From Bacillus sp. OV166 (GTDB taxonomy: Bacteria; Bacillota; Bacilli; Bacillales; Cytobacillaceae): DNA of 64,000 nucleotides. The stretch spans positions 1,249,001-1,313,000 of the forward strand of contig NZ_FXWM01000001.1 in assembly GCF_900177675.1 (NCBI RefSeq). The letters run 5' to 3'. Under the pieces are notes generated by a model. It searched no databases. It was given only the letters and a program-made list of their open reading frames with translations, and was not told the origin of the DNA. Shown one piece after another: positions 1-64,000 of this stretch (positions within the stretch are counted from its first letter, which is position 1; each line of letters begins with the position of its first letter). Made by a program: the position numbers and the translations under genes.

Positions 1-134
1 AAAGTGAATTCTCCGTTCATATAGCAGTGGCTGCAGTACTTGGTGCTTTTCGTTCCATCCTTTTCTGTCCCGCCCCCAAGCTCATCTTTTGCTAACGGCA
101 TTCCACAGCTTTGACAGCTTTTATAGGTGGTCAT
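1..134 (-). CDS. zinc-ribbon domain protein (3' part cut by window edge)
   Basis: The reading frame starts at an ATG preceded by GGAGTG and runs off the left edge, so only the first 44 residues are visible. It shows CQSCGMPL near residues 7-14 and a second pair, CSHC, near residues 34-37. Two CxxC knuckles about 25 residues apart are what small 'putative zinc ribbon' proteins of Bacillus carry. The role is unknown; metal binding is inferred from the cysteines. It lies 17 bp downstream of the unknown gene at 152-658 on the same strand and may be cotranscribed with it. Confidence 0.6.
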   Translation of the reverse strand, partial: MTTYKSCQSCGMPLAKDELGGGTEKDGTKSTKYCSHCYMNGEFT

Positions 135-151
135 TTCTATCACTCCATTCT

Positions 152-658
152 TTATTCAAAGTCAAAAACATCAACAATCCGGTCTGCTTTTAGCCGGTTT
201 TGACACAGTTTAAATAATTGTCCCAAAAATACTTCAACCTCAAGTAATGTAGAAGGCAGTTTGATTTGAACGGTTGTTGAACCAAACATTTGTTTAAAGT
301 AGGCTTTTCTTTGGTCATTTTTTCCATCCCGTTTAAATGGTTTGTATCCCCAAACAATATGAGGGACCCCATCAATTTCTTGGATTTGTCGTATCTCTGC
401 GCAAGTTGTGGACCGATCATGTGCATAAATGACTAAATAATAGTTGTCATTACGATGCCAATCAATTAATAAAAAGTAATAGCCCGTATCGCTATCTGGC
501 CTGGTTACTTCATATGCTGCTAACGTTGGTTTCCCATTTGTCCATTGATGAAATTTTTGGAGGCTGCCACCAGTAATTTCAAGTTTTTTAATCTCATAGA
601 TCGATGAATTAGAGGATTCGATACAGTTAGCTAAAAATATGGCTTGTTCCTTTTCCAA
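152..658 (-). CDS. hypothetical protein, 168 aa
   Basis: I do not recognise this protein. It is soluble-looking, with no signal peptide or membrane segment, and has an aromatic-rich middle (GYYFLLIDWHRNDNYYLVIY near residues 59-78) and an acidic C-terminus. The start is a TTG with an AAGGGG ribosome site about 8 bases upstream. The codon use resembles its neighbours. It is probably the first gene of a two-gene unit with the zinc-ribbon gene at 1-134. No function can be assigned. Confidence 0.6.
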   Translation of the reverse strand: MEKEQAIFLANCIESSNSSIYEIKKLEITGGSLQKFHQWTNGKPTLAAYEVTRPDSDTGYYFLLIDWHRNDNYYLVIYAHDRSTTCAEIRQIQEIDGVPHIVWGYKPFKRDGKNDQRKAYFKQMFGSTTVQIKLPSTLLEVEVFLGQLFKLCQNRLKADRIVDVFDFE

Positions 659-816
659 CTTAGATTTCCCCTTTATGTATTTGAACCAATTATACTTTGA
701 AAGTGGATGAAAAAGAAAGAATGTCCAAATTTAACTTAAACTTATTTTTAACTGAATTAGAAAGTGATATACTTTATTTATTGATTATTCTGAAAAATAA
801 ACCAGGAGGTTATTTA

Positions 817-2496
817 ATGAATTTTTACAAAGAAGATTTTCAGTTTCAATCCTTGCTTAAAGAGTTACTCGATCAACCCTTTTTTGAATATGCAGACAAG
901 GAGTTAACTGTCTTTGGTGAGAAATGTGCAACTGCTGTCGATGATCGGGCAAGGTTTACGGACCGGGAAGGACAGCCGCGCTTAAACAAATATGATGCCT
1001 ATGGTGAAGATATTTCTGAAGTATGGGTGAACGAAGGCTACAGAAGAACCGTTGAAGAAACTTACAATACCGGAATAGTTGGTTATGTTCATAAAGAAAT
1101 TCCAGCGCTCGGGGAAAAAGGAAATTACATTTATTCTTATGCACAAGGGTATTTGCTCTCACAAACAGAGCCTGGATTTTACTGTCCAGTCACATTGTCG
1201 ATGGCTACAGCTTATTTACTAAACCAATATGCTTTTAAAGATATTAAGGAGCGATTTTTGCCGCATGTCCTCTCAACAGGTGAAGTTACACATTATGAGG
1301 GTGCGACATTTTTAACAGAGCGTCAAGGAGGCTCCGATGTCGGTGCGAATGAGACGAAGGCTGTTGAAGAAGGGGATCATTTCAAACTCTATGGAGAAAA
1401 GTACTTTGCCTCCAATGCCGGTATGTGCGGGGTCGCTATGGTTTTAGCGCGGAAAGAAGGTGCACCATCAGGAACGAAGGGACTGACTCTATTTGCAGTG
1501 CCATGGCGAAACCAGGACGGAACACTTAATGGTATTCGTATTCGCCGTTTAAAAGATAAACTCGGTGTCAGGGCAGTCCCTTCTGCTGAGGTGGAATTTG
1601 ATGGCGCAGATGCATTTGTTGTGGGCGATCCAGCGAAAGGTTTTTACTATATGATGGAAGCTCTAAATCTATCAAGAGTCTGCAATGCTGTTGCCTCATT
1701 AGGAATTATGAGAAGAGCCTATTATGAAGCAAAGGAATATGCTTTAAAAAGGGATGCGTTCGGAAGTAAGCTCGCAAACTATCCCATGGTCAAGGACACG
1801 CTGACACGGCTTGCGGTTAAGCTCGAAATTGAAACCCGCACCGTTTTTACTTATATTCCTTTATTTGAGCGGGTCATGAATAATCAAGCAAGTCAAAAAG
1901 AGGCCATTCTCAATCGTCTCTACATCGCCCTCTTGAAAAAAGAAACGGCAGAACAAGCGATTCATTATGCACATGAAGCGATAGAAATGCACGGTGGAAA
2001 TGGTTATATCGAAGACTTCGTCACCCCTAGACTGTTACGGGATGCCCAGGTACTGACTGTTTGGGAAGGAACGGCCAATATTCTCGGATTAGAGGTTCTG
2101 CGTTTAATCGAGAAGTATAAGGCAGAAGAGCTGTTTTTAGAAGAGATGAGTCAACGCTTACGGGGAGTTGCCCTTTTGCCATCCGAATGGACTTATTTGG
2201 TTGAAAATAAATTAATTCAATTGCAGAACCTATCGAAATCATTACGTACGGCATCTGCAGACCATAAAACCTTTCACTCGAAAAAGGCTGCTGAACTTAT
2301 GGTAAAAATTTTTGAGAGTATTGTCGCGCTTGAACAGGCAGCAAGCGGTGACCGCCGTGCCATCATGGTAATGGAGGTTTTTTTAGAGGAAACATGGAAG
2401 TCTTCTTACTTGTTCAATGAAGAAATGAGGACAGTCGAATACTTTTCGGAAATTGTTTTGAATTCGAAAAGTGAAAAACCTTTATCAGTCAGATAA
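817..2496 (+). CDS. acyl-CoA dehydrogenase family protein (AidB-like branch)
   Basis: This is an FAD flavoenzyme of the acyl-CoA dehydrogenase superfamily, oxidising an acyl-CoA to the 2-enoyl-CoA in the cytoplasm. At 559 residues it is longer than classic members (about 380), as in the AidB-type branch. Visible family signatures are YEGATFLTERQGGSDVG at about residue 159, IEMHGGNGYIEDF at about 388, and RDAQVLTVWEGTANIL just after it. The frame is open upstream to 697, but the ATG at 817 has an ideal AGGAGG seven bases before it, so I start there. It stands alone, and its exact substrate cannot be read from the sequence. It could belong functionally to the acyl-CoA locus at 9867-19408. Confidence 0.85.
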   Translation: MNFYKEDFQFQSLLKELLDQPFFEYADKELTVFGEKCATAVDDRARFTDREGQPRLNKYDAYGEDISEVWVNEGYRRTVEETYNTGIVGYVHKEIPALGEKGNYIYSYAQGYLLSQTEPGFYCPVTLSMATAYLLNQYAFKDIKERFLPHVLSTGEVTHYEGATFLTERQGGSDVGANETKAVEEGDHFKLYGEKYFASNAGMCGVAMVLARKEGAPSGTKGLTLFAVPWRNQDGTLNGIRIRRLKDKLGVRAVPSAEVEFDGADAFVVGDPAKGFYYMMEALNLSRVCNAVASLGIMRRAYYEAKEYALKRDAFGSKLANYPMVKDTLTRLAVKLEIETRTVFTYIPLFERVMNNQASQKEAILNRLYIALLKKETAEQAIHYAHEAIEMHGGNGYIEDFVTPRLLRDAQVLTVWEGTANILGLEVLRLIEKYKAEELFLEEMSQRLRGVALLPSEWTYLVENKLIQLQNLSKSLRTASADHKTFHSKKAAELMVKIFESIVALEQAASGDRRAIMVMEVFLEETWKSSYLFNEEMRTVEYFSEIVLNSKSEKPLSVR

Positions 2497-2856
2497 GTGA
2501 ACTCTATGAAGCTTGCCATTTCATGGTGGGCTTATTTTTATAGTTTGATTTGATCAATATATATCCATTAATATCCAGAAAATGTCGTGAGTTTCGTAAA
2601 ACATGTAATAAGAGTCTGAAAATATGTAGTAAGTTTCGTAAAATATGTAATAAGTTCTGTAAAATATGTAGTAAGTGTCATTAATTATGTTTCTTTGTCT
2701 CCAAAATGAAATACAAATGACATCCTTTTAAAAAATTGCTCTGGTAGAATCGTATAATTAGGACTTATAATCAGAAAATCCGTCGAATAGTATATAGAAT
2801 AATTAGGCCTCTTTTCCATATGAATGACAGAGAGTGGTGTAATTGGAGGGAAAGAT
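2497..2856. other. 360-bp intergenic region with 21-bp repeats
   Basis: No coding frame of interest is visible. The left part holds the five-copy 21-bp tandem array (2587-2691). The remainder is AT-rich and presumably carries the promoter of the GTPase gene, though I see no convincing -35/-10 pair. No clear terminator follows the acyl-CoA dehydrogenase gene. Confidence 0.5.
2587..2691. repeat. tandem array of five 21-bp units
   Basis: Five consecutive units of exactly 21 bp begin at 2587, 2608, 2629, 2650 and 2671. Each begins G/A-TAAGT or a near variant, and most end in AAAATATGTA. Units 3 and 4 are nearly identical outside the second quarter. The same unit recurs at 14258-14325. Confidence 0.85.
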
Positions 2857-5610
2857 ATGACATTAGAGACGCAATTAAAACAGAAAACGTATTATGAAAT
2901 GTTCATTAATGAACATGAAAATATTCATCCGATCCAGGTGCTTGGTGAACTGTTTCAGGAGGAAGCGCTAAAGGACCTGCCTGATTTATCATCTATTCGC
3001 TTTGCACAGGGGGAAGTGTACTTCCATCATAAAGATTATGAGGCTGCCATCTTTAAATGGGAGAATATAATCAATGAACTTGAACCCTGGGCAAAGAAAA
3101 ATACTGCGGATGCATATTATGAGTTAGGTTTATTATCGACTGCTGAAGACCTTTATTGTGCAATTCAAACCAATAATCTCACCCTAAATACGGAAGTGGC
3201 CTTACAGTTATTTTCGTTGTATATAGAGCGAGGAAAGCTCGACTTGGCCTTGTCGGTGATTAAAAAAACAATTGCTGCAAACCCGGATTATCCAAACGTA
3301 ACGGAAATCGCCCGTTCTTTTTTTGAAGAGCAGCAGGATTGGAATCATGCGATTGAACTAGCAGTAAACGAGGCAAAACGGACGGAATCATTAGACTGGT
3401 ACGATATGATCATTACCTATGTGGAAAATGGTGTGGCTAGAAGTCATGCGCCGAGTTATTTTTCACAGGCTTTACTTGAAGTGTTTAGCCTGAATAAACA
3501 AAAATTCGAGAAGCTTATTTCCGCCATTTGGAACAGCTATAAGAATGAGGAATCGTATTTTACTTGGATCAGAGAAATGAACCATTTGTTATTAAACCTT
3601 GATATCAGTCGGGATAGTAACTTATCTGTACTTTCAAGCCTCCATAAGGAAGCATTTTTCAACTTAATTGATGGAAGGTATTTCATTAAAAGTCTGCAGG
3701 ATTTTATTCCAGACTTCCTGACAAATTGGTTACGGCTTGCCGATCGTAAAGATACCGTGCTTGCAGCAGCTGCCGTGCTCTCATGGAATGAGCTTTTTCC
3801 AGCAAGCATAAGTATGTCTATCGTTAGTGAGGCTGAAAAACTGATCAGCATTACGGAAACTGATATGGACGAATTAGAGGAGTGCCTGACACTATTTGAT
3901 GCTATTACGGATTGGGCACAATCAAATGAGATGGGCGAGAATAATCGAGTAAAATGGATTGTCGAGCAATTAGTCGATTTTGACACACAGCATCTTCTAA
4001 TTACCGGGTTGAGCGGAAGTGGTAAATCAACCTTTGTTAATTTGGTTCTAGGAGAAGATTTACAGGACAGCCCAACCTCTTCGGTGGTCATGTTTAAGGA
4101 TTCCAAGGAAGAAGAAATCATAGAAATTACTGATCGAGAGATGACTCGTTTATCTGGTTTTTCTGATTTTCAAGAACGAATGGACCGACGCCGTAATGCG
4201 TTAGAATCTATGATTGAATTTAGGCGTCCGAACGCCTTTTTACAGGAAAATAAGGTCGCTTTAATTGATACCCCTGGCCTAAAAGGAAACTATAATGATT
4301 CCTATGAAGTATTGAAGAATCTGCAATTGGCAGATACCGTCCTCTTTGTGCTCGATGCAAATGCACCGTTTACGGATAAAGAAAGATCAGTGCTTGCAAA
4401 GATTCAAGAGTTAGCTCCTGATATTCCAGTTCATTTTCTATTGAGTAAGACCGATACGCTTGTAAATGAGCAGGAAGCGATAAGAGTTTTCGATGAAACT
4501 AGGGCGAGGATTCAATCCTATTTACCGGATGCTTTCGTGTTTGCTTTTTCATCGCAATATGAAAGCAGTCAGCAGCTTAAGGACTTAAAAGAGTTTATCC
4601 AATCCATTAAAAACATGAGAAACATTGAAGATAAGCGGTTGGCAAAGCTGTTGTTCTATATTCGGACCACGATTGCCAGCCTTATGCAAAAACGGATCGA
4701 TGTTGAAAATCAATTAGTAGAATCCGTACGTTGGAATGAAGAAATGCTGCAGAAGTTAACGGGGGCCGTAAATCAACTGAAGGATACGGAGACTCAAAAA
4801 ACAAAAGCAGTGGTGCAGTCCTACCGTGCCATCAAAGATTCTATTGAAAAGGATATATCAGAGTCTGTTCCAAAGATGCTTCAAGAGTGTTCCTCTTTCA
4901 TTAAAGAAGACAGTAATTTTAGCAAGATTCACTTAGAACTTAATGATGAGATGAACAAGAGACTGGAAGTGTACCTAGATCAGACGGTCATGCCAAAATA
5001 TTACCGCTTGCTCCAGGAATGGATCGAGGGAAGCAAAGAGGAGTTCGTGCAAGGTCAGGAGTTCTTGAATGAAATAGGTGAAGGCTTTAATCACATGTAT
5101 GGGGAAGAACGCCTCAGCCTTGATTGCGATTTTAAAGTGCTCGATGATTGGCACCGTGATACTGATCGGATGACAAGTCGCTTTCAGCTGGAAACTGTCA
5201 ATATTCTGCTGCGCAGAACCCCGTCTCAATTTTTATTAAAAAGCGCTGGTAAGCTGTTTGGTGCCATGACACAAAATAAAGCACTGCTTTTTAACAAATA
5301 CAAATCATTTGTAGAAAATGAGGAGTATATCGAAGCGATTTCTGCCGTCAAGCAACAGTTTTTTCAGCAATTTGAGCTGTTTGAAAAATCACTGGAGCGA
5401 GATGTTACCCTATTTTTCAAGAGTCCATTGAATCTGTTAAATCGTTCAGTGGAGGAAGCAAGATTAGGAATTCAGTCAAACCAAGAAATGCTTACGAATA
5501 TGAATACCAATCCAGAAATGTTCCGCGATCCGTTAACATTGTTTGAAGTTAGATTGCGTCAGTTTGAGTGGATGACGGTGGCAGGAAAAGGTATGCAAAC
5601 CGTCTATTAA
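2857..5610 (+). CDS. TPR-domain dynamin-like GTPase
   Basis: The protein has 917 residues counted from the ATG at 2857, which follows GGAGGG; an upstream ATG at 2824 in the same frame lacks a ribosome site. The first ~200 residues look like tetratricopeptide helices (for example FAQGEVYFHHKDYEAAIFKWENI). The GTPase motifs follow: P-loop GLSGSGKST at about residue 385, DTPGLKG at about 471, and SKTD as the G4 motif at about 529. A long helical, partly coiled-coil C-terminus resembles bacterial dynamin-like proteins that remodel membranes. The combination of TPR and dynamin G domain suggests a scaffolded membrane GTPase. The partner and cellular role are unknown. It is monocistronic and ends at a terminator. 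Confidence 0.8.
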   Translation: MTLETQLKQKTYYEMFINEHENIHPIQVLGELFQEEALKDLPDLSSIRFAQGEVYFHHKDYEAAIFKWENIINELEPWAKKNTADAYYELGLLSTAEDLYCAIQTNNLTLNTEVALQLFSLYIERGKLDLALSVIKKTIAANPDYPNVTEIARSFFEEQQDWNHAIELAVNEAKRTESLDWYDMIITYVENGVARSHAPSYFSQALLEVFSLNKQKFEKLISAIWNSYKNEESYFTWIREMNHLLLNLDISRDSNLSVLSSLHKEAFFNLIDGRYFIKSLQDFIPDFLTNWLRLADRKDTVLAAAAVLSWNELFPASISMSIVSEAEKLISITETDMDELEECLTLFDAITDWAQSNEMGENNRVKWIVEQLVDFDTQHLLITGLSGSGKSTFVNLVLGEDLQDSPTSSVVMFKDSKEEEIIEITDREMTRLSGFSDFQERMDRRRNALESMIEFRRPNAFLQENKVALIDTPGLKGNYNDSYEVLKNLQLADTVLFVLDANAPFTDKERSVLAKIQELAPDIPVHFLLSKTDTLVNEQEAIRVFDETRARIQSYLPDAFVFAFSSQYESSQQLKDLKEFIQSIKNMRNIEDKRLAKLLFYIRTTIASLMQKRIDVENQLVESVRWNEEMLQKLTGAVNQLKDTETQKTKAVVQSYRAIKDSIEKDISESVPKMLQECSSFIKEDSNFSKIHLELNDEMNKRLEVYLDQTVMPKYYRLLQEWIEGSKEEFVQGQEFLNEIGEGFNHMYGEERLSLDCDFKVLDDWHRDTDRMTSRFQLETVNILLRRTPSQFLLKSAGKLFGAMTQNKALLFNKYKSFVENEEYIEAISAVKQQFFQQFELFEKSLERDVTLFFKSPLNLLNRSVEEARLGIQSNQEMLTNMNTNPEMFRDPLTLFEVRLRQFEWMTVAGKGMQTVY

Positions 5611-5616
5611 TATTTG

Positions 5617-5650
5617 AAAAAGGAAGGTGTCCGAGGCATCTTCCTTTTTT
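5617..5650 (+). terminator. intrinsic terminator of the TPR-dynamin gene
   Basis: AAGGAAGGTG pairs with CATCTTCCTT (one G-U pair), followed by a run of T. Confidence 0.8.
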
Positions 5651-5708
5651 ATTGGATAGGAAATATAAAATAATTTATTGTGGATAACTTGAAATAGTTC
5701 TCTGAATC

Positions 5709-5851
5709 CAGCTCCAGCGCCCAGCTGCTAGTGGCCTTCGCTCTCCGCCCTACGATAAGTCAACATCGAATCGCTAACGCTCTCCGTGTTTCCTTTATCT
5801 CAGTTGGAGCGCTCCAGTCCATACGCAGATAAACGGGCGCTTGCGCCTTTT
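5709..5851. repeat. large intergenic structured repeat, copy 1
   Basis: It opens with AGCTCCAGCGCCC and closes with GGGCGCTTGCGCCTTTT, so GCGCCC and GGGCGC can pair across about 130 bp. The same opening and closing blocks recur at 39781-39897. Dispersed repeats with such ends are, to my knowledge, common in Bacillaceae intergenic regions. Confidence 0.7.
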
Positions 5852-5926
5852 GTTCTGAATTTGCGTTGCCCAAATGTCAAAAAAATGGTAGCCTATGGGT
5901 AATCTGTTTTGAAGGAGGGAAAACGA

Positions 5927-7153
5927 GTGATTAAAGTAACGGGTGCACAAACAGAGGCTTGTGTTTTTTCGAACTATCCTCAGGAAACAGCCTTAGAGCA
6001 AATCCAAGAGCTATGCAATCAAGCTTTTTTAAAGGATACAAAGATTAGTATTATGCCAGACTATCACGCCGGTAAAGGTTGTGTGATTGGAACAACCATT
6101 CAGCTAAAGGATAAGGTCGTCCCCAATCTAGTGGGTGTAGATGTCGGCTGCGGCGTGTTAACCGTCAAACTTCAGGATCAAAAAATTGATTTTAATAAAC
6201 TTGATCAAGTGATCCGTACGTATGTCCCGAGTGGGCAGGAGCTTCATACAGAGGAGACAGTCGGGTTTATTACTACGAGTTTTCCCACCAGTCAAGAATT
6301 TAAAGCAGAACACATATTGAGTGAAAATAGAAGCCTTTATAGCTTAGGTACATTAGGTGGAGGGAACCATTTTATTGAGGTCTCTGTGGATACCGATGGC
6401 TATCACTATTTAACCATACACACTGGCAGCCGCTATGTTGGGGCGAAGATTGCCAGCTACTATCAAATGGTAGCAATCTCAAAACTTCGTCAGCAGGATT
6501 TAACTGATATCATTGACCAATTAAAGGCAGAAGGACGTCAAAAAGAAATCGAAGCAATGATTAAAAGCTATAAAGAAAAGAATCCCGTTATTCCGAATGA
6601 TTTAGCGTATTTGGAAGGCGAGGATTTTCATAACTATATGCATGATATGAAGTTGGCTCAAGCATTTGCAAAAGCTAACCGCGAAGAAATTGCAAGAGCG
6701 ATCACGGAAAATATAGGACTAGAGGAGCAGGACCGCTTCGATACGGTACACAATTATATCGACACGGAGAACCTGATTTTACGAAAAGGGGCCGTGTCCG
6801 CGCAAAAAGGCGAACGTCTTATTATTCCGATTAATATGAGAGACGGGTCGATTCTAGCAGTCGGTAAAGGGAACGATGAATGGAATTATTCTGCTCCGCA
6901 TGGTGCGGGTCGCGTATTGAGCCGGACGAAAGCAATGAAAACTCTCAATATGGACGATTTTCATAAAACAATGGATGGCGTGTGGACGACGTCTGTTTCG
7001 GAAGAAACCTTAGATGAAGCGCCAATGGCCTATAAGTCAATGAATGAAATTTTAGAAAAGGTAGAAGAAACTGTTGAGATTGCAGGTTTCATTAAACCGG
7101 TTTATAACTTTAAAGCCAGTGAAAAGTTCACGCCTGGAAGATTTAAAAAATGA
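5927..7153 (+). CDS. rtcB: RtcB-family RNA ligase
   Basis: RtcB enzymes join RNA 2',3'-cyclic phosphate (or 3'-phosphate) ends to 5'-OH ends using GTP and Mn2+. The 408-residue protein shows the metal-site motif GVDVGCGV (about residue 73), GTLGGGNHFIEV (about 142), HTGSRYVG (about 165) and SAPHGAGRVLSRTKA near residue 325. The histidine of PHGAGR corresponds to the guanylylated histidine of the family. The GTG at 5927 sits eight bases after GGAGG, which decides the start; a TTG in frame at 5909 overlaps that site. There is no rtcA or rtcR homologue beside it. RNA repair is the likely role. A stress or tRNA-repair link would be inference. Confidence 0.88.
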   Translation: MIKVTGAQTEACVFSNYPQETALEQIQELCNQAFLKDTKISIMPDYHAGKGCVIGTTIQLKDKVVPNLVGVDVGCGVLTVKLQDQKIDFNKLDQVIRTYVPSGQELHTEETVGFITTSFPTSQEFKAEHILSENRSLYSLGTLGGGNHFIEVSVDTDGYHYLTIHTGSRYVGAKIASYYQMVAISKLRQQDLTDIIDQLKAEGRQKEIEAMIKSYKEKNPVIPNDLAYLEGEDFHNYMHDMKLAQAFAKANREEIARAITENIGLEEQDRFDTVHNYIDTENLILRKGAVSAQKGERLIIPINMRDGSILAVGKGNDEWNYSAPHGAGRVLSRTKAMKTLNMDDFHKTMDGVWTTSVSEETLDEAPMAYKSMNEILEKVEETVEIAGFIKPVYNFKASEKFTPGRFKK

Positions 7154-7163
7154 TAGATTTGGG

Positions 7164-7203
7164 AGAGAGAGACTGTAATAATAGTCTCTCTATTTTCTTT
7201 TTT
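7164..7203 (+). terminator. intrinsic terminator of rtcB
   Basis: AGAGAGACT pairs with AGTCTCTCT around an eight-base loop, followed by a T-rich tail. It lies between convergent genes but only the plus orientation has the good T tail. Confidence 0.75.
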
Positions 7204-7225
7204 CAATAATTTCTGTACTCCTGTA

Positions 7226-8182
7226 TTAATATCCTTTTGAAAAATTAACAAGATTAATCGATGGGATATTACTAGAAAGATATTCTTTTAAGTTAGGGAT
7301 CAATATGTTTTCAATGACCCGCTGATTATAGTGATCGGTTGACCCAGATGTGTGTGGGGTGACGATTACATTTTCCATCTCCCATAACGGACTTTCCGGA
7401 CTCAACGGTTCTGTTTCAAACACATCGAGTCCTGCTCCCGCGATTGTTCCTTCCTTTAATGCCTGGATAAGGTCAGCTTCCACGACAATCTCCCCTCGGC
7501 CGATATTCATAAAGAATGCGGATGTCTTCATTTGCTTAAATTGTTCTGCGCCAAACATTTGATTCGTTTCCTTGGTGAGCGGTAATGTAACCACAACATA
7601 ATCACATTTTGGGAGCAGCTGATCTAATTGGTCTGGAGTATACATTTCATCCACATAGTCCTCTGGCTTTCCAGAGTGCCTGACACCAAGGACGTGCATG
7701 CCAAATGCTTTAGCGATTTTCGCTGTTTCTTTCCCAATGGTACCGACGCCGATAATGCCAATGGTTTTTTCATGTATTTCTAGTCCCATATGGGCATGAT
7801 GCCAAGTTTTCTTCTGTTGGTTTTTAACATAGGTATGGATTTTCCGTGTTAAGCCAAGCATTAATGCAAAAATTGTCTCAGAAATTGGATAGGCATGGAC
7901 GCCATTAGCACTAGTCAAGTAAATGTTTCTAGAATTCATCTCTTCAAGCGGCAGGTAATCAACACCGGCACTCCATGATTGGAGCCACTTCAACTTGGAA
8001 TGTGGAGCGAGGCAGTATTCTTCTATCCCATTATGCCAGCCAGCGATGATTTCAGCGTCCTTTAGATGCTCTTGCCAAATATTTTTATCCTTGCCTACAA
8101 TCAATTCCCAATCAGGAATCATCGCATTGATTTGTGTTATGTAATCTTGATCAATATTACGGGTGATAACCATTTTTTTCAT
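7226..8182 (-). CDS. D-2-hydroxyacid dehydrogenase (NAD-binding)
   Basis: A cytoplasmic NAD(P)-dependent oxidoreductase that interconverts 2-oxoacids and D-2-hydroxyacids. The 318-residue protein has the Rossmann motif GIIGVGTIGKETA and the family's catalytic trio: Arg in MNIGRGEIV, Glu in DVFETEPL and His in VTPHTSGSTD. The ATG at 8182 is preceded by TTGGAGG at about 11 bases; the longer TTG frame would place the ribosome site inside the coding region. It is transcribed alone, convergent with rtcB. The substrate is not evident; glyoxylate/hydroxypyruvate reductase or a related activity is possible. Confidence 0.87.
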   Translation of the reverse strand: MKKMVITRNIDQDYITQINAMIPDWELIVGKDKNIWQEHLKDAEIIAGWHNGIEEYCLAPHSKLKWLQSWSAGVDYLPLEEMNSRNIYLTSANGVHAYPISETIFALMLGLTRKIHTYVKNQQKKTWHHAHMGLEIHEKTIGIIGVGTIGKETAKIAKAFGMHVLGVRHSGKPEDYVDEMYTPDQLDQLLPKCDYVVVTLPLTKETNQMFGAEQFKQMKTSAFFMNIGRGEIVVEADLIQALKEGTIAGAGLDVFETEPLSPESPLWEMENVIVTPHTSGSTDHYNQRVIENILIPNLKEYLSSNIPSINLVNFSKGY

Positions 8183-8383
8183 AAGTGGGGATTCCTCCAA
8201 TTTAACAATGTTTACTATATTTAATGATAACGGAAATCAAAAAAATTGATAAGGTTTTTGTTTACTAGTCGGACACTAATCCGAAGAAACCAGCAAATTT
8301 TATAAAACTATCTGGTATCAAAATATTCTTTTTCCATCTTCTGTGCTATTATTTAGAAATACGAAGTAAATATAAGTAAGCGG

Positions 8384-8408
8384 ATCTTCAGTGTGAAGAT
8401 TCTTTTTT
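8384..8408 (+). terminator. leader hairpin/terminator just upstream of the MFS gene
   Basis: ATCTTCA (8384-8390) pairs with TGAAGAT (8394-8400), followed by six T (8403-8408). Only 12 bases separate the T run from the ribosome site of the transporter gene. This placement suggests transcription attenuation rather than the end of an upstream unit, since the upstream gene is on the other strand. Confidence 0.55.
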
Positions 8409-8432
8409 ATTGGAGTGAAGGGAGCGGATTGT

Positions 8433-9644
8433 TTGAAAGAGCGTTTGTGGACGAAGTCGTTTATTATGCTCATGGTGGGAAATCTGTTTGTGTTTATGTC
8501 ATTTCAAATGCTTATTCCCACACTACCGCCATATATAAAATCCATTGGGGCTTCGGGGCTGGAGATTGGCCTAGTGACGGCATTGTTTTCGATTGGCGCT
8601 GTCATTAGCCGGCCGTTTATCGGCTTTATGCTTGAGTATAGGCCTAGAAAGGCACTAGTTTTAATAGGAGCAATTATGCTTTTACTGGTCACGATTCTTT
8701 ATCCAGTTTCACAGGTTGTGGTGATTTTTCTATTATTCCGTTTTGTCCATGGTCTTGCCTGGGGCTGGTCAACAACTGTAAATGGCACAGCGGCGGTTGA
8801 TGTGATTCCAAATTCACGGCTCGGTGAAGGGATGGGCTATTTCGGACTTTCGATGACAATTGCATACATTATTGCCCCTAGTGTAGGAATATTTGTTTAC
8901 AATATTACTTCTTTCACGAATCTAATTTATTTTTCAGCGATATTAGGGGTTATCTCGATCATTTTACTTACTGCTGTAAAGTATCAAACTCCTAAAGCAG
9001 TGATAAATACTAGAAAAGAAGAATTGAAATTTTCCTATCTAGGTTCACTGGTTGAAACATCAAGTTGGTTTCCAGCATTTATCACGATTATCATCAATTT
9101 AGGTTACGGATCGGTGGTCACATTTATTGTCATTTTTGGTGAAGATCGTGGCATTGAGCAGATCTTTTTATTTTATATTTTTAATGCGGTGATGGCCACA
9201 TTGGGCAGACCATTTGCAGGGAGATGGTTTGATGAAAAGGGCCCAATAGGACTTGTATTGTTCTGTACATTCGCTACATTTGTTGGCATATGGGTACTCT
9301 CTTTTGCACATTCCAGCTTATTTATTGCCATTTCAGGTGCATTATTCGGTATCGGATTCGGTTGCTTGATACCAACGCTGCAATCTTGGGCCTTACTCAT
9401 GACACCTGCACATCGGCGAGGTGTGGCCAACGGGATGATCTTTTCGTCGATTGATTTGGGGATTGGGCTAAGCGGTCTTATTTTTGGGTTGCTCGCCCAG
9501 TTTGTTGGGACGGCATCCATCTTTCGAATCGCTAGTCTTTTTCTCATAGCAGCTATTGTTTTAGTTGTAATAATGGAAAGAAGAAGACGAGCGTCATTAC
9601 AAGAAGACGTGGTAGCAAAGGAAAAGGTCAGGACATCATATTAA
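8433..9644 (+). CDS. MFS transporter
   Basis: A 12-helix major facilitator protein, 403 residues. The usual N-terminal signature is recognisable (FMSFQMLIPTLPPYIKS, then the loop after helix 2). The second half repeats the fold after a central loop around residues 190-210. The TTG at 8433 lies eight bases after GGGAG and is preferred over the in-frame GTG at 8415, which lies inside the ribosome site. The hairpin with a T run directly upstream suggests inducible read-through, as known for some Bacillus drug exporters. Substrate unknown; drug or small-metabolite efflux is the likely class. Confidence 0.8.
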   Translation: MKERLWTKSFIMLMVGNLFVFMSFQMLIPTLPPYIKSIGASGLEIGLVTALFSIGAVISRPFIGFMLEYRPRKALVLIGAIMLLLVTILYPVSQVVVIFLLFRFVHGLAWGWSTTVNGTAAVDVIPNSRLGEGMGYFGLSMTIAYIIAPSVGIFVYNITSFTNLIYFSAILGVISIILLTAVKYQTPKAVINTRKEELKFSYLGSLVETSSWFPAFITIIINLGYGSVVTFIVIFGEDRGIEQIFLFYIFNAVMATLGRPFAGRWFDEKGPIGLVLFCTFATFVGIWVLSFAHSSLFIAISGALFGIGFGCLIPTLQSWALLMTPAHRRGVANGMIFSSIDLGIGLSGLIFGLLAQFVGTASIFRIASLFLIAAIVLVVIMERRRRASLQEDVVAKEKVRTSY

Positions 9645-9664
9645 ATGAGGTCCTGACCTTTTTA
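9622..9664 (+). terminator. intrinsic terminator of the MFS gene
   Basis: AAAAGGTCAGGAC pairs with GTCCTGACCTTTT around a 15-base loop; the first arm lies inside the last codons of the gene. Confidence 0.85.
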
Positions 9665-9728
9665 TGTCTTAATCCAGCCTGGGAGCCATTTCATCTACAA
9701 CTTTATAAAACTGTTCAGTAATTGATTA

Positions 9729-9748
9729 CTTTTCGGGCATAGATGTCC
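9729..9748 (+). promoter_or_regulatory. candidate upstream activator site for the sigma-54 activator (site 1)
   Basis: The block CTTTTCGGGC begins at 9729, with an adjoining near-palindrome GGGCATAGATGTCC. The same ten bases occur at 12589, upstream of the second sigma-54 promoter. It lies about 73 bp upstream of the -24 element at 9811. Function is inferred from this pairing only. Confidence 0.4.
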
Positions 9749-9810
9749 ATACCTAAAACACATTCATTAAAGGTCAACAGTAAATGACCATTATTCTAGA
9801 GTTTTTCTCT

Positions 9811-9827
9811 TTGGCATAATACTTGCA
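9811..9827 (+). promoter_or_regulatory. sigma-54 (-24/-12) promoter of the SDR gene
   Basis: TTGGCATAATACTTGCA matches the sigma-54 consensus TGGCAC-N5-TTGCW at every invariant base, with GG and GC at the correct spacing. The start codon of the dehydrogenase is 40 bp downstream. Confidence 0.85.
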
Positions 9828-9866
9828 AAAGAGAATCATAGGAAATCCTAATAGGAGGTATAAACA

Positions 9867-10634
9867 ATGCAAATTCAAACTTGTCGTGCGATTGTTACCG
9901 GCGGTGCCTCAGGGCTTGGAGAGGCAACCATCCGTACCATTGTTCAAAACGGAGGAAAAGCGGTTATTTTTGACCAATCGGAAGAAAATGGTTTACGTCT
10001 CCAAAACGAACTTGGTGAAGCCGTTTTATTTTTAAAAGCAGATGTCACTATAGATGAAGACATTCAGGAAGCAGTTAGTAAAGCTGCTGCGTTTATGGGT
10101 GGAGTGAATAGTGTAGTGAACTGTGCAGGGATTGGGATTGCAGAGAAAGTGCTCGGCAGGAATGGCGTGCATAATCTTTCACTTTTTTCAAAAGTCATTC
10201 AGGTGAATTTAATCGGTACTTTCAATGTAATTCGGATTGCTGCTGAGAAGATGACTAGTAATAAAGTGAATGAACAGGGTGAAAGAGGTGTGATTATTAA
10301 TACTGCTTCTGTTGCGGCCTATGATGGACAAATTGGCCAGGCTGCCTATAGTGCCTCAAAAGGTGGAATTGTCGGAATGACCCTGCCGATTGCAAGAGAG
10401 CTTGCTCGCTACGGAATTCGTGTGATGACCATTGCTCCTGGACTTTTCCATACACCGATGTTTGATACCCTTCCACAAGAGGCGAAAGATTCGCTAGGAA
10501 ATATGGTCCCGTTCCCTTCAAGGCTGGGATTCCCAAGTGAATACGCACAACTCGTTCAAAGTATCATCGAAAATCCAATGTTAAATGGTGAAACAATTAG
10601 GCTTGATGGAGCAATAAGAATGCAGCCGAAATAA
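9867..10634 (+). CDS. short-chain dehydrogenase, 3-hydroxyacyl-CoA dehydrogenase type II-like
   Basis: The 255-residue protein has the SDR cofactor motif TGGASGLG (residues 11-18), NCAGIG and the catalytic YSASK near residue 161. The overall pattern (VVNCAGIGIAEK, VIQVNLIGTFNVIRIAAEKM, APGLFHTPM) resembles the HSD10/3-hydroxy-2-methylbutyryl-CoA dehydrogenase group, which oxidises 3-hydroxyacyl-CoAs with NAD+. The start has AGGAGGT eight bases upstream. It is driven by its own sigma-54 promoter and lies just before the sigma-54 activator gene. This fits the hydroxyacyl oxidation step missing from the operon at 12685-19408. Confidence 0.85.
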   Translation: MQIQTCRAIVTGGASGLGEATIRTIVQNGGKAVIFDQSEENGLRLQNELGEAVLFLKADVTIDEDIQEAVSKAAAFMGGVNSVVNCAGIGIAEKVLGRNGVHNLSLFSKVIQVNLIGTFNVIRIAAEKMTSNKVNEQGERGVIINTASVAAYDGQIGQAAYSASKGGIVGMTLPIARELARYGIRVMTIAPGLFHTPMFDTLPQEAKDSLGNMVPFPSRLGFPSEYAQLVQSIIENPMLNGETIRLDGAIRMQPK

Positions 10635-10705
10635 AGGTGAAGTTGGGGAAGGCACAAGACTTCTCTTTTTGTTTGTATGGAATGATCAGAAGTATTGTTA
10701 AAATA

Positions 10706-10756
10706 TTCAAAAATATCCCCCTTTTTTGTTACAATAAAGATATGAATAAAAGGGGG
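10706..10756 (+). promoter_or_regulatory. putative promoter and inverted repeat of the activator gene
   Basis: TTCAAA (10706) and TACAAT (10730) with an 18-bp spacer form a plausible sigma-A promoter. The arms CCCCCTTTT (10717-10725) and AAAAGGGGG (10748-10756) are perfect inverted copies. They bracket the -10 region, and the second arm is the ribosome site of the activator gene. This could be an operator, or a sequestering hairpin if transcription starts further upstream. Confidence 0.4.
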
Positions 10757-10763
10757 TAACGAA

Positions 10764-12509
10764 ATGCTCCAAATTAAAGAGCTTATTACGCCAGTCGATT
10801 GTATAGTTACCGAAAATACGACACTAGTTGAAGCCATCGATCTGATGAACAAAAAGAAGTGGAACCTGCTTCCTGTATCGGATATTGGTAGAAAACTAGT
10901 TGGCGTTTTTACCCGAAGCAGTTTGTTTCAAATGGTTTTGGATGAGAACCCCCTAACCACTCCTATCAAAAAATACATAAAAGCTCAGGTTGAAACACTG
11001 CCCATTAACACCCCATATGAAAAAATTGAATTGATTGTCAAAAACAGTCAGGTTGGCACCGGTGTGGTCATTGATGACCAGGAACATGTCGTTGGAATCC
11101 TTACGAAAACGGATATGGTCATGTCACTGCTGCAAACCTCACAAGAGTTAAAAACAGTAAAAACCTTAAAAAGGACATTAGAAACAGCTTTAGACCATGC
11201 CTATGACGGGATTGTCATGACGGATGAAAAGAAAAACATCCAGATGGTCAGTCCTCCTCTACTCGAATTATTTAATCTTCAACTGGAAGCAGTTCTATAC
11301 CATCCCGTTGCGAAAGTATTACCGGAACTACAATTAGACAATGTTTATCAATCAGAAACGGCTGAGGTTAGCGAATTTCTAGAAATCAATGGTATTAAAT
11401 ATATCGTCCACCGAATTCCTATTCAAGAGAATGGAAGAATCATTGGAGCCATTGGCAAGGTCGTGTTCAGACAATTAAATGAGGTCAGCGAGTTATTCAA
11501 AAAGTTACAGAAAGCGGAAAATAAAGCGAGTTTTTATCATCAGCAATTTCAGAAGTCAGAGTCAGCCAGGTTTACCTGGGATCACCTATTAACAGTTGAT
11601 CCATATATGGATAAGTTGAAAAAAAGTGCGGCCAAAGCAGCAAAAGGAAGGTCAACTATTCTTATCCGTGGTGAAAGTGGTACGGGTAAAGAATTGTTTG
11701 CTCAAGCTATTCATAATAGCAGTGCAAGAAATACAGGGAAGTTTATTGTGGTGAATTGTGCAGCGATACCAGAGGATTTGCTAGAATCAGAGTTTTTTGG
11801 CTATGACGAAGGGGCCTTTACGGGGGCCAGGCAAAAAGGCAAACTTGGAAAGTTTGATTTAGCTAATGGCGGAACGCTCTTCCTTGATGAGGTAGGGGAC
11901 ATGTCACTCTCATTGCAAGCCAAGCTGCTGCGCGTGCTTCAGGAAAGAGAGTTCTACCGGGTTGGCGGTACGGTAAGAATACAGGTTGATGTCAGAATCA
12001 TTGCTGCCACCAATCGAAATCTTGAAGAAATGGTCCAAGAGGGTCTTTTTAGAGAGGATTTATATTATCGTCTCAATGTTATTTCATTAAATGTCCCGCC
12101 ACTCCGCAATCGACTTTATGATACAAATCATTTGATTGGGCGGTTCATGATTGAATTGAATCAAATTTTAGGCACTAGCATTACTGGTATCGAAGATAGG
12201 GCAAGAGGAGCGATGTTAGATTACGCCTGGCCTGGAAATGTCCGTGAACTGCGAAATGTCATGGAACGGGCCATGACATTTGCGGAAAATGGGAAAATTA
12301 GATTGGAGGATCTTCCCGATTATTTAGTGAAGCAGGTTTCCGTTGTAGAGCCTTCTTTAAATGTATCACTTGTCGAAAACGCAGAACTCGAAGCGATTAA
12401 AAAGGCATTAGTTCAAGTGCAAGGGAATAAAGTAAAAGCGGCTAGATTACTAGGAATCAGCCGATCCGGTTTATATGAAAAAATCAAAAAATACAAACTG
12501 CCGACCTAG
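10764..12509 (+). CDS. sigma-54-dependent transcriptional activator with CBS and PAS domains
   Basis: The 581-residue enhancer-binding protein is built as follows: a CBS-domain pair (about 1-120, ligand sensing, often adenosyl compounds), a PAS-like region (about 135-235), an AAA+ domain (about 275-505) and a Fis-type helix-turn-helix at the end (NKVKAARLLGISRSGLYEKI). The AAA+ core has Walker A GESGTGKE at about residue 303, the sigma-54 contact motif GAFTGA, and Walker B GGTLFLDEVGDM at about 369. It should activate RNA polymerase-sigma-54 at the two -24/-12 promoters that flank it (9811 and 12630). A CoA- or AMP-type signal from acyl metabolism is plausible but unproven. Confidence 0.92.
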   Translation: MLQIKELITPVDCIVTENTTLVEAIDLMNKKKWNLLPVSDIGRKLVGVFTRSSLFQMVLDENPLTTPIKKYIKAQVETLPINTPYEKIELIVKNSQVGTGVVIDDQEHVVGILTKTDMVMSLLQTSQELKTVKTLKRTLETALDHAYDGIVMTDEKKNIQMVSPPLLELFNLQLEAVLYHPVAKVLPELQLDNVYQSETAEVSEFLEINGIKYIVHRIPIQENGRIIGAIGKVVFRQLNEVSELFKKLQKAENKASFYHQQFQKSESARFTWDHLLTVDPYMDKLKKSAAKAAKGRSTILIRGESGTGKELFAQAIHNSSARNTGKFIVVNCAAIPEDLLESEFFGYDEGAFTGARQKGKLGKFDLANGGTLFLDEVGDMSLSLQAKLLRVLQEREFYRVGGTVRIQVDVRIIAATNRNLEEMVQEGLFREDLYYRLNVISLNVPPLRNRLYDTNHLIGRFMIELNQILGTSITGIEDRARGAMLDYAWPGNVRELRNVMERAMTFAENGKIRLEDLPDYLVKQVSVVEPSLNVSLVENAELEAIKKALVQVQGNKVKAARLLGISRSGLYEKIKKYKLPT

Positions 12510-12517
12510 GGAGAAGA

Positions 12518-12543
12518 GTGTCCAAAAAATGGACACCTTTTTG
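12518..12543 (+). terminator. intrinsic terminator of the activator gene
   Basis: GTGTCC pairs with GGACAC around an A-rich loop, followed by CTTTTTTGTG-type T run. Confidence 0.7.
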
Positions 12544-12588
12544 TGTTTTGTGTTTGCTTGAAAAACATATCGTCATTTAAGGCTGCTG

Positions 12589-12605
12589 CTTTTCGGGCTG
12601 ATAGC
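12589..12605 (+). promoter_or_regulatory. candidate upstream activator site (site 2)
   Basis: CTTTTCGGGC at 12589 repeats the block at 9729; it continues into the short palindrome GGCTGATAGCC. It is 32 bp upstream of the second sigma-54 promoter, which is close for an enhancer but possible. Confidence 0.35.
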
Positions 12606-12629
12606 CTATATATTGTTTTTTTTGAATAC

Positions 12630-12645
12630 TGGCACAAAAATTGCA
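12630..12645 (+). promoter_or_regulatory. sigma-54 (-24/-12) promoter of the acyl-CoA operon
   Basis: TGGCACAAAAATTGCA is a perfect match to TGGCAC-N5-TTGCA. It lies 40 bp upstream of the start codon of the first operon gene, the same distance as at 9811-9867. Confidence 0.92.
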
Positions 12646-12684
12646 TGAATATTGAGGGAAGTCTTTTTGAAGGAGGATCCTTAT

Positions 12685-14220
12685 ATGAATATCGGAAGCC
12701 TTTTAGCGCAAAATTCCCGCAAGTTTCCCGAATTATTAGCCATCGAATGTGAAGGCAGGAGCTATACGTATCGCCAATTTAATGAAGAAGTAAATAGGCT
12801 TGCAAACGGCTTATTGGTCCAGGGGGTAAATAAGGGTGACAAGCTGGCATTGATGATGAAGAATTCCGATCACTTTGTCTTTACGTTTTTTGCCGCTGCC
12901 AAAATTGGGGCGGTTGCCGTACCTGTTAACTTTCGTCTAACTGCATCAGAGGTTCACTACATTTTAGACCAGTCCGATACGTCTTTAGTTGTGTGTGACA
13001 AGGAGTTTGAACAAATAATCGCAACGGTCAAACAAGGAACGGAAACTCGGTTGGTCATTACCGTTGGTGACCCAGTAACAACTGGATACCATTCGTATGA
13101 AAGGATTTTATCCAATAATCTAAATGAGCCGGATGTTGAGGTTTCCGAGCAGGATGATTTAGAAATTCTCTACACATCGGGTACAACCGGCCGACCGAAG
13201 GGAGCTCTGTTTGATCATAGTCAAATTTTTAAAGTAGGGATTGCTGTTGTTATTAATATGGGGATTAGACAGCATGAACGAATTCTTCACCTCGCACCAC
13301 TGTTCCACTCAGCCCAATTAAACTTATTCCTGATTTCCGGGGTGGCACTTGGTGCTACTCATATTATTCATCGTGACTTTCATCCAGTTAAAACACTCCA
13401 AGCGATTCAAGAACATAAAATTACCCATCTTTTTGCGGTTCCAGCTATGTATAACTTTCTACTCCAAGTTCCCAATGCAGCAGATTATGATTTATCTTCT
13501 ATTAAAAGAGTCGGATACGGGGCAGCCCCAATGGCACCGGAACATGTCAAAAAAACCATTCAACTCTTTAAAACCGATCAGGTTTACAATCTTTGCGGTC
13601 TGACTGAAGCAGGGCCTGGAGGAATTCTCCTCGATCCAGAAGGACATAAACATCACCTTGGAAAGGGGGGAAAACCTATTTTCTTGACGGAAACAAGGGT
13701 TGTCAATGAAGAAGGTAATGATGTATTACCTGGAGTGATCGGTGAATTTATTGTTCGCAGTGACATGGTGATGAAGGAATATTATAAAAAGCCGGAAGAA
13801 ACGAAGAGCACCTTGAAAAATGGCTGGCTCTATACCGGAGACTTAGCAACGATTGATGAAGAAGGTTATACCACGTTAGTTGATCGTAAAAAAGACATGA
13901 TTATATCAGGCGGAGAAAATGTTTACTCCGTTGAGGTTGAAGGTATTCTTTTTGAACATCCGGACGTCCTCGATGCGGCTATTATTGGTTTGCCCGATGA
14001 GGTTTGGGGAGAGGCAGTCTGTGCGATTATTGTGCCAAAGGAAGGTGCAGTGATAGATGAGATGGAATTGAAGAACTTCTGTCGTCAAAAACTAGCAGGC
14101 TATAAAGTTCCAAGGCGAATTTTTATAGAAGAGCAGCTGCCGAAGAACGCTTCTGGGAAAGTATTGAAGTACCAGCTTCGTCAGAAAATGAGAGAGGTGA
14201 GAAGCGGTAAATTGGACTAA
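12685..14220 (+). CDS. long-chain-fatty-acid--CoA ligase-type AMP-binding enzyme (first copy)
   Basis: A 511-residue member of the adenylate-forming family: it activates a carboxylic acid with ATP and transfers it to CoA. The AMP-binding P-loop YTSGTTGRPKGA is at about residue 162; the downstream motifs GYGAAPM, LTEAGPG, YTGDLATIDEEGY and the C-terminal catalytic Lys in LPKNASGKVLK are intact. I place the start at the ATG at 12685, seven bases after AAGGAGG, rather than the in-frame TTG at 12652. First gene of the sigma-54 operon. The natural acid is not identifiable from sequence. Confidence 0.88.
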   Translation: MNIGSLLAQNSRKFPELLAIECEGRSYTYRQFNEEVNRLANGLLVQGVNKGDKLALMMKNSDHFVFTFFAAAKIGAVAVPVNFRLTASEVHYILDQSDTSLVVCDKEFEQIIATVKQGTETRLVITVGDPVTTGYHSYERILSNNLNEPDVEVSEQDDLEILYTSGTTGRPKGALFDHSQIFKVGIAVVINMGIRQHERILHLAPLFHSAQLNLFLISGVALGATHIIHRDFHPVKTLQAIQEHKITHLFAVPAMYNFLLQVPNAADYDLSSIKRVGYGAAPMAPEHVKKTIQLFKTDQVYNLCGLTEAGPGGILLDPEGHKHHLGKGGKPIFLTETRVVNEEGNDVLPGVIGEFIVRSDMVMKEYYKKPEETKSTLKNGWLYTGDLATIDEEGYTTLVDRKKDMIISGGENVYSVEVEGILFEHPDVLDAAIIGLPDEVWGEAVCAIIVPKEGAVIDEMELKNFCRQKLAGYKVPRRIFIEEQLPKNASGKVLKYQLRQKMREVRSGKLD

Positions 14221-14257
14221 GAAAATCAAAATTGGTAATCGATTTCCAGTAAATGTC

Positions 14258-14325
14258 GTAAAAATCGTGAAATAGGTAGTAAGTGCCCAATAATATGTAG
14301 TGAGTATCCGAAAATATGTAGTAAG
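14258..14325. repeat. 21-bp repeat array, second locus (three units plus a partial)
   Basis: Units start at 14258, 14279 and 14300, exactly 21 bp apart, with a trailing GTAAG at 14321. The unit ends (ATATGTA, preceded by AAA in the third) and starts (GTAAGT, GTGAGT) match the array at 2587-2691, 11.6 kb away. The array lies inside the acyl-CoA operon, between the ligase and the dehydrogenase. Confidence 0.85.
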
Positions 14326-14388
14326 GAGAAGAATTAAAAAAAAAACCCAAATAGAAAGCGCTTCCACTCGAAAGTGAGGTAATTTAAC

Positions 14389-15534
14389 ATGAAACATCCA
14401 TATTTAAATGAGGATCATGAAATTTTTCGCAAGTCATTGAGAAAGTTTTTGGACAAAGAAGCATATCCCTTTTATGAGCAGTGGGAGGAGGACCGGATGA
14501 TTCCGCGTTCCTTCTGGAAAAAGATGGGGGAGCAGGGGTTTCTTTCCCCTGATATAGATGAAAAATATGGCGGCAGTGAGGTCGATTGGGGATTCGCGGT
14601 TGTCATAAATGAAGAGTTGGAACGAGTGGGCTCAGGCTTAATTGGGATTGGCCTCCACAATGACATTGTCGTCCCTTACATCACTGCTTATGGGACAGAA
14701 GAGCAAAAGCAGCGCTGGCTTCCGAAATGTGTTACCGGTGAAATTATTACAGGGATTGCCATGACAGAACCGGGTACAGGATCTGACCTGGCAAACATCA
14801 AAACAACGGCAAAATTGGATGGAGACCACTATATTGTTAATGGACAAAAGACATTCATTACCAATGGGATTCAATCCGACCTCATCGTTGTTGCTGTTAA
14901 AACGGACCTAAATGCGGTACCAAAGCATAAAGGTGTTAGCCTCCTCGTCATCGAGAGAGATGCCCCTGGTTTTTCACGTGGAAGAAAGTTAAACAAAGTC
15001 GGGCTCCATTGCCAGGATACAGCGGAATTAATCTTTGAAGATTGCCGTGTACCGAAAGAAAACCTGCTGGGGGAGGAAGGTAATGGTTTCCTTTATTTGA
15101 TGGAAAAACTACAACAAGAACGGCTTCTTGTCGCAATTGGGGCGCAAACTGCCTCGGAAGTCATGCTCAAAATGACGATTGACTATGTAAAAAGCAGAGA
15201 AGCGTTCGGAAAACCAGTCAGCCAGTTTCAAAACACCCAGTTTAAAATTGTGGAAATGGCAACCGATATTGAAATGGGCAGAGCTTTTTTGGATCAGTTA
15301 ATTGCCGAGCATATTGAAGGGAAAAACGTAGTAACGAAGGTCTCAATGGCGAAATTTAAGCTAACCGATATCGCCAAGAAGATTGCCGGAGAGTGTATGC
15401 AGCTCCATGGCGGCTATGGATATATGGAAGAATACGAGATTGCGAGACGATTCCGTGATATTCCTGTTTCCAGCATTTACGCTGGAACCAACGAAATTAT
15501 GAAAACGATTATTGCGAAAAATCTAGGATTATAG
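14389..15534 (+). CDS. acyl-CoA dehydrogenase
   Basis: A canonical 381-residue FAD acyl-CoA dehydrogenase. It has the substrate/FAD motifs ITGIAMTEPGTGSDLA and TFITNG, and the C-terminal LHGGYGYMEEYEIARRFRDIP. In SIYAGTNEIM the glutamate (about residue 369) is at the catalytic base position of medium/short-chain enzymes. It introduces the 2,3-double bond into the acyl-CoA made by the neighbouring ligases, passing electrons to ETF. It is separated from the upstream ligase by the 21-bp repeats and from the thiolase by 14 bp. Confidence 0.9.
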   Translation: MKHPYLNEDHEIFRKSLRKFLDKEAYPFYEQWEEDRMIPRSFWKKMGEQGFLSPDIDEKYGGSEVDWGFAVVINEELERVGSGLIGIGLHNDIVVPYITAYGTEEQKQRWLPKCVTGEIITGIAMTEPGTGSDLANIKTTAKLDGDHYIVNGQKTFITNGIQSDLIVVAVKTDLNAVPKHKGVSLLVIERDAPGFSRGRKLNKVGLHCQDTAELIFEDCRVPKENLLGEEGNGFLYLMEKLQQERLLVAIGAQTASEVMLKMTIDYVKSREAFGKPVSQFQNTQFKIVEMATDIEMGRAFLDQLIAEHIEGKNVVTKVSMAKFKLTDIAKKIAGECMQLHGGYGYMEEYEIARRFRDIPVSSIYAGTNEIMKTIIAKNLGL

Positions 15535-15548
15535 AGAGGAAGATGACT

Positions 15549-16706
15549 ATGCGTGAAGTAGTAATTGTTGAAGGAGTACGTACACCAGTAGGAAGAAGAA
15601 ATGGCGTGTTAAAAGATATCCGTCCGGATGACTTATCAGCCCTAACATTAAAGGAACTAGTCAATCGAGCAGGGATCGACCCAGCGCTTGTGGAGGACGT
15701 TATTTGGGGTTGTGTTACCCAAGCCGGTGAGCAAGCAGGTGATATAGCAAGAGTTGCTGCATTAATTGCCGGCTTCCCAATCGAAGTCCCGGGGACAACA
15801 ATTGACCGCCAATGCGGCTCAAGTCAACAAGCTGTGCATTTCGCTGCTCAAGCGATCCTTGCCGGTGATATGGACATTGTGATCGCCGGCGGTGTTGAAA
15901 GCATGTCCCGTGTTCCGATGGGCTCCAATTACAAAGGGGCTGAGGAACCTTTTAGTCCGAATTTAAGGTCAAAGTACGAAATGATTCATCAAGGATTGTC
16001 GGCCGAGCGGATTGCGGAAAACTATGGCTTTACCCGTGAAGTGCTGGATCAATTTTCACTTGAAAGTCATCAAAAAGCACTCAAGGCACAGGAGGAAGGT
16101 TATTTTTCAAGAGAAATTTACCCAATCGAGGTAAAGTTTCCTGACGGTACAACAACTGTCATCAAGAATGATTCTGGTCCGAGAAAAGGAACATCTATAG
16201 AAGCATTGGCAGGTCTCCGCACTTCCTTTAAAGAAGATGGAGTGATTCATGCCGGAAACTCCAGCCAAATAAGCGACGGGGCAGCTGCTTTATTACTAAT
16301 GTCGCGCGAAAAAGCAGAAGAACTTGGTCTAAAACCGCGCTTCCGTGTTCACACACGCGTGGTGGTTGGTTCGGATCCAACTTTGATGCTGACAGGACCA
16401 ATTCCGGCTACAGAAAAGGCACTAGAAAAGTCTGGCTTATCCATCGATGATATTGATGTGTTTGAAGTCAATGAAGCCTTTGCCTCTGTTCCGCTGGCTT
16501 GGCTGAAGGAGACGGGAGCAGACCCAGCGAAACTAAACCCAAATGGCGGAGCGATTGCCCTTGGTCATCCGCTTGGCGGCAGCGGGGCGCGTTTAATGGT
16601 GACAATGATGCACGAACTTGAGCGGACAGGCGGGCGCTACGGATTGCAAACCATGTGCGAAGGCCACGGAATGGCAAATGCGACGATTATTGAGCGTTTA
16701 AACTAA
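15549..16706 (+). CDS. acetyl-CoA C-acyltransferase (thiolase)
   Basis: A degradative-type thiolase of 385 residues, cleaving 3-ketoacyl-CoA with CoA. The nucleophilic Cys is in DRQCGSSQQA (residue 89). The His is in GGAIALGHPLGGSGAR and the second Cys in MCEGHGMANA near the C-terminus; all are present. The start begins MREVVIVEGVRTPVGR, typical for the family; an ATG six bases upstream (15543) is too close to the GAGAGGA ribosome site. It completes the beta-oxidation-like set with the dehydrogenase and, from the other promoter, the hydroxyacyl-CoA dehydrogenase. No enoyl-CoA hydratase gene is in the window. Confidence 0.9.
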   Translation: MREVVIVEGVRTPVGRRNGVLKDIRPDDLSALTLKELVNRAGIDPALVEDVIWGCVTQAGEQAGDIARVAALIAGFPIEVPGTTIDRQCGSSQQAVHFAAQAILAGDMDIVIAGGVESMSRVPMGSNYKGAEEPFSPNLRSKYEMIHQGLSAERIAENYGFTREVLDQFSLESHQKALKAQEEGYFSREIYPIEVKFPDGTTTVIKNDSGPRKGTSIEALAGLRTSFKEDGVIHAGNSSQISDGAAALLLMSREKAEELGLKPRFRVHTRVVVGSDPTLMLTGPIPATEKALEKSGLSIDDIDVFEVNEAFASVPLAWLKETGADPAKLNPNGGAIALGHPLGGSGARLMVTMMHELERTGGRYGLQTMCEGHGMANATIIERLN

Positions 16707-16723
16707 GAGTTGGAGGCGATTCG

Positions 16724-18298
16724 ATGAGCACGACAATCGGGAAAATCTTTGACTTAACGGTGAAAAAGTATCCGAACAAACAAGCGATTTACGATGTCAG
16801 AAAAAATGTCCGGTATACTTATAAGGAATGGAGCGAACAAGTGAACCGGCTCGCCAATGCCCTCTTAAAAGAAGGCGTTCAAAAAGGCGATCGTGTTTCC
16901 ACCTTCATGTTTAATACCGAAGAATTAGGGACAGCTTTTTTCGCCTGTGCGAAAATCGGAGCGATTTTCAATCCGATTAATTTTCGCTTGATGCAAGAAG
17001 AAGTTGCCTATATTCTTTCTGATGCCACCCCAAAGGTTGTTCTTTTTGAAAAAGCATTGGAACCTGCTATATCAGCGATCGCCAATCGCTTCGACAAGGC
17101 CTCCTTCTGGTTTATTGATGATGGAGCCCCCTCGTATGCTGTTAGTTATCAGGAAAAACTGGCCGCTTCATCAACCGAGGGCGTTCAGGCGGACGTAAAG
17201 GAAACCGATCTATATGCGTTTATCTATACCAGCGGGACAACGGGAAGACCGAAAGGAGTTATGCACACCCACCGCAATATGGTAGACCAAAGTGTATTCT
17301 GCATTGCTTCATGCAAACTAAGAGCGGAAGATGTTGGTCTCGTAACAGCACCAATGTTTCATTGCGCCGAACTCCATTGTGCGTTCCTGCCAAGGATTCA
17401 TGCAGGAGCAAGTAATGTCATTTTGCATCAATTCAATCCAAAGGCGATCCTCCCATTGATCGAAAAAGAAAAAATCACGAAATTCTTTGCTGCGCCAACC
17501 ATGTGGAACATGCTCCTACAAGAGGACCTAAGTAAATATGATCTATCCAGTCTGAAGCTTGGTTTATATGGTGCGGCGCCAATGGCCCCATCACTCGTTC
17601 ATGCACTCCATGACAGCCTAGGAATCTCATTAATTCAAGCCTATGGAATGACTGAAATGGGACCAGCCATTACTTTTCTATCAGAAACGGACCAACTGAG
17701 GAAAGCGGGTTCGGCAGGGCAAGCAGCCTTGAGTCATGATATTAGGGTTGTTCGCACTAGAGAAGACGGCCCCTCAGATCCAGATGATGTGGTACCAGTC
17801 GGTGAAACCGGAGAGATAATTGTTCAAGGACCATGTATGATGGCCGGCTATTTCAACCGAGCAGAAGCGACAGAAAAAGCATTGTATAAAGGTTGGTACC
17901 ATTCCGGAGACATTGGTTACCTCGATAATGAGGGGTACCTTTATGTCAATGACCGTGTCGATGACATGATTATCAGTGGCGGCGAAAATATCTATCCAAG
18001 GGAAGTCGAAGACCTCTTACATGCCCACCCAGGTGTCCTTGACGTGGCAGTAGTTGGCCAGCCAAATGACCGGTGGGGTGAGACTGTAACTGCCTTCGTG
18101 GTAAAAAAGGATCCGAAAGTAACTGACGAAGAACTGGATATACACTGCAAAAACAGCAATCAGCTTGCCAATTACAAACGCCCGAGAAAATATATTTTCT
18201 GTGAAGCGCTTCCTCGAAATGCCAGTGGGAAAATCATGAAATTTGTCTTGAGAAAACAACTTGGGGAGTTATTTACCCCAGGTACTACAAATTCATAA
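16724..18298 (+). CDS. acyl-CoA ligase-type AMP-binding enzyme (second copy)
   Basis: A 524-residue adenylate-forming ligase with YTSGTTGRPKGVMHTH at about residue 168, YGAAPMAPS, YGMTEMGP, HSGDIGYLDNEGY, and the catalytic Lys in LPRNASGKIMK. It is clearly related to the ligase at 12685 but not a recent duplicate, since whole segments differ. Two ligases in one operon suggest that two acid substrates, or an acid and its shortened product, are activated. The start has TTGGAGG eight bases upstream; the gene follows the thiolase by 17 bp. Confidence 0.88.
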   Translation: MSTTIGKIFDLTVKKYPNKQAIYDVRKNVRYTYKEWSEQVNRLANALLKEGVQKGDRVSTFMFNTEELGTAFFACAKIGAIFNPINFRLMQEEVAYILSDATPKVVLFEKALEPAISAIANRFDKASFWFIDDGAPSYAVSYQEKLAASSTEGVQADVKETDLYAFIYTSGTTGRPKGVMHTHRNMVDQSVFCIASCKLRAEDVGLVTAPMFHCAELHCAFLPRIHAGASNVILHQFNPKAILPLIEKEKITKFFAAPTMWNMLLQEDLSKYDLSSLKLGLYGAAPMAPSLVHALHDSLGISLIQAYGMTEMGPAITFLSETDQLRKAGSAGQAALSHDIRVVRTREDGPSDPDDVVPVGETGEIIVQGPCMMAGYFNRAEATEKALYKGWYHSGDIGYLDNEGYLYVNDRVDDMIISGGENIYPREVEDLLHAHPGVLDVAVVGQPNDRWGETVTAFVVKKDPKVTDEELDIHCKNSNQLANYKRPRKYIFCEALPRNASGKIMKFVLRKQLGELFTPGTTNS

Positions 18299-18313
18299 AA
18301 GAGGGTCCCTACT

Positions 18314-19408
18314 ATGTTAAAAGGTATAAAAGTCATTGATTTCACGAACTACTTGCCAGGTCCTTTCGCAACCCTACGATTGGCCGAATTGGGTGCGGAG
18401 ATTATTAAGGTGGAGCCTCCTGAAGGAGATCCTGCCAGGCATACGGGGATTTCAAAGCAGGGAAACGGGCTTGTTTTTTTAGCTAACAACCGTCAGAAAA
18501 AAAGCATCACTCTTAACTTGAAGGAGCAAGAAGGAATTGACACTGCCCGGAAATTAATTGCAAACGCGGATGTGGTTCTCGAAAGTTTTAGACCAGGTGT
18601 CATGGAGAAGCTCGGGTTAGGATATGAGGCGGTTCAACAGGTAAAACCTGATATCGTCTACTGCTCTATATCAGGATATGGACAAAAGGGGTCGCTATGT
18701 AAACTGGGTAACCATGACCTCAATTATATGGCTTTAAGTGGGGTTTTAGCCCAATTCAAGGATAAGGCCGGCAAACCTGTCCATCCGTCGATTACGCTTG
18801 CCGATTATATAGGCGGTTTTGCGGCTAATGAACGGATATTGGCCGGACTCGTTTCGAGAGCATTAACGGGAAAAGGGAGCTATCATTCTATTTCGATTAC
18901 TGACCAACTGGTGTCATTATTGGGGAACCATGTCATGGTTGAGAAAGAAACCGGGGCGGGAACTGGCATTAATGTTCTTAATGGAAGCATTGTTTCATAC
19001 GCCTTATATGAAACGATGGATGGACGTCACATGAGCATTGGCGCTCTCGAACCAAAGTTTTGGGATAATTTTTGCAGGGCTCATGGTCGTGAAGAATGGA
19101 TTCAGTCGCACTTTTCCCAATCGGTGGAGTCCAATCCAATTTTTCAAGAAATCTCAGCACTTTTTAAGAGCAAAACCTTCTTTGAGTGGATTGAATTCGC
19201 CCAAAAGGTAGACTGCTGTATGGCTCCTGTCCTTGAGATAGGGGAATTAAACGAGAACCCTTACTTTCAAGAGAAGGAGCTCATCTTTGCCTCTTCTTGG
19301 GGAGACTATCAAGTTAAAATGCATAGTGACTTTGAGCAGGAATCCATTGTCCCTCCACCTCAAAAAAACGAGCATAAAGACGAGATATTGAATAATATTT
19401 TGATATAA
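18314..19408 (+). CDS. CaiB/BaiF-family CoA-transferase
   Basis: A 364-residue class III CoA-transferase that moves CoA between carboxylic acids without ATP. The catalytic Asp is in GNHDLNYMALSG (about residue 135), and the N-terminal MLKGIKVIDFTNYLPGPFATLRLAELGAEIIKVEPPEGDPAR is the family start. In this operon it may recycle CoA onto the incoming acid or onto a product, supplementing the two ligases. Last gene before a terminator. Members related to alpha-methylacyl-CoA racemase share the fold, so a racemase role is the alternative. Confidence 0.85.
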   Translation: MLKGIKVIDFTNYLPGPFATLRLAELGAEIIKVEPPEGDPARHTGISKQGNGLVFLANNRQKKSITLNLKEQEGIDTARKLIANADVVLESFRPGVMEKLGLGYEAVQQVKPDIVYCSISGYGQKGSLCKLGNHDLNYMALSGVLAQFKDKAGKPVHPSITLADYIGGFAANERILAGLVSRALTGKGSYHSISITDQLVSLLGNHVMVEKETGAGTGINVLNGSIVSYALYETMDGRHMSIGALEPKFWDNFCRAHGREEWIQSHFSQSVESNPIFQEISALFKSKTFFEWIEFAQKVDCCMAPVLEIGELNENPYFQEKELIFASSWGDYQVKMHSDFEQESIVPPPQKNEHKDEILNNILI

Positions 19409-19418
19409 AAGGAGAATC

Positions 19419-19456
19419 TAGACTGCCCGAGGATCATTTGGCAGTCTATTTTTTGA
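19419..19456 (+). terminator. intrinsic terminator of the acyl-CoA operon
   Basis: TAGACTGCC pairs with GGCAGTCTA, followed by TTTTTT. Confidence 0.85.
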
Positions 19457-19550
19457 ATAAATGCTTTTTGAAAATCAAGTGACAAGCAGTATAATAGAGT
19501 GAGATTATCATGAATTTAATATGTTTATTTAAGGTTTGAAAGGAGGAAAA

Positions 19551-21686
19551 ATGTTGTTTGAAAAAGCATTGCCATTACTAGAATCCCACTTCGGTTATAG
19601 CTCCTTCAGGACGGGCCAGGAGCAGGCAATCCGTTCTGTTTTATCAGGTGAAAACACAATTACTGTTATGCCAACGGGTGGCGGGAAATCCATCTGTTAT
19701 CAAATTCCTGCACTTGTCCTTCCCGGTACCACGATTGTCATTTCCCCACTGATTTCTTTAATGAAGGACCAGGTTGATGCCCTCATTCAAGTCGGTATTC
19801 CGGCAACATTTATCAATAGTTCGTTAAGTCTTGGCGAGGCAAATAGGCGAATGATAGAAGCGGCCGAAGGAAAATATAAGCTTCTGTACATAGCGCCTGA
19901 GCGTTTGGAATCACGTGAATTTCTTGAAGATCTTTACAGCATGGACATTCCATTAGTAGCCGTGGATGAGGCCCACTGTATTTCGCAATGGGGACATGAT
20001 TTTAGGCCAAGCTATCGCCATATTCAACAACTAATTAATAGCCTGCCGCAAAGGCCAATTGTATTAGCTCTTACTGCTACAGCCACACCAAAAGTACGTG
20101 AGGATATTTGCGATTTATTAAACATTGATGAAGAGAATACGATTATTACCGGATTCGAGCGGGAAAATCTGTCCTTTACGGTTATCAAGGGCCAGGATCG
20201 GGACAAGTTTATTAAAGACTATTTGAAAAAGAATGATAAAGAAGCAGGCATTATCTATGCAGCAACAAGAAAGAATGTCGACCAAATTTATGAGAAATTA
20301 CTGAAAGCAAATATTAAGGCGGCCCGCTATCATGCGGGGATGGGCGATGTGGAGCGAAATCGTGAGCAGGAACGATTCTTAGAAGATAAAGCGACTGTGA
20401 TGGTAGCCACCTCTGCTTTCGGAATGGGAATAGATAAATCTAATATCCGTTATGTGGTACATTATCAGCAGCCCAAAAATATGGAGAGTTATTATCAGGA
20501 AGCGGGCCGTGCGGGCAGGGATGGTTTGAAGAGTGAATGTATCATGCTTCATTCCTCACAGGATGTGCAAATTCAGCGTTTTTTAATTGATCAATCCAGT
20601 GATCGGAGCCGCATCACACAAGAATTAGCTAAACTCCAGCAAATGGTCGATTATTGCCATACCGAAAACTGTCTGCAGGAATTTATCTTAAAATATTTTG
20701 GTGAAACCGAAACAGAGCCTTGCGGCAGATGCGGCAACTGCTTGGATACGAGGACAAGCATCGATGTAACGAAGGAAGCCCAAATGGTGATGTCCTGCGT
20801 CATTCGGATGGGGCAGCGCTTTGGTAAAACGATCACAGCCCAAGTGTTAACAGGATCGAAAAATAAAAAAGTAACAGAAATGGGTTTTGACAGACTTCCA
20901 ACCTATGGAATCATGAAGGATAGGAGTTCGAAGGATGTCAGCGACTTTATTGAATTCTTGATATCACAAGAATTGATCGCGATCGAGCAAGGGCAATTTC
21001 CAACCCTATTCGTTTCACCAAAAGGAAAAGATATTCTGTTAGGTAAAGAACAGGTCCATCGCCGTGAAACTGTACAGGTGAAACAAGTGGCCAAAGATGA
21101 TCCATTGTTTGAAGTGTTAAGAGAAGTGCGGAAGCAGATTGCCGAATCAGAAAAAGTACCTCCATTTGTCATTTTTTCTGATGCTGCCTTAAAGGATATG
21201 TGTGCAAAGCTGCCGAAGTCTACGGAAGAATTTTTACAAGTTAGTGGAGTGGGAGAACTGAAACTTAAAAAATATGGCCTAGAATTTATTCAAGCCATCC
21301 GTACCTTCTGTGAAACTAATGTAGACTATCAAAGTGAGTTGGTACCTTTAGAGAAAGCTCCAAAGAAGCCCGCTAAAAAAGCTGGGGTAACCGATTCTCA
21401 TTTGGAGACATTAAAATTACATCAAGGGAATATTTCGATTGCGGAAATTGCTGAGCAGCGGAATTTAGCAGTTAGCACGGTGGAAACCCACTTACTTCAA
21501 TGTGCGCAACAAGGGTTAGAAGTTGATTTTTCAAAACATATTCCGGATGAATACATGCCGCTTCTAGAAAAAGCCTTGGCAGAAGCTGGACGGGAGCGCC
21601 TCAAACCAATCAAGGAATTGCTTCCCGAGGAAGTAAGCTATTTTATGATCAAAGCCTATGTTTATTTTATTAGCAAAAAGAAATAG
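19551..21686 (+). CDS. recQ: ATP-dependent DNA helicase RecQ
   Basis: A 711-residue 3'-5' DNA helicase. Order: SF2 helicase core with Walker A MPTGGGKS (about residue 44) and DEAH box VDEAHCISQWGHDFRPSY, then the RecQ-Ct zinc region (CHTENC...CGRCGNC, about 370-395) and winged helix. An HRDC domain (about 515-590) and a C-terminal helix-turn-helix extension follow. The length matches the long RecQ of Bacillus species rather than the short RecS. The ATG at 19551 follows AAAGGAGG closely; an in-frame TTG at 19536 lies upstream of that site. It acts in recombination and replication-fork repair. Confidence 0.93.
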   Translation: MLFEKALPLLESHFGYSSFRTGQEQAIRSVLSGENTITVMPTGGGKSICYQIPALVLPGTTIVISPLISLMKDQVDALIQVGIPATFINSSLSLGEANRRMIEAAEGKYKLLYIAPERLESREFLEDLYSMDIPLVAVDEAHCISQWGHDFRPSYRHIQQLINSLPQRPIVLALTATATPKVREDICDLLNIDEENTIITGFERENLSFTVIKGQDRDKFIKDYLKKNDKEAGIIYAATRKNVDQIYEKLLKANIKAARYHAGMGDVERNREQERFLEDKATVMVATSAFGMGIDKSNIRYVVHYQQPKNMESYYQEAGRAGRDGLKSECIMLHSSQDVQIQRFLIDQSSDRSRITQELAKLQQMVDYCHTENCLQEFILKYFGETETEPCGRCGNCLDTRTSIDVTKEAQMVMSCVIRMGQRFGKTITAQVLTGSKNKKVTEMGFDRLPTYGIMKDRSSKDVSDFIEFLISQELIAIEQGQFPTLFVSPKGKDILLGKEQVHRRETVQVKQVAKDDPLFEVLREVRKQIAESEKVPPFVIFSDAALKDMCAKLPKSTEEFLQVSGVGELKLKKYGLEFIQAIRTFCETNVDYQSELVPLEKAPKKPAKKAGVTDSHLETLKLHQGNISIAEIAEQRNLAVSTVETHLLQCAQQGLEVDFSKHIPDEYMPLLEKALAEAGRERLKPIKELLPEEVSYFMIKAYVYFISKKK

Positions 21687-21755
21687 ATTGGCAAAAAGAA
21701 GGCATACATCAAAGAAATAATACAATTATCAATATTTTTAGAATATTCTTAATTG

Positions 21756-21811
21756 TTGTCGATATCCCTGTTATCTTGTTGATATTTCCCCGGGAATTTG
21801 TCGATATCACC
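21756..21811. repeat. three ~21-bp spaced TTGTCGATATC elements
   Basis: TTGTCGATATCCC (21756), TTGTTGATATTTCCC (21776) and TTGTCGATATCACC (21798) recur at 20 and 22 bp spacing. The period is close to that of the other two arrays but the sequence differs. Confidence 0.55.
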
Positions 21812-21816
21812 TAATA

Positions 21817-21857
21817 AAAGAACAGGGCAGCTTGTAAACTTAGCTGCCCTGTTCTTT
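21817..21857. terminator. bidirectional terminator between recQ and the FNT gene
   Basis: AAAGAACAGGGCAGCT and AGCTGCCCTGTTCTTT form a perfect 16-bp stem with a 9-base loop; the stem overlaps the stop codon of the minus-strand gene. Confidence 0.85.
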
Positions 21858-22658
21858 ATCATATTCATCTAAAAATGGCTGATTAGCATAATAGTACATC
21901 ATCGCCATGAAAACAGCGCCGCCAATCAGGTTGCCAATCGTTACAGGCACTAGATTGTGAATCACTCCACCCCATGAAATCGTCCCTGGATGGTTTAAAA
22001 CTAAGGCAATGGCAAACGTACACATGTTAGCGATACTATGTTCATATCCGGAAATAAAGAAACAAAAAACAAACAGCATCATCGCAAACATCTTCGGTCC
22101 ATCGCCTTTTAGACCCATCGGAAGAAAAAAGGCCATACAGACGAGCCAATTACATAGAATCGCTCGGAAAAATAGCTCGGTTGTTGGGACCTGCATTTTG
22201 ATCTCGACAACATGGAGTAAAAAGCCGTTAACCTCTGAACTTTCATAAAGCCCTGTTGTAAAAATAATAAAGGCAAAGACCGCCGCCCCGAGAATATTTC
22301 CAGCATAACTGCAAACCCATAACTTCAAAACCTCTGTCCAGGTCATTTTCTTACGCAGCGCTGCATAAGTGTAATAAAACGTATTTCCGGTAAATAAATC
22401 GCCACCGCCATAAGCGATTAATATGATAGCAGATCCGAAGGTAAGTGCCGCCATCGGATAGGCAAACGGGTTATCTTTAACATAAAAGAAATTCCCCGTT
22501 TTAAACGCTACAATGACGCCAAAGCCGATAAACATACTAGCAAGCGCCGCCCGTAAAATATAACGGAGGATGCTTTGCCGGAAAATTTTCATCTTTTTTA
22601 GGGCGAGTTTCTCGGCTTCACCTAAAGGCTGCATTTCCATGTTTGTCATAACCACCAT
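21840..22658 (-). CDS. formate/nitrite transporter family protein
   Basis: A pentameric-channel type FNT protein, about 272 residues with six membrane helices. Recognisable segments include GFGVIVAFKTG, ALTFGSAIILIAYGGGDLFTGNTFYY (about 70-95), NWLVCMAFFLPMGLKGDGPKMFAMMLFVFCFFISGYEHSIANM (about 170-210), and LVPVTIGNLIGGAVFMAMMYYY at the end. The conserved histidine of FNT channels is in GYEHSIANM. It moves formate, nitrite or a related anion. The start is uncertain: ATGs at 22658, 22649 and 22640 are all possible, and only the last has GGTGG at a good distance. The nitrate reductase lies 32 kb away, so nitrite export is only a possibility. Confidence 0.88.
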   Translation of the reverse strand: MVVMTNMEMQPLGEAEKLALKKMKIFRQSILRYILRAALASMFIGFGVIVAFKTGNFFYVKDNPFAYPMAALTFGSAIILIAYGGGDLFTGNTFYYTYAALRKKMTWTEVLKLWVCSYAGNILGAAVFAFIIFTTGLYESSEVNGFLLHVVEIKMQVPTTELFFRAILCNWLVCMAFFLPMGLKGDGPKMFAMMLFVFCFFISGYEHSIANMCTFAIALVLNHPGTISWGGVIHNLVPVTIGNLIGGAVFMAMMYYYANQPFLDEYDKEQGS

Positions 22659-22856
22659 TCACTAATAGATATTATCCGTTTATTTTTAATCGAAAAGGGC
22701 TTAGTTATGTATTAGTGGGTAAATTTTTCATTAAACAAGCTTAGTATAATAACATTTTATAAAACATAAACTTTTGTAATGGTTAAAAATAGCAATAACA
22801 TCCGTAATTCAGTTATAATAGAGGAGTTTTTTGAAGACTGATTTTAAGGAGTCATT

Positions 22857-23972
22857 ATGTCGACATTGAAAAAAATTACCCCTTCGTATGATCCATGGGA
22901 AGCCTATTTAGATATCGAGCAATATGGAAAGCCTCAGTTAACCAATATCGAGTTCACCACAACAACACTTTGTAATATGCGCTGTGAGCATTGTGCGGTA
23001 GGCTATACACTCCAAACAAAGGATCCACAGGCGATTCCACTTGATTTGCTATTAAAAAGATTAGAGGAAATTCCAACATTACGTTCGATAAGCATTACCG
23101 GAGGAGAACCGATGTTATCCTTATCCTCGGTAAAAAATTATGTTGTACCGATTTTAAAATATGCCCATGAGCGCGGTGTACGGACGCAGATTAATTCCAA
23201 TTTAACCCTAGATCTAGATCGTTATGGATTAATCGTGCCTTACTTAGATGTTTTACATATTTCGCATAACTGGGGGACCGTCGATGATTTTGTCGAGGGT
23301 GGCTTTGCCAGAATGGAACGGAAGCCTGAATATGAACAACGGGAAAAATATTTTAATAGAATGATAGAAAATAGTCGTGGACTGGTAAGAGCAGGGGTGA
23401 TGGTATCGGCGGAAACGATGCTAAACAAGCGGACACTACCGTATTTAGAAAAAATTCACCGCCAAATTGTTGATGAAATGCTATGCCAGCGCCATGAAAT
23501 ACATCCAATGTACCCAAGTGATTTTGCTAGCAATCTCGAAAACTTATCACTTAATGAAATAAGAGAAGCAATCCATCACTTACTAGATGTCAGAGATGAA
23601 AATGTGTGGATGCTGTTTGGCACGCTCCCATTTTATGCATGCAGCGATAATCAAGAGGATTTAGCTCTTTTACAACGTTTATATAAAAGTAAAAATGTCA
23701 CCGTCAGAAATGACCCTGATGGACGTTCGCGACTGAATGTAAATATTTTTAACGGAGATATTATTGTTACTGATTTCGGTGATACACCACCCCTTGGAAA
23801 TATCCAGACTACAAATCTGTTACATGCATATGATACCTGGCAGTCATCTGCCTTAGCAAAGGAATTAAGCTGTCATTGCCCAGCTGTCAAATGTCTCGGG
23901 CCAAATATATTAGTTAAGAACAGTTATTATCAGGAAATGGACTTTACTAAACGAAAAAGCAGAATAAAGTAA
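22857..23972 (+). CDS. yfkAB: radical SAM/CxCxxxxC motif protein YfkAB
   Basis: A radical S-adenosylmethionine protein of 371 residues. The cluster motif CNMRCEHC (CxxxCxxC) is at residues 39-46. The SAM-binding GGEP is near residue 83 (SITGGEPML), and the family-defining CxCxxxxC occurs near the end (CHCPAVKC). This combination marks the Bacillus YfkAB family, whose substrate is not known to me. The start is an ATG with AAGGAG eight bases upstream. It is a single gene with its own 15-bp-stem terminator. Confidence 0.88.
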   Translation: MSTLKKITPSYDPWEAYLDIEQYGKPQLTNIEFTTTTLCNMRCEHCAVGYTLQTKDPQAIPLDLLLKRLEEIPTLRSISITGGEPMLSLSSVKNYVVPILKYAHERGVRTQINSNLTLDLDRYGLIVPYLDVLHISHNWGTVDDFVEGGFARMERKPEYEQREKYFNRMIENSRGLVRAGVMVSAETMLNKRTLPYLEKIHRQIVDEMLCQRHEIHPMYPSDFASNLENLSLNEIREAIHHLLDVRDENVWMLFGTLPFYACSDNQEDLALLQRLYKSKNVTVRNDPDGRSRLNVNIFNGDIIVTDFGDTPPLGNIQTTNLLHAYDTWQSSALAKELSCHCPAVKCLGPNILVKNSYYQEMDFTKRKSRIK

Positions 23973-23978
23973 TAAAGC

Positions 23979-24017
23979 AAAAGCACTTTAAATGCATTAA
24001 ATTTAAAGTGCTTTTTT
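23979..24017 (+). terminator. terminator of yfkAB
   Basis: A perfect 15-bp stem (AAAAGCACTTTAAAT with ATTTAAAGTGCTTTT) around a 7-base loop, then T. It may also serve the convergent MFS gene. Confidence 0.85.
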
Positions 24018-24045
24018 ACTTATTCCTTGCCCAATCTTAAAGTAA

Positions 24046-25272
24046 TTAAATCGAGTGTTTTACAAGCTTTGGGTGACGATGCATTGAAACAAATAAAATA
24101 AATCCGCTAATAATTAATAATGAACTTGTAATGATAAAAACGGCAGAAAAACCGTAGTAACCAGATACGAATCCACCCAGCATCGGGCCGACAATATTCC
24201 CAAGGAAGCGCAAGCTGGTATTATAGCCTAATACTTCGCCTTGCATCGCAATCGGTGCCTCTTGACGGATATATGCAATCCGTACAGGAATAATTCCGCC
24301 AATCGTAACACCCAGTGCAAAGCGGATGATAACCAGTTGCCAAAGGCTAGAAACCGCTGCCCCAGGCAAGTAGACAATCCCCGCTAGAAAAAGAAGAATA
24401 ACTAATATTTTGATATACCCATACTTATCAGCGATTTTCCCCCAATTTCTCGACATTAACAAATTCCCCAGTCCCGCAGCGGAAAAAGCAATCCCTGAAT
24501 AAAAGGCAACATTAGTTGTGCCATGCAGATCACTAACAAATAATGATAAAATTGGTTGAATGCTAAAGTGAGCGATCTGAACTAGGGCTGAAATTAGTAG
24601 GACTGTTAATAACACAGGGTTACGAATAATATGTTTAAAAACTTCTTTGCTTGAGTAATGTGTTTTTGCACCCTTAGAAATAGGTATCAAGAATTCCTTT
24701 GTGGCAATCACTAACAGGGCAGAGATGAAAATCGAAATGGACGTCCATTTAAAGGTAGTGGAATAGCCAAGAGAATCAGCTAAAACACCACCCAGCATCG
24801 GTCCTAACAATGAACCTGTAATACTACCTGTTTGCAATGTACCAAGAACACGTCCGGCAATCTCCTTCGGTGTTTGCGTTGAGATAAAAGCCTGTGACAT
24901 CGGAATAAAGCCCGAAAAAAAGCCCATGAAAAAGCGCAGCAACAGTAGTTGCCAGACAGAATGGACATAGCCCATTAGAAAAATAGATAAGCCCATCCCT
25001 AATCCGGAAATGATAAGGATTCTTTTTCTCCCATAACGGTCGCCAATTCTACCCCAAATTGGTGAGAATAGGAAGGCAGAAACAAATGTGATCCCAAAGG
25101 TGATTCCCGACCAATGCTGAACATATTTTTCCGTGAAGTTACCAAACGTCTCAATGTACAATGAAATAAACGGCATAACCATTGTCATACTTCCTGCTAC
25201 AAAGAAGTTCGCAAACCACATGATCATTAAATTACGCTTTGCACTTCTCTCCTGATACACTATAAAAAACAC
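24046..25272 (-). CDS. MFS multidrug-type transporter
   Basis: A 12-helix MFS protein, about 408 residues. The first-half signature GRIGDRYGRKRILIISGLGMGLS follows helix 2, and PMSQAFISTQTPKEIAGRVLGTLQTGSITGSLLGPMLGG is the antiporter motif C region. It resembles drug/proton antiporters of the MdtG/YkuC kind. The GTG at 25272 is weakly supported, as the ribosome site is poor; in-frame GTG (25260) and ATG (25227) are alternatives. Proton-driven efflux from the membrane is inferred, with substrate unknown. Confidence 0.82.
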   Translation of the reverse strand: MFFIVYQERSAKRNLMIMWFANFFVAGSMTMVMPFISLYIETFGNFTEKYVQHWSGITFGITFVSAFLFSPIWGRIGDRYGRKRILIISGLGMGLSIFLMGYVHSVWQLLLLRFFMGFFSGFIPMSQAFISTQTPKEIAGRVLGTLQTGSITGSLLGPMLGGVLADSLGYSTTFKWTSISIFISALLVIATKEFLIPISKGAKTHYSSKEVFKHIIRNPVLLTVLLISALVQIAHFSIQPILSLFVSDLHGTTNVAFYSGIAFSAAGLGNLLMSRNWGKIADKYGYIKILVILLFLAGIVYLPGAAVSSLWQLVIIRFALGVTIGGIIPVRIAYIRQEAPIAMQGEVLGYNTSLRFLGNIVGPMLGGFVSGYYGFSAVFIITSSLLIISGFILFVSMHRHPKLVKHSI

Positions 25273-25496
25273 TTCTTTCTGAAATATATTTCGATTAACT
25301 AAATATTATCATACCGAAATTTCTGATAATTTTAAAGGGATTTCCCTTATAAATAAAATTGGAAATTACGTTTACTACTATTCAAAGGTTTTGGCGGATT
25401 GGGAATAATAACTGTATTACAAATATTCAAAACACTATTGACAACTTGTTAATGGGAGACTAAAATCTAATTTATTACTTTAAATGAATAATACGT

Positions 25497-25606
25497 TCTC
25501 TTATCAAGAGTGGCAGAGGGACTGGCCCGATGACGCCCAGCAACCGTTCCGTTTGGAATTGGTGCTAAATCCTGCAAAACAATTTATTGTTTTGAAAGAT
25601 AAGAGA
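25497..25606 (+). ncRNA. SAM-I riboswitch (S-box leader)
   Basis: The aptamer core is unmistakable: CTTATCAAGAGTGGCAGAGG, then GACTGGCCCGATGACGCCC, AGCAACC, TTTGGAATTGGTGCTAAATC and closing GATAAGAG. The P1 stem pairs TCTCTTATC (25497-25505) with GATAAGAGA (25598-25606). The 3' side of P1 (AAGAGAGG, 25601-25608) is complementary to the first arm of the terminator (CCTCTCTT, 25634-25641). SAM binding should therefore hold P1, free the terminator and switch the transporter operon off; low SAM switches it on. Confidence 0.93.
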
Positions 25607-25631
25607 GGAGTAGTCCCTTATTTTGTGATGA

Positions 25632-25658
25632 AACCTCTCTTTTCTGGAGAGGTTTTTT
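25632..25658 (+). terminator. SAM-controlled terminator of the riboswitch
   Basis: AACCTCTC pairs with GAGAGGTT around a short loop and is followed by a T run. Its first arm competes with the P1 strand of the aptamer, as expected of an S-box expression platform. Confidence 0.9.
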
Positions 25659-25734
25659 ATTTTTATATAAAAACAAACCTTTCCAATCGGAGTAATGGAG
25701 TATTGATAAGAATCTAAAAGGGGGAGCTTTAATC

Positions 25735-26850
25735 ATGAAAAGAAATATCTTTAAAAGTACACTCGTATCAGCATTAGCAGCAACACTCTTACTCACAGGC
25801 TGTGCTTCTGAGGGAGAAACAAAACAAGCAAGCGCTCATAAAAAGGTTTCACTTGAAGGTGTATCTGAAAAGTTTACAAGTGGTGATCCGTTAAAAATCA
25901 AGGTTATCCGAAAAATTGGCGGTGACGATCATACTGCCCAGTTCTTAGCAGGTGCAAAAGAAGAGGGAGAAGCCTTAGGTTTTCAAGTGGACGTGTTTAC
26001 CGCAAATGGTGACACAGCTAAGTTCCATGATGCTATTAATCAGGCATTAGACCAGGATTATGATGGATTTATCATTTCTCATGGTGACGATGATGCGACT
26101 GTTAATGATGTAAAAAAGATAGTTGAAAAAGGAAAAAGTGTAGTTACATTTGACTCGAATCCAAATATTGCGAAGGTTGATGGAGTAACGCTTACTTCAC
26201 AGGATGATGAAGCCTTAGCAACTTTGGCCCTTGATCAACTCGTAAAGAATACAAAAGGAAAAGCAAATATTGCATACCTATGGGTCGACGGTTTCCCTGC
26301 AATGGTTAGACGTAATAAGGTTTATCAAGATGTCCTTTCAAAAAATCCTGAAATTAAAGAAGTGGAACGCTTTGGTGTGGCAGCGGCAGACACAAGTGTA
26401 CAAACACAAAACGCAGTTGCAGCCATGTTAAATAAATATCCAAAGGGCAAACTGGATGCCATATTTGCTACTTGGGATGCTTTTGCAATCGGAGCAGCAC
26501 GAGCTTTGAAAGAAGCGGGACGTGAAGAAGTGAAGATTTATGGAATCGATGTTTCCAATGCTGATCTGCAAGAAATTCAAAGAAAAGGCAGTGCTTGGAA
26601 ATACACAGCAGCTGTCGATCCGAAACTTATCGGTGCTGTTGATATGAGAATACTTGCGAAAAAGCTTGCAGGTGAAGAAACACCACAGACCTATGATTTA
26701 GATGCTTCACTTGTTTCACAAGAAAACCTTCTCAAAGCAAAAGAGCCTGTAAACATGGTAGATCTCGCAAAAATTATCCCAGGCTGGGGTCAATCGACGG
26801 CATTTGAGGAAGAGTGGATAAAGACGTTAAAGAAGCATTATAAAGAATAG
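25735..26850 (+). CDS. ribose-type ABC transporter substrate-binding lipoprotein (SAM-riboswitch controlled)
   Basis: A 371-residue lipoprotein with signal peptide and lipobox LLTGC (Cys about residue 22). It has a periplasmic-binding-protein type I fold of the RbsB/LsrB kind (Peripla_BP_4). Visible elements are KVIRKIGGDDHTAQFLAGAKEEGEALG, DGFIISHGDD, and KLDAIFATWDAFAIGAARALKEAG. It would capture a sugar-like ligand outside the membrane for the ATPase and permease downstream. Because the operon is under a SAM-I riboswitch, the ligand should feed methionine/SAM recovery; 5-methylthioribose is the best guess, S-ribosylhomocysteine or AI-2-like sugars are alternatives. No salvage enzyme gene is adjacent. 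Confidence 0.88.
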   Translation: MKRNIFKSTLVSALAATLLLTGCASEGETKQASAHKKVSLEGVSEKFTSGDPLKIKVIRKIGGDDHTAQFLAGAKEEGEALGFQVDVFTANGDTAKFHDAINQALDQDYDGFIISHGDDDATVNDVKKIVEKGKSVVTFDSNPNIAKVDGVTLTSQDDEALATLALDQLVKNTKGKANIAYLWVDGFPAMVRRNKVYQDVLSKNPEIKEVERFGVAAADTSVQTQNAVAAMLNKYPKGKLDAIFATWDAFAIGAARALKEAGREEVKIYGIDVSNADLQEIQRKGSAWKYTAAVDPKLIGAVDMRILAKKLAGEETPQTYDLDASLVSQENLLKAKEPVNMVDLAKIIPGWGQSTAFEEEWIKTLKKHYKE

Positions 26851-26865
26851 TCGGTATACAACTAG

Positions 26866-26897
26866 ACACTCTCTTTTTCAATAGATGAAGAGAGTGT
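26866..26897 (+). terminator. intra-operon hairpin between binding protein and ATPase
   Basis: ACACTCTC pairs with GAGAGTGT around a 16-base loop, with only a weak T tail. Such hairpins commonly stabilise the upstream binding-protein message or cause partial termination. Confidence 0.5.
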
Positions 26898-26919
26898 TTG
26901 CTTACGGGGGATGATTTTG

Positions 26920-28422
26920 ATGAGATCAACATTGGAGATGAAAAACATCTCAATAGAGTTTCCTGGTGTGAAGGCATTGAATCAGGTCGACTTTTCGATG
27001 GAAACGGGAGAAATCCAAGCTTTGATTGGGGCAAATGGGGCAGGGAAATCAACGTTAATGAAGGTTCTCGCGGGTGCTTATGACCACTATACCGGTGAAA
27101 TAAGGTTAGATGGAAAAAACCTGAAGATTCGTTCTCCGAAAAATGCCCAGGACACAGGAATACAAATCGTTTATCAAGAAGTAGATACGGCTCTCATTCC
27201 ATATTTAACTGTCGCAGAAAATATTATGCTCCATGATACAGTCCATAACATGGGGAAAAAGCAATGGATGAAATGGAAGGACCTTCATCAAAAGGCGGGG
27301 CAAATATTAGCGGGTATGAACATTAAGCTTCCGACGAAGAAGCTGGTAAGTGAGTTAACGTTAGCGGAAAAACAAATGATCTTAATCGCTAGGGCTGTTT
27401 CAAATCAGTGTAAGTTTCTTATTTTAGACGAGCCGACTGCACCATTGAGTCATACTGAAACGACGGAATTATTCCGGATCGTCCGTGATTTAAAAAAGCA
27501 AAATGTAGGAGTTATCTTTATTTCCCATCGCTTGCCAGAAATTTTTGAAGTCTGCGATGAAGTGACCGTAATGAGAAACGGTGAATTTGTTGCAAAAGAG
27601 CGAGTTACTGATACGACCATCAACAAAGTGGTGGAGCATATGCTGGGACAAAAATTAGAAGAACAGTTCCCAGTGAAGAATACGTCCATTGGAAACACGG
27701 TCCTTGAGGTAAGAGGACTTTCAGATAGAGAGAAAATTAAAGATTTACATATTCATGTTAAATCAGGGGAAATCCTTGGAATTGCTGGACTTGTGGGTGC
27801 TGGAAAAACAGAATTGTGTAAGGCGTTATTTGGCTCTGAGAAATTAACTGGGGGAGACATCTTTCTTCATGGCAATAAATTAAAATTAAAGAGCCCCTAT
27901 CATGCGGTTAAGAAGGGAATTGCTCTAGTTCCAGAGGAACGGAGAAAGGAAGGAATTCTGGTTCTTGAATCGGTAGAAACCAATTTAACAGCTGCAAACT
28001 TAGGGGAATTTTCAAAGGTGTGTAGCTTTTTAGATCGAAAAAAAGAAAAAGAAACGGCAAAGCAGTTGATCCGTCGCCTCGGAATTAAAACCCCTTCCGA
28101 AGAAACCAAGGTACAGAATCTTTCCGGGGGGAATCAGCAAAAGGTCGCAATCGGAAAGTGGCTCGTAGCTGAAGCAGATGTATATATTTTTGACGAACCA
28201 ACCAAAGGCGTCGATGTTGGCGCAAAGAAGGATATCTTTGAGTTAATAGCTGAACTAGCAAACCGGGGTAAAGCAATTATTTATGCTTCTTCAGAGCTTT
28301 CGGAGATTATTGGGATTACTGATCGGGTCTATGTTTTATATGACGGTAGGTCCGTAAAGGAAATTGATACGAGAGAAACGAACGAAGAAGAACTATTATT
28401 TTATTCAACAGGGGGCAGGTAA
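26920..28422 (+). CDS. ribose-type ABC transporter ATP-binding protein (two nucleotide-binding domains)
   Basis: A 500-residue RbsA-like protein with tandem ABC domains. The first has Walker A GANGAGKST and a signature-region replacement LTLAEKQMI. The second has Walker A GLVGAGKTE and a full LSGGNQQK signature with FDEPTKGVD. The asymmetry (only one good signature) is normal for sugar importers of this family. The ATG at 26920 is nine bases after CGGGGG, better placed than the ATG at 26911. It powers import together with the permease that follows at one base distance. Confidence 0.92.
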   Translation: MRSTLEMKNISIEFPGVKALNQVDFSMETGEIQALIGANGAGKSTLMKVLAGAYDHYTGEIRLDGKNLKIRSPKNAQDTGIQIVYQEVDTALIPYLTVAENIMLHDTVHNMGKKQWMKWKDLHQKAGQILAGMNIKLPTKKLVSELTLAEKQMILIARAVSNQCKFLILDEPTAPLSHTETTELFRIVRDLKKQNVGVIFISHRLPEIFEVCDEVTVMRNGEFVAKERVTDTTINKVVEHMLGQKLEEQFPVKNTSIGNTVLEVRGLSDREKIKDLHIHVKSGEILGIAGLVGAGKTELCKALFGSEKLTGGDIFLHGNKLKLKSPYHAVKKGIALVPEERRKEGILVLESVETNLTAANLGEFSKVCSFLDRKKEKETAKQLIRRLGIKTPSEETKVQNLSGGNQQKVAIGKWLVAEADVYIFDEPTKGVDVGAKKDIFELIAELANRGKAIIYASSELSEIIGITDRVYVLYDGRSVKEIDTRETNEEELLFYSTGGR

Positions 28423-28423
28423 A

Positions 28424-29428
28424 ATGGAGGCAAATATTGCAGCAAAGAATCAGGTAGCCCCGGCAAAAAAAGTCTTTGAGTTATTTCGCTTTTTATATAA
28501 ATATGGGACGATTATTACGATTCTTGCACTTATTATTATTTTTTCAGTGGCTAATCCTACTTTTATTCAGGGCAGTAATATCATCAATATCTTACGTTCG
28601 ATCTCCATTGTTACGATTATCGCTATCGGTATTACGATTTCATTGTCTGTCGATGGTTTTGATTTATCGGTGGGATCGGTCGCTTCCTTATCAAACGCCA
28701 TTGTCATTTCGATGTTTGTTTGGTTTTCACAAAACACATTGGTGGCGGTCATTTCTGCAATTTGTGCTTCCTTAGTAGTAGGAGCAATAAACTCATTCAT
28801 GATTGTGAAATTAAGAATTCCAGATATGCTGATGACACTTGCTACGATGTTTATTATTCAAGGGACCGCACTGACATATACAAAAGGGGCCACGGTTTCA
28901 CAAAACATGGTTATGTCTGATGGCTCGATGGCATCGGGTCTGATCAGTCCATTTTTTGCAAAAATCGGAGAAGTGCCGTGGATTATTATCATCATGTCTG
29001 TGACCGTGATCCTCGTGCATATCTTTTTGAACTATACAAAGCATGGTCGATATATGTATGTGATCGGTGGTAACAAAGAAGCGGCGAGACTATCAGGTAT
29101 CCCAGTTAATAAATATAAGGTGGCAGCGTATTTGCTTTCGGCTCTGTTTGCCTCCTTTGGCGGGATTGTGCTCGCTTCAAGGGTTTTGACATCAGAAATT
29201 AACTCTGGTGCTCCCTATTTAATGGATTCAGTTGCCGCTGCCTATATTGGCTTTTCAGTGCTCGGGGCTGGAAAGGCCAACGCGTTTGGAACATTTGTTG
29301 GAGCCGTCCTGATCGGGATTCTCCAAAACGGACTCGTGATGATGTCCGTCCCGTATTATGCGATGGATATTGTTAAAGGGACCGTCTTGGCCTTTGCGTT
29401 AGCAATTACGTATTATAAACAAAAATAA
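28424..29428 (+). CDS. ribose-type ABC transporter permease
   Basis: A 334-residue RbsC-like inner-membrane permease with about eight to ten helices and the family segments SLSVDGFDLSVGSVASLSNAIV and GGNKEAARLSGIPVNKYKVAAYLLSALFASFGGIVLASR. The start ATG is preceded by GGGGGCAGGT and overlaps the end of the ATPase unit by reading immediately on. It is the only permease gene, so it likely works as a homodimer. Last gene of the SAM-riboswitch operon, ended by a terminator. Confidence 0.9.
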   Translation: MEANIAAKNQVAPAKKVFELFRFLYKYGTIITILALIIIFSVANPTFIQGSNIINILRSISIVTIIAIGITISLSVDGFDLSVGSVASLSNAIVISMFVWFSQNTLVAVISAICASLVVGAINSFMIVKLRIPDMLMTLATMFIIQGTALTYTKGATVSQNMVMSDGSMASGLISPFFAKIGEVPWIIIIMSVTVILVHIFLNYTKHGRYMYVIGGNKEAARLSGIPVNKYKVAAYLLSALFASFGGIVLASRVLTSEINSGAPYLMDSVAAAYIGFSVLGAGKANAFGTFVGAVLIGILQNGLVMMSVPYYAMDIVKGTVLAFALAITYYKQK

Positions 29429-29441
29429 TTGAACTATGATC

Positions 29442-29474
29442 AACCTATCCATTTTGCGGATAGGTTTATTTTTT
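29442..29474 (+). terminator. terminator of the SAM-riboswitch transporter operon
   Basis: AACCTATCC pairs with GGATAGGTT around a seven-base loop, then a T run. Confidence 0.85.
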
Positions 29475-29548
29475 TTGAAAAACCAGAGTAAAATCTACAA
29501 ATATAAGTAAGTTTTGAGGAACAATATTTAGAGATAGGAGGGATCTTA

Positions 29549-29779
29549 ATGGAACATTATGAAGCATTTCTGAGAAGTAAGAATTGGGTAGATACCGATT
29601 TAGATTCAAGGTATATAAATGTTAATCATCCCTATGCTATCTTAATTTCTGAGGATGAAGGGCAAATTACCTTAAGAGGTAACACTGGGTTTGATAATGG
29701 GCAAAATGGCGAGGAGATTTTTACGTTTAACTCATTGAAAGAGCTCCAAGAGTGGTTTGAAAACAATATTGGGGAGTAA
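29549..29779 (+). CDS. hypothetical protein, 76 aa
   Basis: A small acidic soluble protein with an AGGAGGG ribosome site and its own downstream terminator, so probably real. No membrane segment or cysteine pair is visible. The C-terminal half (EEIFTFNSLKELQEWFENN) is predicted helical. I do not recognise the family. Confidence 0.65.
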   Translation: MEHYEAFLRSKNWVDTDLDSRYINVNHPYAILISEDEGQITLRGNTGFDNGQNGEEIFTFNSLKELQEWFENNIGE

Positions 29780-29790
29780 CGAGAACAAGC

Positions 29791-29822
29791 AGCCAGGGAA
29801 GGCCCCTGGCTATTTTGCTTTT
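29791..29822 (+). terminator. terminator of the 76-aa gene
   Basis: AGCCAGGG pairs with CCCTGGCT around a five-base loop, with a T-rich tail. Confidence 0.75.
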
Positions 29823-29894
29823 TGTCGAGAAATGTCGTTTCATTTTTCTGAAAATTCAATTGACTAGAGTTTGAAAGTATAGTAATTTATATAT

Positions 29895-29925
29895 AACAAC
29901 ATATAACGTTATATAAAGTTGTATA
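29895..29925 (+). promoter_or_regulatory. candidate FrlR operator upstream of frlB
   Basis: A perfect palindrome ATATAACGTTATAT (29901-29914) is flanked by ACAAC and GTTGT arms (29896-29922). Similar TTATATAA palindromes sit upstream of the GntR gene (35811). Shared AT-rich palindromes before the operon and before its presumed regulator suggest operator sites. Confidence 0.6.
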
Positions 29926-29984
29926 TTGTTTAAAGAGTTTACTAGTGTTCATTGACTAAAATATTTTATCAGGGAGGCAACAAA

Positions 29985-30974
29985 ATGACGACTGAATTAG
30001 TAATTGACGTAAAAAATCAAGTGCAACAAGCATTAGCAGAGGTAGAAAAAAGAAATATTTCCAATATTTTCTTTGTAGCATGTGGAGGCTCATCTGCCAT
30101 TATGTATCCAAGCAAGTATGTAATTGACCGTGAAGCAAAGGTTCTTGATGCCCACCTGTTTAGTGCAAATGAATTTATCCATCGCAATCATGCAAAACTT
30201 GGAAGCAATTCCCTGGTTATTCTGTGCTCGCACTCAGGAACCACACCTGAAACAGTAGAAGCAGCAAAATTTGCTAGAGCAAAAGGGGCTTTGGCTGTTT
30301 CTTTAACTAATGTGGAAGCGTCACCGTTGGCGCTAGCTTCAGATGTCGTGCTGAAGTATCAATGGGGTGAAGAAGTAAACGCTTTCACGACGAACTATTC
30401 GGTTTTATATCAACTAGTATTTGGTGTACTAAAAGTTGTTGAAAATAACGAAAAAGCTAGTATAGTAGAAGAAAGTCTTGAGAATTTACAGAATGTTTAC
30501 GAAAAAGCAGCTGCACTTTATCAATCGAAAGCAGAAGCATTTGGACAAGATTATAAAGACGAGAAGATCATTTATACAATGGCAAGCGGAGTAAACTATG
30601 GTGTTGCCTACTCCTATGCAATTTGTATCCTTATGGAAATGCAGTGGGTTCATTCCCATGCCATTCACGCGGGAGAATACTTCCACGGACCATTTGAAAT
30701 TATTGATGAAGAAACACCATTCATTATCTTGCTTGGTTTAGATGAAACAAGACCATTAGAAGAAAGAGCACTAGAATTCTCTAAGCGTTATGGAAAGAAA
30801 CTGGTTGTCCTTGATGCAAAGGACTTTGATTTCACTGGGGTAGCAGAGGAAGTACAGGGATACATCGCTCCATTAGTGTTAAATTATGTTTTAAGAAAAT
30901 ACGCGGATCAGTTAGCAGATGCACGAAATCATCCGCTATCAAAAAGAAGATATATGTGGACAGTTGAATACTAA
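29985..30974 (+). CDS. frlB: fructosamine-6-phosphate deglycase FrlB
   Basis: A 329-residue SIS-domain enzyme that splits fructoselysine-type 6-phospho-fructosamines into glucose 6-phosphate and the amine. Sugar-phosphate binding elements are ACGGSSAIMYPSKY and SHSGTTPETVEAA in the first SIS domain, and the second half has HAGEYFHGPFEII. Length and gene order (B-O-N-M-D) match the Bacillus subtilis frl operon. The ATG at 29985 follows AGGGAGG; the in-frame ATG at 29952 has no ribosome site. First gene of the operon, under the palindromic operator. Confidence 0.92.
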   Translation: MTTELVIDVKNQVQQALAEVEKRNISNIFFVACGGSSAIMYPSKYVIDREAKVLDAHLFSANEFIHRNHAKLGSNSLVILCSHSGTTPETVEAAKFARAKGALAVSLTNVEASPLALASDVVLKYQWGEEVNAFTTNYSVLYQLVFGVLKVVENNEKASIVEESLENLQNVYEKAAALYQSKAEAFGQDYKDEKIIYTMASGVNYGVAYSYAICILMEMQWVHSHAIHAGEYFHGPFEIIDEETPFIILLGLDETRPLEERALEFSKRYGKKLVVLDAKDFDFTGVAEEVQGYIAPLVLNYVLRKYADQLADARNHPLSKRRYMWTVEY

Positions 30975-31036
30975 ACCTAGCTAATATACAATGCATTAAT
31001 CATAGAAACGGATTCCTTTCTGGAGGGGAAAGCTTA

Positions 31037-32329
31037 ATGAAGAAGTTGTTGATTTTAAGTATTATTTCTATCCTTTTTCTATCCTTTTTTGCTGGCTGTT
31101 CTAAGAGTTCTAGTTCAACGAATGGAAAAGATGTAGTTGAACTAAAGTTCTTCCACCGCTGGCCGAATCAACCTAAAAAGCAATATTTTGAAAAGGCAGT
31201 CAAAGAGTTTGAGAAGGCCCATCCCAATATTAAAATTAAAACGGAAGCCGTTTTAAACGACTCTTATAAAGAAAAGATTCGCGTTGTCTTAGGATCAAGC
31301 ACCCCTCCAGATGTATTCTTTTCTTGGAGCGGAGAATTCGCTTATAACTTCGCGCGTCAGGGACAATCACTTGATTTAACTAATTTTGTTAATGAAGATA
31401 AAGCGTGGTCAGATCAAATCATTGCCTCCCAGTTCAATGCCTTCACTTTAGACAGTAAAATTTACGGAATTCCTTGGTCGACTGACGGAAAGGCCTTCTT
31501 TTACAATAAGAAAATTTTCAAGGATTTAAATCTTGAGGTTCCAACCACTTGGTCCGAACTAATTGATGTCTCTAAAAAGGTAAAGGCCGCAGGACTTACG
31601 CCAATTACATTCGGAAGCAAAGCACCGTGGACGATTTCCCATTATATTGGAACATTGAATCAATTGATGGTGCCACAGGATGTTCTTGATAAAGATTATG
31701 ATCCCAAAAATCCTGAAGGTGATTACTCACATCCAGGTTATGTTAAAGCATTAGAGAAATTCATGGAACTGAAGCCGTACTTTAATAAGGGAGTTAATTC
31801 TGTAGACCATGAATATTCACGGGAGTTATTTAACAGTGGAAAAGCAGCGATCGGCTTCTTCCAGCTTGCAGAAATCGGGCTTATTGAACCATCTTTAAAA
31901 GAGGATTTAGGTGTGTTTAATGTACCAGGTGTGGAAGGTGGAGAAGGAAATGCCAACTCCATCACAGCAGCACCAGAAGGAATCATGATTTCTTCGAAAA
32001 CAAAACATCCAAAAGAAGCAATGGAATTTGTCAAATTCTTAACTTCGAAGGAAAAAGGTACAGAGCAGTTAAAAGAGGTAAGTGAATACAGTGCGGTTAA
32101 AGGAACAACAACCGATGAAAATGCATCCAAGCTTCAACAGGATGCCATCAATTTAATTGTTAAGGCTGAACAAACATACTTATGGTTTGATACAGCTGTT
32201 GATATTAAAATAGTCGATGCTTATTTAAATGGAACACAGCTAATGTTGGACGGCAAGAAAAGTCCAGAAGATGTAATGAAGGATGTCAGAGCAGCAGCAA
32301 AAGAAGTTAAGGCGTCTGCAAAAAAATAG
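31037..32329 (+). CDS. frlO: fructosamine ABC transporter substrate-binding lipoprotein FrlO
   Basis: A 430-residue family-1 extracellular solute-binding lipoprotein. The signal peptide ends in SFFAGC (Cys about residue 21), followed by the low-complexity SKSSSSTNGKD linker. The body (FFHRWPNQPKKQYFEKAVKEFEKAHPNIKIK) is typical of sugar-binding proteins. Position two in the frl operon and the length indicate FrlO, which captures fructosamines (Amadori products). The ribosome site GGAGGGG is strong. A hairpin follows the gene. Confidence 0.9.
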   Translation: MKKLLILSIISILFLSFFAGCSKSSSSTNGKDVVELKFFHRWPNQPKKQYFEKAVKEFEKAHPNIKIKTEAVLNDSYKEKIRVVLGSSTPPDVFFSWSGEFAYNFARQGQSLDLTNFVNEDKAWSDQIIASQFNAFTLDSKIYGIPWSTDGKAFFYNKKIFKDLNLEVPTTWSELIDVSKKVKAAGLTPITFGSKAPWTISHYIGTLNQLMVPQDVLDKDYDPKNPEGDYSHPGYVKALEKFMELKPYFNKGVNSVDHEYSRELFNSGKAAIGFFQLAEIGLIEPSLKEDLGVFNVPGVEGGEGNANSITAAPEGIMISSKTKHPKEAMEFVKFLTSKEKGTEQLKEVSEYSAVKGTTTDENASKLQQDAINLIVKAEQTYLWFDTAVDIKIVDAYLNGTQLMLDGKKSPEDVMKDVRAAAKEVKASAKK

Positions 32330-32337
32330 GAAGCCAG

Positions 32338-32371
32338 AAAAGGTGGTTGCAAGTTGACCACCTTTTTTCCA
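32338..32371 (+). terminator. intra-operon hairpin between frlO and frlN
   Basis: AAAAGGTGGT pairs with ACCACCTTTT around a nine-base loop followed by TT. Its position behind the binding-protein gene suggests partial termination or mRNA protection, giving more FrlO than permease. Confidence 0.7.
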
Positions 32372-32402
32372 AAGATACGCCTGTTAAAAAAGGGGAGTTA
32401 TT

Positions 32403-33284
32403 ATGCAAAATACAAACAAGTGGTTACCATACTTATATATTGCACCTTGCTTAATCTTTATGGCCCTTTTTGTTTACTATCCAATTGTTGAAAACTTTTT
32501 TTATAGTTTCTATGATTTCTCTGCTTTTTCCGTAGAAAAAACATTTGTTGGCTTTGAAAATTTCCTTAATCTTTTTAAAGATGAAGTTTTTTATATAGCA
32601 TTAAAAAATAATCTCTGGTATGCAGTCATCTCAATTATCTTTCAGGTATTTGGCGGACTTATTTTAGCGGCTATACTTGAAGATCCGCTTACAAGAATCA
32701 TAAGTGGATTGTTCCGTACCGTATTTTTCCTGCCAGTTGTCATTTCGATGACTGTCATTGCTTTACTGTTTACGTTTGTTTATAACCCGGATATCGGAAT
32801 TTTAAATGGGCTATTAAATTGGTTAGGGCTTGGAAATTTAACTAGGGCTTGGCTGGGAGAATCTGAAACAGCTATTTTCGCTGTTATTGCTGTGTCACAG
32901 TGGCAAAGTATTGGTTACATTATGATGTTATTTATTGTCTCGATTCAAAATATCCCCCAAGAATTGTATGAGGCTGCAGAGATCGATGGGGCAGGGAAAA
33001 TTCGTAAATTCTTTTCAATCACTGTTCCACAAGTAAAAGAGATGTTCTTCGTTACAACACTTATTACCTTAACCGGTGCATTTACCGTCTTTAATGAACC
33101 GTATATTTTGACAGGCGGCGGACCGGGTAATTCCAGTGAAGTATTAGGAACATTACTCTACCATTCAGCTTTCGGTAAAGACCAAATGGGTTATGCTTCG
33201 GCTGTGGCCACTGTGATTTTAATCATCACCTTAATTGTTTCCTTGGTTCAGTTGAAACTATTTAAAACAGGAAAGGATGTTTAG
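32403..33284 (+). CDS. frlN: fructosamine ABC transporter permease FrlN
   Basis: A 293-residue sugar-type permease with six membrane helices. The ATPase-contact EAA loop is EAAEIDGAGKIRKFFSITVP (about residues 190-209). N-terminus NKWLPYLYIAPCLIFMALFVYYPI is typical of MalF-like subunits. It pairs with FrlM. No ATPase gene is in the operon, so a shared ATPase of the MsmX kind must be supplied from elsewhere, as in Bacillus subtilis. Confidence 0.9.
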   Translation: MQNTNKWLPYLYIAPCLIFMALFVYYPIVENFFYSFYDFSAFSVEKTFVGFENFLNLFKDEVFYIALKNNLWYAVISIIFQVFGGLILAAILEDPLTRIISGLFRTVFFLPVVISMTVIALLFTFVYNPDIGILNGLLNWLGLGNLTRAWLGESETAIFAVIAVSQWQSIGYIMMLFIVSIQNIPQELYEAAEIDGAGKIRKFFSITVPQVKEMFFVTTLITLTGAFTVFNEPYILTGGGPGNSSEVLGTLLYHSAFGKDQMGYASAVATVILIITLIVSLVQLKLFKTGKDV

Positions 33285-33285
33285 A

Positions 33286-34170
33286 GTGGAGACAAGCAAA
33301 GTAATGGACTACCATCATTCGATCCCAATCACAAAAAAAAATAGGAAGCAAAAGAATGTTGTTAAAAGTCTGCCAATTTTTACAATCCTAATCTTGTATT
33401 TTGTAGTGATTGCTTATCCGCTTTTTTGGATGGTAATTAACTCATTTAAGTCCACTCCAGAGATTTTCTCCAGCAGCTGGGCTTTACCAAAAGAATGGCT
33501 GTTTTCAAATTATACAGAGGCATGGAACACAGGGATTTCTGGATATTTTGTTAATAGTTTAATTGTTACAGCAACTACCTGCTTCCTAACAGTATTAATA
33601 AGTGCACTCGGAGCCTACAGTTTATCTAGGTTTGAATTTAAAGGGAAGAACATCCTATTAGTTTTCTGTATGGGAGGAATGATGCTCTCCCCTCAAGTTA
33701 GTTTAGTCCCACTATACAAGCTCATTCAATTATTAGGAATTCATGATACGTATTTTGCAATGATCTTTCCCTATGTTGCTTACCGAATTCCAATCACCAT
33801 CCTACTGATCAGAGCTGCTTTTCTAGAGGTACCGAAAGAATTAGAGGAGTCTGCCTTTTTGGACGGATGTAATACATGGACCATTTTTACAAAAATCTTT
33901 GTTCCTTTAAATAAACCGATTTTACTAACAGGGGTAGTGTTAACTGCATATTTTACTTGGAACGAGTTTATGTTTGCGTTAATCTTTGTTGATTCTGATG
34001 CGCTAAAAACCATCCCTGCTGGATTGATGCAATTTCGGGATGCCCTTCAAACGAATTGGGGAGTTCTGATGGCTGGCTTAATGATTTCAGCCCTGCCGAT
34101 CATTCTCTTATTTATGTTTATGCAGAAGTATTTTATTAGAGGTTTATCATCAGGCAGTGTTAAAGGATAA
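33286..34170 (+). CDS. frlM: fructosamine ABC transporter permease FrlM
   Basis: The MalG-like partner of FrlN, about 294 residues, with six helices and the EAA-type loop LEESAFLDGCNTWTIFTKIFVPL. The GTG at 33286 is nine bases after AGGAAAGG. An in-frame ATG at 33277 overlaps that site and the frlN stop, so I prefer the GTG. The basic stretch ITKKNRKQKN before the first helix faces the cytoplasm. Confidence 0.87.
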   Translation: METSKVMDYHHSIPITKKNRKQKNVVKSLPIFTILILYFVVIAYPLFWMVINSFKSTPEIFSSSWALPKEWLFSNYTEAWNTGISGYFVNSLIVTATTCFLTVLISALGAYSLSRFEFKGKNILLVFCMGGMMLSPQVSLVPLYKLIQLLGIHDTYFAMIFPYVAYRIPITILLIRAAFLEVPKELEESAFLDGCNTWTIFTKIFVPLNKPILLTGVVLTAYFTWNEFMFALIFVDSDALKTIPAGLMQFRDALQTNWGVLMAGLMISALPIILLFMFMQKYFIRGLSSGSVKG

Positions 34171-34186
34171 GGAGGAGTGGGGAAAT

Positions 34187-35008
34187 ATGAAAATTATTGG
34201 AATAGGCGATAATGTTGTTGATATTTACCAGGATCGTAATGAAATGTTTCCAGGTGGAAATGCTTTAAATGTTGCTGTTTTAGCTAAACAAAATGGAGCG
34301 GAGTCCGCGGCATTTATAGGTATTGTTGGAACGGATGTGGAAGGGGATCATATCTTAGATTCTTTAAACAAGAACTTAATAGAAACTAGTCATGTTAGAA
34401 GAGCGGTTGGGGAAAGTGGAAAAGCATATGTTGATCTAAATGTGGAAGGGGACCGAATCTTTATTAAATCAAATAAAGGCGGTGTTCAGGCTAAACTCAA
34501 GCTTAATCTATCCGTAGATGACTATGAATACATCAAAGCGTTTGATGTGGTACATACCAGTATATATAGTCATTTAGAGGAAGAATTGCCATTGCTTAAA
34601 CAACATTTACCCGTTTCCTATGATTTCTCTAATCATTTTACAACAGAACAATTAGAAAAGGTTTGCCCTCATATCCAGTTTGCGTTTATTTCAGGAAGTG
34701 ATTTTACAGAAGTTGAACTAGAAGAGCTCTTCCGTAAAATACATGGACTTGGAACGCCGTTTATCATTATCACTAGAGGTTCTAAGGGCGTAATTATGTC
34801 TCATCATAACAAACGATACAAACAGGGAATTGAAGAAGCGAATGTGATTGATACTTTAGGTGCAGGGGATTCTTTCATTGCTGGTTTTTTAACCAACCAC
34901 TTTAATGGGTTTACCATTGAGGAATCTTTGAAAGCAGCGGCACAGATTGCTGCAAGAACTTGTGAAGTGAACGGTGCATTTGGGTTTGGTAGACAATTAA
35001 CTTTCTAA
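34187..35008 (+). CDS. frlD: fructosamine kinase FrlD (PfkB family)
   Basis: A 273-residue PfkB-family kinase that phosphorylates imported fructosamines at C6 before FrlB cleaves them. The substrate motif PGGNALNVAVLAK is near residue 22 and the anion-hole/catalytic DTLGAGDSFIAGF near residue 226. The ATG at 34187 follows AAGGAGGAG; the in-frame ATG at 34157 overlaps frlM and lacks a site. Last gene of the frl operon. Confidence 0.9.
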   Translation: MKIIGIGDNVVDIYQDRNEMFPGGNALNVAVLAKQNGAESAAFIGIVGTDVEGDHILDSLNKNLIETSHVRRAVGESGKAYVDLNVEGDRIFIKSNKGGVQAKLKLNLSVDDYEYIKAFDVVHTSIYSHLEEELPLLKQHLPVSYDFSNHFTTEQLEKVCPHIQFAFISGSDFTEVELEELFRKIHGLGTPFIIITRGSKGVIMSHHNKRYKQGIEEANVIDTLGAGDSFIAGFLTNHFNGFTIEESLKAAAQIAARTCEVNGAFGFGRQLTF

Positions 35009-35012
35009 AAAC

Positions 35013-35050
35013 AAAAGGAATGAAATGGATACCCATTCATTCCTTTTTTT
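35013..35050. terminator. bidirectional terminator between frlD and frlR
   Basis: AAAGGAATGA pairs with TCATTCCTTT with one bulge, followed by T on the plus strand and by A-derived T on the minus strand. Confidence 0.8.
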
Positions 35051-35051
35051 C

Positions 35052-35780
35052 TTAAGTTGTTATGGTAAGGGCAATTAATTGGGTTTGTGTTTTGAAATTT
35101 GAAATATGAATCGGAACGCCTGTTTCATCGTAAACGGTTTTATCAATATTAAAAAGTGTTTCACCAATTTCGCAGTCCAAATGTTCCGCATCAAATTTTG
35201 AAGCAGGAGTAACTGTAATTATTTTTTTGCTTTTTCCAGAATTGATATTGATGTGGTAAATGTTTTTCAAAACTTCATAGGTTGATGCATGTTCTGTGAA
35301 TCGTGCAGTCAAATCGGGAAAGCGTTCTAACGAGTAATGGGCGATATCTAGAGTAAAAGGCTGTTGATCGATTGACATGATCCGGACCAACTTTAAGACA
35401 GGTGAATCAATGGCGATTTGAAGTGCTTCGGCAATTTCCGGAGTAGCTTTCATTTCTTCACAGGCAAGAATTCGCTTGGAAGGATTTTTGCCAATTTGTT
35501 TACTAAAATCTGAGAATCCATCAATAGAAACCAATTCTCGGGCAATTTTGGTTCGCGTTACAAAAGTTCCCTTCCCTTGCTTTCGTTCTAAAAAACCCTC
35601 ATCTGCTAAATCCTGAATCGCTCTTCTTACAGTTATTCGGCTAACGCCATATAACTCACATAATTCCGTTTCATTCGGAAGTCTTTCCCCTGATTTATAA
35701 ACTCCTTGATCAATGGCCTCCTTCAGTATTTGTTTTAATTGGTCATATAAAGGTGTTGAAATTGAATTGTTTAATTTCAT
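35052..35780 (-). CDS. frlR: GntR/HutC-family regulator FrlR
   Basis: A 242-residue repressor: GntR winged helix-turn-helix at residues 8-75 (LPNETELCELYGVSRITVRRAIQDLADEGFLERKQGKGTFV), then a UTRA ligand domain. Convergent position next to frlBONMD and the length match FrlR of Bacillus subtilis, whose effector is expected to be a phosphorylated fructosamine. AT-rich palindromes before frlB and before this gene suggest repression of the operon and of itself. Confidence 0.85.
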   Translation of the reverse strand: MKLNNSISTPLYDQLKQILKEAIDQGVYKSGERLPNETELCELYGVSRITVRRAIQDLADEGFLERKQGKGTFVTRTKIARELVSIDGFSDFSKQIGKNPSKRILACEEMKATPEIAEALQIAIDSPVLKLVRIMSIDQQPFTLDIAHYSLERFPDLTARFTEHASTYEVLKNIYHININSGKSKKIITVTPASKFDAEHLDCEIGETLFNIDKTVYDETGVPIHISNFKTQTQLIALTITT

Positions 35781-35810
35781 CGATAAAATTCCTTTCGAAA
35801 CAATAGGTCA

Positions 35811-35846
35811 TTATATAATATTATATAACAAGTATACATGTGTTGT
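35811..35846 (-). promoter_or_regulatory. candidate autoregulatory FrlR operator
   Basis: An 18-bp perfect palindrome of TTATATAATA type (35811-35828) is followed by ACAAGTATACATGTGTTGT (35827-35845), itself an imperfect inverted repeat. It lies 31 bp upstream of the frlR start codon. Confidence 0.5.
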
Positions 35847-36001
35847 ATAGGAATTATTGATAAGATTTATCATATTTATAAAATATTGGATTTTTTCCTA
35901 TTCCATTTACAGGAAATCTTGCAAACTGCAAGTCAACTTTGATTAAACGTTTGTTTTAATTTAAACTAAGTAAAAATGGAGAATTGTGTGTGGTGAGATA
36001 A

Positions 36002-36763
36002 ATGGAAAAACCAGTAGAACAAACATATGAGGTTATGGAGGTCTGCTTATTAGCGGGGAAAATCATGCTTCAAAGCGGCGGGGAGACCTATCGGGTAGAA
36101 GATACGATGATGCGCATTGCTGCAGCCTTTGGTATAGAAAGTACTCATAGCTACGTAACTCCAACCGGAATTATTTTTTCAGCAGAAGGAACAGAGCCCA
36201 CGAAGACCAAGCTTATTAGAATATCGGAGCGGTCAACAGACTTGAAAAAAGTCTCTATGGTGAATAGCATTTCAAGGAAAATTACAGGTGGAGAAGTCAA
36301 TCTAAAAGAAGCTATGGAAAATCTAAAGGAAATTGACTCCCTTAATTTAACGTTTCCCTTTAGGTTCCAAGTGGCCGCTGCGTCACTCGCCAGCGGTTGT
36401 TTTATGATTATGTTTGAGGGAGGCTGGAATGATTTTATTCCAGCGATGATTTCAGGCGGAATGGGTTATCTAAGCTTTGTACATTTTCATCGCTTTGTCC
36501 CAATCAAGTTTTTCTCGGAGTTTTTAGCATCGTTTGTAATTGGATTGCTTTCATTTTTATTTGTGAAAATTGGAGTCGGTCAGCAATTAGATAAAATTAT
36601 TATTGGCTCGGTGATGACCTTAGTTCCTGGGCTCTTAGTGACCAATGCGATTAGAGATTTAATGGCGGGTCACTTAGTATCGGGGTTATCAAAGGGGGCG
36701 GAAGCTTTTCTAACCGCATTTGCGATTGGGGCAGGGATTGCGGTTGTATTATCTTTTATGTGA
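36002..36763 (+). CDS. threonine/serine exporter N-terminal-type subunit (ThrE/YjjP-like)
   Basis: A 253-residue membrane protein: a soluble N-terminal domain (about 1-115, with QSGGETYRVEDTMMRIAAAFG) and about five helices after residue 120. This is the DUF1212 half of ThrE-type exporters. In this arrangement the two halves are separate genes; the partner follows 17 bp downstream. Amino acid (threonine/serine) or dicarboxylate export is the family role; no substrate can be read here. Confidence 0.85.
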   Translation: MEKPVEQTYEVMEVCLLAGKIMLQSGGETYRVEDTMMRIAAAFGIESTHSYVTPTGIIFSAEGTEPTKTKLIRISERSTDLKKVSMVNSISRKITGGEVNLKEAMENLKEIDSLNLTFPFRFQVAAASLASGCFMIMFEGGWNDFIPAMISGGMGYLSFVHFHRFVPIKFFSEFLASFVIGLLSFLFVKIGVGQQLDKIIIGSVMTLVPGLLVTNAIRDLMAGHLVSGLSKGAEAFLTAFAIGAGIAVVLSFM

Positions 36764-36780
36764 AGTGAGGTGTATTTATT

Positions 36781-37227
36781 GTGGCTGTTCTTGCTCAGGC
36801 ATTAACAAGCTTAATTGCAACAGGTGCCTTTGGAATTCTATTTAATGCACCGAAAGAATCCTTAGTGAAGTGCGGACTGATAGGAATGGGTGGCTGGTTA
36901 ATTTATTTCCAGCTAGAAGACTACTCAAATAACGCCATTTTAGCAACATTAGCTGCGACCATTTTTATTGCTGTCATCAGTCAACAATTAGCAAAGTTCT
37001 ATAAAACGCCAGTGATTATTTTTAGTGTAGCTGGAATTATTCCGCTTGTGCCTGGAGGCCTGGCATATGATGCGATGCGGAATTTTGTTGAGAACGATTA
37101 TAATTCAGCGATAGCATTAGCGGCAAAAGTCCTCATGCTGGCAGGATCCATCGCCTTTGGATTAGTTTTTTCAGAAGTAATCAATCAAATAATTCGAAAA
37201 ATTAACCATAATAAGGTACGAATTTAA
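36781..37227 (+). CDS. threonine/serine exporter C-terminal-type subunit (YjjB-like, DUF3815)
   Basis: A 148-residue, four-helix membrane protein that starts with GTG. Its segments FSVAGIIPLVPGGLAYDAMRNFVENDYNSA mirror the end of the first subunit (SVMTLVPGLLVTNAIRDLMAGHLVSG), which shows common ancestry of the halves. Together with 36002-36763 it forms one exporter. Confidence 0.85.
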   Translation: MAVLAQALTSLIATGAFGILFNAPKESLVKCGLIGMGGWLIYFQLEDYSNNAILATLAATIFIAVISQQLAKFYKTPVIIFSVAGIIPLVPGGLAYDAMRNFVENDYNSAIALAAKVLMLAGSIAFGLVFSEVINQIIRKINHNKVRI

Positions 37228-37232
37228 CCTAT

Positions 37233-37268
37233 TCCCTTTAGTGCAAACTACTAAAGGGACTTTTTTTA
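37233..37268 (+). terminator. terminator of the exporter operon
   Basis: CCCTTTAG pairs with CTAAAGGG, followed by a run of seven T. Confidence 0.85.
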
Positions 37269-37408
37269 AGGAAAACTTAAGCTTTAAAGATTATCATTAA
37301 TTTGAAAATTCTTTCCATTATTGTTTTTTAGTAAGGTGATATAGTAGTATATTACTATTACCAATTGTCAGTCAACAAAGTCTATTACAAGGAATGGTAC
37401 ATTCATAT

Positions 37409-38158
37409 ATGAAAAAAATACTAATTGCAATTCTAGTTGTCTTACTATTATTTATTAGTGCTAAAACGATTTTAGCTGTAAAGTTTGATCGTCAAGAAGC
37501 GATACAAGTCACCGAAGCCGCTCCATTAAAAACCCGGATAGTGGCACTTCTCGCAAAAGAGGCACCGAGTATTCCAGATAGTATCATCCTAGATGTACCA
37601 TTAATAAATCAAATGGACCAACCCATACTTTACAACGGCTGTGAGGTAACAAGCCTTGCGATGATTCTTAATTATCACGGTGTAAAAGTGACTAAAAATG
37701 AGTTAGCAGAAAAAATTAAAACAGTTCCGTTAAACTATAGTAACGGTAAAAAGGGTAATCCGAATGCCGGATTTGTCGGCGATATGGCACATGGACCAGG
37801 ACTAGGAGTTTATAACGGTCCCGTATTAGAACTTGCCCAAAAATATGTCGGTGATAAAGCAGTTAATTTAACAAATCATTCGTTTGATGATGTATTAGAA
37901 AAAGTAGGTCAAGGACTTCCTGTTTGGGTCATTACCACGTCCAGTTTTGCTCCAGTTTCTGTTTTTCAAACGTGGAACACCCCGCAAGGACAAATCAAAA
38001 TTACCTTTAGTGAACATAGTGTAGCGATTACAGGTTACGATGAGAATTATATTTATATTAACAATCCTTACGGTGAAAAGAATCAGAAATTAAATCGCGC
38101 CAGTTTTATTAAAGCTTGGGAGCAGATGGGTAAACAAGCGATTGTTATCGAAAAATAA
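37409..38158 (+). CDS. C39-like peptidase, exported or membrane-anchored (YvpB-like)
   Basis: A 249-residue protein with an N-terminal hydrophobic segment (KKILIAILVVLLLFISAKTILAV) acting as signal or anchor. The papain-like C39-type domain shows Cys in YNGCEVTSLAMILNYHG (about residue 79), His in FSEHSVAITGYD and the Asn of INNPYG. It probably works outside the cell membrane on peptides or wall-linked substrates. The start at 37409 is preferred over the ATG at 37394, which lies inside the weak GGAATGG site. It stands alone. Confidence 0.8.
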   Translation: MKKILIAILVVLLLFISAKTILAVKFDRQEAIQVTEAAPLKTRIVALLAKEAPSIPDSIILDVPLINQMDQPILYNGCEVTSLAMILNYHGVKVTKNELAEKIKTVPLNYSNGKKGNPNAGFVGDMAHGPGLGVYNGPVLELAQKYVGDKAVNLTNHSFDDVLEKVGQGLPVWVITTSSFAPVSVFQTWNTPQGQIKITFSEHSVAITGYDENYIYINNPYGEKNQKLNRASFIKAWEQMGKQAIVIEK

Positions 38159-38162
38159 AATG

Positions 38163-38193
38163 AAAAGGGCCTGATACCGATTCAGGCCTTTTG
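38163..38193 (+). terminator. terminator of the C39-like peptidase gene
   Basis: AAAAGGGCCTGA pairs with TCAGGCCTTTT with one bulged G, followed by a T-rich tail. Confidence 0.85.
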
Positions 38194-38241
38194 TTTTGGA
38201 CTTTTTGGAAGTAAAGTTAGTAAATATGTTCTAAAATGGGC

Positions 38242-38286
38242 GAAGGCAGAGGAATGAAATATCCCTCTGCCTTCTTAGTTTTATTC
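38242..38286. other. strong hairpin of unknown role
   Basis: GAAGGCAGAGG pairs perfectly with CCTCTGCCTTC over an 11-base loop. The T tract that follows on the plus strand is interrupted (TTAGTTTTATT). It could be a second terminator or the end of a transcript arriving from the right. Confidence 0.5.
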
Positions 38287-38348
38287 ATTTAATGAATACG
38301 TATCGTAACTTGTGATTGGTTGTACTTCTTGTTAGCAATCGCAAGGTA

Positions 38349-38491
38349 AAAACTTATATAATAATCATTGTTTATAAAAACAAGTTTGCCGCGGTTATTT
38401 TTCCACCTGAAGGTTTTATACCTAAACGACGTAAGCCCTACCTCTCTTACATCCTAACGGCTCCGAAGCCGATCCAGTGTGAATAAGTTTT
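38349..38491. ncRNA. candidate structured RNA element
   Basis: AAAACTTAT (38349-38357) and ATAAGTTTT (38483-38491) form a 9-bp closing stem. Inside it lie three hairpins: AGGT-TTTAT-ACCT, GTAAG...CTTAC (38431-38450), and CGGCTCCGAAGCCG (38458-38471). The interior is much richer in GC than its surroundings. It does not match a riboswitch class I can recall. Strand is undecided; on the plus strand it would lead into the K+ channel gene. Confidence 0.35.
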
Positions 38492-38718
38492 AATTTTAAA
38501 ACATAAGCAGAATGCCAGAAAAATTCTTACTTTGCGTTATCTTATCTTTTACAAGTTACAATTAAATGTGAAGCACAAATACTAATATTACAGGACTGGT
38601 GCCTATTTGTCAACAATAATAATAAAACTATTTTCTTTAGAGGAATAACCAAAGATATAGCAGAAATATAAATTCTATAAACTCTTATAAAGGGGAATGA
38701 GAGAATGGAGGTTTATCC

Positions 38719-39747
38719 ATGATACTTTTTCGAAGGTTGTTTCTTACGGCAGCTAAGTATCGGTATCGTACGGTGCTGTTATTTACGACATTTTATATTT
38801 TTATAAACGCTGAGGTTATGAGAATACTAGAGCCTAAAACATTTGAAAATACTTTCCATGCTATTTGGTGGATTCTTACCACGATGACCACGGTTGGCTA
38901 CGGGGACGTGTATCCGACGACACTGTTGGGGAGAGTTTGGGCGATGGTCATTGTCTATACTGCAGGTATCGGGCTTTTTGGTACGGTTATAGGGATGATC
39001 GTCGATGCCGTGTCACGCTACAAACGGATGAAGGAGGAAGGAAGAATGTCTTTTAAAGGAGAAAATCATTACGTTATTATCGGCTGGACTGCCAAAAGCA
39101 AAAACACGATAAAAGAGCTGTTTATTGGAGATGATAAAACAGAAATCGTACTAATTGATGAATTAGAGAAGACACCATATGAACATGAGCGGTTTTTATA
39201 TATCCAGGGGAGCCCCACAGATGAAGAAACATTGAAAAGAGCAAAAATTGAAAGATCAAAAGCAGTTTTGCTCTTTGCCCCAGATGGGATCGACAACCCA
39301 GATTTAGCGGATGGTAAAACGCTTTTAACCGCTTCCTCCATCGAGCGCTATGATGAAGGTACGGAAAAAAATATTTATACGATTGCAGAAATTCTAAATG
39401 AAAAGCATGTCGGCAATTTTAAACATGTCAAAATTGATGAATTTATCCTTTCTCATGAATCGGTGTCCAACCTGATGGCAAAATCGGCGCAGGCAAAAGG
39501 GGCAAGTCATCTTTTTACTCAGTTATTAAGCCGAAAGGATGGAGACGGGGGCAGTGATTTATGGGAAGTTGAAGTTAAGTCCGACTGGAAAACATACGGA
39601 GATGCGTACGAGCACCTAAAGCAAAAAGGGGCCCAGCTCATTGCGGACCGGAGTGATTTAAATATATTGAAAAAGTGGAATGAACCTCTATCGAAAGAGG
39701 CTCGATTGTTCGTGATATGCGATAAGAATACATATAAATCACTATAA
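38719..39747 (+). CDS. two-helix potassium channel with RCK/TrkA-N domain (YugO-like)
   Basis: A 342-residue channel subunit: two membrane helices with the selectivity filter TTVGYGD (about residue 55-62), then an RCK regulator-of-conductance domain starting YVIIGWTAKSKNTIKEL (about 116) and a C-terminal RCK_C-like part. It passes K+ through the cell membrane, gated by the cytoplasmic ring. YugO of Bacillus subtilis, of similar length, acts in biofilm electrical signalling; transfer of that role to this gene is inference. The ATG follows ATGGAGG eight bases upstream. Confidence 0.88.
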   Translation: MILFRRLFLTAAKYRYRTVLLFTTFYIFINAEVMRILEPKTFENTFHAIWWILTTMTTVGYGDVYPTTLLGRVWAMVIVYTAGIGLFGTVIGMIVDAVSRYKRMKEEGRMSFKGENHYVIIGWTAKSKNTIKELFIGDDKTEIVLIDELEKTPYEHERFLYIQGSPTDEETLKRAKIERSKAVLLFAPDGIDNPDLADGKTLLTASSIERYDEGTEKNIYTIAEILNEKHVGNFKHVKIDEFILSHESVSNLMAKSAQAKGASHLFTQLLSRKDGDGGSDLWEVEVKSDWKTYGDAYEHLKQKGAQLIADRSDLNILKKWNEPLSKEARLFVICDKNTYKSL

Positions 39748-39774
39748 AAAACGCATCTCGAGATGCGTTTTTTT
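39746..39774. terminator. bidirectional terminator of the channel gene
   Basis: A fully palindromic stem around ACGCATCTCGAGATGCGT flanked by A and T runs. Confidence 0.85.
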
Positions 39775-39780
39775 CAATCT

Positions 39781-39897
39781 AGCTCCAGCGCCTAGGGGCT
39801 TGGGGTCATAAGCCAATCCGTCCTGAAGGTTAAAAAGCAACCTTCACGCCGGCTCGTCTTATGCCTGTCGCCCCTGTGCAAGGCGCTTGCGCTTTTT
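39781..39897. repeat. large intergenic structured repeat, copy 2
   Basis: It opens AGCTCCAGCGCCTAGGGGC and closes CCCCTGTGCAAGGCGC then TTGCGCTTTTT. Outer arms GCGCCT/AGGCGC, middle CATAAG/CTTATG and inner GAAGGTT/AACCTTC can pair in a nested fold. Ends match copy 1 at 5709-5851, while the interior differs. Confidence 0.75.
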
Positions 39898-40290
39898 TTA
39901 ATATGTTAAACACCCAGCAATGACGATGCCGATGGAAACCGAAAGCAGCATTAGAAAAAGGCCGACTGCCTGGTTATCCTCCTCGATGCTTTGACTGACG
40001 TTAAAACGAGGTGTAAGCCATTCGGCCAGGTAAAAAACCACAATTTGAGCCACAATTCCGATTGCACCCCATATGGCCATATCCGTAAGAGAAATAGAAT
40101 TGGCAGCAGTAGAATACAAAACAATGGCAAGGCCTAGAAGCCTTCCCCCAAGGACATAGCTTGCTGCCTTATTTCCTTTTGCCATTAAAGAGAACTCTTT
40201 GACCTTTGTTGTTACTTCCATAAGAAACAGTCCTACGAATAAAAGACCAAGTGAAACTGCTAAATATAATAAGAAATTCGTCATTTCCAT
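39898..40290 (-). CDS. DUF350 (YjfL/UPF0719-like) membrane protein
   Basis: A 130-residue protein with four membrane helices (for example FLLYLAVSLGLLFVGLFLMEVTTKV and AIWGAIGIVAQIVVFYLAEWL). It belongs to the DUF350 family, exemplified by Escherichia coli YjfL. The gene starts inside the last codons of the ATP-grasp gene (10-bp overlap), so the two are translated together. The biochemical role is unknown; the tight link to a glutathionylspermidine-synthase-like enzyme and a lipoprotein is its main clue. Confidence 0.8.
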   Translation of the reverse strand: MEMTNFLLYLAVSLGLLFVGLFLMEVTTKVKEFSLMAKGNKAASYVLGGRLLGLAIVLYSTAANSISLTDMAIWGAIGIVAQIVVFYLAEWLTPRFNVSQSIEEDNQAVGLFLMLLSVSIGIVIAGCLTY

Positions 40291-41516
40291 TCCCCCTTGT
40301 TTTTTAAACCTACTGGTAAGAAATAAGATTCGTTGCCAGTGATTTTTCCACCTGCCCGAATGCCGATACCTCCGGCCTTTCCGGCAATGAGAAAAGATCC
40401 GAATACTAATAAAAGTACCTCGATTCCCTTTTCTGTTTCCAATGAAACAGTAGGGAGAGGGACGTACTGTTGAAATACCGAAACTTCCTCTTTATAGGTT
40501 TGAAAGGAATTTTGAGCGGTAATATTGGAGTGTTGATCCCAAATTGTCACCGTATCTCCTTCTCTGCCGAAGGATGGTTTTTGAACATAGTCAAGCTGTC
40601 CCTTAAATGCATCTGCTTCAAGATAGGTAGGCAGCATATATTTCATAATCCATCCTTGCTCTTCTTTTGTATAAAATGCTCCCTGTTCTGCTAATCCCCA
40701 AATTAAACATTGAATGGATTTCGGCTGCAACAAAAAGGCTGAGACAGGATTTAAAATAGAGAGTTGGCCTTCTTTGACTAGTTGCAATAATTCGATTCCA
40801 ACCGGGTCACCTGTTATAGGATCCCGATCGTCAACCAAATGTTCAAGAGGATAGGTTTGGCGGTACAACACATCAATAGGTATACCCTCATCGTCGACAA
40901 GAGTACCGTCTATAATCCGGAGAGTGGACAATGGAACGATCCGATTTTTAACCTGACATAACTTGCTTAAATATTTAATGGTATTCCAGTCTTCGATATG
41001 ATCAGAGTGGGCTGTGAACACAATATTAGCCTTCCTTTTTCCTTTTGATGCTTCGATTACTGCGCGTGTAATACCGGAAGAAAGCAGGCGTTCCCCTCCT
41101 TCATTTGGATCCAAATAACCAAACTCTGAACAAACCATTCCGTTCATATGAAAACATTCCACAATAAAAGTCGGTGTATCACTATTGAATTCAATTAATT
41201 TGAATCCATCCTCGGTTAACACAAAATCGAACCGAGCGATAATGGTTTCAGGGGAGAAGTTTTTCAACCTTAAAAATGGAAGACTTACAGGTGGATACCC
41301 AAGTTCAAGGAGTTGTTCATCAGTAAGACTCCGTAACAGGCGGGCGGTTTTGAAAAAAATGTGACCCATGCGTTCTGTTGCTTCTTTTAAAAGGCAGGAT
41401 GTATGTTCCGTTATCGAATAAACTTGGTAAAGACTATATTCGCTCTCGTATAAATCTGACCAAAAGGTTGGGAATTGCGAATAAAACACCTTTCGATTCG
41501 TAGAATAATTCGACAT
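40281..41516 (-). CDS. glutathionylspermidine synthase-like ATP-grasp protein (YjfC/YgiC-like)
   Basis: A 411-residue protein of the glutathionylspermidine synthase preATP-grasp family. Key segments are ARFDFVLTEDGFKLIEFNSDTPTFIVE (the EFNxDTP substrate/ATP-site motif, about residue 115), PKSIQCLIWGL, and YVQKPSFGREGDTVTIW (ATP-grasp). It should form an amide bond between a carboxylate and an amine using ATP, but there is no N-terminal amidase domain and the true substrates are unknown. It is the middle gene of the trio with the lipoprotein (2 bp upstream) and the DUF350 protein. Confidence 0.85.
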   Translation of the reverse strand: MSNYSTNRKVFYSQFPTFWSDLYESEYSLYQVYSITEHTSCLLKEATERMGHIFFKTARLLRSLTDEQLLELGYPPVSLPFLRLKNFSPETIIARFDFVLTEDGFKLIEFNSDTPTFIVECFHMNGMVCSEFGYLDPNEGGERLLSSGITRAVIEASKGKRKANIVFTAHSDHIEDWNTIKYLSKLCQVKNRIVPLSTLRIIDGTLVDDEGIPIDVLYRQTYPLEHLVDDRDPITGDPVGIELLQLVKEGQLSILNPVSAFLLQPKSIQCLIWGLAEQGAFYTKEEQGWIMKYMLPTYLEADAFKGQLDYVQKPSFGREGDTVTIWDQHSNITAQNSFQTYKEEVSVFQQYVPLPTVSLETEKGIEVLLLVFGSFLIAGKAGGIGIRAGGKITGNESYFLPVGLKNKGEWK

Positions 41517-41518
41517 TT

Positions 41519-41830
41519 CTAACCTCCAAATCCACCCTTTGAACCACTGCCGAATCCTCCTTTAAAGCTTGAAGAGGATTTGTATGACTTGTAAGAGGAG
41601 GATTTCAAAAGTGATGATTTATTTCGATAATAGCTTCCCCCGTAAAAAAAATGACCATAATGTGACGAGTGGGTATCATCACATTGCCATACCCCTTGGT
41701 CATCATCCCAGTCCCAGTCTCGGCACCTGCTGTCATCGGGCTTTGGGGGGCGGTCGTCTGAACAGGCAGAAAGTGTTCCGGCTATGAGGGAAGTGATAAC
41801 ACCAGTCACTAACCATTGGGTTTTCTTCAC
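41519..41830 (-). CDS. small Ser/Gly/Lys-rich lipoprotein
   Basis: A 103-residue exported lipoprotein: signal peptide with lipobox LSAC (Cys about residue 23), an Asp/Trp-rich stretch (DWDWDDDQGVW, about 38-48), then a low-complexity tail of Ser, Tyr, Lys and Gly ending in SGSKGGFGG. The composition recalls the YgiB/YjfM (DUF1190) partner that accompanies YgiC/YjfC in enterobacteria. I cannot show homology by eye. First gene of the three-gene unit. Confidence 0.75.
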   Translation of the reverse strand: MKKTQWLVTGVITSLIAGTLSACSDDRPPKPDDSRCRDWDWDDDQGVWQCDDTHSSHYGHFFYGGSYYRNKSSLLKSSSYKSYKSSSSFKGGFGSGSKGGFGG

Positions 41831-41927
41831 TGTTTCACGCTCCTTATTGAATGTATATATTAATTATAAAAGTAAACCTAAGGAAAACAATGGTAAAATA
41901 AAAGAAAAAATGAAAGAGGGATGAAAT

Positions 41928-42380
41928 TTGAGGTTGGAATATCGATTGGATGATGAATATCAAAAGTTTCCTGCCCTTTGGAGCTATTTAGATTTAACTG
42001 TTAGTGAGGCAGTAGCAAGAATGACATGTGAATACTTCGTCAAAGAATCTGAAACGTATGTGGTAACGGCCACAGCCATAGATCCAGACGGGACGGCTGT
42101 CCTTTACGTGAAAAAAGAAAAGCCATCCTATGACGACATAATTGAAGAACAGTATTCCCATATTGGTTTTGAAGTTAGAGAGCTTCAGAGAAACAGGTCC
42201 GACCTGATCGAGAAAAAAGATGTTTGGAATCATGAAGAAGTTTTGGTTGTCCTTCACTCCGATATTATTTACATTCAGAGAGACGGAAGGTTTCTAGAAT
42301 TCGCCCTTGATTCAAGGGAAATTGACGAAGACCGAAAATGTTATGTTTATTATGGGAGTTTCACTGGGAAAACTCGATAG
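41928..42380 (+). CDS. hypothetical protein, 150 aa
   Basis: A soluble protein with no recognisable domain. The TTG at 41928 is seven bases after AGAGGG, which supports the start. It has an aromatic N-terminal segment (YQKFPALWSYLDLTVSEAVARM) and alternating beta-like strands (ETYVVTATAIDPDG, AVLYVKKEKPSYDD). It has its own terminator and is probably monocistronic. Function unknown. Confidence 0.65.
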   Translation: MRLEYRLDDEYQKFPALWSYLDLTVSEAVARMTCEYFVKESETYVVTATAIDPDGTAVLYVKKEKPSYDDIIEEQYSHIGFEVRELQRNRSDLIEKKDVWNHEEVLVVLHSDIIYIQRDGRFLEFALDSREIDEDRKCYVYYGSFTGKTR

Positions 42381-42386
42381 ATGTGA

Positions 42387-42415
42387 ATAGCACACAATAA
42401 CGTGTGCTATTTTAC
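42387..42415 (+). terminator. terminator of the 150-aa gene
   Basis: ATAGCACAC pairs with GTGTGCTAT over a six-base loop, followed by TTTTA. Confidence 0.75.
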
Positions 42416-42533
42416 TAGTAGGGTACGGAAGGAAAGTACACTAAAAAAGAAAAAACCTGTGATTTTATAAAGGAAAAAGACGATTTTTGTCGTATTTTTA
42501 GGGATATAGATGTATTGTCCTGGAGGAATAACG

Positions 42534-43805
42534 ATGCTTGTAGAAAAACTTCTTTTGAATGTATTAATTTCATTAGCACCTGTCCTACTTTTTAGCATAC
42601 TAATTGAAAATAAGCGCAAAATTAATTATCCAGTCTTATGTGGTTTGCTTCAAAGCATTGCTGCACTTACTTGTATGATTTTTTCGTATTCGAACTATGG
42701 ATTAAATTGGGACCTCCGCTATGTTCCTCTTATACTAGCCTTTCTTTACGCAGGTCCAGTTGCGGGAGGGATGGTTGTAACGACCCTGCTTGGCGCACGC
42801 ATCTTAATGGGGGGCGAAACAGTTGTTTTTGGCTTAGTAAATACTCTTTTAACGGCTCTTGTCCCGTTCCTCTTAAACAAAAGGTTTTTTAGTTATACCC
42901 CAAATAAAAGGTTAGTTCTCACAACTTTATTATGTGGATGGTCCCTGCTCCTTTGTTATATTTCGCTTACCACGTTTCGCTATTTTGAGGGGAATTTCTT
43001 AAAACTAGATTTTAATATTCCTGACCTCCTCCTTGTTGCCCTCATTCAAACAGGGGCAATTGCCCTAGAGGCAAAGCTTGTTGAGGGGATTATCGAACGA
43101 AGTCGAATGCAGAAAGAGATTCAGCGGGCTGAAAAGCTAAATACACTAGGGGAAATTGCGGCATCCATTGCTCATGAGGTTCGAAATCCATTAACTGTGG
43201 TGAAGGGATTCCTTCAATTGATGCAGCAGGATGAAAAGGGGAAAAATTATCAATATCTTTCACTTGTTTTGAGCGAATTAGGTAGGGCAGAGTCGATTAT
43301 TAGTGATTATTTAAATTTTGCAAAGCCGAAATTTGAAAAAATAGAAGAGTTTCCTTTAAAAGAAGTCTTAGCAGAAGTTGTCATGCTTTTGGAGCCACTG
43401 GCTGCCAAACAAGGAGTGCGGCTTGAAAGCGAACTTGACTCAACCGGGTTCACACTCGTCACTGATCGAAACCAATTAAAACAGGCGCTGGTTAACCTAA
43501 TTAAAAATGCAATTGAAGCAACCCCTGATGGTGGGAAAGTAACAATACATAACAATTCCGATAATAATAAAGCGTCTATATTAATTATGGATACTGGTAA
43601 GGGAATGACACCAGAGCAATTAGCACAGATTGGAACCTTGTTTTATACAACAAAAGATATGGGAACAGGGCTAGGTACATCCGTTTCCTTAAGAATTATT
43701 GAAACAATGAACGGAAAAGTCTTTTACAAGAGCAAGCCGGGAGTTGGGACGGAGGTAAGGATGGTCCTTCCTGGCAGTCAAAAAACAGCATTGGTAAATT
43801 TTTAA
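42534..43805 (+). CDS. membrane sensor histidine kinase, KinB-like
   Basis: A 423-residue kinase: about six N-terminal helices of the 5TM-LYT receptor type (residues 1-185), then HisKA with H214 in SIAHEVRNPLTVVKGFL, and HATPase_c with NLIKNAIEAT, DTGKGMTPEQL and GTGLGTSVS. There is no response-regulator partner gene. That, with the length and the membrane domain, resembles sporulation kinase KinB (428 residues), which feeds the Spo0F phosphorelay; this is inference. The ATG at 42534 follows TGGAGG by six bases. Confidence 0.83.
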   Translation: MLVEKLLLNVLISLAPVLLFSILIENKRKINYPVLCGLLQSIAALTCMIFSYSNYGLNWDLRYVPLILAFLYAGPVAGGMVVTTLLGARILMGGETVVFGLVNTLLTALVPFLLNKRFFSYTPNKRLVLTTLLCGWSLLLCYISLTTFRYFEGNFLKLDFNIPDLLLVALIQTGAIALEAKLVEGIIERSRMQKEIQRAEKLNTLGEIAASIAHEVRNPLTVVKGFLQLMQQDEKGKNYQYLSLVLSELGRAESIISDYLNFAKPKFEKIEEFPLKEVLAEVVMLLEPLAAKQGVRLESELDSTGFTLVTDRNQLKQALVNLIKNAIEATPDGGKVTIHNNSDNNKASILIMDTGKGMTPEQLAQIGTLFYTTKDMGTGLGTSVSLRIIETMNGKVFYKSKPGVGTEVRMVLPGSQKTALVNF

Positions 43806-43807
43806 TA

Positions 43808-43852
43808 AACAAGGCTCACCGATCCTAGGACACGGTTGGCTTGTTTTTTTGG
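43808..43852 (+). terminator. terminator of the KinB-like gene
   Basis: An imperfect stem AACAAGGCTCACCG with CGGTTGGCTTGTT, followed by a T run. Confidence 0.65.
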
Positions 43853-43892
43853 TATAGTAGTAGGGAAAAGTAATGACGAAAGGTGAGATACC

Positions 43893-45671
43893 ATGCTCGA
43901 ATTATTGCCTCTCATGCTTGAACGTGTCGGTATTCTTATCATTGTAGCGTTTCTTCTCTCGAGGATGAAATCTTTCCGTCAAATCATTCATAACGAACAT
44001 GGCATTAGAGCTAAGGTAGCTATGATTGCTATTTTCGGAACTTTCGGTGTTATCAGTAATTATACTGGTGTAGAGATTGGACATGGAACAATTACCTCCC
44101 AGGACTGGTTGACAAAAATGGACAGTGAAAGTGCGATCGCTAATACTAGAATTATGGGTGTAACGATAGGTGGTTTACTTGGCGGACCCGTTGTTGGAAT
44201 TGGGGTCGGTTTAATTGCTGGTATACACCGATTGACCCTAGGTGGTTTTACAGCTGCTGCTTGTGCCCTGTCAACGATTATGGCTGGAGTTGTCACAGGA
44301 ATCTTAAGTAAGCGATTTAAGATTCAAGAGTGGAATTCGCCTTGGAAGGCTGTTTTCATGGGGATATTAATGGAATGTGCCCAGATGGGGATTATTCTTT
44401 TACAAGCCAGACCATTTAATGAGGCTCTGCATCTTGTAGAGGTAATTGCTTTCCCGATGATTACGATTAATGGGTTTGGAACACTTCTTTTTGTTTTGAT
44501 AATCCAGGAAATTCTGCAAGAACAAGAGCGGATGAGAGCACTTCAAACACATAAAGCCTTATACATCGCCAACCAGACTCTCCCTTTTTTTCGCCAAGGT
44601 TTAAATGTGGAATCTTGTACAAAAGCAGCGGAGATTATTCTCCATTGGACCAATGCGGATGCCATTTCGATTACAGATCAATCCCATGTTCTTGCCCATG
44701 TAGGCACAGGTTCTGACCATCATATTCCATCAGGAAACATGGCGACGGAATTAACGAAAAAGGTGCTGGAACAAGGGAAGATCACAATTGCAAAATCGGT
44801 TCATGAAATTCAATGTTTTAACCCAAACTGCCCTCTGAAAGCAGCCATTGTATTACCTTTACAGGTCCATGCAAAAACAGTGGGGACACTGAAGCTGTAT
44901 TTCACTGAAACTAGTAAACTAGACCGGGTTGAACAAGAGTTGGCAGAAGGTTTAAGCAACCTATTTTCGGTCCAATTAGAAATGGCGGAGCTGGAAATGC
45001 AAAGAAGATTATTAAAAGATGCGGAGATAAAGGCTTTGCAAGCCCAAGTCCACCCACATTTCTTATTCAATGCTATTAATACGATTTCAAGTCTTATTCG
45101 AACAGATGCCGATAAAGCTAGGAGTCTATTAATCAAACTAAGTACCTTCTTCCGAAGTAATCTACAGGGAGCAAGGCAAATGTTAATACCGCTCGAAAAA
45201 GAACTCGAACATATTGAGGCTTACCTAACCATTGAGCAAGCACGCTTTCCAAACCGTTATCATGTTGAATTGGATATTTCACCACCGCTAGAAAGGGTAC
45301 TAGTTCCGCCTTTTACATTGCAGCCGCTTGTTGAAAATGCAATTCGTTATGCTTTTCCGAAGGCGAAACATGGAACCGTAAAAGTCCGTGCCTTCCAGGA
45401 AGGGGAGAAAATGGTCCTTTTAACTGAAGATGATGGAAAGGGTATCTCAGCAGCGCTGCTTGGAACACTGGGAAACCAAACAGTGGATTCATCTGGAGGG
45501 ACAGGAACAGCGCTCTGGAATATCAAAAAAAGGATTGAAGAAATTTATGGTCAAAATGCTTCTTTTCAAATTGAAAGTAGCCTTAATGAAGGAACGAAAG
45601 TATCGATTACACTACCGTTAACACAACAAAAGTGGGGTGAGGATGTTGTTAAAGGCTTTTATTGTGGATGA
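43893..45671 (+). CDS. lytS: sensor histidine kinase LytS
   Basis: A 592-residue kinase: 5TM-LYT receptor (about 1-190), GAF-like domain (about 220-355, with ECNP-like FNPNCPLKAAIVLPL), His_kinase domain with H387/H389 in QAQVHPHFLFNAINTISSLIR, and HATPase (PPFTLQPLVENAIRYAF, DDGKGI). Domain order and length match LytS of Bacillus and Staphylococcus. In Bacillus subtilis the pair responds to pyruvate and switches on pyruvate uptake genes. Here it is followed by its regulator and a CstA-type carrier. Confidence 0.92.
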   Translation: MLELLPLMLERVGILIIVAFLLSRMKSFRQIIHNEHGIRAKVAMIAIFGTFGVISNYTGVEIGHGTITSQDWLTKMDSESAIANTRIMGVTIGGLLGGPVVGIGVGLIAGIHRLTLGGFTAAACALSTIMAGVVTGILSKRFKIQEWNSPWKAVFMGILMECAQMGIILLQARPFNEALHLVEVIAFPMITINGFGTLLFVLIIQEILQEQERMRALQTHKALYIANQTLPFFRQGLNVESCTKAAEIILHWTNADAISITDQSHVLAHVGTGSDHHIPSGNMATELTKKVLEQGKITIAKSVHEIQCFNPNCPLKAAIVLPLQVHAKTVGTLKLYFTETSKLDRVEQELAEGLSNLFSVQLEMAELEMQRRLLKDAEIKALQAQVHPHFLFNAINTISSLIRTDADKARSLLIKLSTFFRSNLQGARQMLIPLEKELEHIEAYLTIEQARFPNRYHVELDISPPLERVLVPPFTLQPLVENAIRYAFPKAKHGTVKVRAFQEGEKMVLLTEDDGKGISAALLGTLGNQTVDSSGGTGTALWNIKKRIEEIYGQNASFQIESSLNEGTKVSITLPLTQQKWGEDVVKGFYCG

Positions 45672-46392
45672 TGAGCCGTTAGCTAGAGATGAGCTGACCT
45701 ATCTTCTTAAACGAAGCAAACAGATTGAAATAGTAGGGGAATCTGATAGTGTAGAAGGCTCATTTGAAAAAATAAGCAATCTAGAACTTGATGTTATTTT
45801 TTTAGATATCCAGCTCGCTGATGAAAGTGGAATTGAAATTGCAGCTCATGTTAATAAACTTGATCACCCTCCATTAATTGTATTTGCGACAGCGTTTGAT
45901 GAATATGCCCTTAAGGCTTTTGAATTAAATGCTGTTGATTACATCTTAAAACCTTTTGATGAAAAAAGAGTCTTTCAAACAATTGAGAAGCTTTATAAAC
46001 TTATCGAATATAAAAAACAAGCTATTCCTTTTTCAATTCAGAAAAATAATTTTGTTAACGAAAGGTCTGAAAAGCTTGCGATAACAATTGATGAAAAAAT
46101 TGTTATCGTAAACATAAGTGACATACTCTATATCGGTACAAATGAAGGGAAAACAGTTATTGCGACAGGGAACTCAAAGTACTCTGTCAGTGATACGCTA
46201 ATCACTTTCGAAAGGAAGCTGCAGCATTCGTCGATCATTCGTGTCCACCGCGCTTATTTAGTTAATGTCGATGCCATTATTGAGATAGAGCCTTGGTTTA
46301 ATTCTACCTACAACTTAATTATGAAGGATGGAGAAAAGGTTCCAGTAAGCAGAACCTATACAAAAGAGCTAAAACAGTTTCTTGGTTTTTAA
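45643..46392 (+). CDS. lytT: LytTR-family response regulator LytT
   Basis: A 249-residue regulator: receiver domain with DDE near residue 9-11 and the phospho-Asp in VIFLDIQLAD (about 55), Lys in ILKPFDEKR, then a LytTR DNA-binding domain (about 140-245, RVHRAYLVNVDAI). It overlaps lytS by 29 bp. Both the ATG at 45643 and the GTG at 45637 are possible starts; GGGGTGAGG supports the former. The likely target is the carrier gene downstream. Confidence 0.9.
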   Translation: MLLKAFIVDDEPLARDELTYLLKRSKQIEIVGESDSVEGSFEKISNLELDVIFLDIQLADESGIEIAAHVNKLDHPPLIVFATAFDEYALKAFELNAVDYILKPFDEKRVFQTIEKLYKLIEYKKQAIPFSIQKNNFVNERSEKLAITIDEKIVIVNISDILYIGTNEGKTVIATGNSKYSVSDTLITFERKLQHSSIIRVHRAYLVNVDAIIEIEPWFNSTYNLIMKDGEKVPVSRTYTKELKQFLGF

Positions 46393-46533
46393 GAAGCTGT
46401 TTTTTGCATTTCATTCTATTATTCTTGTTTTTCATCGTCTAATCCTTGCATTTTAGCTTGAAAACCCAATGTTGGCGTTTTCTTTCGTTAAAATAGAGAC
46501 AAGTGAAGTATGAATATAGGAGGCTAGAATAAT

Positions 46534-48327
46534 ATGAATGCGGTTTCAGTTGTAATTGGTTCGATCTGTATTTTAATGATTGCTTATCGTTTATACGGAA
46601 CATTCATGGCAGCAAAGGTTTTAAAATTAGATGATTCAAAGCAGACACCGGCACATGAATTAAACGATGGTAAGGACTATGTTCCAACCAATAAATGGGT
46701 AACATTTGGTCACCACTTTGCAGCAATCGCTGCGGCAGGCCCGCTTGTAGGTCCAATCCTTGCAGCGCAATTTGGTTACTTGCCTGGTCTACTCTGGCTG
46801 TTAATTGGGGCTGTTATTGGTGGAGCAGTTCATGATGCGGTGGTACTATTTGCATCGATGAGAAAAAAGGGAAAGTCCTTATCAGAAGTAGCGAAGGATG
46901 AACTTGGACCTGTTGCAGGTTTTTGTACGGGTCTTGCCATGTTGTTCATTATTACCATCACAATGGCAGGTCTTTCAATGGTTGTTCTTCATGCACTTGA
47001 ACACAATCCATGGGGAACCTTCTCAGTGGGAATCACGATTCCAATTGCGATGTTTATTGGGATCGCTTATAAAAAAACCGGCAACTTGAAATTAACATCG
47101 ACTATAGGTTTTATTCTCGTTATGGTCGGAGTGTTTGTTGGTCCGTCCATTCAAAATACGGTATTAGGTGATTGGCTGACATTAGATACAAAAACATTAG
47201 CTATTATACTACCAATTTACGCTTTCTTTGCAGCAGCGTTGCCAGTATGGCTTTTACTTGCACCACGTGATTACTTGAGCAGTTTTATGAAAATTGGCGT
47301 ATTTATTGCACTTATCATTGGAGTATTCATTATCAATCCCGCAATTGAGATGCCTGCTTTCACAAAATTCACATCAGGCGGTGGACCGGTATTAGGTGGT
47401 CCTGTATGGCCATTTATCTCAATTACGATTGCCTGTGGAGCGATCTCCGGTTTCCATGCTTTCGTAGGTTCAGGTACGACTCCTAAAATGCTTGATCGTT
47501 GGTCTGATATAAAAGTGGTAGGTTTTGGCGCCATGCTTGTAGAATGTGTGGTTGGCATCATGGCATTGATTGCGGCAACAGCCCTTCAGCCTGCAGACTA
47601 TTTTGCGATTAACTCAACACCTGAAGTCTTTAAAACACTTGGCATGCAAGTGCAGGAGCTACCGAAACTTGCCAATGAAATTGGCATTAATCTTGAAGGT
47701 AGAACCGGTGGTGCGGTGACATTAGCAGTAGGTATGACCTATATCTTCACAGCCATTCCATGGTTTGCAAAATTATCATCTTACTTCTTCCAGTTTGTTA
47801 TTATGTTCGAAGCTGTATTTATCTTAACAGCCATTGACTCTGGAACACGAGTTGCTCGCTATTTAATCCAAGACTTTTTCGGTGAATTCTATAAGCCATT
47901 GAAGAAAACAGATTGGCTTCCGGGTTCTATTTTTGCCAGCGCATTAGCATGTTTTATGTGGGGTTACCTACTCTTCTCGGGTGATATTGGCTCCGTCTGG
48001 GCGCTGTTTGGTGTTTCTAATCAACTAATGGCATCCATCGGTCTAATTATCGGTGCAACAGTAATACTGAGCATTGCTGATAAACGTCGATATATGCTTA
48101 CATGCTTGGTACCGCTGGCTTATCTCTTTGTAACTGTAAACTATGCGGGCTACTGGATGGTGAAAAATGTTTATCTAAATTCTGCAGCAGCAGGCTATAG
48201 TGTCTTAAATGGGGTTTTATCTATTATTATGTTAGCACTTGGTATGATTATTATGGTGACTGCTATTAGAAAATGGATCACTATGTGGAATTCACCGCGG
48301 ATTAAGCTTGAAAGAAATGTAGCTTAA
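46534..48327 (+). CDS. cstA: CstA-family carrier (carbon starvation/pyruvate transporter)
   Basis: A 597-residue protein with about 16-18 membrane helices. CstA motifs include HHFAAIAAAGPLVGPILAAQFG (about 63-84), AVHDAVVLFASMRKKGKSLSEVAKDELG and FHAFVGSGTTPKMLDRWSDIK. Members take up pyruvate or peptides; the enterobacterial BtsT/YjiY relative is controlled by a LytS/LytTR-type pair. Location directly after lytST with its own promoter space supports pyruvate-responsive expression. The ribosome site is AGGAGG. Confidence 0.9.
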   Translation: MNAVSVVIGSICILMIAYRLYGTFMAAKVLKLDDSKQTPAHELNDGKDYVPTNKWVTFGHHFAAIAAAGPLVGPILAAQFGYLPGLLWLLIGAVIGGAVHDAVVLFASMRKKGKSLSEVAKDELGPVAGFCTGLAMLFIITITMAGLSMVVLHALEHNPWGTFSVGITIPIAMFIGIAYKKTGNLKLTSTIGFILVMVGVFVGPSIQNTVLGDWLTLDTKTLAIILPIYAFFAAALPVWLLLAPRDYLSSFMKIGVFIALIIGVFIINPAIEMPAFTKFTSGGGPVLGGPVWPFISITIACGAISGFHAFVGSGTTPKMLDRWSDIKVVGFGAMLVECVVGIMALIAATALQPADYFAINSTPEVFKTLGMQVQELPKLANEIGINLEGRTGGAVTLAVGMTYIFTAIPWFAKLSSYFFQFVIMFEAVFILTAIDSGTRVARYLIQDFFGEFYKPLKKTDWLPGSIFASALACFMWGYLLFSGDIGSVWALFGVSNQLMASIGLIIGATVILSIADKRRYMLTCLVPLAYLFVTVNYAGYWMVKNVYLNSAAAGYSVLNGVLSIIMLALGMIIMVTAIRKWITMWNSPRIKLERNVA

Positions 48328-48334
48328 AAAAACG

Positions 48335-48382
48335 AAACAGATTACCTCGGATGTCAATTTCTTCGAGGAATCTGTTTTTTTG
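48335..48382 (+). terminator. terminator of cstA
   Basis: AAACAGATTACCTCG pairs with CGAGGAATCTGTTT (one bulge), followed by T. Confidence 0.85.
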
Positions 48383-48437
48383 TTATTTAGGAAATGAATA
48401 TTCATTAAAATGGAAATCATATATAATTATATCAGGA

Positions 48438-48469
48438 TAGTAGAAACCTTTGAAAAAAGGTTTCTACTA
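48438..48469. other. perfect 14-bp hairpin with GAAA tetraloop
   Basis: TAGTAGAAACCTTT and AAAGGTTTCTACTA are exact reverse complements separated by GAAA. No T tract follows, so it is not a standard terminator. It lies about 180 bp before the permease start. Confidence 0.6.
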
Positions 48470-48560
48470 ATTAATAAAAGATTAAGGCAGGGCATTTCCA
48501 TCACATGAATTTCCATGGAATAATATTCAAATAGTTTTATTTTTCAAAAAATATTGCTTT

Positions 48561-48604
48561 TTCGCTAAAATAATTATATTATTTCGATATACATTTTTAG
48601 CGAA
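48561..48604 (+). promoter_or_regulatory. 10-bp inverted repeat in the permease leader
   Basis: TTCGCTAAAA (48561-48570) and TTTTAGCGAA (48595-48604) are exact inverted copies with 24 bp between them, about 45 bp before the start codon. It may be an operator pair or an mRNA leader stem. Confidence 0.45.
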
Positions 48605-48649
48605 CTGTTTTTTCAGAACATTCCGCCATCATTTCGTGGAGGTAAACCA

Positions 48650-50065
48650 ATGAATTTATTTAGAAAAAAATCAATAAATGATCTTATACAAGAAGCTGGG
48701 CAAAAAGATGTAAATTTAAAGAAAGATTTAGGTGCCTTTGATTTATCCATGCTTGGAATTGGAGCTATTATAGGTACTGGAATATTTGTATTAACTGGTG
48801 TTGCAGCAGCTGAACATGCAGGACCTGCACTTATTTTATCTTTTGTTTTATCTGGATTAGCGTGCGTATTTGCTGCCCTATGTTATGCGGAATTTGCATC
48901 CACTGTACCGGTTTCAGGGAGTGCGTATACGTATAGCTACGCTACCTTTGGTGAAATAATTGCTTGGATATTAGGCTGGGATTTAATCCTTGAATACGGG
49001 TTCGCATCATCTGCTGTTGCTAGTGGTTGGTCAGGGTATTTACAAGGGCTTCTAGCTGGCTTTGGTATTCATTTTCCTAAAGCAATCACAAGTGCATATG
49101 ATCCAGCAAACGGCACATTTATCGATGTTCCGGCAATTCTTATTATAGTAATCATCACGTTGCTATTAACACAAGGTGTTAAAAAATCTGCTCGCTTTAA
49201 CACAATTATGGTAATTATAAAGTTAGTCGTTGTTTTGTTATTTATCGGTGTGGGCGCTTGGTATGTAAAGCCTTCAAACTGGACGCCATTTATGCCGTTT
49301 GGATTTTCAGGTATTACTGCTGGAGCTGCAACGGTGTTCTTTGCTTATATTGGCTTTGATGCCGTCTCAACTGCAGCTGAAGAAGTGAAAAATCCACAAA
49401 AGAATATGCCAATTGGTATTATCGCATCTTTACTAGTATGTACGGTGTTATATATTATTGTCTCTGCCATTCTTACTGGAATCGTTCCTTACCAAGAGTT
49501 AGGCGTGAAAAACCCGGTTGCATTTGCACTTAATTATATCCATCAGGATTGGGTGGCTGGTTTTATTTCGCTTGGTGCGATTGCAGGTATTACAACAGTA
49601 TTATTGGTTTTACTTTATGGACAATCTCGTTTATTTTATGCGATTAGCCGTGATGGCCTATTGCCAAAAGTATTTTCAAAAGTAGATAAGAACAAGCAGA
49701 CACCAATGGTGAATTCATGGATTATTTGTTTGCTAGTATCGATTTTTGCAGGTTTAGTTCCATTAAACAAACTTGCAGAACTAACAAATATCGGAACACT
49801 CTTTGCCTTTATGACGGTTGCAGTGGGGATTTTATATCTTCGAAAAAATAAACAAGCACCTAAAACAGGCTTCCGGGTTCCATTTGTACCTTATATTCCA
49901 ATTCTTGCTTTTGTGTTCTGTGGGTATTTAATTATTCAGTTACCAAAAACGACTTGGATTAGCTTCGGAGTTTGGCTTGTGATCGGACTATTCGTTTATT
50001 TCGGGTATGGACGTAAACATTCAACCTTGAATAAAACAGTGGATCAGTTGAAAAAAGTTAGCTAA
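48650..50065 (+). CDS. APC-family amino acid permease (YfnA-like, CAT group)
   Basis: A 471-residue transporter with 12 to 13 helices. The substrate-binding glycine motif GAIIGTGIFVLTGVAAAEHAGPA is in helix 1 (about 36-58), and FFAYIGFDAVSTAAEEVKNPQKNMPIGI marks helix 6 and the following loop. The cationic amino acid transporter group (YfnA, YkbA relatives) has this layout. Amino acid uptake by proton symport is the family role; the amino acid is not identifiable. The ribosome site is TGGAGGT. Confidence 0.88.
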   Translation: MNLFRKKSINDLIQEAGQKDVNLKKDLGAFDLSMLGIGAIIGTGIFVLTGVAAAEHAGPALILSFVLSGLACVFAALCYAEFASTVPVSGSAYTYSYATFGEIIAWILGWDLILEYGFASSAVASGWSGYLQGLLAGFGIHFPKAITSAYDPANGTFIDVPAILIIVIITLLLTQGVKKSARFNTIMVIIKLVVVLLFIGVGAWYVKPSNWTPFMPFGFSGITAGAATVFFAYIGFDAVSTAAEEVKNPQKNMPIGIIASLLVCTVLYIIVSAILTGIVPYQELGVKNPVAFALNYIHQDWVAGFISLGAIAGITTVLLVLLYGQSRLFYAISRDGLLPKVFSKVDKNKQTPMVNSWIICLLVSIFAGLVPLNKLAELTNIGTLFAFMTVAVGILYLRKNKQAPKTGFRVPFVPYIPILAFVFCGYLIIQLPKTTWISFGVWLVIGLFVYFGYGRKHSTLNKTVDQLKKVS

Positions 50066-50078
50066 TTGGAACAAACAA

Positions 50079-50112
50079 GAAAGGGGCTTACTCTAGGTAA
50101 GTCCTTTTTTTG
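50079..50112 (+). terminator. terminator of the permease gene
   Basis: AAAGGGGCTTAC pairs with GTAAGTCCTTT imperfectly, followed by a T run. Confidence 0.75.
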
Positions 50113-50252
50113 TTTGTTTGATTTTATCGAAAAATGTCGAAACTCATCGCTTTTACAAAAATAAAGTAATTTAAACATAAGAAAGATGATAAAATAGGAG
50201 CAGGTTTTTTATCTAATTTAATACAAGATGATCAGATTGAGGAGAAACAAAC

Positions 50253-51500
50253 ATGAAAGAAGGCATCAACAATACGAAGCTTTTATTTGAAGAGAGAAAG
50301 GCAATAACACTGTTTTTATGGTTATTTTACTTTATGTTTTATTCGTTTGATATTTTCTATAATTATATTAGACCTCACTTAAATGACCAGGAAAGTCAAT
50401 TTGATACAGAGAGAGTTGGTCTAGGAATTTGGTTATATATATTAATCCTTGCTTTGTTGCCGTTTGCTATTTACTTTATTAAAAAGGGAAATCCTTACAT
50501 TGTTAAATATATCTACATCATTAGCTATATCGGTATTGATATTTTGGACACCCTATTAGAAATTTTAGGAACGACAGCTTCTTATGCTTCAGGAAATATC
50601 GTGGAAGTATTATTTGTTCTATTTAGTCCTATTTTTGTAAATAAAAAATATTTCTGGGTTGTTTCGTTGGGGATGATAGGGAAGGAATTATTGTTAGGAT
50701 TAATTTTACAAGATTTAAACGTATTAATTCCAACAGTTATCTATGTCATCTTATCAGTGATAGCCTATATTTTAGTGATACGCTTTAATTCCTATATTCA
50801 AACCTTGACAACCGTTTACGAAGAACTACGACAAAAAGAAAAGCTGGCTGTTATTGGTCAAATGGCTGCGGCAATCGGCCATGAAATACGGAATCCCCTA
50901 TCATCATTAAAGGGCTTTACACAACTGCAGCAGGAACGGTACCCAAACACAAACGATTATTATCCCATTATGATACAGGAAATCGACCGGATTAATTCCA
51001 TTGTTAATGATCTGATGTACATTGGAAAACCAAGAGTAATCAAATTTGAAAAGGCAAGTATTGAAGAAATAATTGCTTATACATTATCCATTACGCAACA
51101 ACAGGCCGAAAGACAAGGAGTAATTGTTGAAACAATAATGGCTGGCCCCTTACCACCTCTTGATTGTGATGATAAACAATTAAAACAAGTATTTATTAAT
51201 TTGATAAAAAATGCGATCGAAGCAATGCCTGAGGGCGGTAGGATAGAAATACGTGTTAAAGTATTAGAAAAACACACACTGTCCGTTTCAATTCAAGATG
51301 AGGGGTGTGGAATTGCTGATGAGAATATCCTAAATCTTGGAGAACCATTTTTTACTACAAAAACGGATGGAACAGGCTTAGGCTTAATGGTTACAGATCA
51401 AATAATTAAGGATCACAGGGGTGCGATGAAAATAAAAAGTATTATTGATAAAGGAACACGAGTAATTGTAACTTTACCGATATTACAAATAGATAAATAG
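50253..51500 (+). CDS. membrane sensor histidine kinase with the shared six-helix sensor domain
   Basis: A 415-residue kinase. Residues ~15-185 form a six-helix membrane domain with the block ASYASGNIVEVLFVLFSPIF and KKYFWVVSLGM. A HisKA domain follows with H210 in AAIGHEIRNPLSSLKGFTQLQ, then HATPase with NLIKNAIEAMPEGG, DEGCGI and GTGLGL. The kinase half is of the KinA-E/sporulation type and has no partner regulator gene nearby. The membrane half is clearly homologous to that of the HD-GYP protein encoded next. Starts at an ATG after GAGGAG. Confidence 0.85.
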   Translation: MKEGINNTKLLFEERKAITLFLWLFYFMFYSFDIFYNYIRPHLNDQESQFDTERVGLGIWLYILILALLPFAIYFIKKGNPYIVKYIYIISYIGIDILDTLLEILGTTASYASGNIVEVLFVLFSPIFVNKKYFWVVSLGMIGKELLLGLILQDLNVLIPTVIYVILSVIAYILVIRFNSYIQTLTTVYEELRQKEKLAVIGQMAAAIGHEIRNPLSSLKGFTQLQQERYPNTNDYYPIMIQEIDRINSIVNDLMYIGKPRVIKFEKASIEEIIAYTLSITQQQAERQGVIVETIMAGPLPPLDCDDKQLKQVFINLIKNAIEAMPEGGRIEIRVKVLEKHTLSVSIQDEGCGIADENILNLGEPFFTTKTDGTGLGLMVTDQIIKDHRGAMKIKSIIDKGTRVIVTLPILQIDK

Positions 51501-51696
51501 TTCTACAATTATACAAAATTCATCAAAATAAAGTGTTTCACGGGTATTATCAATGATATATAATGTAGAGGAATACTGAACATTAGTAGATTTTGTAATA
51601 TTCTTGTATAGATTGAAAAAAGTAAAAATATTTTATATTAGCATTTCTATGAGGATTTTATGGAAAGTACAATGGGATAGATACATGGAGGAGTTT

Positions 51697-52860
51697 ATGT
51701 TACCTAATGAAGAAATAAGAACTGTTAAATGGTTTCTTTTATTTTTTTATATAATTCTTGTAGGTTATGATTTTTTTTATTACTATCTTTTCCCAGCCTT
51801 CATAGAACATGAAGAAGTGGGCCCGCCTAATAAATTTTTTTATTTAACTTATGTCCTTTTAATAATATTAATTCCAATAGCATATTATTTAAATAAGCGG
51901 AATAAGCAAGCTTCAATAAAATACGTATTTTTTACAAGCTATCTATTGGTTACTTTTATTGTGGATATCTTATCCTTCTATGGAAGGGGAGCGTCTTACA
52001 AAAGTGGGAATTTAATAGAAGTGTTTTTACTTTTATCACTACCTCTTTTCCTTAGTAGAAAATATTTTTGGCTAGTAAGTTTAGGTGTTACAGCAAGATA
52101 TTTATTCGTTGGTATTATATTAAAGACTTCTTATGTAATAATCCCGATTATTTTAATAGCTGTACTGTCTATCATGGCATTTTTTTTATTAGTTCGTTTT
52201 CAGGGATACGTAAAAGCGATAAGTACTTCATACGACAAACAATTAGAAGGAATTGTAAAAGGTGTTATTGCTACTCTGGAGTTAAAGGATCCGTATACTA
52301 AGGGACATAGTGAAAGAGTAGCCAGTTATGCTTTGTTGTTAGCAAAGGAAATAGGTAAGCTTTCTAAAGATGAGCAAAAATCATTTTATTATGCATGTTT
52401 ATTACATGATATAGGAAAAGTTCATATCCCTGACCGTATTCTAATGAAACCAGGGAAGCTGACAAACGATGAATTTGAAATAATAAAATCACATCCAGTT
52501 GTTGGTGCTGAAGCAGTTGATAATGTCGAGGGGATTAAAGGTAGTCTTTCTGTTATTCGTTCGCATCATGAACGTTGGGATGGTAAAGGGTATCCTGATC
52601 AATTAAAAGGAGAAGAAATCCCCTTCCTTGCTAGAGTGGCTGCAGTTGCAGATGCTTTTGATGCAATGACATCTTCTCGATCTTATCGAGCAGCAATGCC
52701 AGTTGAAGTAGCCTATCAACGCATCATTGACGGAAAAGGTTCCCAATTTGATCCCATTTTAGTGGAAGAATTCAAAAAGGTATATCCAGCATGGATTAAA
52801 TTTCATGAAAAATATCCATGGTTAAAAGAATGGGAATTTCCTAAGGAGGTGGATTTATGA
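51697..52860 (+). CDS. membrane HD-GYP phosphodiesterase with the shared sensor domain
   Basis: A 387-residue protein: six-helix membrane sensor (about 10-180) with ASYKSGNLIEVFLLLSLPLF and RKYFWLVSLGV, aligning with the kinase upstream. A cytoplasmic HD-GYP domain follows: GHSERVASYA, LLHDIGK (H237, D238), SHPVVGAE, SHHERWDGKGYP (GYP 298-300) and VAAVADAFDAMTSSRSYR. HD-GYP enzymes hydrolyse cyclic di-nucleotides such as c-di-GMP; the key residues are intact. I start at the ATG at 51697, five bases after GGAGG; the frame stays open upstream to 51604. Its stop codon overlaps the start of the 24-codon gene. Confidence 0.85.
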   Translation: MLPNEEIRTVKWFLLFFYIILVGYDFFYYYLFPAFIEHEEVGPPNKFFYLTYVLLIILIPIAYYLNKRNKQASIKYVFFTSYLLVTFIVDILSFYGRGASYKSGNLIEVFLLLSLPLFLSRKYFWLVSLGVTARYLFVGIILKTSYVIIPIILIAVLSIMAFFLLVRFQGYVKAISTSYDKQLEGIVKGVIATLELKDPYTKGHSERVASYALLLAKEIGKLSKDEQKSFYYACLLHDIGKVHIPDRILMKPGKLTNDEFEIIKSHPVVGAEAVDNVEGIKGSLSVIRSHHERWDGKGYPDQLKGEEIPFLARVAAVADAFDAMTSSRSYRAAMPVEVAYQRIIDGKGSQFDPILVEEFKKVYPAWIKFHEKYPWLKEWEFPKEVDL

Positions 52861-52931
52861 AAATCCGAAAGCTGAAAAAGGTAAAAACAACTTGCTGGTG
52901 GTGTCAATTTGTTCCTGGTTGGAAAGGTTAA
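52857..52931 (+). CDS. 24-residue Trp/Cys-rich peptide gene
   Basis: ATG at 52857 overlaps the TGA of the HD-GYP gene (ATGA) and has an excellent AAGGAGGTG five to six bases upstream. The frame runs 24 codons to TAA at 52931. The first ten residues are strongly basic (five Lys, one Arg); the rest reads TTCWWCQFVPGWKG, with a CxxC pair enclosing two Trp and a further Trp near the end. It is followed by a hairpin and then by a PqqD-M50 membrane peptidase. This is the layout of a ribosomal peptide precursor with its processing protein. I do not recognise the peptide. Cyclisation, disulfide formation or other modification is speculation. Confidence 0.7.
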   Translation: MKIRKLKKVKTTCWWCQFVPGWKG

Positions 52932-52936
52932 AAAAA

Positions 52937-52968
52937 AAAGGATGCTAGCGAAAAGCTAAGCATCCTTT
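52937..52968 (+). terminator. hairpin between the peptide gene and the peptidase gene
   Basis: AAAGGATGC-TAGC pairs with GCTA-GCATCCTTT (one bulged A) over a GAAAA loop. The tail is short (TTTCTT). Partial termination here would give more peptide than peptidase message. Confidence 0.65.
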
Positions 52969-53002
52969 CTTAATGATAAAATATGAGATAAAGGGTGTTA
53001 AT

Positions 53003-54184
53003 ATGAACCTAACACTTCATTCGCGTCTTTTGTTGGTCCCAGTCAATATTCGCAAGGATAAAAAACATTATATCGTTGAAGATATTGTATTAGGCGAGTT
53101 TTATGAGATGCCGAGGGTTTGTATTGATGCAATCCATTTAATCAACAACGGTGGGTCGATAGAGGAAATTGAACGGGTGCTTAAAGATAAATATCCTATT
53201 GATGAAGTAGATATGCTCGATTTTGCCGAACAATTACTAATTATGGGCTTGATAGGTGAAGTTGATGGTGTAAAAGTTGAATTGAAGGAAAAGAAAAAGA
53301 AAGACTTAGGCCTTTTATGGATTTCACCAAAGATCGGGGAGTTTTTCTTTAATAAGGCTGCATACCTTGTTTATTTCACTTTATTGCTAGTTAATGTGTT
53401 TATCCTTCTATCCCATCCATGCTTATTTCCGCACTATAAGGATTTGTTTGTTTTTGATTTAATGATTTTGAATATCCCGACTTGGATGGGAATTACGATT
53501 ATCCTTGTCTTTATTCATGAGTTTGGCCACATATTAGCGATGAGGGCTCAAAATCTTCCGACTAAGCTGGAGGTCGGGCATCGATTAATACTTGTTGTCC
53601 TTGAGACTGATATGTCATCGGTTTGGAAACTTCCTTCTAATAAGCGGAATGTTTTATTTCTGGCGGGCCTTTGCTTTGATACACTTATTCTTTCATGCGC
53701 ATTAATTAGCCATCTAATTTTTGCAAATGGGTCAGAGATTTTCCTTGGTGTTATGAATGTAGTGGTCTTGGATACATTTATTCGAATGGTTTACCAAGGC
53801 TTCATTTATATGAAAACCGATTTATATTACTTCATTGAAAATGTATCGGGCTGCTATAACTTAATGGAAAATGCCCAGCAAGCGATAAGGAAGAAGCTTT
53901 CATTTCTCAACTCACCATCAATACAAGAGGTTGTTTTTGAGGGAGAAAAAAAGATAGTTTTTTTATATTCAATCTTTTATTTTGTCGGAGTCATCCTGAC
54001 AGTTATCATATATACATTTTTTTATGTCCCCCAATTATTATTTGCATGGAAAAGAATTCTTCCTGGTTTTTCTCAAGGACCGTCCTCGCTTCCATTCTGG
54101 GATGCAATACTTTTTACCTTGCAAATACTAATTGGTTTATTGCTTCTTCTATATTCCTGGCGGAAAAAGTACACTCAAAGATAG
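53003..54184 (+). CDS. membrane zinc peptidase (M50-like) with N-terminal PqqD-like domain
   Basis: A 393-residue protein. Residues ~10-95 resemble PqqD-type peptide-recognition domains (YIVEDIVLGEFYEMPRVCIDAIHLI, SIEEIERVLKDKYPIDEVDMLDFAEQLLIMGLIGEV). After it come about six to seven membrane helices. The zinc motif HEFGH is at 172-176, and the distal MKTDLYYFIENVSGCYNL (Asp273) matches the third-ligand motif of 'peptide zinc metalloprotease' proteins that process or export RiPPs (YydH-like). The ATG at 53003 follows AAAGGGTG by five to six bases; 52973 is an in-frame alternative. The 24-residue peptide just upstream is the obvious candidate substrate. Confidence 0.82.
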   Translation: MNLTLHSRLLLVPVNIRKDKKHYIVEDIVLGEFYEMPRVCIDAIHLINNGGSIEEIERVLKDKYPIDEVDMLDFAEQLLIMGLIGEVDGVKVELKEKKKKDLGLLWISPKIGEFFFNKAAYLVYFTLLLVNVFILLSHPCLFPHYKDLFVFDLMILNIPTWMGITIILVFIHEFGHILAMRAQNLPTKLEVGHRLILVVLETDMSSVWKLPSNKRNVLFLAGLCFDTLILSCALISHLIFANGSEIFLGVMNVVVLDTFIRMVYQGFIYMKTDLYYFIENVSGCYNLMENAQQAIRKKLSFLNSPSIQEVVFEGEKKIVFLYSIFYFVGVILTVIIYTFFYVPQLLFAWKRILPGFSQGPSSLPFWDAILFTLQILIGLLLLLYSWRKKYTQR

Positions 54185-54201
54185 ATCTTAATACTAGATG
54201 T

Positions 54202-54226
54202 GACAAACATTTGTCTAAAATAATAT
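54202..54226 (+). promoter_or_regulatory. palindromic operator candidate and -10 element of the nitrate reductase operon
   Basis: GACAAACATTTGTC (54202-54215) has perfect six-base arms with a 2-bp centre. TAATAT at 54221-54226 could be a -10 box. TGTGA overlaps its left end but no second FNR half-site is present, so the binding protein is unknown. Confidence 0.4.
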
Positions 54227-54273
54227 TTCTAAGGGTTTTTTCCTTCCATGATAGGGGAACTCCCTGATATTTA

Positions 54274-54329
54274 TAACACCACCGTTTTTCTTACAATAAG
54301 AGTAAGAAAAACGGTGGTGTTATTTTTTT
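54274..54329 (+). terminator. 21-bp-stem terminator in the leader of the nitrate reductase operon
   Basis: The arms 54274-54294 and 54302-54322 are exact reverse complements (inner part CTTAC/GTAAG, outer part TAACACC/GGTGTTA), followed by seven T. The ribosome site GGAGGG starts one or two bases after the T run. It either ends the peptidase unit or attenuates the operon. Confidence 0.85.
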
Positions 54330-54344
54330 AGGAGGGACTAGAGG

Positions 54345-55427
54345 ATGCAATCAAATATTGCTACAAATAAAAAAACAGGAAGCTCGGTCAATGATGCCTT
54401 TGCTTCACATTTTGCTAAATCAATGTTTTTAACTATTGCCGGACTCGCTATTTTAACTTTTATTGGCACAAGAATGTTTACGCACGTTGACTTGAATCTT
54501 TATGGGTATATGGTCGGAACAATCGTCTTTATCGGCGGATTTTTCTACCGCTTTATTGCTTGGGGCGAGAGACCACCGACCAAGATTTTTATTAAAAAAG
54601 GCTTAAAGCTTTTATTTCGAAAAAGTACTCCGAAAACGGCTGTTAATCATTTAGCCATTTACGATTTTATCCGAAATCGCGGGATTTACCGATGGGTACA
54701 GCATATTTTAATCGGTTGGGGCTGTGTCCTTGCGTGCTTGGTGACCTTTCCGCTCGTATTCAGCTGGATGTATTTTACGATGGAAGACAATGGGTACTAT
54801 ACGATCGTGTTTTTTGGAATGAACGTCATGCAGGTTAAAGCCGAAGGAATTATTGCATGGCTCTCCTATAATGCACTGAATATCGCAGCTATCATGGTGA
54901 CTGCGGGTGTGTGCATGGCGCTCTACCGTCGCTTAGGTAACATGCAGGCGAGAGCAGAACAAAAATTCATGTATGATTTTTTACCACTTTATCTATTGTT
55001 ATTTATATCTGTAACCGGGCTTTTACTAACCTTTCAAAACATTGTCATGCATGGCTGGATGCAGCCGCAAATGTCACTGATTCACCAATTTTCCGTAATC
55101 GTCACGTTAATTTATCTACCGTTTGGAAAGCTAGCGCATATTCCATTCCGTCCAATGAGTGTATTCGCAAGAAATTACCGTGAACATTATGCTGAGCAGC
55201 AAATGAAGAAATGTAAGGTGTGCGGCGATCATTTTGTATCAGTGGAACAATCTAGTGATGTTATTCAAGTATTAGGCGCTAACGAGATCGACTTCAATAT
55301 GCAAGATGGCTTTAATCTAGCTGAACTATGCCTGCCATGTCGCAGAAAATATAGAATTTCAAGATTCTCAGGCTTCGCAACTCATCAAGTAAAGGTCAAG
55401 GAGGCAAACCAGAATGCAAAAGGATAA
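54345..55427 (+). CDS. membrane cytochrome-like subunit of the nitrate reductase operon
   Basis: A 360-residue membrane protein with about six helices. Histidines in helices (RWVQHILIGWGC, QNIVMHGWMQPQMSLIHQFSVIV) could bind b-type haem. The cytoplasmic C-terminal tail carries two Cys pairs (CKVCGDHF and CLPCRRKY, about residues 286-340), a possible metal or Fe-S site. It likely links the quinone pool to the soluble subunits encoded next. The gene overlaps the catalytic-subunit gene by 14 bp. I do not recognise a precise named family, so haem content is inferred. Confidence 0.7.
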   Translation: MQSNIATNKKTGSSVNDAFASHFAKSMFLTIAGLAILTFIGTRMFTHVDLNLYGYMVGTIVFIGGFFYRFIAWGERPPTKIFIKKGLKLLFRKSTPKTAVNHLAIYDFIRNRGIYRWVQHILIGWGCVLACLVTFPLVFSWMYFTMEDNGYYTIVFFGMNVMQVKAEGIIAWLSYNALNIAAIMVTAGVCMALYRRLGNMQARAEQKFMYDFLPLYLLLFISVTGLLLTFQNIVMHGWMQPQMSLIHQFSVIVTLIYLPFGKLAHIPFRPMSVFARNYREHYAEQQMKKCKVCGDHFVSVEQSSDVIQVLGANEIDFNMQDGFNLAELCLPCRRKYRISRFSGFATHQVKVKEANQNAKG

Positions 55428-57603
55428 TTTTCGGAACCCAAGAGATAAATTTTTCAAAGAAGTCGAAAATGTTCGTCATCCGAATGAAACGCTTGTAAAA
55501 ACTCATTGCAGTTATTGCGGGATGCAATGCGGGATGAATTTACGGGTAAATACAAAAACAAATAAAATAATTGGGGTGGAGCCTCGATATGACTGGCCAG
55601 TAACGGTCGGTAAAATGTGTCCCAAAGGGGTTACTGCTTACCAGCAAACCAACCATGATGATCGTATTTTAAAACCACTAATTCGTGATGATGCCTCACT
55701 AAAGGGAACAAAAGATGGCTTTCGTGAGGCAACCTGGGATGAAGCCTATGATTTAATCGTGAAAAAATTTCAAGAGCTTCAAAAAAGTTATGGTAAGGAT
55801 TCGCTTAGTGTCTATAGCGGTGTATCGATGACAAACGAAAAATGTTATTTATCAGGAAAGTTTGCCCGTGTCGGCTTACAGACTCGTTACATTGATTACA
55901 ACGGCCGATTCTGTATGGCAAGTGCCGCAGGTGGCTTTCTGAGATCCTTTGGAGTCGACCGAGGATCAACCCTGCCTTGGACAGATCTTCATGAAACGGA
56001 TTGCTTGTTTATTGCAGGAAGCAATACAGCAGAATGTCACCCAACTTCGATGTTCCGTGTGTGGGCAGTCCAGGAAAGAGGAGGCTACTTAATTGTAGCA
56101 GACCCGCGTGAGACCCCCATTGCCAGGAGAGCCGATGTTCACTTAGATTTAAGACCTGGAACAGACTTAGCCCTTGCCAATGGAATTCTAAACTTACTTA
56201 TTCAAAATGGCTATGCGGATGAAGAATTCGTAAATAACCATACAAATGGCTTTGAAGAAACAAAAGAATTGGTAAAAGAATTTACACCTGAATATACGAG
56301 TGAGCTTACTGGGGTTGCACCAGAAAAAATCATACGTGCAGCAGAAATCTACGGTAAAGCACCAAATGCCATTGTCATGTTTGCCCGAGGAATTGAGCAA
56401 CAGCATAAAGGTGTTGATAACGTATCAGCATACACAAACATGGCCTTAGTCACAGGGAAAATTGGCCGCCCGAAAGCAGGAGTTGCTACATTTACTGGTC
56501 AAGGGAACGGTCAAGGCGGCCGGGAGCACGGTCAAAAAGCAGATGCCCTTCCTGGTTATCGTAAAATCACAAATCCAGAGCACGTGAAGGCAGTTGCCAA
56601 AGTGTGGGGAATTGAACCCGAAGAAATGCCAAAAGAGGGTGTATCTGCATACGAAATGTTCGAATTAATGGAGCAAAAAACAATTAGAGGTTTGTACCTG
56701 CTTTGCTCCAATCCAGCCGTATCGGCTCCAAATCTAAATTATGTACGTGAACAAATGAAAAATCTAGACTTTATGGTGTGTGCAGACTTTTACTTATCGG
56801 AATCAGCTGAGTTTGCGGATGTCATTCTTCCAACCACAACTTGGTCTGAAGACGAAGGAACAGTAACCAACCTTGAAGGACGTTGTATTAAAATTAACAA
56901 GGCACAAGAACCGCTGGGAGAATCGAAACCAGATTGGCAAATCCAAGTGGAATTATGTGAGCGTCTAGGCAGAGGAAAATACTTCTCACATTTAAAAACA
57001 GCAAGCGATGTTGGGGATGAATTCCGTTTAGCTTCTAAAGGCGGCTATGCCGACTACTATGGTATCACATGGGATAAAATCGAAAAGCAAGATGGTGTTT
57101 TTTGGCCATGTAAAGACGAAAATGATCCAGGAACACCCCACATGTTCTTAGATAAAAAGTTCTATCATCCAGATGGAAAGGCAAAAATCTGTGCCCTGCC
57201 CTATCGTCCACCGGCTGAAGAGCCTGATGAAGTATATCCATTACGCTTAACCACAGGACGTGTCGTCTACCATTATCTATCTGGAAACCAAACCCGCCGG
57301 ATCCAATTCTTGCGCGATATGTGCCCAGAACCGTATGTAGAAGTACATCCAGAAACTGCTGCTAAATATAACATTGAACACGAAGAATTTGTTCGCCTCT
57401 TTACTCGTAGAGGTGAAGCGAAATATAAAGTGAAAATCACTGAAGCCATTCGAAAAGATACTGTATTTGTTCCTTACCATTTTGGTCACGATAAATCTAT
57501 TAATCTATTAACGATTGCAGCGCTTGACCCTATGTCACGGATGCCGGAATTCAAAGCGTGTGCCGCTCAGATTGAAAAACTAGAAATGAAGAAGGTGCAG
57601 TAA
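55414..57603 (+). CDS. molybdopterin oxidoreductase, Nas/Nap-type nitrate reductase catalytic subunit
   Basis: A 729-residue bis-MGD enzyme. The N-terminal 4Fe-4S site is C32-x2-C35-x3-C39 with the fourth Cys near 69 (KMCPKG). The Mo ligand is Cys167 in DYNGRFCMASAAGG, the pattern of Nas/Nap nitrate reductases rather than the CH-type sequence of formate dehydrogenases. Further family segments are GSNTAECHPTSMFR, FTGQGNGQGGREHGQKAD and the C-terminal molydopterin-binding LTTGRVVYHYLSGNQTRR. There is no Tat signal, so it should stay in the cytoplasm. The Nre-like regulators downstream support nitrate as substrate. Confidence 0.85.
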   Translation: MQKDNFRNPRDKFFKEVENVRHPNETLVKTHCSYCGMQCGMNLRVNTKTNKIIGVEPRYDWPVTVGKMCPKGVTAYQQTNHDDRILKPLIRDDASLKGTKDGFREATWDEAYDLIVKKFQELQKSYGKDSLSVYSGVSMTNEKCYLSGKFARVGLQTRYIDYNGRFCMASAAGGFLRSFGVDRGSTLPWTDLHETDCLFIAGSNTAECHPTSMFRVWAVQERGGYLIVADPRETPIARRADVHLDLRPGTDLALANGILNLLIQNGYADEEFVNNHTNGFEETKELVKEFTPEYTSELTGVAPEKIIRAAEIYGKAPNAIVMFARGIEQQHKGVDNVSAYTNMALVTGKIGRPKAGVATFTGQGNGQGGREHGQKADALPGYRKITNPEHVKAVAKVWGIEPEEMPKEGVSAYEMFELMEQKTIRGLYLLCSNPAVSAPNLNYVREQMKNLDFMVCADFYLSESAEFADVILPTTTWSEDEGTVTNLEGRCIKINKAQEPLGESKPDWQIQVELCERLGRGKYFSHLKTASDVGDEFRLASKGGYADYYGITWDKIEKQDGVFWPCKDENDPGTPHMFLDKKFYHPDGKAKICALPYRPPAEEPDEVYPLRLTTGRVVYHYLSGNQTRRIQFLRDMCPEPYVEVHPETAAKYNIEHEEFVRLFTRRGEAKYKVKITEAIRKDTVFVPYHFGHDKSINLLTIAALDPMSRMPEFKACAAQIEKLEMKKVQ

Positions 57604-58164
57604 ATGAAAAAGAGGCTATATCTCGAACTTGAAAACTGTATAGGGTGCCGCTCGTGTTTGGCGGCTTGTACGCAGTGCGGAGGGCATGAGGAACGTAACC
57701 GTAACTATGTTTACGATGTGAATCCGCTTGTTAACCGTCAAACGATGCCTCTGATGTGCCTTCACTGTGTGAATCCAGCTTGTGCAAGAAGCTGTCCAGC
57801 CCAGGCGATCCAAATCCATGAAACAGGAGCCGTTCTTTCGGCTCTAGTGGAAAAGTGCATTGGCTGCCAAAACTGTACAATTGCTTGCCCGTATGGAATA
57901 CCAAAGTTTGATACAGAGCAAAATTTAATGTACAAGTGCGATCTTTGTATCGACCGTACAAAGGATGGCATCCCGCCAATGTGTGCAAGTGTTTGCCCGT
58001 CAAATACATTACAATGGCTAACAGATGAAGAAATTGAAGCGAAACAAAAGAAATTTAACTTAGATAATGGTAAATGGGTAACAAGTATGCCTTATTTAGA
58101 AGGCGAAACAAATGTAAAAGTGAATCTTCCTGGTATTCTGCAGGGCGTCACTAAATTGTTTTAG
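57604..58164 (+). CDS. 4Fe-4S ferredoxin-type electron-transfer subunit
   Basis: A 186-residue protein with four cysteine clusters: CIGCRSCLAAC (residues 12-22), CLHCVNPACARSC, CIGCQNCTIAC, and CDLCIDRTKDGIPPMCASVC. This is the HycB/NarH/DmsB type that wires a membrane subunit to a molybdenum subunit. It begins directly after the stop codon of the catalytic subunit with AAGGTG as ribosome site. It most likely passes electrons to the nitrate reductase. Confidence 0.9.
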   Translation: MKKRLYLELENCIGCRSCLAACTQCGGHEERNRNYVYDVNPLVNRQTMPLMCLHCVNPACARSCPAQAIQIHETGAVLSALVEKCIGCQNCTIACPYGIPKFDTEQNLMYKCDLCIDRTKDGIPPMCASVCPSNTLQWLTDEEIEAKQKKFNLDNGKWVTSMPYLEGETNVKVNLPGILQGVTKLF

Positions 58165-58175
58165 GAGGGATTCGC

Positions 58176-58700
58176 ATGACAGATAAAAATAATAAAATCC
58201 CGTTCAAAGAAGATAATTACACACATAATATAAACCGCAATAATGAAAGAAAGCTCGACCGACGTGGATTTATGAAAACGCTAGTTGGTGCGGCAGGTGT
58301 TTTCGCTGTTTCTTCACTTCCTTGGGGAGCCTTGGCTGCAAAAGAATTAACAGGATTGGGCGATAAAATATATCCAAAGCAAAAAATTACCGATGTTAAA
58401 TCTCTGCCTATCGGAGATGCAGTCGACTTTGCTTTTCCTGGTGAACATGATAGTGCTATTTTAATTAGACTCTCCGAAAATAAATATGTAGCCTACCAAA
58501 ATGCGTGCACCCACTTAAGATGCCCTGTGTTTTGGAAAAAGGATGAAGGAGAAATGCTTTGCCCTTGCCATCACGGGAAATTCGATGTAGAAACAGGTGC
58601 GCCGATTGCTGGTCCACCGAGACGTCCACTTCCTGAAATATATGTAAAAGTAGAAAACGGAGTGGTTTATGCCGTGGGGGTGAAGCGTTATGAAGCGTAG
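58176..58700 (+). CDS. Tat-exported Rieske 2Fe-2S protein
   Basis: A 174-residue protein with a twin-arginine signal (DRRGFMK followed by TLVGAAGVFAVSSLPWGALA, about residues 28-55). The Rieske ligands are CTHLRC and CPCHHGKF (about residues 112-145). The twin Arg implies folding and cofactor loading before export, so the 2Fe-2S domain sits outside the membrane while the catalytic subunit appears cytoplasmic. It could join the membrane subunit as a quinol-oxidising module. It overlaps the next small gene by 11 bp. Confidence 0.88.
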   Translation: MTDKNNKIPFKEDNYTHNINRNNERKLDRRGFMKTLVGAAGVFAVSSLPWGALAAKELTGLGDKIYPKQKITDVKSLPIGDAVDFAFPGEHDSAILIRLSENKYVAYQNACTHLRCPVFWKKDEGEMLCPCHHGKFDVETGAPIAGPPRRPLPEIYVKVENGVVYAVGVKRYEA

Positions 58701-58881
58701 TTATTTGCCAGTTGCCCTACTACTTGTGGTGTTGATGTTAAACATTATCTTTACACAATATATGGTTCATCAATACTTCTATGAAAACTATACTAATACA
58801 ATAATTGCTGCAGTCATTAACGTTATTTTATTTCCAGTCGCATTCCTTATTTATAAAAAAGGTGTGAATATCAATGACTAG
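58690..58881 (+). CDS. small two-helix membrane protein, 63 aa
   Basis: Two hydrophobic helices (YLPVALLLVVLMLNIIFTQY and IIAAVINVILFPVAFLIY) with a short external loop. The ribosome site GGGGGTG lies in the end of the Rieske gene, so it is translationally coupled. Probably an assembly or anchoring component of the reductase; family unknown to me. Confidence 0.7.
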   Translation: MKRSYLPVALLLVVLMLNIIFTQYMVHQYFYENYTNTIIAAVINVILFPVAFLIYKKGVNIND

Positions 58882-59185
58882 TGAAACCTATATTGATTTT
58901 TGTTTTGTCCGGCCAGAAGCAGGCAGCTTTAGCCATGAAATTGATGAGTTATTGAAGACCACTTTTTCGAAAAAACGCCTAAATTGGTTTCTTGAAGAAA
59001 AAACACTCGATGGGGCAGAGATGGTTATTGCTGAAATAAAAGGAATGAGTGACTGGGGTTCTGAAGAAGAAACGATTCAATTCATCGAGGAAAATGCCGA
59101 TGAGAAGTTTTGGGAGTATTTGCAGGGCTTTAAGATGTTCATCTATCCTGCGAAGAGAGGATGTAACAGCTGTGGAACTCATTAA
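58874..59185 (+). CDS. small accessory protein of the nitrate reductase operon, 103 aa
   Basis: A soluble 103-residue protein starting inside the previous gene (8-bp overlap). It ends in CNSCGTH, a possible metal-binding pair. I do not recognise the family. The tight overlaps on both sides indicate a dedicated role in the reductase operon, perhaps cofactor or cluster insertion. Confidence 0.65.
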   Translation: MTSETYIDFCFVRPEAGSFSHEIDELLKTTFSKKRLNWFLEEKTLDGAEMVIAEIKGMSDWGSEEETIQFIEENADEKFWEYLQGFKMFIYPAKRGCNSCGTH

Positions 59186-59453
59186 ATTAGATGATTTGAA
59201 CATATTTGTGGGTGTGCCGGTAACAATTGCGATTCAAGATGCGGATGGTGGAGATCAGGCACCAGCTGTGAAGAAAACCATAAAAAAGGTGCAGTTCTGT
59301 CCTGATAGAACCCATATCCGCTTTTATTTTGATGATTTTTATTTTCTTGCGGTACCGATTTCTTGTCGAGTAAGTCAGATGGATGGACAATGGTCGGCTT
59401 TTGATTCGGAGAGCGGCTTAACGTTTACTGTAAAAAAGGTACAGGTCTTTTAA
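59172..59453 (+). CDS. small accessory protein of the nitrate reductase operon, 93 aa
   Basis: GTG at 59172, eleven bases after AGAGAGG and overlapping the previous gene by 14 bp. The frame continues upstream to 59049, but that part is in the shadow of the previous gene. The protein looks all-beta (VGVPVTIAIQDADGG, VQFCPDRTHIRFYFDDFYFLAVPISCRV). Function unknown. Its last codons form the first arm of a terminator. Confidence 0.65.
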   Translation: MELIKLDDLNIFVGVPVTIAIQDADGGDQAPAVKKTIKKVQFCPDRTHIRFYFDDFYFLAVPISCRVSQMDGQWSAFDSESGLTFTVKKVQVF

Positions 59454-59474
59454 AAAAGAACCTGCCTTTTTTTT
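59433..59474 (+). terminator. terminator between the reductase genes and the nre-like genes
   Basis: AAAAGGTACAGGT pairs with ACCTGCCTTTT with a small bulge and is followed by T. It overlaps the end of the 93-aa gene. The next ribosome site follows within a few bases, so some read-through into the regulators is likely. Confidence 0.75.
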
Positions 59475-59491
59475 ATAACCGGAGGTGCGGG

Positions 59492-60157
59492 ATGGATGTA
59501 TTAAATTCAAAACAGCAGATTAGCTCTTATATTATTCATTCCCAAGAGGAAGAAATAAAACGGATTGCCTTAGAGCTGCACGAAGGTGTTGGACAAAATC
59601 TATATAGTATTTTAACAGGCTTGCAGTTTATTGAATCAGGTGCAAAAGAGCCGCATATGAAAAGTTATGTCCGCGAAATGTCGCAGTTGATTGAAAAGAC
59701 CATTCAAGAAATTAGGCTTCTTTCGGTTGAATTGCATCCGCCTACCCTAACTACTCTTGGTTTACTACCAGCCATGAAGAGCTATATTAAGTTATATACA
59801 TCCACGTTTGGGATCCAAGTGGATTTAGATTCAACGGATGAAGAAAAGTGGATATCTGAAAAAAATAGGATCACGGTATTTCGTGTATGCCAGGAGGCAC
59901 TTGCCAATATTGCCAAGTATGCAGATACATCCAATGTAAAAATGAATTTTATTTGGTCAGAGCAAGAGCTGAAAATTTCCATTTATGATTTCGGCAGAGG
60001 GTTTCAACAGGACGAAAACAATTTCATTAATCCTTCATCAGGTATTGCGGGCATGAAAGAACGAATGCTTCTGACTGGCGGACAGTGTACCATTTCTTCT
60101 AAAATAGGAGAAGGAACATCCATAGTGCTAGCCCTTCCGTTAGTAAATAGGGATTAA
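59492..60157 (+). CDS. sensor-less NarL-type histidine kinase (NreB/DegS-like transmitter)
   Basis: A 221-residue HisKA_3-type kinase with the phospho-His H30 in RIALELHEGVGQNLYSIL and a HATPase domain (FRVCQEALANIAKYADTSNV, DFGRGF, GIAGMKERMLLTGG). Nothing but about 20 residues precedes the transmitter, so it must sense through a partner, perhaps the GAF protein encoded two genes later. It is paired with the NreC-like regulator 13 bp downstream. Ribosome site GGAGGTG. Confidence 0.87.
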   Translation: MDVLNSKQQISSYIIHSQEEEIKRIALELHEGVGQNLYSILTGLQFIESGAKEPHMKSYVREMSQLIEKTIQEIRLLSVELHPPTLTTLGLLPAMKSYIKLYTSTFGIQVDLDSTDEEKWISEKNRITVFRVCQEALANIAKYADTSNVKMNFIWSEQELKISIYDFGRGFQQDENNFINPSSGIAGMKERMLLTGGQCTISSKIGEGTSIVLALPLVNRD

Positions 60158-60170
60158 AGGGGAGTTAAGA

Positions 60171-60824
60171 GTGATAAAGATTCTATTGGTTGATGATCAT
60201 GCCGTAGTTAGAATGGGTTTAAAAATGCTTTTGAACACAAATCCTGAAATGGAAGTAATTGGTGAAGCATCAGAAGGTAATGAAGGAATCAAAAAAGCCT
60301 TGAAGTTAAAACCGGATGTCGTAGTCATGGATTTAAGTATGCCACATGGAAAAGACGGCTTATCGGCAACGACCGAATTAAAAAAGCTAAAGCCGGAAAT
60401 AAATATTTTGATTCTCACGATGCATGATGATGAAGAATACCTTTTTCGAGCAATTCAAGGGGGAGCTTCAGGCTGTATTTTAAAAAGCGCCCCACATGAT
60501 GAACTAATGTCAGCAATCGAATCAGTTGCAGTCGGGGATGCCTATTTACATCCATCTGCACAGAAGCGATTGATGGAAGAATATTTGAGTAGCGTAAAAC
60601 AAGATGGGAATGATACGTATAATCTTTTATCCGAGCGGGAGAAAGAAGTTCTAACACTTATTGCTAAAGGGTATTCCAATAAGGAAATTGCTGAACAGCT
60701 GGTAATCAGTGTAAAAACGGTCGAAACCCATAAAGGTAACTTGATGGAGAAACTCCAGATGAAAACCAGACCTGAGTTAGTGGAATACGCAGTTAGGAAA
60801 GGTTTATTAGGTTATGGTATTTAA
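60171..60824 (+). CDS. nreC: NarL/NreC-family response regulator
   Basis: A 217-residue regulator starting at GTG. Receiver: DDH near residue 8-10, phospho-Asp in VVVMDLSMPHGKDG (about 55), Lys in CILKSAPHDEL. A LuxR-type helix-turn-helix follows at about 150-205 (LLSEREKEVLTLIAKGYSNKEIAEQLVISVKTVETHKGNL). Flanked by two compatible kinases and an NreA-like protein; the likely targets are the nitrate reductase genes upstream. The symbol is by context and similarity. Confidence 0.85.
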   Translation: MIKILLVDDHAVVRMGLKMLLNTNPEMEVIGEASEGNEGIKKALKLKPDVVVMDLSMPHGKDGLSATTELKKLKPEINILILTMHDDEEYLFRAIQGGASGCILKSAPHDELMSAIESVAVGDAYLHPSAQKRLMEEYLSSVKQDGNDTYNLLSEREKEVLTLIAKGYSNKEIAEQLVISVKTVETHKGNLMEKLQMKTRPELVEYAVRKGLLGYGI

Positions 60825-60839
60825 GGAGAGTTACTTGGG

Positions 60840-61289
60840 ATGAAAGAGATTATGGAACTGCAAGAGGTTATCAAGGTTTGTGACAGTCTTATGGCTGTGG
60901 TAGGCTGCGAATTTGTAGCCTTGGCGTTGCAAAATGAAGTGGGCCCGGATGTTAGGTGGCATTATGCATCCGCCAATATAAATGATAAATACAAAAGAAT
61001 AACCGTCCGTTTCGGTAAAGGGATCGCGGGAAAAATAATCTCAAGCGGCAGTCCGATGATGATAACAGATTTTCCGAATGGAGTTATCGGAAAAGTAACA
61101 GATTATCCAATTATGCTTGCTGAAAAACTTGTTTCCTCCTATGCCGTCCCTTTATTTTTTAATGCTGTACCAAAAGGGGTTTTGCTCATTGGTAATAGAA
61201 GAACCACAACGTTTACTGAAGAAGATCAGCAGTATGTAAGAGAATCCGCTCAAGCCTTGGAACAGATATTAAAGGAGCAGATACTATGA
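60840..61289 (+). CDS. nreA: GAF-domain protein, NreA-like nitrate sensor
   Basis: A 149-residue single GAF domain protein (ITVRFGKGIAGKIISSGSPMMITDFPNG, KLVSSYAVPLFFNAVPKGVLLIGNR). In staphylococci NreA binds nitrate and restrains the kinase NreB. Size, domain and position between NreC-like and NreB-like genes fit. Nitrate binding itself is inferred. Confidence 0.8.
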   Translation: MKEIMELQEVIKVCDSLMAVVGCEFVALALQNEVGPDVRWHYASANINDKYKRITVRFGKGIAGKIISSGSPMMITDFPNGVIGKVTDYPIMLAEKLVSSYAVPLFFNAVPKGVLLIGNRRTTTFTEEDQQYVRESAQALEQILKEQIL

Positions 61290-61308
61290 AAGATGCAGGG
61301 GGATGCTA

Positions 61309-62370
61309 ATGGACAAGAAAATGGACCAGCCTGCAAATAATTTCGCAGATCTTGAGATAGAATTAAAAAAATCGATGCAAGAATTGGTAGATATAAAGTT
61401 TGCGCTAGATGAATCTTCTATTGTTGCCATCACAGATTCTCGGGGGATAATTACATATGTAAATGATCAATTTTGTCATATCTCGAAATATTCCAGAGAA
61501 GAACTCCTGGGTCAAGATCATCGAATTGTGAATTCCAGGTACCATTCAAAAGAATTTTTTAAAAAAATGTGGAGAACAATTGGTTCCGGCGAAGTCTGGA
61601 AAGGTGAAATTTGTAACAGAGCAAAAGATGGTACATATTATTGGATGGATACCACGATTGTCCCTTTTTTAAATGAAAAAGGAAAGCCTTATCAATACTT
61701 AGCGATTCGTTATGAGATCACCGAGCGAAAGCGAGTCGAACGAGAACTCCAAAACATGATGACAACCATCATCAATGTTCAAGAAGAAGAACGTAAGCGC
61801 TTGTCGCGTAATTTACACGATGGTATCGGTCAAAACCTTTATAGTCATTTAATAACGATCAATCGACTTCTTGCCGAAATGGATCATCCGCTTCTTTTGC
61901 AGATGCAAAAAGAAGCAACCCAGTTAATCGAAGAAATCCGCGAAATTTCATGGGAGCTGCGACCGTCGGTCTTAGATGACCTAGGCTTAGTACCAGCCAT
62001 TCGCTCATTTCTATCACGTTACTCTGATCACTATAATATTGATGTTTATTTTGAATGCGTGTTAAATCGCCGCTTGAACATCAGCATTGAACTTACGATT
62101 TACCGTATTATTCAGGAGGCGCTAACAAATATCCGAAAATATGCAGAAGTTACCGAAGCAACAGTGACTGTTAGAGAGCTGGATGATATCGTCCGGGTGA
62201 TGGTTGAGGACAAAGGAAAGGGTTTTGAGATTAAAAATCAATCCGTGGGTGTAGGTTTGTTTAGTATGGATGAGCGTGCTCGCTCTGTCGGAGGAGAACT
62301 ATTTATTAGTTCTTCCCCTGGGATGGGAACCAAACTTATCTTAGAAGTACCCATCTCTATTATAGAATAG
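61309..62370 (+). CDS. PAS-domain sensor histidine kinase, NreB-like
   Basis: A 353-residue cytoplasmic kinase: PAS/PAC domain (about 32-145), then a HisKA_3 transmitter with H170 in RLSRNLHDGIGQNLYSHL, and HATPase (YRIIQEALTNIRKYAEVTEA, DKGKGFEI, GLFSMDERARSVGG). Staphylococcal NreB holds an O2-labile 4Fe-4S cluster on four Cys of its PAS domain. Here the PAS has only two (QFCHIS and EICNRA), so the cofactor may be FAD or haem instead. The ATG at 61309 is about six bases after AGGGGG; 61303 is an alternative. Confidence 0.85.
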   Translation: MDKKMDQPANNFADLEIELKKSMQELVDIKFALDESSIVAITDSRGIITYVNDQFCHISKYSREELLGQDHRIVNSRYHSKEFFKKMWRTIGSGEVWKGEICNRAKDGTYYWMDTTIVPFLNEKGKPYQYLAIRYEITERKRVERELQNMMTTIINVQEEERKRLSRNLHDGIGQNLYSHLITINRLLAEMDHPLLLQMQKEATQLIEEIREISWELRPSVLDDLGLVPAIRSFLSRYSDHYNIDVYFECVLNRRLNISIELTIYRIIQEALTNIRKYAEVTEATVTVRELDDIVRVMVEDKGKGFEIKNQSVGVGLFSMDERARSVGGELFISSSPGMGTKLILEVPISIIE

Positions 62371-62372
62371 AA

Positions 62373-62407
62373 AAAGAACCAGGCAATGTTTTGCGCCTGG
62401 TTCTTTG
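62373..62407. terminator. bidirectional terminator between the nre-like genes and glnS
   Basis: AAAGAACCAGGC pairs perfectly with GCCTGGTTCTTT around a ten-base loop, with A/T runs on both sides. Confidence 0.88.
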
Positions 62408-62410
62408 CTG

Positions 62411-64000
62411 TTATATTTTAAAAGAACTTTTTAAGGAAACAATCCTGTTAAATACTAACTTATCGACTGTTGTTTCTTTGGGATCGACGTTGAAGTAACC
62501 GTGTCTAAAGAATTGGAATTTTTCCTGCGGTCTGCTTTCCTTCATGTTTGGTTCTACAAAACCTTGTAACACCTCAAGTGAATGTGGATTAACGTTATCA
62601 AGAAAGGATTTTTCAGCCCCATCAGCTTCATCGGCTGTATCCAAAATAAGCGGCTCATAAAGTCGGAATTCAGCTGGAACTGCATGAGCTGCTTCCACCC
62701 AATGAATGGTTCCTTTTACTTTTCTGCCTGTAAAACCTGTACCACTTTTTGTTTCAGGGTCATAGGTACAGCGCAGTTCGACGACCTTACCATTTGGATC
62801 TTTGACAACTTCTTCACATTTAATGAAATAAGCGTTTTTAAGGCGGACCTCATTGCCTGGGAATAGACGGAAATACTTCTTAGGTGGTTCCTCCATGAAG
62901 TCGTCTTGTTCAATATAGATTTCACGAGAGAATGGAATTTTCCTTGATCCCATCTCAGGATTTTCTGAATTGACTTCGGCATCAAGCAATTCAATTTGTC
63001 CTTCTGGATAATTCGTGATGACTACCTTTAATGGGTTGATTACGCCCATGGTACGAGGTGCTTTTAATTTCAAATCTTCACGGACAAAATGTTCAAGCAT
63101 TTGTGAATCAACTGCACCTGAACCCTTATGAACGCCAGTTTCACTGACAAAAGCACGAATCGATTCTGGGGTAAATCCTTTTCTTCTCATCCCGGAAATC
63201 GTCGGCATACGCGGATCATCCCAGCCATCAACAAATCCCTCGTCAACCAATTGCTTCAGCTTGCGTTTACTCATCACAGTATTGGTTACATTTAAGCGGC
63301 CAAATTCAATTTGTTGTGGGATGCTTTCCATTTCACAGTTTTCAACAATCCAATTATAAAGGGGGCGTTGATCCTCAAACTCAATCGTACAGATCGAATG
63401 CGTTACCCCTTCAATCGCATCTTCGAGTGGATGAGCAAATGCGTACATCGGATAAATGCACCATTTATCGCCCGTGTTATGATGTGTCGCATGAGCAATA
63501 CGGTAAATAACAGGATCACGTAAATTAATATTTGCTGATGACATATCAATCTTTGCCCGCAGGACCTTTTGACCGTTGTCGCACATACCATTTCGCATAT
63601 TTTCAAATAATTCAAGGTTTTCTTCTATGGAGCGATCGCGATAGGGGCTATTTTTGCCGGGCGCGGTAAGTGTTCCACGGTATTCACGAATTTCATCCGC
63701 TGACAGGTCATCAACATAGGCTAATCCTTTTTTAATTAAAAGAACCGCTCTCCTAAACATTTCTTCAAAATAATTCGATGCAAATAATAAGTTATCCCAT
63801 TCAAAACCTAACCATTTTACATCTTCTTTGATCGAATTTACATATTCGATATCTTCCTTTAACGGATTCGTATCGTCAAAGCGTAAATTGGTAAGCCCGT
63901 TAAATTCATCTGCCAAACCGAAATTGATTACAATCGATTTTGCATGTCCGATATGTAAATAACCGTTTGGCTCTGGCGGGAACCGAGTGACGATTTTGTT
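62411..64000 (-). CDS. glnS: glutaminyl-tRNA synthetase (5' end beyond the window)
   Basis: The frame is open to the right edge, so the N-terminus is missing; 529 residues are visible. The class I motif [12 protein letters not shown] is near the edge, the KMSKS loop appears as [11 protein letters not shown], and the GlnRS-specific [15 protein letters not shown] and C-terminal anticodon-binding beta-barrels ([30 protein letters not shown]) follow. It attaches glutamine to tRNA-Gln. Many Bacillaceae lack this gene and use Glu-tRNA amidotransferase, so its presence may reflect transfer. Transcribed convergently toward the nre-like genes. Confidence 0.93.

Follow-up and report, generated by a model that had tools for sequence, protein, structure and literature searches.

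In the agr (AgrBDCA) and ComQXPA systems, a polymorphic peptide is encoded alongside the multi-helix membrane receptor with which it co-evolves. In the EpeXEPAB (YydF) system of B. subtilis, the M50 membrane protease EpeP is thought to cut and export a small ribosomal peptide (PMC10885120, PMC7614699). The SHP/Rgg pheromones of streptococci are trimmed by the membrane metalloprotease Eep (PMC13361665), and pheromone–sensor co-evolution is known for ComRS (PMC8605241).

The locus described here lies in Bacillus sp. OV166, within a 64,000-nucleotide stretch of DNA that was analysed as a whole and is called the window. It resembles EpeXEPAB in placing a small ribosomal peptide beside an M50 membrane protease. 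Unlike EpeXEPAB, it conserves neither a radical SAM epimerase nor an ABC immunity pair, an RRE domain is fused to the protease, the partner is an HD-GYP protein, and the peptide ends in a hypervariable tail that co-varies with the sensor. No radical SAM epimerase was found in the operon and its nearest flanking genes, and no such family recurs in 18 loci. A proposed resemblance of role to Eep-processed SHP/Rgg signalling lies in the pairing of a short putative pheromone with a membrane metalloprotease; SHP/Rgg signalling, however, uses PptAB export, Opp import and cytoplasmic Rgg, whereas the receptor proposed here is a membrane c-di-GMP phosphodiesterase. The operon's proteins have no TPR match of the kind that a cytoplasmic RRNPP/Rgg-SHP receptor would give, and the constant neighbour of the peptide gene is MASE12-HD-GYP. 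As in agr and ComQXPA, a polymorphic peptide is encoded beside a co-varying multi-helix membrane protein, but the co-varying putative receptor has an HD-GYP output rather than a kinase and response regulator. None of the operon's proteins has an AgrB- or ComQ-type Pfam match, and the candidate for processing is the RRE-M50 protein. A literature search, with most subscription papers and bioRxiv preprints outside its scope, returned no KIRKLKK...CWWC peptide, MASE12 peptide sensor or HD-GYP pheromone receptor.

Operon layout and distribution

All genes of the operon lie on the + strand between two terminator-like hairpins located by a terminator scan, one (50071–50117, +) following an amino-acid permease gene and the other (54275–54321, +) 3′ of the protease gene. 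CstA and the permease form the upstream flank, and a molybdopterin oxidoreductase and an iron-sulfur protein the downstream flank. The genome holding the window comprises 7.1 Mb in two contigs and encodes two MASE12 proteins, both at this locus. One is a histidine kinase with HisKA and HATPase_c domains (50253–51500, +), an optional member of the operon; its best model scores are to AtoS, ZraS and KinD, all far under cut-off. No response regulator gene adjoins it in the window, which is usual for phosphorelay kinases. The other is the MASE12-HD-GYP protein (51697–52860, +), for which we propose the roles of receptor and c-di-GMP phosphodiesterase. Its structure model (pLDDT 77) places six predicted helices ahead of an HD-GYP domain that matches the solved structures 4mcw, PA4781 and DvhD. 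The enzymatic assignment is proposed from the active-site motifs HDxGK and HHExxDGxGYP, in which D238, G240, K241, H290–G296 and G298–P300 are invariant in 69 aligned rows and H237 is kept in 90% or more of them. Weak matches of the HD domain to Cas3/Cas10 HD families in PADLOC are read as a shared fold.

The start of the 24-codon gene (52857–52931, +), the proposed pheromone precursor, overlaps the TGA of the HD-GYP gene. Its reading frame is MKIRKLKKVKTTCWWCQFVPGWKG and its ribosome site AAGGAGGTG, which confirms the small gene with a good ribosome site that an earlier note on this DNA had described from the letters alone. The hairpin that the same note placed between the peptide gene and a membrane peptidase is likewise present at 52937–52968 (+); it precedes a T-rich stretch and folds with −18.1 kcal/mol (z −5.97), and the terminator scan of the locus did not flag it. 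A GGATG...CATCC-like stem occupies the gap between the peptide and M50 genes in 58 of 68 loci, and a stricter stem-plus-T test is passed in 55 of the 68, so the peptide message would be expected to exceed the protease message in abundance. The M50 gene ends at 54184 (+) and more likely begins at the ATG at 53003, giving 393 aa, than at the alternative in-frame ATG at 52973, because the alignments of most relatives begin only at residues 6–11 of the 52973 frame, and in many relatives a stop codon interrupts this extra 5′ stretch.

The three-gene arrangement is retained across relatives, most of them named Neobacillus and the remainder Bacillus. In a first set of 45 loci, drawn from the window's genus, nearby Bacillus and three other families, the peptide sits between the HD-GYP and M50 genes in every case; this set leaves out a distant M50 gene with no peptide (L086, genome G053) and a fragment (L087, genome G059). 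The module occurs once per genome; of the genus's 36 genomes, that of the window included, 35 have its M50 gene and one, G006, lacks it. Across the order, a degenerate DNA pattern for the leader matched in 30 of 397 genomes (3 for the reversed control), with 27 of the 30 loci encoding a CWWC peptide. A profile built from the M50 alignment found 60 of 397 order genomes at 1e-10, and in all 43 that score above 450 bits the peptide precedes M50 with a MASE12-HD-GYP gene upstream; 16 of these had escaped the strict leader pattern. The lower-scoring M50 branch (at most 270 bits) had neither a CWWC peptide nor a MASE12-HD-GYP neighbour in the 18 loci read. A weak HD-GYP match does lie 3.4 kb from one of these loci, L200. 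HD-GYP, peptide and M50 genes are direct neighbours in that order in 24/24 order-wide loci and in 14/14 further loci, one of the latter with its HD-GYP gene cut at a contig end. Outside the order, the same peptide appears in three genomes of another order within the class, and among the 398 genomes of a sample spanning the phylum two pass 1e-90, that of the window and another from the same family. Viral contigs searched with the peptide pattern held no exact match, and the 28 plasmid records recovered are all below 60% identity, none being a close copy.

When one locus from each of 18 genera was compared, only MASE12 proteins and M50 recurred in 18/18; the optional MASE12 kinase aside, no other family of at least 120 aa was found in more than 3 of the 18. 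No exporter family is common to these loci (an ABC ATPase is near in 3/18), and no modifying-enzyme or immunity gene family is conserved near them, which extends to 18 genera the earlier observation that no modifying gene is adjacent. MASE12 itself is present in 25 of 199 order genomes searched, 22 of which carry the M50 module; in the remaining 3 a MASE12 kinase stands alone, and the 3.5 kb read contain no CWWC peptide. Genome G039 encodes one additional MASE12 protein elsewhere.

The peptide and the RRE–M50 protein

The OV166 peptide consists of a constant basic leader (residues 1–12), the core CWWC (13–16) and a variable tail, QFVPGWKG (17–24). This layout, a basic first half followed by a CWWC-bearing second half as initially described, holds across a family of 86 peptides whose first ten residues are near-constant and basic; 78 peptides have CWWC as their core and the other 8 have CW[ILV]C. 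The tails, 2–10 residues long, take 81 distinct forms, and in 76 of the 86 peptides the second tail residue is aromatic. Leader codons 2–10 vary chiefly at the third position (mean entropy 1.11 in 69 genes, against 0.27 at the first and 0.09 at the second), which argues that selection acts on the protein. The two checks first put forward for the 24-codon frame, its conservation in relatives that keep both neighbours and the mark of selection upon it, thus came out in its favour. Neither Pfam nor NCBIfam has a model that the peptide matches.

The M50 protein carries both HEFGH and KTDLYY, and H172, E173, H176, K271, D273 and Y275 do not vary among 68 homologues, in keeping with the zinc peptidase recognised earlier from these motifs. 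The HExxH motif lies in a predicted membrane helix (154–182), and D273 of KTDLYY is a candidate third zinc ligand. Against Pfam M50 the protein scores 21.7 bits, below the cut-off of 27.2; its profile matched no PDB chain by sequence, and PADLOC has no family for it. In the predicted structure, residues 7–90 adopt a winged-helix leader-binding (RRE) fold like that of TbiB1, PqqD and WgkC, and the M50 part adopts a site-2 protease fold. The PqqD-like N-terminal domain of the earlier note is borne out through the predicted structure; by sequence, the PqqD-type profile NF050069 gives a weak match of 16.9 bits against a cut-off of 110. Taken together, the protein is predicted to be a PqqD-like leader-binding RRE domain fused to a site-2 protease. 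The likeness to TbiB1, PqqD and WgkC is one of modelled fold; unlike them, the domain is fused here to a site-2 protease, has no modification enzyme beside it and falls below the NCBIfam cut-off. An RRE fold fused for leader binding is typical of precursor processing.

Co-variation of the peptide tail and the MASE12 sensor

The peptides were divided into classes A and B, first by the form of CWWC and then by residue 11 (T or not). Co-variation was assessed in a 37-locus set, which includes L138 and omits the near-duplicate L043, five loci that are distant from the genus or lie outside it and three whose kinase genes are cut, and in a 68-locus set from which only L043 was dropped. In the 37 loci, mean identity of the HD-GYP sensor is 0.60 in class A, 0.60 in class B and 0.38 between classes, and neither M50 nor the kinase (HK) shows an A/B identity split. 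Mapped on trees, the classes change once for each HD-GYP part, five times for M50 and eight times for HK, a split whose cleanness on the HD-GYP tree is partly post hoc because the redefinition moved L076 and L080 to class B after their HD-GYP identities were known. Label shuffles average about 11 changes per tree, and shuffles as low as observed numbered 0/999 for HD-GYP, 0/999 for M50 and 38 for HK; the M50 tree therefore holds some class signal, less than HD-GYP. Two borderline loci had been seen before the class rule was settled, so most weight goes to tests that do not use it; Mantel tests within the classes are less dependent on the rule, and the test in 68 loci makes no use of it.

In the 68 loci, once the catalytic domain and M50 are controlled for, the tail correlates with the MASE12 sensor (r 0.315, p 0.001), and no correlation of note is left between tail and catalytic domain given the sensor (0.044, p 0.17), nor between tail and the M50 membrane part (−0.076) or RRE (−0.003). 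The catalytic part is encoded nearer the peptide gene than the sensor yet correlates less, a pattern that plain linkage does not predict, and linkage is disfavoured as the cause. Read along the sensor on a topology taken from the structure model, TM1 and the first outer loop correlate best with the tail (0.24 each), followed by TM4 (0.20), by TM3, TM5 and TM6 (0.15–0.17), by the third outer loop (0.13) and by TM2 (0.11). Low values come from the HD domain (0.07), the predicted second outer loop (0.05, p 0.12), the cytoplasmic N-terminus (0.05) and the linker (0.01). Among the best single columns, some (N69, Y171, L194) fall outside the outer half. In a nearest-neighbour check of 39 loci, with L063 also dropped and 9 loci having the same neighbour left out, the neighbour by sensor had the more similar tail 20 times and that by M50 10 times (p 0.049). 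A small residual correlation between tail and M50 membrane part given the HD-GYP sensor in the 37 loci (0.13, p 0.02; within class A 0.17, p 0.008) is gone in the 68. These correlations are moderate in strength, and what they show is joint evolution of tail and sensor rather than contact between them.

A proposed pheromone circuit and its rivals

We think it probable that the 24-residue peptide gives rise to a species-specific pheromone: the RRE–site-2 protease is predicted to bind this precursor by its leader and to cut it, and the tail would be sensed by the MASE12 domain of the HD-GYP c-di-GMP phosphodiesterase. The co-variation of tail with HD-GYP sensor favours the view, raised at the outset, that the peptide is a signal. 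The same co-variation would also fit a peptide retained by the cell that makes it, where, as a small subunit in the membrane, it would dock on MASE12 and set the activity of HD-GYP; the RRE–site-2 protease would degrade it to reset the enzyme, and there would be no cell-to-cell signal at all. That arrangement would suit the basic N-terminus and short hydrophobic stretch of the peptide, the overlap of the HD-GYP and peptide genes (33/43 class A and 7/26 class B loci) and the want of a common exporter family. It offers no obvious reason, however, for a tail that changes in nearly every species (81/86 distinct) with the docking leader fixed, or for a fused leader-binding RRE fold of a kind typical of precursor processing, and we rate it unlikely, if still a serious contender. 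The kinase might instead, or in addition, be the receptor: it shares the MASE12 sensor family, lies directly upstream in 46 of 69 loci, and its sensor correlates with the tail in the 37 loci before correction (0.16, p 0.003; class B 0.30, p 0.008). Given the HD-GYP sensor, however, nothing of this is left (−0.04 for all, p 0.81; class B 0.11, p 0.15), the HK tree has 8 class changes, and although 11 of 24 order-wide loci have the kinase gene on the peptide strand, 13 do not, one of them carrying it on the other strand. Of the earlier suggestion that two membrane sensors perceive the peptide, only the HD-GYP half is backed by co-variation, and a receptor role for the kinase is improbable.

A RiPP bacteriocin cluster, in which the peptide would be a toxin, M50 its leader peptidase or exporter, and HD-GYP a sensing or immunity part, would account for the RRE fold and the Cys/Trp-rich core, and M50 proteases process epipeptides and pearlins (PMC10885120). 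Against it, the 18 genera share no family of modifying or immunity genes, the module is single-copy and kept in 35 of 36 genomes of its genus, and a conserved HD-GYP active site would be unusual for immunity. The bacteriocin-like product suggested before gained no support from this comparison and seems to us improbable as well, by a shade less than a kinase receptor. The CWWC codons and the hairpin behind them, T-rich on its 3′ side, might also form a translated attenuator in which tandem Trp/Cys codons would tune transcription of M50 and the peptide itself would have no function. The Lys/Arg residues of the leader are, however, among the most conserved, synonymous changes dominate there, and the tails co-vary with a protein domain encoded upstream; on leader conservation and tail–sensor co-variation we reject an attenuator or uORF, to which we would assign hardly any likelihood.

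For the pheromone precursor that we favour, a course of events can be outlined from anatomy and co-variation. Under the control of Spo0A, the operon would yield a peptide whose basic leader stays inside the cell, docked on the RRE domain. The site-2 protease would cut in or near the hydrophobic T-CWWC stretch, and a product of about 6–14 residues, CWWC plus tail, would leave the cell. This fragment may bind the membrane or outer part of MASE12 in cells of the same type, and peptide-bound MASE12 would then alter c-di-GMP hydrolysis by the HD-GYP domain. More broadly, there is perhaps an even chance that the locus represents a further class of Gram-positive peptide signalling beside the two-component (agr, ComX) and internalised-peptide (RRNPP) types, one in which a second-messenger enzyme, the six-helix MASE12-HD-GYP protein, serves as the pheromone receptor; a species-specific CWWC peptide from the RRE–site-2 protease would set c-di-GMP directly under Spo0A control, and peptide–receptor pairs would be swapped between species as cassettes.

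Little is known of what MASE-type membrane sensor domains detect, and the ways in which Gram-positive bacteria adjust c-di-GMP to outside cues are poorly understood. The locus names a candidate ligand for MASE12 and offers tens of natural peptide–receptor pairs for mapping specificity. It suggests that kin-specific peptides may act straight on c-di-GMP and, via the Spo0A box, on sporulation and biofilm decisions. If this is true, a minimal RiPP-like machinery, a leader-binding domain fused to an intramembrane protease, would be used for making a pheromone.

The link to Spo0A comes from the heptamer TGTCGAA, which we take to be the Spo0A box. It outnumbers every other 7-mer in the 300 bases ahead of the kinase gene, being present in 35 of 46 kinase-first operons at 75–132 nt from the start codon, against a mean of 0.63 and a maximum of 15 of the 46 for 300 permuted 7-mers. 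The window's copy (50135–50141) is the sole one within 8 kb and forms a pair with an imperfect TATCGAA (50125–50131), the two spanning 50125–50141 (+) before the kinase gene. Among loci without an upstream kinase gene, some of them cut contigs, it occurs in 4 of 23. The Spo0A box and orphan kinase together suggest that the circuit acts at the stationary-phase decision between sporulation, biofilm and motility. Sigma-70-type consensus matches around the locus numbered 16, against a shuffle mean of 19.3. Sigma-H-like matches were few and above the shuffles, with 3 of 53 before HK (shuffled 0.2) and 4 of 69 before HD-GYP (shuffled 0.3).

Hairpin in the peptide–protease gap

The hairpin at 52937–52968 of the window lies between the CWWC peptide gene and the RRE-M50 gene, the latter predicted to encode a leader-binding PqqD-like domain joined to an M50 site-2 protease, and the same gap was compared in relatives. 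Its stem, GGATGC...GCATCC, is almost invariant across many genera, a constancy that exceeds what a plain terminator requires. The completeness check lists 12% contamination for the window's own assembly (G000) and 9–13% for several relatives' assemblies.

MASE12 genes at modules and alone

In genome G086 (L127/L239), one peptide gene is adjoined by two MASE12-HD-GYP genes in tandem, a duplication of the putative receptor. At loci L053 (G012) and L054 (G022), a single CWWC module has two MASE12 kinase homologues nearby. A MASE12 histidine kinase stands alone in each of three genomes, G162, G099 and G133 (loci L241, L242 and L243, respectively), where the M50 profile search returned no match; these kinases are possibly orphan or eavesdropping receptors.

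RRE-M50 homologues and their small neighbors

RRE-M50 homologues scoring about 130–270 bits in the M50 profile search form a sister branch, and neither a CWWC peptide nor a MASE12 neighbor was seen at the loci of this branch that were read. Just 5′ of several of these M50 genes (L188, L190, L193, L207, L216, L217) lies an ORF in which a CPTCG motif occurs close to the end; this ORF may represent a peptide-modifying partner of a different kind. Genome G181, which has the CWWC system, also carries a distant M50 paralogue (L201); about 70 nt 5′ of this frame is a 20-codon basic ORF, MKLKVKKLKAVKLPMFRWQT, accompanied by a ribosome-site-like stretch and possibly representing a second peptide family.
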